A stretch of DNA of 18,679 nucleotides from an uncultured Phascolarctobacterium sp. (GTDB lineage Bacteria; Bacillota; Negativicutes; Acidaminococcales; Acidaminococcaceae): the NCBI GenBank assembly GCA_949287345.1, contig CASEGD010000018.1, forward strand, positions 1-18,679. Reading direction: 5' to 3'. The notes beneath the pieces were generated by a model. It saw nothing but the letters and a program-made list of their open reading frames with translations, was not told the origin of the DNA and made no database searches. Each line of letters begins with the position of its first letter. Position 1 is the stretch's first letter. Positions 1-18,679 of the stretch are shown here, in pieces. Both the position numbers and the translations under genes were made by a program.

Positions 1-638
1 TGGCGGTGGATTTGCCGCACGAAATCCGCGGCACGCACATGAGCCGTTTTGTGGAATGCATGCAGACGGTCGGCACCGTCAGCCCCAACGGGCTGGAAGA
101 AGTGCTGGACACTTTAAAAACGCATTTGCAGGCCGAAAAAGCCTTTATCCGCATGGAGTTTCCGTATTTTATTTGTAAAACGTCGCCGGTAACGGGGCAG
201 CGCGCGCCGATGGACTTAAACTGCGTGCTGACCGCCGAAAAACAGGACGAGTTTAAGCTGCGCATTATGGCGGAAGTGCCGGTGCAGACTCTGTGCCCGT
301 GCAGCAAGGAAATAAGCGACTACGGCGCGCATAACCAGCGTGCGCTGGCGCGGATTGAAATTGAAGCGGACGGGCTTGTGTGGATTGAAGAACTGGCGGC
401 AATGGCCGACGCCGGTGCAAGCGCGCCCGTTTACAGCCTGCTGAAACGCCCGGACGAGAAATTTGTAACGGAAAAGGCTTACGATAACCCGCGCTTTGTA
501 GAGGATGCTGTGCGCGAAATTGCGCTGCGCCTTGAAGCCGACAAGCGCATTAAATGGTACGAGGTTACGGTGGAAAGCATTGAAAGCATCCATAACCATA
601 ACGCTTTTGCCTGTGTGGAAAAGGGCTGGCAGCCATGA
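1..638 (+). CDS. folE2: GTP cyclohydrolase FolE2 (type IB), 5' end missing
   Basis: Converts GTP to 7,8-dihydroneopterin triphosphate, the first step of folate (and queuosine-type) pterin synthesis, in the cytoplasm. The reading frame is already open at base 3 and begins with A-V-D-L-P-H-E-I-R-G-T-H-M-S-R-F, an internal FolE2 motif, so the true start lies upstream of the window; the GTG at 6 is an internal valine. The family's cysteine motif L-C-P-C-S-K-E-I-S-D-Y-G-A-H-N-Q-R is present, with its Cys codons at 294-296 and 300-302, and the C-terminal I-H-N-H-N-A-F-A motif is intact. About 211 residues are seen of a family length near 260. The stop codon overlaps the folP start in an ATGA, so the two are translationally coupled. 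FolE2 is the alternative, non-zinc-dependent form to FolE; identification is from motifs and the folate gene context. Confidence 0.95.
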   Translation, partial: AVDLPHEIRGTHMSRFVECMQTVGTVSPNGLEEVLDTLKTHLQAEKAFIRMEFPYFICKTSPVTGQRAPMDLNCVLTAEKQDEFKLRIMAEVPVQTLCPCSKEISDYGAHNQRALARIEIEADGLVWIEELAAMADAGASAPVYSLLKRPDEKFVTEKAYDNPRFVEDAVREIALRLEADKRIKWYEVTVESIESIHNHNAFACVEKGWQP

Positions 639-1813
639 TTATAAAACTGAACGAACATAACTTACAGCGCGAAATTGCCCGGCTTGGCGTACACCCCGCC
701 AGCTGCGGCATTTTTGCCGCTAAAAGCAAAATACTGCCGCTGAAGCTGACGCAGGTACGCACACCGGCGGCCAACATTTTAAAGCAGGAAATGCTGGCGG
801 CGGGCGGCGATTGCGCTGTGCCCGGCAGCTGCATTTTAAACGAAACAAAATATGTGGACGCAGTGCTTTTGGGTACGGTTAAACATTACCGCATTCTGGC
901 GCGCAAGCTGGCGCAGATGCCGTTCTTCGGTTTGGCGCAGGTGCGCGAGGACTTGCAGAAATTTTTAGCGGCACAGCAGCCGGTAACGCTGCTGGCGGAC
1001 GGGCGCAAGCTTACTTATGAAAAGCTGCGCATAATGGGCATTTTAAATGTAACGCCCGATTCGTTTTACAGCGGTTCGCGCGTCGGCGCGGATGTTGTGG
1101 CAAGGGCGGAGCAGATGCTGGCGGACGGCGCTGATATTTTAGACATCGGCGGCGAAAGCACGCGCCCGGGCAGCGACGCCGTAAGCGTGGAAGAAGAAAT
1201 CAGCCGCGTAGTGCCTGCCGTTGAAGCAGTAAAAAAAGCGTTGCCGCAAAGCATTGTTTCTGTCGATACTTACCATGCCGCTACGGCGCAGGCAGCCATT
1301 AACGCCGGTGCGGATATTATTAACGACGTTACCGCTTTAACCGGCGACGAATCTATGGCGCAGGTTGCCGCTGACGCAAAAGTGCCGGTGGTTTTAATGC
1401 ACATGCGCGGTACGCCTAAAAACATGCAGCAGCAGTGTGAATATACCAATGTTGTAACGGAAGTGGCGGCTTATTTAAAACAACGCGCAGAAGAACTTTC
1501 CGAGCTTGGCATAGACGCCGGTAAAATTATTCTTGACCCCGGCATCGGCTTTGCCAAAAATACGGAGCAGAACATTGCGCTGCTGCAAGGGCTGGACGCT
1601 CTTACGGGGCTTGGCTATCCGGTGCTTTTAGCGGCTTCGCGCAAAACAGTTATCGGCGAAACGCTGGGAGAGCTGCCGCCGCAGGAAAGGCTTGAAGGGA
1701 CAATTGCTTTAAGCTGCCAGGCCGTTTATGCCGGTGCGCAGATGGTGCGCGTGCACGATGTTAAAGAAAACGTGCGTGCCGTGCGGATGCTGGAGGCGGT
1801 TTTATGCAGGTAA
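635..1813 (+). CDS. folP: Dihydropteroate synthase FolP with N-terminal extension
   Basis: Condenses 6-hydroxymethyl-7,8-dihydropterin pyrophosphate with p-aminobenzoate to give dihydropteroate; target of sulfonamides. The TIM-barrel DHPS domain spans roughly residues 131-392 and shows all expected motifs in order: M-G-I-L-N-V-T-P-D-S-F (from 134), D-I-G-G-E-S-T-R-P-G, S-V-D-T, D-I-I-N-D-V, M-H-M-R-G-T-P, L-D-P-G-I-G-F, A-S-R-K and R-V-H-D-V. The protein has 392 residues against about 270-280 for E. coli-type FolP. The extra approximately 130 N-terminal residues include a segment ending in A-N-I-L-K-Q-E-M-L-A-A-G-G-D, which I recall from long clostridial FolP proteins; its function is unknown to me. 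The ATG at 635 is supported by the 4-bp overlap with folE2. The next gene, folK, starts 10 bp before this stop. Confidence 0.95.
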   Translation: MIIKLNEHNLQREIARLGVHPASCGIFAAKSKILPLKLTQVRTPAANILKQEMLAAGGDCAVPGSCILNETKYVDAVLLGTVKHYRILARKLAQMPFFGLAQVREDLQKFLAAQQPVTLLADGRKLTYEKLRIMGILNVTPDSFYSGSRVGADVVARAEQMLADGADILDIGGESTRPGSDAVSVEEEISRVVPAVEAVKKALPQSIVSVDTYHAATAQAAINAGADIINDVTALTGDESMAQVAADAKVPVVLMHMRGTPKNMQQQCEYTNVVTEVAAYLKQRAEELSELGIDAGKIILDPGIGFAKNTEQNIALLQGLDALTGLGYPVLLAASRKTVIGETLGELPPQERLEGTIALSCQAVYAGAQMVRVHDVKENVRAVRMLEAVLCR

Positions 1814-2280
1814 CGGCTTATGTGGCATTGGGGACAAATCTTGGCAGTTTAAGGGAAAACCTTGACGGAGCATTAATGCGCCTGCGCGAAAAGGGCTTGC
1901 AGATAACAAAGGTTTCGTCGTATATCGATACCGACCCTTATGGCGTTACCGACCAGCCGCGCTTTTTAAATGCGGTATGCGAAGTGCAGACGGAGCTTTT
2001 GCCGAGGCAGCTGCTTGAAATGCTGCTGCAAACAGAACTGGAAATGGGCAGGGTACGCCTGCGCCGCTGGGGCGAGCGCATTATAGATTTGGATTTGCTT
2101 TTTTACGGCGATGAGATTATTAATGAGCCTAATCTTATTGTGCCGCATCCTGATATGCAGAACCGCGATTTTGTGCTGCGCCCGCTGGCAGAGATTGCGC
2201 CCCAGAAACAGCACCCGCTGCTGCACAAAACCATGGCGCAGCTGTGGCAGGAATATTTACAAAAGAAGGAACAACAATGA
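1804..2280 (+). CDS. folK: Hydroxymethyldihydropterin pyrophosphokinase FolK
   Basis: HPPK transfers pyrophosphate from ATP to 6-hydroxymethyl-7,8-dihydropterin, making the substrate for FolP just upstream. At 158 residues it has normal family length. Seen: the N-terminal Y-V-A-L-G-T-N-L-G motif, the pterin-side segment Y-G-V-T-D-Q-P-R-F-L-N-A-V, and the signature R-R-W-G-E-R-I-I-D-L-D-L-L-F-Y-G at residues 87-102 with the two magnesium-binding aspartates D95 and D97, followed by P-H-P. It overlaps folP by 10 bp and its TGA overlaps the ATG of pepT, so it sits inside one operon. No dihydroneopterin aldolase (folB) gene is in the window; it may lie upstream or elsewhere. Confidence 0.96.
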   Translation: MQVTAYVALGTNLGSLRENLDGALMRLREKGLQITKVSSYIDTDPYGVTDQPRFLNAVCEVQTELLPRQLLEMLLQTELEMGRVRLRRWGERIIDLDLLFYGDEIINEPNLIVPHPDMQNRDFVLRPLAEIAPQKQHPLLHKTMAQLWQEYLQKKEQQ

Positions 2281-3497
2281 ACTACGAACTTGACGCGGAA
2301 CGCCTTGTAAAAAGGTTTACCGCTTACGCACAGATAAACACCGCTTCCGATGAGAGAAGCACGCAGCTGCCCAGCAGCGAAGGCCAGTGGCAGCTTGCCG
2401 AATACTTAAAAAACGAACTGACGGCGCTGGGGCTTACGGACGTTAAAGTAACCGATAAGTGCTATGTGCTGGCTGAACTGCCCGCCAATACGGAGGCGCC
2501 GGTTATCGGGCTTATTGCCCACATGGATACCAGCGGTGAGGCGAGCGGAGAAAACGTACAGGTAACCATACACAAAGCGTGGGACGGCAGCGACATTAAG
2601 CTGGCGGAAAACTGCATTATCAGCACGAAAGACTTCCCAGAAATTTTGGCCTACCAAGGGCAGGACATTTTAACCGCAGGCGGCAGTACCCTGCTTGGCG
2701 CAGATGACAAGGCTGGCATTGCGGCTATCGTCAGCGCTTGCGAATATCTTTTGGCTCATCCGGAAATTAAGCACGGCAAAATTTTGCTGGCGTTTACGCC
2801 GGATGAAGAAATAGGGCGCGGCACGGACGGTTTCCCGCTGGACGAGTTTAAGGCGGATTTTGCCTACACCGTCGATGGCGGTGCGCTGGGCGAACTGAAT
2901 TATGAAACCTTTAACGCCTGCAACGCCAAAATAATTTTTAACGGCGTTTCCGTGCACACGGGCAGCGCCAAAAACAAAATGCGCAACGCCGTAACTATGG
3001 CGGCAGAATGGCAAATGGCACTGCCGCAGGGCGAAAAGCCGGAATACACCGAAAACTACGAAGGCTTTTACCACTGCCTGCGCATTGAAGGCGGCACCGA
3101 CCGCGTGGAGCTGGAGATGATTTTGCGCGACCACGATAAAACCATTCTGGAAAAACGCAAGCAGCTTTTAATTGACCTGGCTGCGTTTATGAACGCCAAA
3201 TACGGCGCTGGCAGCGTGGAATGCAATTTGCAGGATATGTACTGCAACATGAAGGAATACATTACACCGGTGTTTGAAATTGTGGAGCGTGCCGAAAACG
3301 CCATGCGCACGGCAGGCATTGAGCCTCAGCTTATCCCTGTGCGCGGCGGCACGGACGGTTCGCGCCTTTCGGAAATGGGTTTGCCGTGCCCCAACATTTT
3401 TACCGGCGGGCATAACTTCCACGGGCGCTTTGAATACCTGCCCGTGCCTTCGCTGATAAAATGCACCGAAGTGCTGTTGAATATTGTAAAAGCGTAA
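2277..3497 (+). CDS. pepT: Peptidase T (tripeptide aminopeptidase)
   Basis: Cytoplasmic M20 metallopeptidase that removes the N-terminal residue from tripeptides, using two zinc ions. The start chosen is the ATG at 2277, which overlaps the folK stop (ATGA) and follows an A-rich AAGAAGGA ribosome site about 7 bases upstream; an in-frame ATG at 2244 lies inside folK without such a site. This gives 406 residues, the usual PepT length. Metal and catalytic motifs are complete: A-H-M-D at 81-84 (His82, Asp84), G-A-D-D-K-A-G at 141-147 (Asp143), D-E-E at 176-178 (catalytic Glu177 and ligand Glu178), T-V-D-G-G (Asp200) and T-G-G-H-N-F-H-G (His379). The dimerisation-domain motif H-T-G-S-A-K-N-K-M-R-N-A is present. 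It is the last gene before a terminator. The coupling of a peptidase to folate genes looks like genomic convenience rather than shared function. Confidence 0.96.
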   Translation: MNYELDAERLVKRFTAYAQINTASDERSTQLPSSEGQWQLAEYLKNELTALGLTDVKVTDKCYVLAELPANTEAPVIGLIAHMDTSGEASGENVQVTIHKAWDGSDIKLAENCIISTKDFPEILAYQGQDILTAGGSTLLGADDKAGIAAIVSACEYLLAHPEIKHGKILLAFTPDEEIGRGTDGFPLDEFKADFAYTVDGGALGELNYETFNACNAKIIFNGVSVHTGSAKNKMRNAVTMAAEWQMALPQGEKPEYTENYEGFYHCLRIEGGTDRVELEMILRDHDKTILEKRKQLLIDLAAFMNAKYGAGSVECNLQDMYCNMKEYITPVFEIVERAENAMRTAGIEPQLIPVRGGTDGSRLSEMGLPCPNIFTGGHNFHGRFEYLPVPSLIKCTEVLLNIVKA

Positions 3498-3521
3498 AAA
3501 TTAAACAGTTACAGCTAAAAT

Positions 3522-3556
3522 AAAAAAACTCCGCAGTTTTGCTGCGGAGTTTTTTC
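3522..3556. terminator. Bidirectional hairpin terminator (pepT / autotransporter)
   Basis: A perfect 9-bp stem, ACTCCGCAG (3528-3536) with CTGCGGAGT (3542-3550), encloses the loop TTTTG. It is preceded by an A-run and followed by a T-run, so it can terminate the plus-strand folate/pepT transcript and the converging minus-strand autotransporter transcript. The same stem and loop occur again at 5885-5907. Confidence 0.9.
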
Positions 3557-3570
3557 TATATATGGAATTA

Positions 3571-5793
3571 TTAGAAGCTGTATCTGATACCTGCGTTCCA
3601 TTTCCAGTCGGTTGTAATGTCGCCGCCGTAAGTTTTTTCAATATCAAAATACAGGTGCGTTGCGTCGCTGAGGTTAATGTTGGTACCTACGCCAACTTCG
3701 CACCAGCCGCCGCCAAGGTCTTCATCAAAATGTCTTTCTTTTCCGTTGGCGTTCGTAAAGGTTACGCCTGTTTCACCGTCAAAATCGTACAGGTAAGAAG
3801 CACGCAGGTAAACATTGCCGTTATGCAAATCTTTACCAAATCTTACACCGGCGCGTCCGATAAGGCTTTCCATGCCTTCCTGTGCTACCTTGATTTCACC
3901 GGCCTGATAATTTGCACTGCCGACATGACCGTAAGTCAGTTGTGCCTGCGGCTCAATCCAGAAACCATTGCCCTGCTGGAAGCGTTTGCCGACTTCTACA
4001 CCGATAGAATAGCCGTTAGCGTCATATTCGCCATCGCCCCAGGTATTTCTTAAATCGTGGTTCAGGCGAGAATATTTACCTACGATATCAATATAGCTGC
4101 CGTCATCGTTCAGCTTGCTGCCGTAAAGCGTTAAGGTTTTGTGGTCCATTTCATAACTGCCGGTGTTATAGCCGCCGTCGCCATCGGTGTAGCTGAATGC
4201 AGCACCTACAGTCCAGTGCGGGTCAGTACTTAATTTTTCATCGTAGCCAAGCTGATAGGTATTGTACTGGCTGTTAAGGCTCTTATAATCGTTTTCGCCG
4301 CGTACCATACGTACCCAAACGCCGTGCTCGCCTTTGCTGTCACGCAGTTCGCCAAGGCGTTTATTCATATCGTCAAGGTCATTGCGCCAGCTGATCAAAC
4401 CCAAAGCGCCAACTTCTTCAGTACCGAAAACATCGGGGTTTTTAATGGTTTCAATATCGGTAACAGTGCCGTCTTCATCTACCGTGCCTTCGCCGCCGTC
4501 AAAAATGTCGCCCGGGTCTTGTTCAACGTGTGCGCCGGTAGGTGCAAGGATTTCAGGAAGTTTGCTTCCTTCTTCACCTTCGTATTCACGTGTCATTTTT
4601 ACAACATATGCCAGTCTCTGCAAATCGTTTTCAAGGTTGCCGGTATTGTTTGTGTTGGCGCCAACGACTGTCATATTGCTGCAATTAATTTCATCACCTG
4701 TGGGATTGGTTTTATCATTAACATGGATATATACGCCTTTAGTATAATCAGCTTTATATTCATCCATACTACTGTAATTATATTCATCTGTGCCGTTTAC
4801 GTTGATAGTCAGTTTCTCAACATCAAAATTAATTTTGTCGCCACGCCAGTCTGTTTTTGTGCCGTCGCCAACACCACCAAAATCGGCTTTTGCGTTTTTA
4901 CCTAAATTAATGATTACGTTATCGCCTTTAATGTCAATAGCACTACAATTTATCGTACCTGAATATTCATAGATTGATGTTTTGAATTCTGCATTATCGC
5001 CAATAGTAATGTTATTTAAGTTAAAGGTAGCAGTATTGGTATTTACATCACCTAATGTTTGTAAAGAAAAATTACCGTCTTCTACTACTTCAATATCTTT
5101 TAATGTGGCTGAACTGTCATAATTTAGCTGAACTTTAGTTTTTCCGTCAGCGATTATTTTGTCAGCTGTAAATGTAGAACCGTTATAAACTTCTACACGA
5201 GCATCTTGTTCATCAGTGTCATTTTGGAGAAAAACATTTTTTACTATAGCATTTACTTTTTCTCCGTTATCTGTGTTTCCGTTAACGGATCCTATAACTA
5301 AACCTGTTTTAATACCGTGTGATTCAACAACTATGTTTTCAACGTTTTTGAGAACATCTTCGTTTAATACTTGTAAACCAGTTGCCATTTGTGAATTTAT
5401 ATCACTTTTTGTGCCAATAATGCGTAATTCATTAGCTGTTAGCTTTGCAGATAAACCATGTATGTAATCGAATTTATCTTTTGAACCACGAAAAATAAAT
5501 TTATCGACAGTAATGGCACCTGCTATTTCATCACTATTGTTAGTGAGAATATCCAAAGTGCCGGTTTCAATAGTGCCGGTATTATTAAAAGTACCGCCGT
5601 CAACAGTTATGCTTTCACTTGCATTAACAGTACCAGCGTTATAAAAAGATTCGTTTGTGCCTACTGCGATAACATCTTTGTTGTGTTCTGCACCTGGTCC
5701 AACGTTAACACTATTCGCATAAGCACTGCCGGTAATTACAAAAGCCATCAGCGCGCTTAAAGCAAAAGCCTTTCTTAAATTATGTTTTTTCAT
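3571..5793 (-). CDS. Autotransporter-type outer-membrane protein
   Basis: Predicted surface protein of the type V (autotransporter) class. It has 740 residues: a signal peptide (residues 1-26, basic K-K-H-N-L-R-K start, hydrophobic core, S-A-Y-A cleavage site); a repetitive Asn/Asp/Thr-rich passenger (about 27-440) with beta-helix-like strands such as G-T-F-N-N-T-G-T-I-E-T-G-T-L; a Gly/Glu/Asp-rich linker; and a C-terminal beta-barrel (about 489-740) starting near E-H-G-V-W-V-R-M and ending in W-N-A-G-I-R-Y-S-F. The terminal Phe is the usual outer-membrane assembly signal. An AAAAGGAGGT ribosome site (5801-5810) lies 7 bases upstream of the ATG. The passenger DNA is visibly more AT-rich than the barrel DNA, suggesting an exchanged or fast-evolving passenger. 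Ligand and function are unknown; adhesin is only a guess. It is monocistronic between two near-identical terminators. Confidence 0.88.
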   Translation of the reverse strand: MKKHNLRKAFALSALMAFVITGSAYANSVNVGPGAEHNKDVIAVGTNESFYNAGTVNASESITVDGGTFNNTGTIETGTLDILTNNSDEIAGAITVDKFIFRGSKDKFDYIHGLSAKLTANELRIIGTKSDINSQMATGLQVLNEDVLKNVENIVVESHGIKTGLVIGSVNGNTDNGEKVNAIVKNVFLQNDTDEQDARVEVYNGSTFTADKIIADGKTKVQLNYDSSATLKDIEVVEDGNFSLQTLGDVNTNTATFNLNNITIGDNAEFKTSIYEYSGTINCSAIDIKGDNVIINLGKNAKADFGGVGDGTKTDWRGDKINFDVEKLTINVNGTDEYNYSSMDEYKADYTKGVYIHVNDKTNPTGDEINCSNMTVVGANTNNTGNLENDLQRLAYVVKMTREYEGEEGSKLPEILAPTGAHVEQDPGDIFDGGEGTVDEDGTVTDIETIKNPDVFGTEEVGALGLISWRNDLDDMNKRLGELRDSKGEHGVWVRMVRGENDYKSLNSQYNTYQLGYDEKLSTDPHWTVGAAFSYTDGDGGYNTGSYEMDHKTLTLYGSKLNDDGSYIDIVGKYSRLNHDLRNTWGDGEYDANGYSIGVEVGKRFQQGNGFWIEPQAQLTYGHVGSANYQAGEIKVAQEGMESLIGRAGVRFGKDLHNGNVYLRASYLYDFDGETGVTFTNANGKERHFDEDLGGGWCEVGVGTNINLSDATHLYFDIEKTYGGDITTDWKWNAGIRYSF

Positions 5794-5879
5794 ACAAACA
5801 ACCTCCTTTTAATGCAAAGACTGCGGCGATAATAATTATTTAAAACATTTATTGGAGTTTGTTTTTATTATAAAAAAAT

Positions 5880-5911
5880 AAAAAACTCCGCAGTTTTGCT
5901 GCGGAGTTTTT
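5880..5911 (-). terminator. Terminator of the HAD/pentapeptide operon
   Basis: The 9-bp stem ACTCCGCAG (5885-5893) and CTGCGGAGT (5899-5907) with loop TTTTG is identical to that at 3528-3550, with flanking A and T runs. On the minus strand it lies about 35 bp after the pentapeptide-repeat gene stop and before the autotransporter start, so it separates those two transcription units. Confidence 0.85.
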
Positions 5912-5942
5912 GTTTGCGCTGTTGTATTTCACCTATTAACTT

Positions 5943-6680
5943 TCAAAATTTTGCTTTGTCTTTAAACGCACGTCCAAAATCGGTAAGGGTTAAATCGGCG
6001 TAGCTGAAGTCGGCGTCGTCGAGCATGGCGCGGTCAAGGCGCGCACCGTTTAGCTGTGCGTGCTGCAATGTGGCGCGGGATAATCCTGCGTCCGTTAAAT
6101 CTGCGCCGGTAAGGTTTGCGCCCGTCATTTTGGCGTTGTACAAATTGGCGTGCGTTAAAACGGCGTCCGTTAGATTTGCTTTGTACAGCCAGCCGTAAGA
6201 TAAATTGGCATAGCTGAAATCGGCTTTGGCGGCGTTGGCGTTGTCCAGCGTTGCTTCCATAAGTTTGGCGTAGGCAAAGTTGGCGTTTGGCATCTCGCAG
6301 CCGCGCAGGCTTGTGCGGAACAGCGTTGCACCTCTGAAGTTTGCTTTATCCAGCTTGCTGCCGTTTAAATTGGCGTAGCTTAAATCCGCCCCTGCTAAAT
6401 CAGCGCTGCTTAAGGTGCAGTTAGCCAGTACGGCGCGGTGCAGGTTGGCGTTTTTTAAATCGGCGCCGGTAAAATCCGTGCCGTTAAAGCGTGCGCCGTT
6501 CAGGTCTGCGCCGCTTAAATCAATGCCTGCCAAATTCAGCCCGCTTAAATCCGCGCCGCTTAAATCGCCGCCGGGGCAGCTTACGCCGTTTTGTACAAGC
6601 TGCACATGGCAGCTGTTATAGGCAAGTGCCGCCGCCGGTAACGCCAGGCAGCACATCAGTGTCAGTAAAAATTTTTTCAT
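5943..6680 (-). CDS. Secreted pentapeptide-repeat protein
   Basis: 245 residues. The start is the ATG at 6680: it begins a clear signal peptide, M-K-K-F-L-L-T-L-M-C-C-L-A-L-P-A-A-A-L-A, with cleavage after A-L-A (residue 20), and has a GAGGTG ribosome site overlapping the upstream stop. An upstream extension of the frame to 6806 runs inside the HAD gene and is not credible. From about residue 37 to 235 the protein is almost entirely A(D/N)LXX pentapeptides (for example L-S-G-A-D-L-S-G-L-N-L-A-G-I-D-L), roughly forty, which by family knowledge fold as a right-handed quadrilateral beta-helix. Export to the periplasm or surface is predicted. Two cysteines flank the mature N-terminus (Y-N-S-C and V-S-C-P). 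It is co-transcribed with the HAD hydrolase 7 bp upstream. The molecular role of such exported proteins is unknown; a gyrase-mimic role (Qnr type) is unlikely for an exported protein. Confidence 0.88.
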   Translation of the reverse strand: MKKFLLTLMCCLALPAAALAYNSCHVQLVQNGVSCPGGDLSGADLSGLNLAGIDLSGADLNGARFNGTDFTGADLKNANLHRAVLANCTLSSADLAGADLSYANLNGSKLDKANFRGATLFRTSLRGCEMPNANFAYAKLMEATLDNANAAKADFSYANLSYGWLYKANLTDAVLTHANLYNAKMTGANLTGADLTDAGLSRATLQHAQLNGARLDRAMLDDADFSYADLTLTDFGRAFKDKAKF

Positions 6681-6687
6681 AAGCACC

Positions 6688-7380
6688 TCATTCGTTAAAC
6701 ATCTGCGCCAGCTCTTTGGGCTCGGCGGGCAGTTCGTCCAAAATTTTCCACGGCTCACATTCTGCAAGCTGCTCGCGCGTGTAGGTGCTGCCCGCCAAAA
6801 CTGCAAGGCAGCGCGCGCCGATGGCTTTTGCGCATTTTATATCGTTGGGCGTATCGCCGATAAAGAAGACGTCGCCGCCGGTAATTTCCTCATCCGGGTG
6901 CAGCAGCTGCAAGCGCCTTAAGGCGATTTTTGCAAGCTCGTCGCGGTCTTCGCTTAACTCGCCGCAGACGGCGTAATGGCTGTCAAAGTATTTATCGATA
7001 CCGTAACGGTTTAATTTGGCGTATGCGCCGGTGGTGGTGTTGCCGGTTAAAAGGCAGGTTGTAAATCCCTCAAGTCTGTAAAAATAAGCCAGCGTTTCCT
7101 CTACGTTCGGCATTAAGCGCCCCTGACGCTCCTTTAAATATTGCGGCAGCAGGCGGTGGTAGTTTATCAAAAGGTTGGCGGCGTCAAAGGTGCGGCAGCG
7201 CCCTTTGATGTCAATGCAGATTTGCTTGATAATCTGCGAATCGGTTGCGCCTGCCAGTGGATGCGAAAACTGAAAATCTTCAACGCCGAACTGCTCTTTA
7301 ATGCAGGCGCGTAATGCGTCCGCGCCCGCCATGCCGGTCAACAGCAGCGTGCCGTCGATATCCCAGAAAATGTATTTCAT
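6688..7380 (-). CDS. HAD-superfamily phosphatase (phosphoglycolate phosphatase-like)
   Basis: 230 residues, cytoplasmic. Motifs of the haloacid dehalogenase fold are all present: motif I D7-I-D9-G-T (nucleophile and acid/base), motif II L-L-T112-G-N, a candidate motif III Lys at 122, and motif IV G-D-T-P-N-D at 175-180 (Asp176, Asp180). The helical cap between residues about 15 and 90 places it with the subfamily IA phosphatases. Substrate cannot be told from sequence; small phosphorylated metabolites such as 2-phosphoglycolate are typical. The ATG at 7380 has a GGAGG site (7386-7390) five bases upstream. The pentapeptide gene follows after 7 bp, so they share a transcript. It starts just after the terminator hairpin of the SpeD-like gene, so either read-through or a promoter inside that gene drives it. 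Confidence 0.88.
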   Translation of the reverse strand: MKYIFWDIDGTLLLTGMAGADALRACIKEQFGVEDFQFSHPLAGATDSQIIKQICIDIKGRCRTFDAANLLINYHRLLPQYLKERQGRLMPNVEETLAYFYRLEGFTTCLLTGNTTTGAYAKLNRYGIDKYFDSHYAVCGELSEDRDELAKIALRRLQLLHPDEEITGGDVFFIGDTPNDIKCAKAIGARCLAVLAGSTYTREQLAECEPWKILDELPAEPKELAQMFNE

Positions 7381-7400
7381 AAAAACCTCCGTTATTACTA

Positions 7401-7428
7401 AAAGAAAAAGCTGCCGTTGGGCAGCGTT
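7401..7428 (-). terminator. Terminator after the SpeD-like gene
   Basis: On the minus strand, GCTGCC-CAAC-GGCAGC (7410-7425) is followed by TTTTTCTTT. It sits immediately after the stop codon of the SpeD-like gene and about 20 bp before the ribosome site of the HAD gene. The stem is only 6 bp, so partial read-through is possible. Confidence 0.75.
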
Positions 7429-7890
7429 TTAAATGGATTTGGGGCGCATCATCAGCTTGGATAATTTTTTGCCGAAGGTTTTGGCTTTGCGGATGATTTT
7501 GGTGTGCGATTTGCGGCGCGGTTTCATGTCGCTTTCGTTGCCGAAGTCGCCGCGTTCCAGATAGGTGATTTTGGATTTATCGGGGTTGAAATAGTGGCGC
7601 ATGAAGCGTGCCAACCCGTCCGGGTCAGCCTCTTTGAAGCAGGTAAAAATGTCAATCGTGGCAAAGCCCATGTCCGGGTAAACGTGCATGGTGATATGCC
7701 CCTGCTTGCAGTGCGCGAACACGGAATATTCGTCGATACCGTCCTCGTCGTTGACGTATACGCCGCTCGGTTCCATGCCGAAGCGTGCCGCGGCGTCGCT
7801 GAGCATGTGCTCAATGCCGATAACGTCGTCCAAGAGAATATCGCTGCAATTATACATATCAATGGCAATTTGTGTGCCGATGGATTTCAA
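7429..7890 (-). CDS. SpeD-like (AdoMet decarboxylase fold) protein lacking the pyruvoyl serine
   Basis: 153 residues from a TTG start at 7890, chosen because GGGAGGG (7897-7903) lies 6 bases upstream and because the protein then starts K-S-I-G-T-Q-I-A-I-D-M-Y, like class 1B SpeD. A TTG at 7911 would put the ribosome site inside the gene. SpeD makes decarboxylated AdoMet for spermidine after cutting itself at Glu-Ser in E-S-H-L-S-I-H-T-W-P-E to create a pyruvoyl group. Here the aligned segment is K-Q-G-H-I-T-M-H-V-Y-P-D: the serine is Gly64 (codon 7699-7701). The other two catalytic residues are kept (His69 and Cys84 in I-D-I-F-T-C, matching H68/C83 of the Thermotoga enzyme). A Lys/Arg-rich tail follows (about 122-153), absent from normal SpeD of about 120-130 residues. 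No speE is adjacent. Likely not a classic decarboxylase; function unknown. A strong promoter precedes it. Confidence 0.85.
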   Translation of the reverse strand: MKSIGTQIAIDMYNCSDILLDDVIGIEHMLSDAAARFGMEPSGVYVNDEDGIDEYSVFAHCKQGHITMHVYPDMGFATIDIFTCFKEADPDGLARFMRHYFNPDKSKITYLERGDFGNESDMKPRRKSHTKIIRKAKTFGKKLSKLMMRPKSI

Positions 7891-7896
7891 AACGGA

Positions 7897-7903
7897 CCCT
7901 CCC
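7897..7903 (-). promoter_or_regulatory. Ribosome binding site deciding the SpeD-like start
   Basis: GGGAGGG on the minus strand, 6 bases before the TTG at 7888-7890. It rules out the longer TTG start at 7911, for which this site would be coding sequence. Confidence 0.8.
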
Positions 7904-7928
7904 AAAATCAATAAAACGTATTTAATTA

Positions 7929-7957
7929 ATTATAGCCAATTTCCGGGGCATTGTCAA
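7929..7957 (-). promoter_or_regulatory. Consensus sigma-70-type promoter of the SpeD-like gene
   Basis: On the minus strand, TTGACA (7952-7957), a 17-bp spacer and TATAAT (7929-7934): a perfect match to the housekeeping consensus. The start codon lies about 30 bases after the expected transcription start. This is the best promoter visible in the window. Confidence 0.88.
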
Positions 7958-8001
7958 AAAATATCGCGCCGGGCGCGGTTTATAAACGGCGCAAAACATG
8001 C

Positions 8002-8007
8002 TATAAT
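8002..8007 (+). promoter_or_regulatory. Putative -10 element for recD2
   Basis: TATAAT 35 bases before the recD2 start. A good -35 hexamer at the right distance is not evident (TTTATA at 7979-7984, 17-bp spacer, is weak), so only the -10 element is credible. Confidence 0.5.
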
Positions 8008-8041
8008 AAACTGAACATTTGTTTTGCACGGCGGTGAGCAT

Positions 8042-10249
8042 GTGGAAGAATTACAGGGAACACTGGAAAATGTAATATACCAGAGCGACGACGGCGGTTT
8101 TTGCGTGCTGCGCGTTAAAACAGCGGCGGGGCTGGTGACGGTTACTTATAAAGGCATGGCGCCCTACATGGGCGAAAACATTGTGCTGACTGGCGACTGG
8201 TGCGAGCACGCGCGTTTTGGGCGGCAGTTTAAGGCTGAAAGCCTGCGCGTTGTAAAGCCCAGCACGACGGACGGCATTGAACGCTTTTTGGCAAGCGGTG
8301 CGGTGAAGGGCATTGGGCGCACGATGGCGGCGCGCATTGTGGAGCATTTTGGCAGCCGCACGCTGAGCATTATGGAAAGCGAGCCGGAACGCCTGACCGA
8401 AGTGGCGGGCATCGGCCGCAAAAAGGCGGAAAGCATTGCCGCTTCTTATGCGGAGCTGAGCGAAATGCGCGAGCTGATGCTGTTTTTGGAGCAGCACGGC
8501 GTCAGCGCCAACTATGCGCCCAAACTGGCGGCGCGTTACGGCGGCACGGCACTTACGCGCGTGCAGGAAAACCCTTACGCTTTAGCGAGCGAGGTAACGG
8601 GCATAGGCTTCCGCACGGCGGATAAAATTGCCATGGCGCTTGGGTGCAGCCGCAGCGACAGGCGGCGCATTGAAGCGGGGCTGGTTTACGCGCTGAACAT
8701 GGCGGGGGCGGCAGGGCATACCTGCGTGCCGGAAGAGCTTTTGGCGCAGGAAACCGTGAAGCTTTTGCAGATAGAACCGGCGGCGGTGAAGGAGCTGTTT
8801 AAGGAACTGATTGACGAGGACCGCCTGCGCACGGAAGAAGTGGGCGGCCTGCGGCTGATTTACCCGGAATATCTGTATCAGGCGGAAACGCAGGTTGCCA
8901 AACGACTGCTGGCGTTAAAGGATGCGCCGGGCAAAATCCGCAGCGTCGATGTGGAAAAAATAATAGCCGATTGGGAACGCGAAGCAGGCATCCAACTTGC
9001 AGAGGCGCAGAAGGATGCCATCCACGCTTCGCTTAAATACGGCGTGTTTGTACTGACCGGCGGACCGGGCACAGGTAAAACCACCGTAACCAAAGGCATT
9101 TTGACGGTGCTGGAAAAAGCAGGCTGCCGCATTTTGCTGGCAGCGCCAACGGGCAGGGCGGCAAAACGCCTTGCGGAATCCAGCGGGCACCCGGCGCTGA
9201 CGGTGCACCGCCTTTTGGAATACCAGCCGGACGGCAGCGGCTTTAACTTCGGCAAAAACGACAGCGACCCGCTCGACGCCGAAGCAATCATTATCGACGA
9301 AGCTTCGATGCTTGATATAACTTTAATGTACCATCTGATGAAGGCAGTGCCCGGCGGCTGCCGTTTGATTTTCGTCGGCGACGTGGACCAGCTTCCTTCC
9401 GTCGGGCCGGGCTCGGTTTTGAAGGATATCATCCGCAGCAAAAAAATGCCCGTCGTAAGGCTGGAAAACGTCTTTCGCCAGGCGGAGGTAAGCCCCATTG
9501 TGCGCAACGCCCACCGCATTAACCACGGGCAGATGCCGGAGTTTGCCCCGCACAGCGACTTTGAATTTATCGGCTTCGACAACGAATTTATGGCGGCGGA
9601 TTACGTGGCGCAGCTGTACGCAAATATCGCGGCGGAACATGGGCTGCAATACGTACAGGTGCTTTCGCCCATGCACAAAAACCCCTGCGGCGTGCAAAAT
9701 TTAAACAAGGTTTTGCAGCAGCATTTAAACCCTCCCGCGGCGGATAAGGGCGAACTTGTGCTGCCCGGCGGCTCGGTGCTGCGCGAAGGCGACAAGGTTA
9801 TGCAGATACGCAACAACTACGAAAAAGAAGTGTTTAACGGCGACATCGGGCGCATTGTGCGCATCGACGGCGGCAACGTGACGGTTGCGTATGAGGACAG
9901 CGGCAAGCCGGTGTTCACATCGTTTGAGCAGGAATATGAATACGCGGGCATCGGCGGCAACAAAGTTGTTTACACCGCTGGTGAAACGGACGAGCTGCAA
10001 CTGGCCTACGCTATGAGCGTGCATAAATCGCAGGGCAGCGAATACCCGGTGGTAATACTTTTAATGGTGCCGGGGCATTATATTATGTTACAGCGTAACT
10101 TGTTCTACACCGCAGTGACGAGGGCGCGGCAAAAGGTCGTTATCGTCGGCAGCAAAAAAGCAGTGCAGACGGCGGTGCTTAACGACAAAACGCGCAAACG
10201 CTATTCGCTGCTGGCAGAGCGCTTGCAGGAACAGGCGGATGTATTTTAA
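8042..10249 (+). CDS. recD2: RecD2-type DNA helicase (SF1B, 5'-3')
   Basis: Stand-alone RecD-like helicase of bacteria without a RecBCD partner, acting in DNA repair and replication-fork maintenance in the cytoplasm. The GTG at 8042 is preferred because it gives the usual N-terminus E-E-L-Q-G-T-L-E-N-V-I-Y-Q and follows GGCGGTG; a TTG at 8024 has no ribosome site. That gives 735 residues, normal for RecD2. Domains: N-terminal OB-like region, helix-hairpin-helix repeats (G-A-V-K-G-I-G and V-A-G-I-G at about residues 80-145), then the two RecA-like domains. Seen motifs: Walker A G-G-P-G-T-G-K-T-T (340-348, Lys346), Walker B I-I-I-D-E-A-S-M-L-D (Asp419, Glu420), G-D-V-D-Q-L-P-S-V-G-P-G, and motif V/VI V-H-K-S-Q-G-S-E (660-667) with A-V-T-R-A-R. 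comF follows after 17 bp. No defect seen. Confidence 0.95.
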   Translation: MEELQGTLENVIYQSDDGGFCVLRVKTAAGLVTVTYKGMAPYMGENIVLTGDWCEHARFGRQFKAESLRVVKPSTTDGIERFLASGAVKGIGRTMAARIVEHFGSRTLSIMESEPERLTEVAGIGRKKAESIAASYAELSEMRELMLFLEQHGVSANYAPKLAARYGGTALTRVQENPYALASEVTGIGFRTADKIAMALGCSRSDRRRIEAGLVYALNMAGAAGHTCVPEELLAQETVKLLQIEPAAVKELFKELIDEDRLRTEEVGGLRLIYPEYLYQAETQVAKRLLALKDAPGKIRSVDVEKIIADWEREAGIQLAEAQKDAIHASLKYGVFVLTGGPGTGKTTVTKGILTVLEKAGCRILLAAPTGRAAKRLAESSGHPALTVHRLLEYQPDGSGFNFGKNDSDPLDAEAIIIDEASMLDITLMYHLMKAVPGGCRLIFVGDVDQLPSVGPGSVLKDIIRSKKMPVVRLENVFRQAEVSPIVRNAHRINHGQMPEFAPHSDFEFIGFDNEFMAADYVAQLYANIAAEHGLQYVQVLSPMHKNPCGVQNLNKVLQQHLNPPAADKGELVLPGGSVLREGDKVMQIRNNYEKEVFNGDIGRIVRIDGGNVTVAYEDSGKPVFTSFEQEYEYAGIGGNKVVYTAGETDELQLAYAMSVHKSQGSEYPVVILLMVPGHYIMLQRNLFYTAVTRARQKVVIVGSKKAVQTAVLNDKTRKRYSLLAERLQEQADVF

Positions 10250-10266
10250 AACAGATTGGTGATAAT

Positions 10267-10923
10267 TTGAATATATTACAAAACTGGTGGCAAACGCTGG
10301 TGAGCGTGTTTTTTACGCAAAGCTGCGCCGTGTGCGGCAGCGAGGTTGAAAGAGGCGTGTTCTGCGCAAAATGCCGAAGCGTAAACCTGCTGCTTGAACC
10401 CATGCCGGGGCTGAAACACTTAGACGGCGCAGTGATGGGCTACAAATATGACGGCGCGTTGAAAGATATGCTGCACAAGCTGAAATTTGAAGGCGAGCGC
10501 AAATTTTTGCAGCCGCTGGAAGAAGAAGCAGCGTTTATGGCACGGGCTTACGACGGCAGAAAGTTTGACATGGTTGTTTCCGTGCCGACTGACGCACAGC
10601 GGCGCAGAGAGCGTGGCTATGATATACCGGAAGCCGTGTTTAAAACAGCACTGGCGCAGCACGGCGCATGGCAGCCGGATCTGCTGGCACGCGTAAAACC
10701 GACAACACCTCAGTACGGCTTAACGCCGGGAGAGCGCCGCAGCAACGTGCGCGGCTGCTTTAAAGCGGCAGGCGACATCAGCGGCAAAGGCATTTTGCTG
10801 GTTGATGACATTTTAACCACCGGCGCAACGCTGGAAGAAGCCGCCAAAACACTAAAAATCGCCGGTGCCAAAAGCGTCTATGCCTTAACGCTGTGTGGAA
10901 GTTTGGAAAATTTTAGGGAATGA
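10267..10923 (+). CDS. comF: ComF family protein (phosphoribosyltransferase-like)
   Basis: 218 residues with a TTG start preceded by GGTGAT. The N-terminus carries a four-cysteine zinc finger, C-A-V-C (20/23) and C-A-K-C (33/36). The C-terminal half is a type I phosphoribosyltransferase domain with V-P-T-D at about 106-109 and the PRPP loop I-L-L-V-D-D-I-L-T-T-G-A-T (176-188). By family knowledge ComF acts in DNA uptake during natural transformation (Bacillus, Haemophilus), probably helping move single-stranded DNA to the recombination machinery; many bacteria not known to be competent also carry it. It follows recD2 closely and is likely co-transcribed with it. No other competence gene is in the window. 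Confidence 0.92.
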   Translation: MNILQNWWQTLVSVFFTQSCAVCGSEVERGVFCAKCRSVNLLLEPMPGLKHLDGAVMGYKYDGALKDMLHKLKFEGERKFLQPLEEEAAFMARAYDGRKFDMVVSVPTDAQRRRERGYDIPEAVFKTALAQHGAWQPDLLARVKPTTPQYGLTPGERRSNVRGCFKAAGDISGKGILLVDDILTTGATLEEAAKTLKIAGAKSVYALTLCGSLENFRE

Positions 10924-10938
10924 AAATTAAATTTTTGA

Positions 10939-10944
10939 TATAAT
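10939..10944 (+). promoter_or_regulatory. Putative -10 element for the HipA-like gene
   Basis: TATAAT in an AT-rich stretch between comF and the HipA-like gene, 33 bases before its ATG. No convincing -35 hexamer is present. An excellent GGAGGG ribosome site follows at 10963-10968. Confidence 0.5.
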
Positions 10945-10976
10945 TAAATTGTAATTACGAAACGGAGGGTTACAGC

Positions 10977-12128
10977 ATGAATTATAAATTACTCAATAAA
11001 AACCGTCCGCTTGCTGATATAGAATTATCTGACAGCGGGTTTATTGTTGATATCAATAAAATAATTGATGCCGAGGCTTTTCCTGTTGGCGTAATTACAG
11101 ATAATAACCTGAAAAATACAGTAGGAAGGCTTAACAGCTGGTGGCAGGGAAGGGCAATACCTGCCAGCCGCGATGGCTTAAAACAAATTCTTCAGGCTTA
11201 TGATATAGAAACAACAACCAAGCTTTCAGCAAGAAGCCTTGGGTTGAGCCTCTCTGACCAATATTGGATTAAACCTGCCGGAAGTGATATTGAATGGCAG
11301 GACGTAAACTTTTTTACAAATGAGTTTTCAAATGACCTTGGCGATGCTTTTTTCAGCCGTGGTTCATCTAAACCGAATATCAGCCCCATGACGCCGGATG
11401 CCAGCAGCAACGGCTGGTTAAAAAAGAAATGGACGATTATTGATGGAGAAAGATACCTTGCTAAAGCAGGTTCTGTTCCATTACTTCAACAACCATATAA
11501 TGAAGTTGCGGCATCTCAAATTATGCAATTGCTTGGCATAGAGCATGTTGAATACAGGCTGGTTATTGAAGAAGACAGGCCGCTTTGTTTGTGCAAAAAT
11601 TTTGTTGATACAGAAACTGAATTTGTACCGGCAAATTTAATCAGAAACATATTGCCAAAATCTAAAAATGATAATGAATATACGCATTTTCTTAAATGCG
11701 CAGAAAAGCTGCAAATTTTCAATGCCAAAGAGTACCTTAACAGCTTAATGACAATAGATTTTTTAATAGAAAATACTGACCGTCATTATGGTAATTTCGG
11801 TTTTATCCGCAATGTAAATACTTTAAAATTTGTAGGAGCTGCGCCGGTGTTTGACAGCGGCACCAGTCTTTGGTGTGAAGCGCTTAACAGCGAGATAGGC
11901 AGCTGGCAAAAAGTAATGCCGTTTAAAGAAACACACAAAGAACAAATCAGGCTTGTTGATAGTTTTGATATCAATCCTAATGAGCTCGGAAAAGTTTATG
12001 AAATAGTAAAAACAGTCTTAAGTTCCAGTCCGTATCTTGATAAAGAACGTGTTGAAAAAGTGACTGTTGCAGTAGAAAACCGGGCACGCGTTTTGGGTAA
12101 TATCATTAATACGAAAAGTCAAAAATAA
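10977..12128 (+). CDS. HipA-like (CtkA-type) serine/threonine kinase, orphan
   Basis: 383 residues with a GGAGGG ribosome site. The C-terminal half has the HipA/CtkA kinase signatures: a Gly-loop region near S-N-G-W-L-K-K-K-W (144-152), a likely ATP-contacting Lys163 in Y-L-A-K-A-G, N-E-V-A-A-S (175-180), the catalytic loop N-T-D268-R-H-Y-G-N273-F-G-F, and the metal-binding D293 in V-F-D-S-G-T-S-L. The N-terminal 100 residues are unassigned. HipA kinases phosphorylate proteins (for E. coli HipA, glutamyl-tRNA synthetase), but no HipB-like antitoxin ORF lies next to it, so a classic toxin-antitoxin role is not supported. Such proteins are often labelled excisionase-like in databases, which the motifs do not support. 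The gene is much more AT-rich than comF upstream, a sign of acquired DNA, and is closed by its own terminator. Confidence 0.72.
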   Translation: MNYKLLNKNRPLADIELSDSGFIVDINKIIDAEAFPVGVITDNNLKNTVGRLNSWWQGRAIPASRDGLKQILQAYDIETTTKLSARSLGLSLSDQYWIKPAGSDIEWQDVNFFTNEFSNDLGDAFFSRGSSKPNISPMTPDASSNGWLKKKWTIIDGERYLAKAGSVPLLQQPYNEVAASQIMQLLGIEHVEYRLVIEEDRPLCLCKNFVDTETEFVPANLIRNILPKSKNDNEYTHFLKCAEKLQIFNAKEYLNSLMTIDFLIENTDRHYGNFGFIRNVNTLKFVGAAPVFDSGTSLWCEALNSEIGSWQKVMPFKETHKEQIRLVDSFDINPNELGKVYEIVKTVLSSSPYLDKERVEKVTVAVENRARVLGNIINTKSQK

Positions 12129-12149
12129 CAGCATAATAAAAGTAAATAA

Positions 12150-12191
12150 AAAATACCATCCTGCCGTATTAGCGGTAAGGATGGTATTTTT
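12150..12191. terminator. Bidirectional terminator between the HipA-like gene and the GtrA gene
   Basis: Inverted repeat TACCATCCT (12154-12162) with AGGATGGTA (12178-12186), extended by CCG/CGG (12164-12166, 12173-12175), flanked by an A-run on the left and a T-run on the right. It serves the plus-strand HipA-like gene and the converging minus-strand glycosylation operon. Confidence 0.85.
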
Positions 12192-12207
12192 GTATATTCT
12201 ATAGAAC

Positions 12208-12585
12208 TTAACTTTTTAAAGCTTTCTTTTTAGCTACGTAATTCCATAATGTAACAATTATAGTCGAAATTATTTTGGCAAACATATAATAAATGCTTAA
12301 CTTTTCTACTAAAAACCACATTGATAGTTGATTAAGCAATAAGCCGCCCAAGCTTGCGTAGATGAATAAAATAAATTGTTTGCGCCCGTTTTTGCTTTTT
12401 GTAAAAACAAACAGCAGGCACAGGATATAGTTTACTATTACTGCAATACTAAAAGCCAATGCGGTAGATAACAGGTAATTTATTTGCAGTTTTTCTGTAA
12501 AGAAAAACAATAAACCATAATCAAGTAAGAAGGTTATAGCACCAACAATGCAAAACTTAATAAACTCTTTCATTTTATTTATCAT
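12208..12585 (-). CDS. GtrA-family membrane protein (putative polyprenyl-phosphate-sugar flippase)
   Basis: 125 residues with four hydrophobic helices (roughly residues 8-27, 35-58, 69-90 and 95-115) and a basic end K-K-K-A-L-K-S, the normal size and shape of GtrA. The opening I-K-F-C-I-V-G-A-I-T-F-L-L-D-Y-G-L-L matches the family signature, in which a conserved aspartate lies in helix 1. GtrA proteins are thought to flip undecaprenyl-phosphate-linked sugars across the inner membrane. The gene overlaps the end of the GT2 gene by 11 bp if the ATG at 12585 is used; the ATG at 12573 is an alternative start without overlap. Last gene of the three-gene minus-strand operon. Confidence 0.88.
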   Translation of the reverse strand: MINKMKEFIKFCIVGAITFLLDYGLLFFFTEKLQINYLLSTALAFSIAVIVNYILCLLFVFTKSKNGRKQFILFIYASLGGLLLNQLSMWFLVEKLSIYYMFAKIISTIIVTLWNYVAKKKALKS

Positions 12586-13519
12586 TGCTTTGAATCATTT
12601 TAATAAGATTCATTTGCAGCTCAAAAAATTGTTTATCTTTCTGGTTTTCGGTATCCAAAATCAATCCGCATACAAAGGATAAGAAAGCTGCAAGCATCAT
12701 TATGCTGGAAACTACCAAAGTAGGCAGCTTTGGTACTAAACCTGTTTTTAAATATTCCGCAAATACCGGAATAAAAAGAGCAAGTGAAAATACAGCCAAA
12801 ACTAAACCGACAGTGCTAAAAAATTTTAACGGTTTGTAATTTTTGTATAAAATAAAAATCGTCATTAAAACTTTAATACCGTCGGTATAGGTGTTTAATT
12901 TACTAAAACTACCCTCCGGTCTGTCCCTGTAACTAACGGGAACAGATTTTAAAAGCAGGTTTTTATCAAGTGCATGGATTGTCATTTCCGTTTCAATTTC
13001 AAATCCTTTGGATAAAACAGGAAATGTTTTGACAAACATAGGCGAAAAAGCTCTGTAACCTGTCATAACATCAACGATAGTATTTTTGTTATTGCCCCAA
13101 AACATATTTATGAATTTGCGGACAAGAACATTACCAAAACCATGGAATGGGCGTTTATTTTCTTCAAAGTATGTAGAGGACAACCTGTCACCTATAACCA
13201 TATCTGCTTTGCCGTTCAAAACCAAATCACACATTTCGCGTGCGTTTTCGGCAGGATAAGTATCATCGCCGTCAATCATTAAATAACAATCTGCGTTTAT
13301 ATCGCGGAACATGGAACGGATTACATTACCTTTACCCTGACGGTATTCATATTTTACTATTGCTCCGGCTTCTGCGGCAATTTTATCGGTATTGTCGGAA
13401 GAATTATTATCATAAACGTAAATATCGGCTTCCGGTAAAGCTGCTTTATAATCTTTAACTACTTTTGCTATGGTTTTACTTTCGTTGTAACAAGGAATAA
13501 GAACTGCTATTTTAGACAT
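12575..13519 (-). CDS. GT2 glycosyltransferase with two C-terminal membrane helices (GtrB/polyprenyl-phosphate type)
   Basis: 314 residues. The N-terminal GT-A domain shows V-L-I-P-C-Y-N-E (6-13), V-Y-D-N-N-S-S-D-N-T (35-44), the metal-binding M-I-D-G-D-D-T-Y-P (81-89), a G-D-R motif at 110-112 and G-F-E-I-E-T-E-M-T-I-H-A (172-183). Two hydrophobic helices (about 234-256 and 266-288) anchor it, as in GtrB and DPM1-like enzymes that load a sugar from a nucleotide donor onto undecaprenyl phosphate at the cytoplasmic face. The sugar cannot be read from the sequence. It overlaps the upstream membrane-protein gene by 13 bp and the downstream GtrA gene by 11 bp, so the three are translationally coupled. 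In the Gtr scheme this enzyme makes the lipid-linked donor, GtrA flips it, and the third protein attaches the sugar. Confidence 0.9.
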   Translation of the reverse strand: MSKIAVLIPCYNESKTIAKVVKDYKAALPEADIYVYDNNSSDNTDKIAAEAGAIVKYEYRQGKGNVIRSMFRDINADCYLMIDGDDTYPAENAREMCDLVLNGKADMVIGDRLSSTYFEENKRPFHGFGNVLVRKFINMFWGNNKNTIVDVMTGYRAFSPMFVKTFPVLSKGFEIETEMTIHALDKNLLLKSVPVSYRDRPEGSFSKLNTYTDGIKVLMTIFILYKNYKPLKFFSTVGLVLAVFSLALFIPVFAEYLKTGLVPKLPTLVVSSIMMLAAFLSFVCGLILDTENQKDKQFFELQMNLIKMIQSNDK

Positions 13520-14748
13520 TTAAATTTTCCTTTCATGGATGACTTAACTTTTTGCCAATCTGTAACGTAATACATTGCGTAACCTAATCCGAATACGGTA
13601 ATTATCTGTGAACGGTAAGTAAACCAAGCGTGAATTTGCGAATGATTTGCTGCCATGAGATACCATAAATATGGCATCAATGAAATCAAAATTATTTTTT
13701 TGATAAAAATTTTATTGATTACAGCTTTACGGAATTTATAAAGTAAAATACCGCATACAATGAAAATTAATGAAAAAATTATAATTTTAGGAGTATGACC
13801 GAATGGTTGTACAAGCATTTTAATGTTATTTCCTAACATTGAGAGTCTATGAACTTCGTATTTTGCGCCGTCACCGGCAACGCGGAATATAACTTGATTA
13901 AATGCCTGCAAGATAATGTTTTGTGAACAAATAATAGTTGCTAAAATCCATTTTGCAGCCCATGTGCCAACATAACCAACAGACCAGAAGATAAAAGAAT
14001 TTATAATAGTTTTATTGGGGATAAGATAGTTATATTTTTGATAATAATGAATTACCAATAAAAGCATTACAATACCGATTGGCAGAATTGGCGTTGTTAA
14101 TAAATCAAGGAAAACAGTTATAGAACCTAAGACAAAAGAAAAAATAAAAAGACGTTCAGTGCTTAAAGTTTTATCGTTAAAATCAAATGCGTTTTGGTTA
14201 CAAAGTAATTTATCGGCAGCCAATATTGCCAGCAGCATTAGCATCATTATATTTGTAAATTGCAGACTTACAGGAACGATAATAAATTTTGCGCACATGA
14301 CAGCGACAAAAAATAACCAACTGGCAATAGAATTGACATTCTTTTTGATTACATTCATTGCTTTAATAAGCAACGCAAACATGATAAAAATGTTTATATA
14401 TCTGATTTCAAAATAATTAAAAGGTAAAAGTAACGGACGTAAAATTACCTGATAACCATGCCAGTATCGGCTGTAACCATTCATAAACATTGCCTGTTCA
14501 AGTGCGTTATCATCAATATTTTTTGGTAAAACTCTTTCCAACATAACTCTGTCAGTAAAATTATCTAATTGGCTTGCAACATTATTATTAAAGAAATATT
14601 TAGGATAATTTGATTCTTTTTTTATTAAAGCTAAACCGTTTTGTGCATGACGTTCAAGCGGTGTTGGTGTTACTAGATAAACTGCCGATAAAGCGACAAC
14701 ATAAAACACAATTAAGCTGATAAAAATTTTTAGAAGTTTTTTATACAT
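13507..14748 (-). CDS. Polytopic membrane protein, candidate GtrC-type transferase
   Basis: 413 residues. There is one N-terminal helix (about 6-26), then a loop of about 90 residues probably facing the periplasm, holding acidic residues (L-D-N-F-T-D-R near 61-67) and the aromatic motif Y-S-R-Y-W-H-G-Y (92-99), then about eight further hydrophobic helices. This layout resembles GT-C fold glycosyltransferases, which use lipid-linked sugars outside the membrane. I do not recognise a named family; the call rests on topology and on being first in an operon with GtrB- and GtrA-like genes, where serotype-converting phages encode the variable GtrC. A GAGGTGG ribosome site precedes the ATG by about 9 bases. 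The gene is strongly AT-rich, another feature shared with horizontally acquired glycan genes. Its upstream region is the palindromic element at 14782-14917. A flippase or polymerase is possible instead. Confidence 0.65.
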   Translation of the reverse strand: MYKKLLKIFISLIVFYVVALSAVYLVTPTPLERHAQNGLALIKKESNYPKYFFNNNVASQLDNFTDRVMLERVLPKNIDDNALEQAMFMNGYSRYWHGYQVILRPLLLPFNYFEIRYINIFIMFALLIKAMNVIKKNVNSIASWLFFVAVMCAKFIIVPVSLQFTNIMMLMLLAILAADKLLCNQNAFDFNDKTLSTERLFIFSFVLGSITVFLDLLTTPILPIGIVMLLLVIHYYQKYNYLIPNKTIINSFIFWSVGYVGTWAAKWILATIICSQNIILQAFNQVIFRVAGDGAKYEVHRLSMLGNNIKMLVQPFGHTPKIIIFSLIFIVCGILLYKFRKAVINKIFIKKIILISLMPYLWYLMAANHSQIHAWFTYRSQIITVFGLGYAMYYVTDWQKVKSSMKGKFKCLK

Positions 14749-14781
14749 TTAGTTAGCCACCTCAACTTAATTTTTTAAATA

Positions 14782-14801
14782 CAAAAAAGTGTACTTTATT
14801 G
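14782..14801 (+). repeat. Left inverted 20-bp site (candidate recombinase crossover site)
   Basis: CAAAAAAGT-GT-ACTTTATTG, an imperfect dyad: the half-sites AAAGT/ACTTT pair around a 2-bp GT core and the outer CAA/TTG also pair. The reverse complement of 14898-14917 matches it at 18 of 20 positions, including 16 consecutive bases. Confidence 0.88.
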
Positions 14802-14822
14802 CGCACTAAATTTTACAGCTTT

Positions 14823-14850
14823 GTTATACCAGTAAGCCCTTGAAAAACAA
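14823..14850 (-). promoter_or_regulatory. Weak promoter-like sequence facing the glycosylation operon
   Basis: On the minus strand, TTGTTT (14845-14850), 16-bp spacer, TATAAC (14823-14828) with the extended -10 bases TGG before it. It is a poorer match than the opposed promoter at 14840-14867 and would drive the GtrC-like gene in the present orientation. Confidence 0.45.
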
Positions 14851-14867
14851 GGCTTTAATGGTATAAT
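14840..14867 (+). promoter_or_regulatory. Stronger promoter-like sequence facing away from the glycosylation operon
   Basis: TTGAAA (14840-14845), 16-bp spacer, TATAAT (14862-14867) preceded by TGG, an extended -10. In the present orientation it points toward the 3' end of the recombinase gene (antisense). Inversion of the element would turn it toward the GtrC-like gene. Confidence 0.5.
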
Positions 14868-14897
14868 AGAAAAGCAATGTATAATTTAGTATAAAAA

Positions 14898-14917
14898 CAA
14901 TAAAGTACACTTTATGG
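14898..14917 (-). repeat. Right inverted 20-bp site (candidate recombinase crossover site)
   Basis: CAATAAAGT-AC-ACTTTATGG on the plus strand; its reverse complement has the same GT core and ACTTTATTG arm as the left site. It ends 13 bp from the recombinase stop codon. Same asymmetric core in opposite orientation is what inversion, rather than deletion, requires. Confidence 0.88.
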
Positions 14918-14930
14918 AAAATAACGCAGG

Positions 14931-15539
14931 TTACGAAATGTTGATGTTTTCGTAATGCTGGGCGCGGTAGCGGAAGGTGGTCAGCGGCATGTTGCATTCC
15001 TTTGCGGCGGTGATGCCGGTAATTTTGCCCGCCTTCCATTTTTGATATGCGGCGTGAAATTCATCGGGCAATGGTTTGGGCGGCCTGCCGAAGCGTATGC
15101 CTTTGGCTTTGGCGGCGGCAATGCCTTCCGCCTGACGCTGGCGGATGTTAATGCGTTCGTTTTCCGCAACAAAACTGAGCACCTGCAAAACAATGTCGCT
15201 TAAAAATGTGCCCATTAAATCTTTGCCGATACGGGTATCTAAAAGCGGCATATCCAGAACAACAATGTCAATCTTTTTAATCTTGGTAAGGTAACGCCAT
15301 TGTTCTAAAATTTCCGTGTAATTTCTGCCAAGGCGGTCGATGCTTTTAATAAAAAGCAGGTCGTTTGCCTTCAGCCTGCGCAGCAGTTTTTGGTACTGCG
15401 GGCGTTTAAAATCCTTGCCGGACTGTTTATCGACGTATAAATTTTTCAGCGGTATTTCCATTTTGCGCATGGCAATAAGCTGCCTGTCCTCATTCTGGTC
15501 ATAACTGCTGACGCGGATGTAACCGTAATTTGTAGCCAT
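14931..15539 (-). CDS. Small serine recombinase (invertase/resolvase family)
   Basis: 202 residues. The start used is the ATG at 15539: AGGAGG lies 5 bases upstream and the protein then starts A-T-N-Y-G-Y-I-R-V-S-S like Hin/Pin. An ATG at 15569 would only add ten residues. Catalytic Ser11 lies in Y-I-R-V-S-S-Y-D-Q; other family motifs are S-G-K-D-F-K-R-P-Q-Y, I-K-S-I-D-R-L-G-R-N and the long E-helix region around F-V-A-E-N-E-R-I-N-I-R-Q-R-Q-A-E-G. The C-terminal A-A-K-E-C-N-M-P-L-T-T-F-R-Y-R-A is a helix-turn-helix that would bind a 9-12 bp half-site. Length fits site-specific invertases and resolvases, not large integrases or IS607 (whose DNA-binding domain is N-terminal). It is the only recombinase in the window, with no transposon ends or partner transposase seen, and lies beside the inverted sites and glycosylation operon. 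Confidence 0.92.
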   Translation of the reverse strand: MATNYGYIRVSSYDQNEDRQLIAMRKMEIPLKNLYVDKQSGKDFKRPQYQKLLRRLKANDLLFIKSIDRLGRNYTEILEQWRYLTKIKKIDIVVLDMPLLDTRIGKDLMGTFLSDIVLQVLSFVAENERINIRQRQAEGIAAAKAKGIRFGRPPKPLPDEFHAAYQKWKAGKITGITAAKECNMPLTTFRYRAQHYENINIS

Positions 15540-15617
15540 AGTGCCCTCCTTAAAAATGTTCCTAACCATAAACAGGCTTTTGTGCAGAAAATATTAACCT
15601 GCTTTCGGCAAAATGGC

Positions 15618-15656
15618 ATAAAAAAACAGCCGTGATGTTATCACAGCTGTTAAAAA
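15618..15656 (-). terminator. Terminator after the DUF4127 gene
   Basis: On the minus strand, AACAGC-T-GTGA (15651 to 15641) pairs with TCAC-G-GCTGTT (15635 to 15625) across a TAACA loop with one mismatch, and is followed by a run of seven T. It lies about 13 bp beyond the DUF4127 stop and before the recombinase gene, so the two are separate transcripts. Confidence 0.8.
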
Positions 15657-15663
15657 TTTTCCG

Positions 15664-17257
15664 CTACCGGGCGGATTTTTTTATGCCGTATTCGCATTTG
15701 GTTCGTAAATCAATTTCAAAAATTCTGTTCCACGGCAGTTTGGTTTTGGGTTCGATGCCGGTGAGGTAGTATTGGTTTGCGCCGTCCGTGTAAAACGGCG
15801 TTAGCCCCAGATTGGTGTACAGTAGTTTTGTTTTTTCGCGGTAAATAAAGCCTTCGATGATATCTTCCGCAAAGGTTTTGTAAGCAGGTTTAAGCTCAAC
15901 AGGGTCTGCTCCGCGCAGTTTTAGTTCCTCCGTCAGTTTGTGGTGCAGCAGTTTTTGGTAGCAGTAATCGTCCAGCAGGCGGTCAACCGTAAAATTAAGG
16001 TTGGCTGCGTACAGCGCGGACAAATTTTGCGGCGGCAGGGTTTTAAGCTGCCCGGTAAAAATTGCGCTTTGCGCGACGGCTGTGCCTGCTGCGTTGCCGA
16101 AGGTGTTCCACGCTGCGTAGGCGGCAAGTTTGTTGATTTGCACATCGTTATCCAAAAGCACCGGCAGCAGCATTTGTTTACTTTCGTAATCTTCGCTGCT
16201 GTCGATAACGGCGACATGCCTGCCTTCATCAAGCAGCTGCTGCAAGCGTTGTGCCATTCCGTCCGTGGCAGGCTGCTTTTCACTGCTGCAGTGTACAAAC
16301 AAAATTACATCGGCATTGTTAATATCCTGCGTAAGCGTGCCGCCGCTGAATTTTATTTTGTCAATCAGCGCGGCTTCTGCCGTTACCGCCATGTAGGGCA
16401 TAATGGCAACGGCGGCGTCCGGTGTGGTATATTCAATATAAAATTTTGGCTGATAGTTGTGCGTGTTGCAAAAGCGCCGTGACACTAACATCTGGGCAAT
16501 TTCATCTGCGCCGCAGGTGGTAAGGCACTGGCTGTTTAAACCGGCGCGGTGCATATAGGCATCCGCGTGGGCGCGGTTACGGTTGGGCAAACCAAAAGGC
16601 TGGGCGTCGTCCTGCCCGATGATGAGCGTGTATTTTTTGCCGCCGCAGATGGCAGCAAGCTGTTTGTTAAAAGCGTCGTTGTTTTGGTACAGCGTGTTGT
16701 ATTTTTGCAGTATCTTCGCCGGTATGCGGGCTTTGATTTCTTCCAGCTTCTGTGTGGAAGGGTAGTCGCCGAACTGCTCCACAATATCGCGCAGGGTGCT
16801 GTAACGCATCAGGTGCCATTGGTACCAGGCGTCGGGCAGCAGGTTATCGCTGACGAGCAGGCGCGGTATTATTGAAAAGATTGTAATATCGCCCGCGGGC
16901 AGATTGTTGAGCGTTGCAAAAAAGTTTTGTTCATCAGCGGCGGTGCCCAATGGCAAACGCGAGCCGAGCAGCCCGCCGTGGATTAGTAAATCACCTGAGA
17001 TGACGGCGGCGGGGTAGTTTTGAATGTTTTGGTTAAGCCACGCCGTTAATTTTGTGCGGTCGGCCGGATTGTGGTAGTTGTCAAGAAGTTCGTTTGGGGG
17101 TACAATTACATCTATGGAGGCAAGCCTGCCTCGGCAGCAAAAGCATTTTATCCTGCATGGGCAGGGATGTTGGCACGTAAGGCGTGCTTGTGGGCAGCCA
17201 AAAATAGTAAAAAATAAAACTGCAAAGGGCGAGCAGCAAAAGCAAAAAATTTTTCAT
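15664..17257 (-). pseudogene. DUF4127 family protein, 5' region broken by a short deletion and frameshift
   Basis: The gene starts at the ATG 17257 with an AGGAGG site (17264-17269) and encodes a signal peptide/anchor (M-K-N-F-L-L-L-L-L-A-L-C-S-F-I-F-Y-Y-F), but this frame stops after 58 codons at 17081-17083. From about 17130 downward a second frame carries the rest of the family: S-I-D-V-I-V-P-P-N-E-L-L-D-N-Y-H-N-P, S-G-D-L-L-I-H-G-G-L-L-G-S-R and, from 16956, 430 more open codons. Frame one reads D-K-M-L-L-L-P exactly where the family continues P-L-D-x-R-P-P; that motif and about 15 residues are absent, so roughly 45-50 bp have been lost near 17125-17135, with a frame change. The second frame has no start codon of its own upstream of a TTG at 16956. 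DUF4127 proteins are exported or envelope-linked in Firmicutes, of unknown function. The remaining frame is otherwise intact, so the break is recent or a sequence error. Confidence 0.78.
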
Positions 17258-17318
17258 GTGCGTCCTCCTTTGCAGTGTGTGGTTACAGATATTATATTAC
17301 ATTTACGGAGTTTTTTAA

Positions 17319-17876
17319 ATGAGGATTATTACGGGCAAGGCGCGCGGGCTTAAGCTGACAACGCCGAAAAACTGGGACGTGCGCCCGACGGCGGACCGCG
17401 TGAAGGAATCGCTGTTTAATATTATCGGCAGTAAAATTGTAGGGGCACGGGTGCTGGATTTGTTTGCGGGCACGGGCAACCTTGGGCTGGAGTGCTGGAG
17501 CCGCGGCGCGGAGCACATTGTTTTTACGGATATGAGCCGCGAATCGCTGCGTCTGGTGCAGAGCAACATTGCCAAATGCCGTGCGGAAAACGAAACGGAA
17601 ACACTTTTGGGCGATGCGGTGCAGCTGATTGACCGTTTGTACAAAAAAGGCGCGCGCTTCGATTTTGTTTTTGCCGACCCGCCGTACAATAAGGGGCTGG
17701 TGCAGAAGGTTATCGCCGCGCTGGCACAAAGCCCGCTTTTAAACGACGGCGGCTACCTTGTGGCGGAACATTCGGCGCATGATGATATCGGCACATTGCC
17801 GGAAAATTTTGAGCTGGTACGCTGCGAAACTTACGGCGAAACCAAAATTAGTTTTATTCGTTTTGCAAAAATATAA
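17319..17876 (+). CDS. rsmD: 16S rRNA m2G966 methyltransferase RsmD
   Basis: Methylates N2 of G966 of 16S rRNA using AdoMet. At 185 residues it has family length. Seen: the start M-R-I-I-T-G-K-A-R-G and R-P-T-A-D-R-V-K-E-S-L-F-N (about 22-34), AdoMet motif I D-L-F-A-G-T-G-N-L-G-L-E (47-58) and the catalytic motif IV D-P-P-Y (120-123). GGAG lies 8 bases before the ATG. It sits directly upstream of coaD, the common firmicute order, with a 108-bp gap that has its own promoter-like sequence. It is divergent from the DUF4127 pseudogene; a TATTAT at 17290-17295 may be its -10 element, without a clear -35. Confidence 0.95.
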   Translation: MRIITGKARGLKLTTPKNWDVRPTADRVKESLFNIIGSKIVGARVLDLFAGTGNLGLECWSRGAEHIVFTDMSRESLRLVQSNIAKCRAENETETLLGDAVQLIDRLYKKGARFDFVFADPPYNKGLVQKVIAALAQSPLLNDGGYLVAEHSAHDDIGTLPENFELVRCETYGETKISFIRFAKI

Positions 17877-17890
17877 AAATATGTTACAAT
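17863..17890 (+). promoter_or_regulatory. Putative coaD promoter overlapping the rsmD 3' end
   Basis: TTGCAA (17863-17868), 16-bp spacer, TACAAT (17885-17890) preceded by TGT, an extended -10. The transcript would have a leader of nearly 90 bases before coaD, including a small TCTGC/GCAGA hairpin (17955-17967) just ahead of the ribosome site. Confidence 0.5.
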
Positions 17891-17984
17891 GTAAAAAGGT
17901 ATGGCAAATTAAAGGATAATTAAAATTTATGTAGAATATTGCCAAAAATAACCGTCTGCAAAGCAGATTTAGGAGGTCAAAATT

Positions 17985-18479
17985 GTGCGCAGAGCAATTT
18001 GCCCGGGTAGCTTTGACCCGGTAACCAAGGGTCATTTGGATATTTTTGAACGGGCAAGCCAGATGTTTGATGAGATTGTCATCAGTGTATTTCACAATCC
18101 GGGAAAGGAAAAAGCAATGTTCAGCATGGAAGAACGCGTTGAAATGCTGCGCATGGCGACGGCGCATATCCCGAATGCAAGGGTAACCTGCTTTTCGGGC
18201 CTGCTGAATGAGTTTTGCAAACAGGAAAAAGCGCCTTTCATCGTCAGAGGGCTGCGTGCTTTTTCGGACTTTGAATATGAATTTCAGCGCGCGCTGCTGA
18301 TTAAAAAAATTGATAATAACCTGGAAACGGTTTTTATTATGACTAACGCCAACTATTCGTTTTTAAGTTCTTCCGGAGTGCGCGAGCTGGCCACGTTCGG
18401 CGGCTGCATTCACGGCCTTGTGCCGGATTGCGTGGAAACGCGCATTAAAGAACTGCTGGCGGAAAAACACTTATTGTGA
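17985..18479 (+). CDS. coaD: Phosphopantetheine adenylyltransferase CoaD
   Basis: Transfers AMP from ATP to 4'-phosphopantetheine, the penultimate step of coenzyme A synthesis. It has 164 residues and a GTG start with AGGAGGT (17971-17977) 7 bases upstream. The nucleotidyltransferase motif G-S-F-D-P-V-T-K-G-H (8-17, the T-x-G-H site), V-R-G-L-R-A-F-S-D-F-E-Y-E (87-99) and the C-terminal ATP-binding segment N-Y-S-F-L-S-S-S-G-V-R-E-L (123-135) are all present, so the enzyme looks complete. It is followed after 20 bp by a small acidic protein gene, probably in the same transcript. Confidence 0.97.
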   Translation: MRRAICPGSFDPVTKGHLDIFERASQMFDEIVISVFHNPGKEKAMFSMEERVEMLRMATAHIPNARVTCFSGLLNEFCKQEKAPFIVRGLRAFSDFEYEFQRALLIKKIDNNLETVFIMTNANYSFLSSSGVRELATFGGCIHGLVPDCVETRIKELLAEKHLL

Positions 18480-18499
18480 TCAGAAAAGAGGATGATAAG

Positions 18500-18679
18500 A
18501 TGATTGATAAGAGCACGAGCGCAAACTTAGACAGAATTTTTGATGAAATGTATAATCTTATTTCCGCTGCCAGCAGAATTCCGCTGACGGATAAAATCAT
18601 TGTGGAAGAAAGCGACCTGGCGGAAATCCTTGACGATTTGAAGGAAGCGATTCCCCGCGAGGTAAAAAGCGCTGCCAAA
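18500..18679 (+). CDS. Small acidic protein, possibly coiled-coil, cut by the window end
   Basis: The ATG at 18500 has GAGG (18488-18491) 8 bases upstream, and the frame stays open for 60 codons to the window edge, starting M-I-D-K-S-T-S-A-N-L-D-R-I-F-D-E-M. The visible part is charged and helix-prone, with the segment I-P-L-T-D-K-I-I-V-E-E-S-D-L-A-E-I-L-D-D and then A-I-P-R-E-V-K. From memory, firmicute genes just downstream of coaD encode small proteins with a similar P-L-T-G-K-x-x-x-D-x-E-E-L pattern, annotated as ATPase- or DivIVA-like coiled-coil proteins, but I cannot confirm that here. No motif allows a functional call. Confidence 0.7.
   Translation, partial: MIDKSTSANLDRIFDEMYNLISAASRIPLTDKIIVEESDLAEILDDLKEAIPREVKSAAK

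Follow-up and report, generated by a model that had tools for sequence, protein, structure and literature searches.

Small serine recombinases of the Hin/Gin type are DNA invertases that act at inverted sites with a 2-bp centre. The Mpi-type master invertase of Bacteroides is also a serine recombinase; it affects surface glycan by promoter inversion and acts on many distant promoters. The Sin/Bin3 resolvases, found in Tn552 and staphylococcal plasmids, belong to the serine recombinases as well and act at compound sites.

Invertible promoters, termed invertons, have been described in gut bacteria (accessible parts of Jin 2025, PMC11892184; Jiang 2019, as cited in PMC8327913 and PMC11868660). 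According to the accessible text of Jin 2025, the most significant link is that of group 139 invertons, 32 of 33 of which are from Clostridia, with invertase group 35, a tyrosine recombinase; the word "serine" does not occur in the main text of that paper as accessible (PMC11892184). The gtrABC operons of Salmonella and Shigella encode a flippase, a bactoprenol sugar synthase, and a diverse GtrC transferase, and they are phase variable in Salmonella, where the variation depends on Dam and OxyR (accessible part of PMC3688519).

The DNA analyzed here (the window) is a stretch of 18,679 nucleotides from an uncultured Phascolarctobacterium sp. It contains a locus that, like invertons, has a short segment between inverted repeats, here with a predicted promoter, next to a putative invertase and upstream of surface genes. 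By its anatomy and its natural orientation, with both orientations found between genomes, the locus is an inverton. It differs from the group 139/35 pairing of Jin 2025 in that a Sin/Bin3-like serine recombinase lies beside GTGTAC-centred sites. The locus shares with Mpi the serine recombinase, inversion of a (here predicted) promoter, and a presumed effect on surface glycan; unlike Mpi, it comprises one recombinase and one site pair, as counted in a draft genome, and the recombinase scores 45.9 bits against the NCBIfam Mpi model NF009949, which has a cut-off of 272. The small serine recombinase and the inverted sites with a 2-bp centre resemble the Hin/Gin systems, but the recombinase gene is positioned outside the segment and its sequence is nearer to Bin3/Sin. 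Among recombinases with solved structures, the Sin/Bin3 resolvases are nearest in sequence; the sites mapped here are two simple crossover sites, 116 bp apart, on either side of a predicted promoter. The operon resembles gtrABC, as described in the accessible part of PMC3688519, in encoding GtrA-family and GT2 GtrB-like proteins, together with a candidate GtrC-like transferase. In contrast to gtr of Salmonella, its control is proposed to be by DNA inversion instead of Dam/OxyR, and its gene order is C-B-A.

We consider it very likely that the locus is a self-contained phase-variation unit, in which recombinase-driven promoter inversion switches the gtr operon. The locus gives good support to recombinase-linked promoter inversion upstream of glycosylation genes in a member of the Negativicutes, a lineage of gut bacteria that possess an outer membrane. 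A description of a recombinase family with GTGTAC sites, or of a Phascolarctobacterium switch, was not found in the main texts covered, which include few subscription papers; the accessible part of PMC8327913 names Phascolarctobacterium for other matters only.

Organization of the locus

The gene of the Sin/Bin3-like serine recombinase is located on the minus strand at positions 14931–15539, upstream of the element, and reads toward it. These positions take the probable ATG as the start of the gene; in its longest form the frame begins at 15569, and the search queries covered 14931–15533, two residues short of the ORF. The protein matches the resolvase catalytic domain (Pfam Resolvase, PF00239) with 91.2 bits at a cut-off of 23.3. 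Its motifs RVSS and SIDRLGRN align with those of Bin3/Sin and hold residues that we take to be the nucleophilic serine and the catalytic arginines of small serine recombinases. Bin3/Sin are matched with an E-value of 1.9e-31, in comparison to about 1e-12 for solved DNA-invertase entries, and the sequence is also nearer to Bin3/Sin than to gamma-delta resolvase. The genome that contains the window (G000) has one recombinase of this kind and one site pair, a count from which further sites may be missing because the assembly is a draft of 207 contigs and approximately 90% complete. A master invertase with many promoters finds no support in this draft genome, which contains one further site match with at most two mismatches, on another contig (G000:C125). 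A mobile carrier of the recombinase was rejected: among 401 matches to plasmid records at E-values up to 1e-30, 400 have less than 60% identity, the four matches to phage records are all unannotated, two of them at 60–80% identity, and none of the plasmid or phage matches is a close carrier.

The element is bounded by two perfect inverted arms of 16 nt each, at 14786–14801 (plus strand) and 14898–14913 (minus strand), with the identical sequence AAAGTGTACTTTATTG; the extended arms are 27 nt long and 81% identical. The arms are the longest perfect inverted pair in 14701–15000, where 300 dinucleotide-preserving shuffles give a maximum of 12 nt. Both arms are near-palindromic and show the dyad AAAGT-GT-ACTTT around a 2-bp centre. 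A two-base centre is expected for crossover sites of small serine recombinases. The recombinase-proximal site, CCATAAAGT-GT-ACTTTATTG, occupies 14898–14917 on the minus strand with its centre at 14907–14908 and is kept in three other genomes of the genus (G016, G017/L005, and G018). The operon-proximal site, CAAAAAAGT-GT-ACTTTATTG, occupies 14782–14801 on the plus strand with its centre at 14791–14792. The invertible segment of 116 bp between the two centres (14792–14907) is AT-rich and intergenic, and it is bounded by inverted repeats. No tRNA was found and there is no Rfam match at gathering thresholds; the exact pattern of the element does not occur in IMG/VR.

The three genes of the operon (12208–14748, minus strand) have overlapping ends. 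The first encodes a GtrC-like polytopic protein of 413 aa (13507–14748), which belongs to no Pfam family and has a GT-C-like fold according to its model. A Foldseek search with this model gave nothing significant (best E-value 0.55), and the protein has three weak matches in phages and no relative in IMG/VR. At 89–95% identity, 22 GtrC proteins (P0001–P0022) are on record. It is followed by a GtrB-like GT2 protein, a predicted polyprenyl-phosphate glycosyltransferase (12575–13519; PF00535, 60.2 bits, cut-off 23.3), which matches the dolichol-phosphate mannose synthase 5mlz with an E-value of 2.8e-06, and by a GtrA-family membrane protein (12208–12585; PF04138, 93.7 bits, cut-off 26.1). The G+C content is 31.9% in the operon, 47.3% in the recombinase gene, and 46.6% in the window.

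A sequence-only reading of the window had proposed, leftwards on the minus strand, a serine recombinase, a 136-bp element with inverted sites, and a coupled GtrC-like/GT2/GtrA operon. The ORFs, Pfam matches, and repeats confirm this order, the 136 bp correspond to 14782–14917, and the region 14792–14907 that it singled out is the stretch between the crossover centres. The operon is borne out by the overlapping ends and by the Pfam families of the GT2 and GtrA proteins; the GT-C-like model is in line with a GtrC-like role of the first protein. A diderm firmicute had been suggested as the host, which fits the position of Phascolarctobacterium in the class Negativicutes and the autotransporter beta-domain encoded in the window. 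This domain is part of a large protein encoded at 3571–5793 and is consistent with an outer membrane.

Opposite orientations of the putative promoter segment

The best promoter-like match in positions 12000–17400 is TTGAAA-16-TATAAT with an extended -10 (11/12 consensus positions), located inside the segment at 14840–14867 on the plus strand. It faces away from the operon and toward the recombinase, indicating that the window holds the OFF form. The scan of this region yields 17 sites, a total that does not stand out from shuffles (14.8, s.d. 4.3), and therefore the consensus match at 14840–14867 is by itself no evidence of function. In G018 the matching promoter-like site faces the operon (ON), and its -10 ends 83 nt ahead of the gtrC start. 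The earlier proposal of a promoter segment upstream of the operon holds insofar as a predicted promoter lies inside the segment; it had not stated that the window is in the OFF form, which is corrected here.

The orientation was compared between the window genome and five other genomes of the genus (Phascolarctobacterium-like, Negativicutes), and the inverted form is present in one, G018 (locus L111). There the same operon is preceded by the inverted segment, and both flanks are colinear with the window at 94–97% identity. The stretch between the sites aligns between the two genomes in reverse complement over 128 nt with 96% identity; the 96-nt interior has five mismatches once flipped, as opposed to an identity of 0.63 unflipped. 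An exact pattern search of the six genomes finds the site pair in the window genome and G018 only, with opposite interiors, and both crossover sites are identical between the two. The reversed orientation in a related genome had been set beforehand as a test, and it is seen in G018 together with the colinear flanks. Both orientations exist in nature, as a difference between the window and the genome of another species or strain. Locus L111, which has the ON orientation, also carries a frameshift in gtrB, caused by a 1-bp deletion about 60 codons into the gene. Unless this frameshift is an assembly error, G018 may lack a working pathway.

In the proposed mechanism, the serine recombinase would bind the two inverted GTGTAC-centred sites and cut at the central GT, and the 116-bp segment, carrying one putative strong promoter of the sigma-70 type, would be inverted. 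The neighbouring recombinase is probably the catalyst of the flip, and we infer that flipping is continuing and reversible. In the ON orientation, that of G018, transcription is expected to start in the segment and the promoter would read into gtrC-gtrB-gtrA. GtrB would then load a sugar onto a polyprenyl carrier, GtrA would flip the carrier, and GtrC would move the sugar onto the surface glycan, which would presumably be altered. In the OFF orientation of the window, the promoter would read away from the operon and antisense into the recombinase gene.

Resident recombinase and differing cargo in the genus

The recombinase is present with an intact frame and 88–100% identity in all six genomes of the genus. 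In a search of 59 genomes of the family, it is matched at E-values of 1e-30 or lower in 16, and the GtrC-like protein is matched at 1e-10 or lower in two, the window's own genome and G018, both of which have the recombinase. The genes behind the recombinase are the gtr operon in two genomes of the genus, MBOAT/AlgX-like genes in one, and others or none in the rest. G014 has an inverted pair (19/22) and a promoter match that faces its MBOAT and AlgX-like genes. In G017/L005 the proximal site is followed by a hipA-like gene, without element or operon, and the similarity to the window breaks at the inner edge of this site. G016 has one site behind the recombinase and then a short frame that was read by eye as GNAT-like. 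In G015 (L108) the pair is altered (16/22) and has a different core, with arms AAGTATAGG / AAGTATGGG; the contig stops 218 nt past the recombinase, inside a new frame. Independent occurrence of the element and the recombinase, which the sequence-only reading had named as evidence against itself, is partly seen in the single-site recombinases of G017/L005 and G016. The GtrC-like protein is found only together with the recombinase (2/59).

The recombinase and the proximal site look like fixed residents of the genus, whereas the segment and cargo differ between species. The operon was probably acquired by a locus in which the recombinase was already in place, although it may instead have been lost from the other genomes. 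With a fixed recombinase and differing cargo, how phase-variable loci gain genes becomes testable within one genus. Two neighbouring genes also vary. A HipA_C-domain gene, which in the window adjoins the operon (10977–12128), is shared with G017 and G018 and is missing from this position in G014 and G016. Upstream of the recombinase, the DUF4127 gene of the window (15664–16956; break at 17131/17132) is without 41 bp that are found in G015, G017/L005, and G018, and the frame left to it encodes 430 aa versus 544 aa in L005.

Alternative explanations

The segment could switch the operon between high and low instead of on and off, through a bidirectional promoter on the central dyad that is strong in one direction and weak in the other. 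The two strands of the dyad at 14824–14866 read TGGTATAAT and TGGTATAAC; the dyad has promoter-like sequence on each strand and is kept in G018. A weaker opposed pair read from the sequence, TTGTTT-16-TATAAC (14823–14850, minus strand), shares this dyad (inverted repeat I6) and faces the operon, so that high/low switching is possible and the state of the window could be LOW instead of OFF. However, the opposed -35 TTGTTT and -10 TATAAC match the consensus poorly and the pair is absent from the output of the promoter scan of 12000–17400, and we regard a bidirectional promoter as doubtful. It is far less credible, to the point of being nearly negligible, that the inverted repeat is a mere regulator-binding or terminator structure unlinked to the recombinase. 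The arms themselves are near-palindromic, as such a structure might be, but the stretch between them is reversed in G018, and they fit the site consensus of the recombinase's neighbours in Clostridia.

A single past inversion may have become fixed between lineages, with a recombinase that no longer flips the segment and no present phase variation. The evidence for inversion is between genomes, and in G016 and G017/L005 the recombinase has been retained next to just one site, so its presence is no proof of its use. The intact recombinase frame in six of six genomes, the identity of both sites in the two element-bearing genomes, and the distant loci described below, which share the architecture and include another inverted pair, nevertheless make a fixed past event improbable. 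The recombinase could also serve chiefly for gene exchange at its site, by capture or loss of cargo, with promoter inversion as a by-product. This would agree with the cargo that differs or is absent behind the same recombinase across the genus, with the loss of similarity between the window and L005 at the inner boundary of the proximal site, and with the contrast in G+C content between operon and recombinase. Excision would need a further site at the far end of the operon, but there is none within two mismatches, and excision of the cargo via a third site was rejected; moreover, the arrangement conserved elsewhere is a close inverted pair. We judge gene exchange unlikely to be the main function, and a recombinase-driven ON/OFF switch of the gtr operon remains the preferred reading.

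Related loci in Clostridia

The wider set of loci comprises the best 80 of 594 relatives from a scan of species genomes; 79 are outside the genus, and 74 have at least 150 unmasked nucleotides downstream of the recombinase. A strong inverted pair (at least 17/22) is found just downstream in 41 of these 74 loci and is lacking in 33, in comparison to 4 of 444 shuffles and none of 68 stretches located 800 nt further on. GTGTA or GTATAC occurs within the first 120 nt in 59 of the 74 loci from this best-80 set and in 14% of shuffles. In Clostridia, too, the recombinase is repeatedly followed by a GTGTAC-centred site and, approximately 138 nt further, by its inverted partner, with cargo of various kinds behind them. 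Among the more distant loci L090–L104, 12 of 15 could be scored and two have a pair of at least 17/22 (L095, 19; L096, 17); L091 and L092 have GTGTA in both arms and low pair scores.

Fifty-four units were selected by the core motif in the proximal arm: 51 wider loci from the best 80 of 594, the window, L107, and L111. Three of the units were placed by hand or not kept, and L015 has a weak pair. The median site spacing is 138 nt. The 103 site arms yield a symmetric consensus of approximately TTTaCAggAAnGT-GT-ACnTTccTGtAAA, a common dyad with a GT centre, in which conservation of the inner bases is partly by construction because these were used for selection, whereas the outer bases were not. 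Two pairs of loci with matching neighbourhoods have opposite orientations, the window/L111 and L016/L026; in the latter, the element is inverted (85%) and the downstream DNA matches (96%). Further close pairs do not differ in this way; L051/L059 and L057/L068, for example, are oriented alike.

A promoter score of at least 10 is reached in 43 of the 54 units and in 19% of shuffled elements. The promoter faces the recombinase in 32 of the 43 units and the cargo in 11 (binomial P 0.0019), and without five near-duplicates and three rows from the genus it faces the recombinase in 29 of 38; this bias is a lead only, since assemblies give the majority form, the loci are relatives of one another, and the scoring is crude.

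The first downstream plus-strand gene was sorted as cargo at 48 loci of the best 80 of 594, 46 with the core of the best pair in the proximal arm and two placed by hand. Forty-six of the genes were scanned singly, those of L026 and L059 were classed like L016 and L051, to which they are nearly identical, and in L013 and L021 the counted gene does not adjoin the element. Six encode S-layer, LRR, or collagen-like surface proteins; nine, DNA methylase, restriction-type, or helicase proteins (L028 just below the Pfam cut-off); two, TadZ-like proteins; one, a sugar transferase; and one, a GGDEF/EAL protein. Another 12 have some Pfam match and 17 have none. PADLOC methyltransferase models match three of the 48 genes at E-values of 1e-10 or lower, among the families listed (the first 25 of 83). 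The DNA methylase, restriction-type, or helicase genes are at L016, L024, L026, L028, L039, L051, L054, L059, and L070, and this cargo suggests phase-variable defence.

These loci point to a single recombinase/site family that precedes genes with surface or DNA-modification functions in Clostridia. If this is true, the defined site would make it possible to read the orientation at many of these switches from existing sequencing reads, and so to learn which genes for surface or defence functions gut Firmicutes use in bet-hedging. We tentatively propose, as a speculative extension, that Sin/Bin3-like recombinases form a portable phase-variation module across Clostridia and Negativicutes. The resident recombinase and proximal GTGTAC site would be a platform for exchanged promoter-plus-cargo units (glycosylation, S-layer/LRR, restriction/helicase, pili, signalling), and antisense transcription from the OFF promoter would damp the recombinase and lock the OFF state. 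Such self-locking would fit the excess of promoters that face the recombinase. Loci L040, L051, L054, L059, and L061 have more short inverted repeats around the proximal site, just past the recombinase stop, which are possibly terminators between recombinase and cargo.
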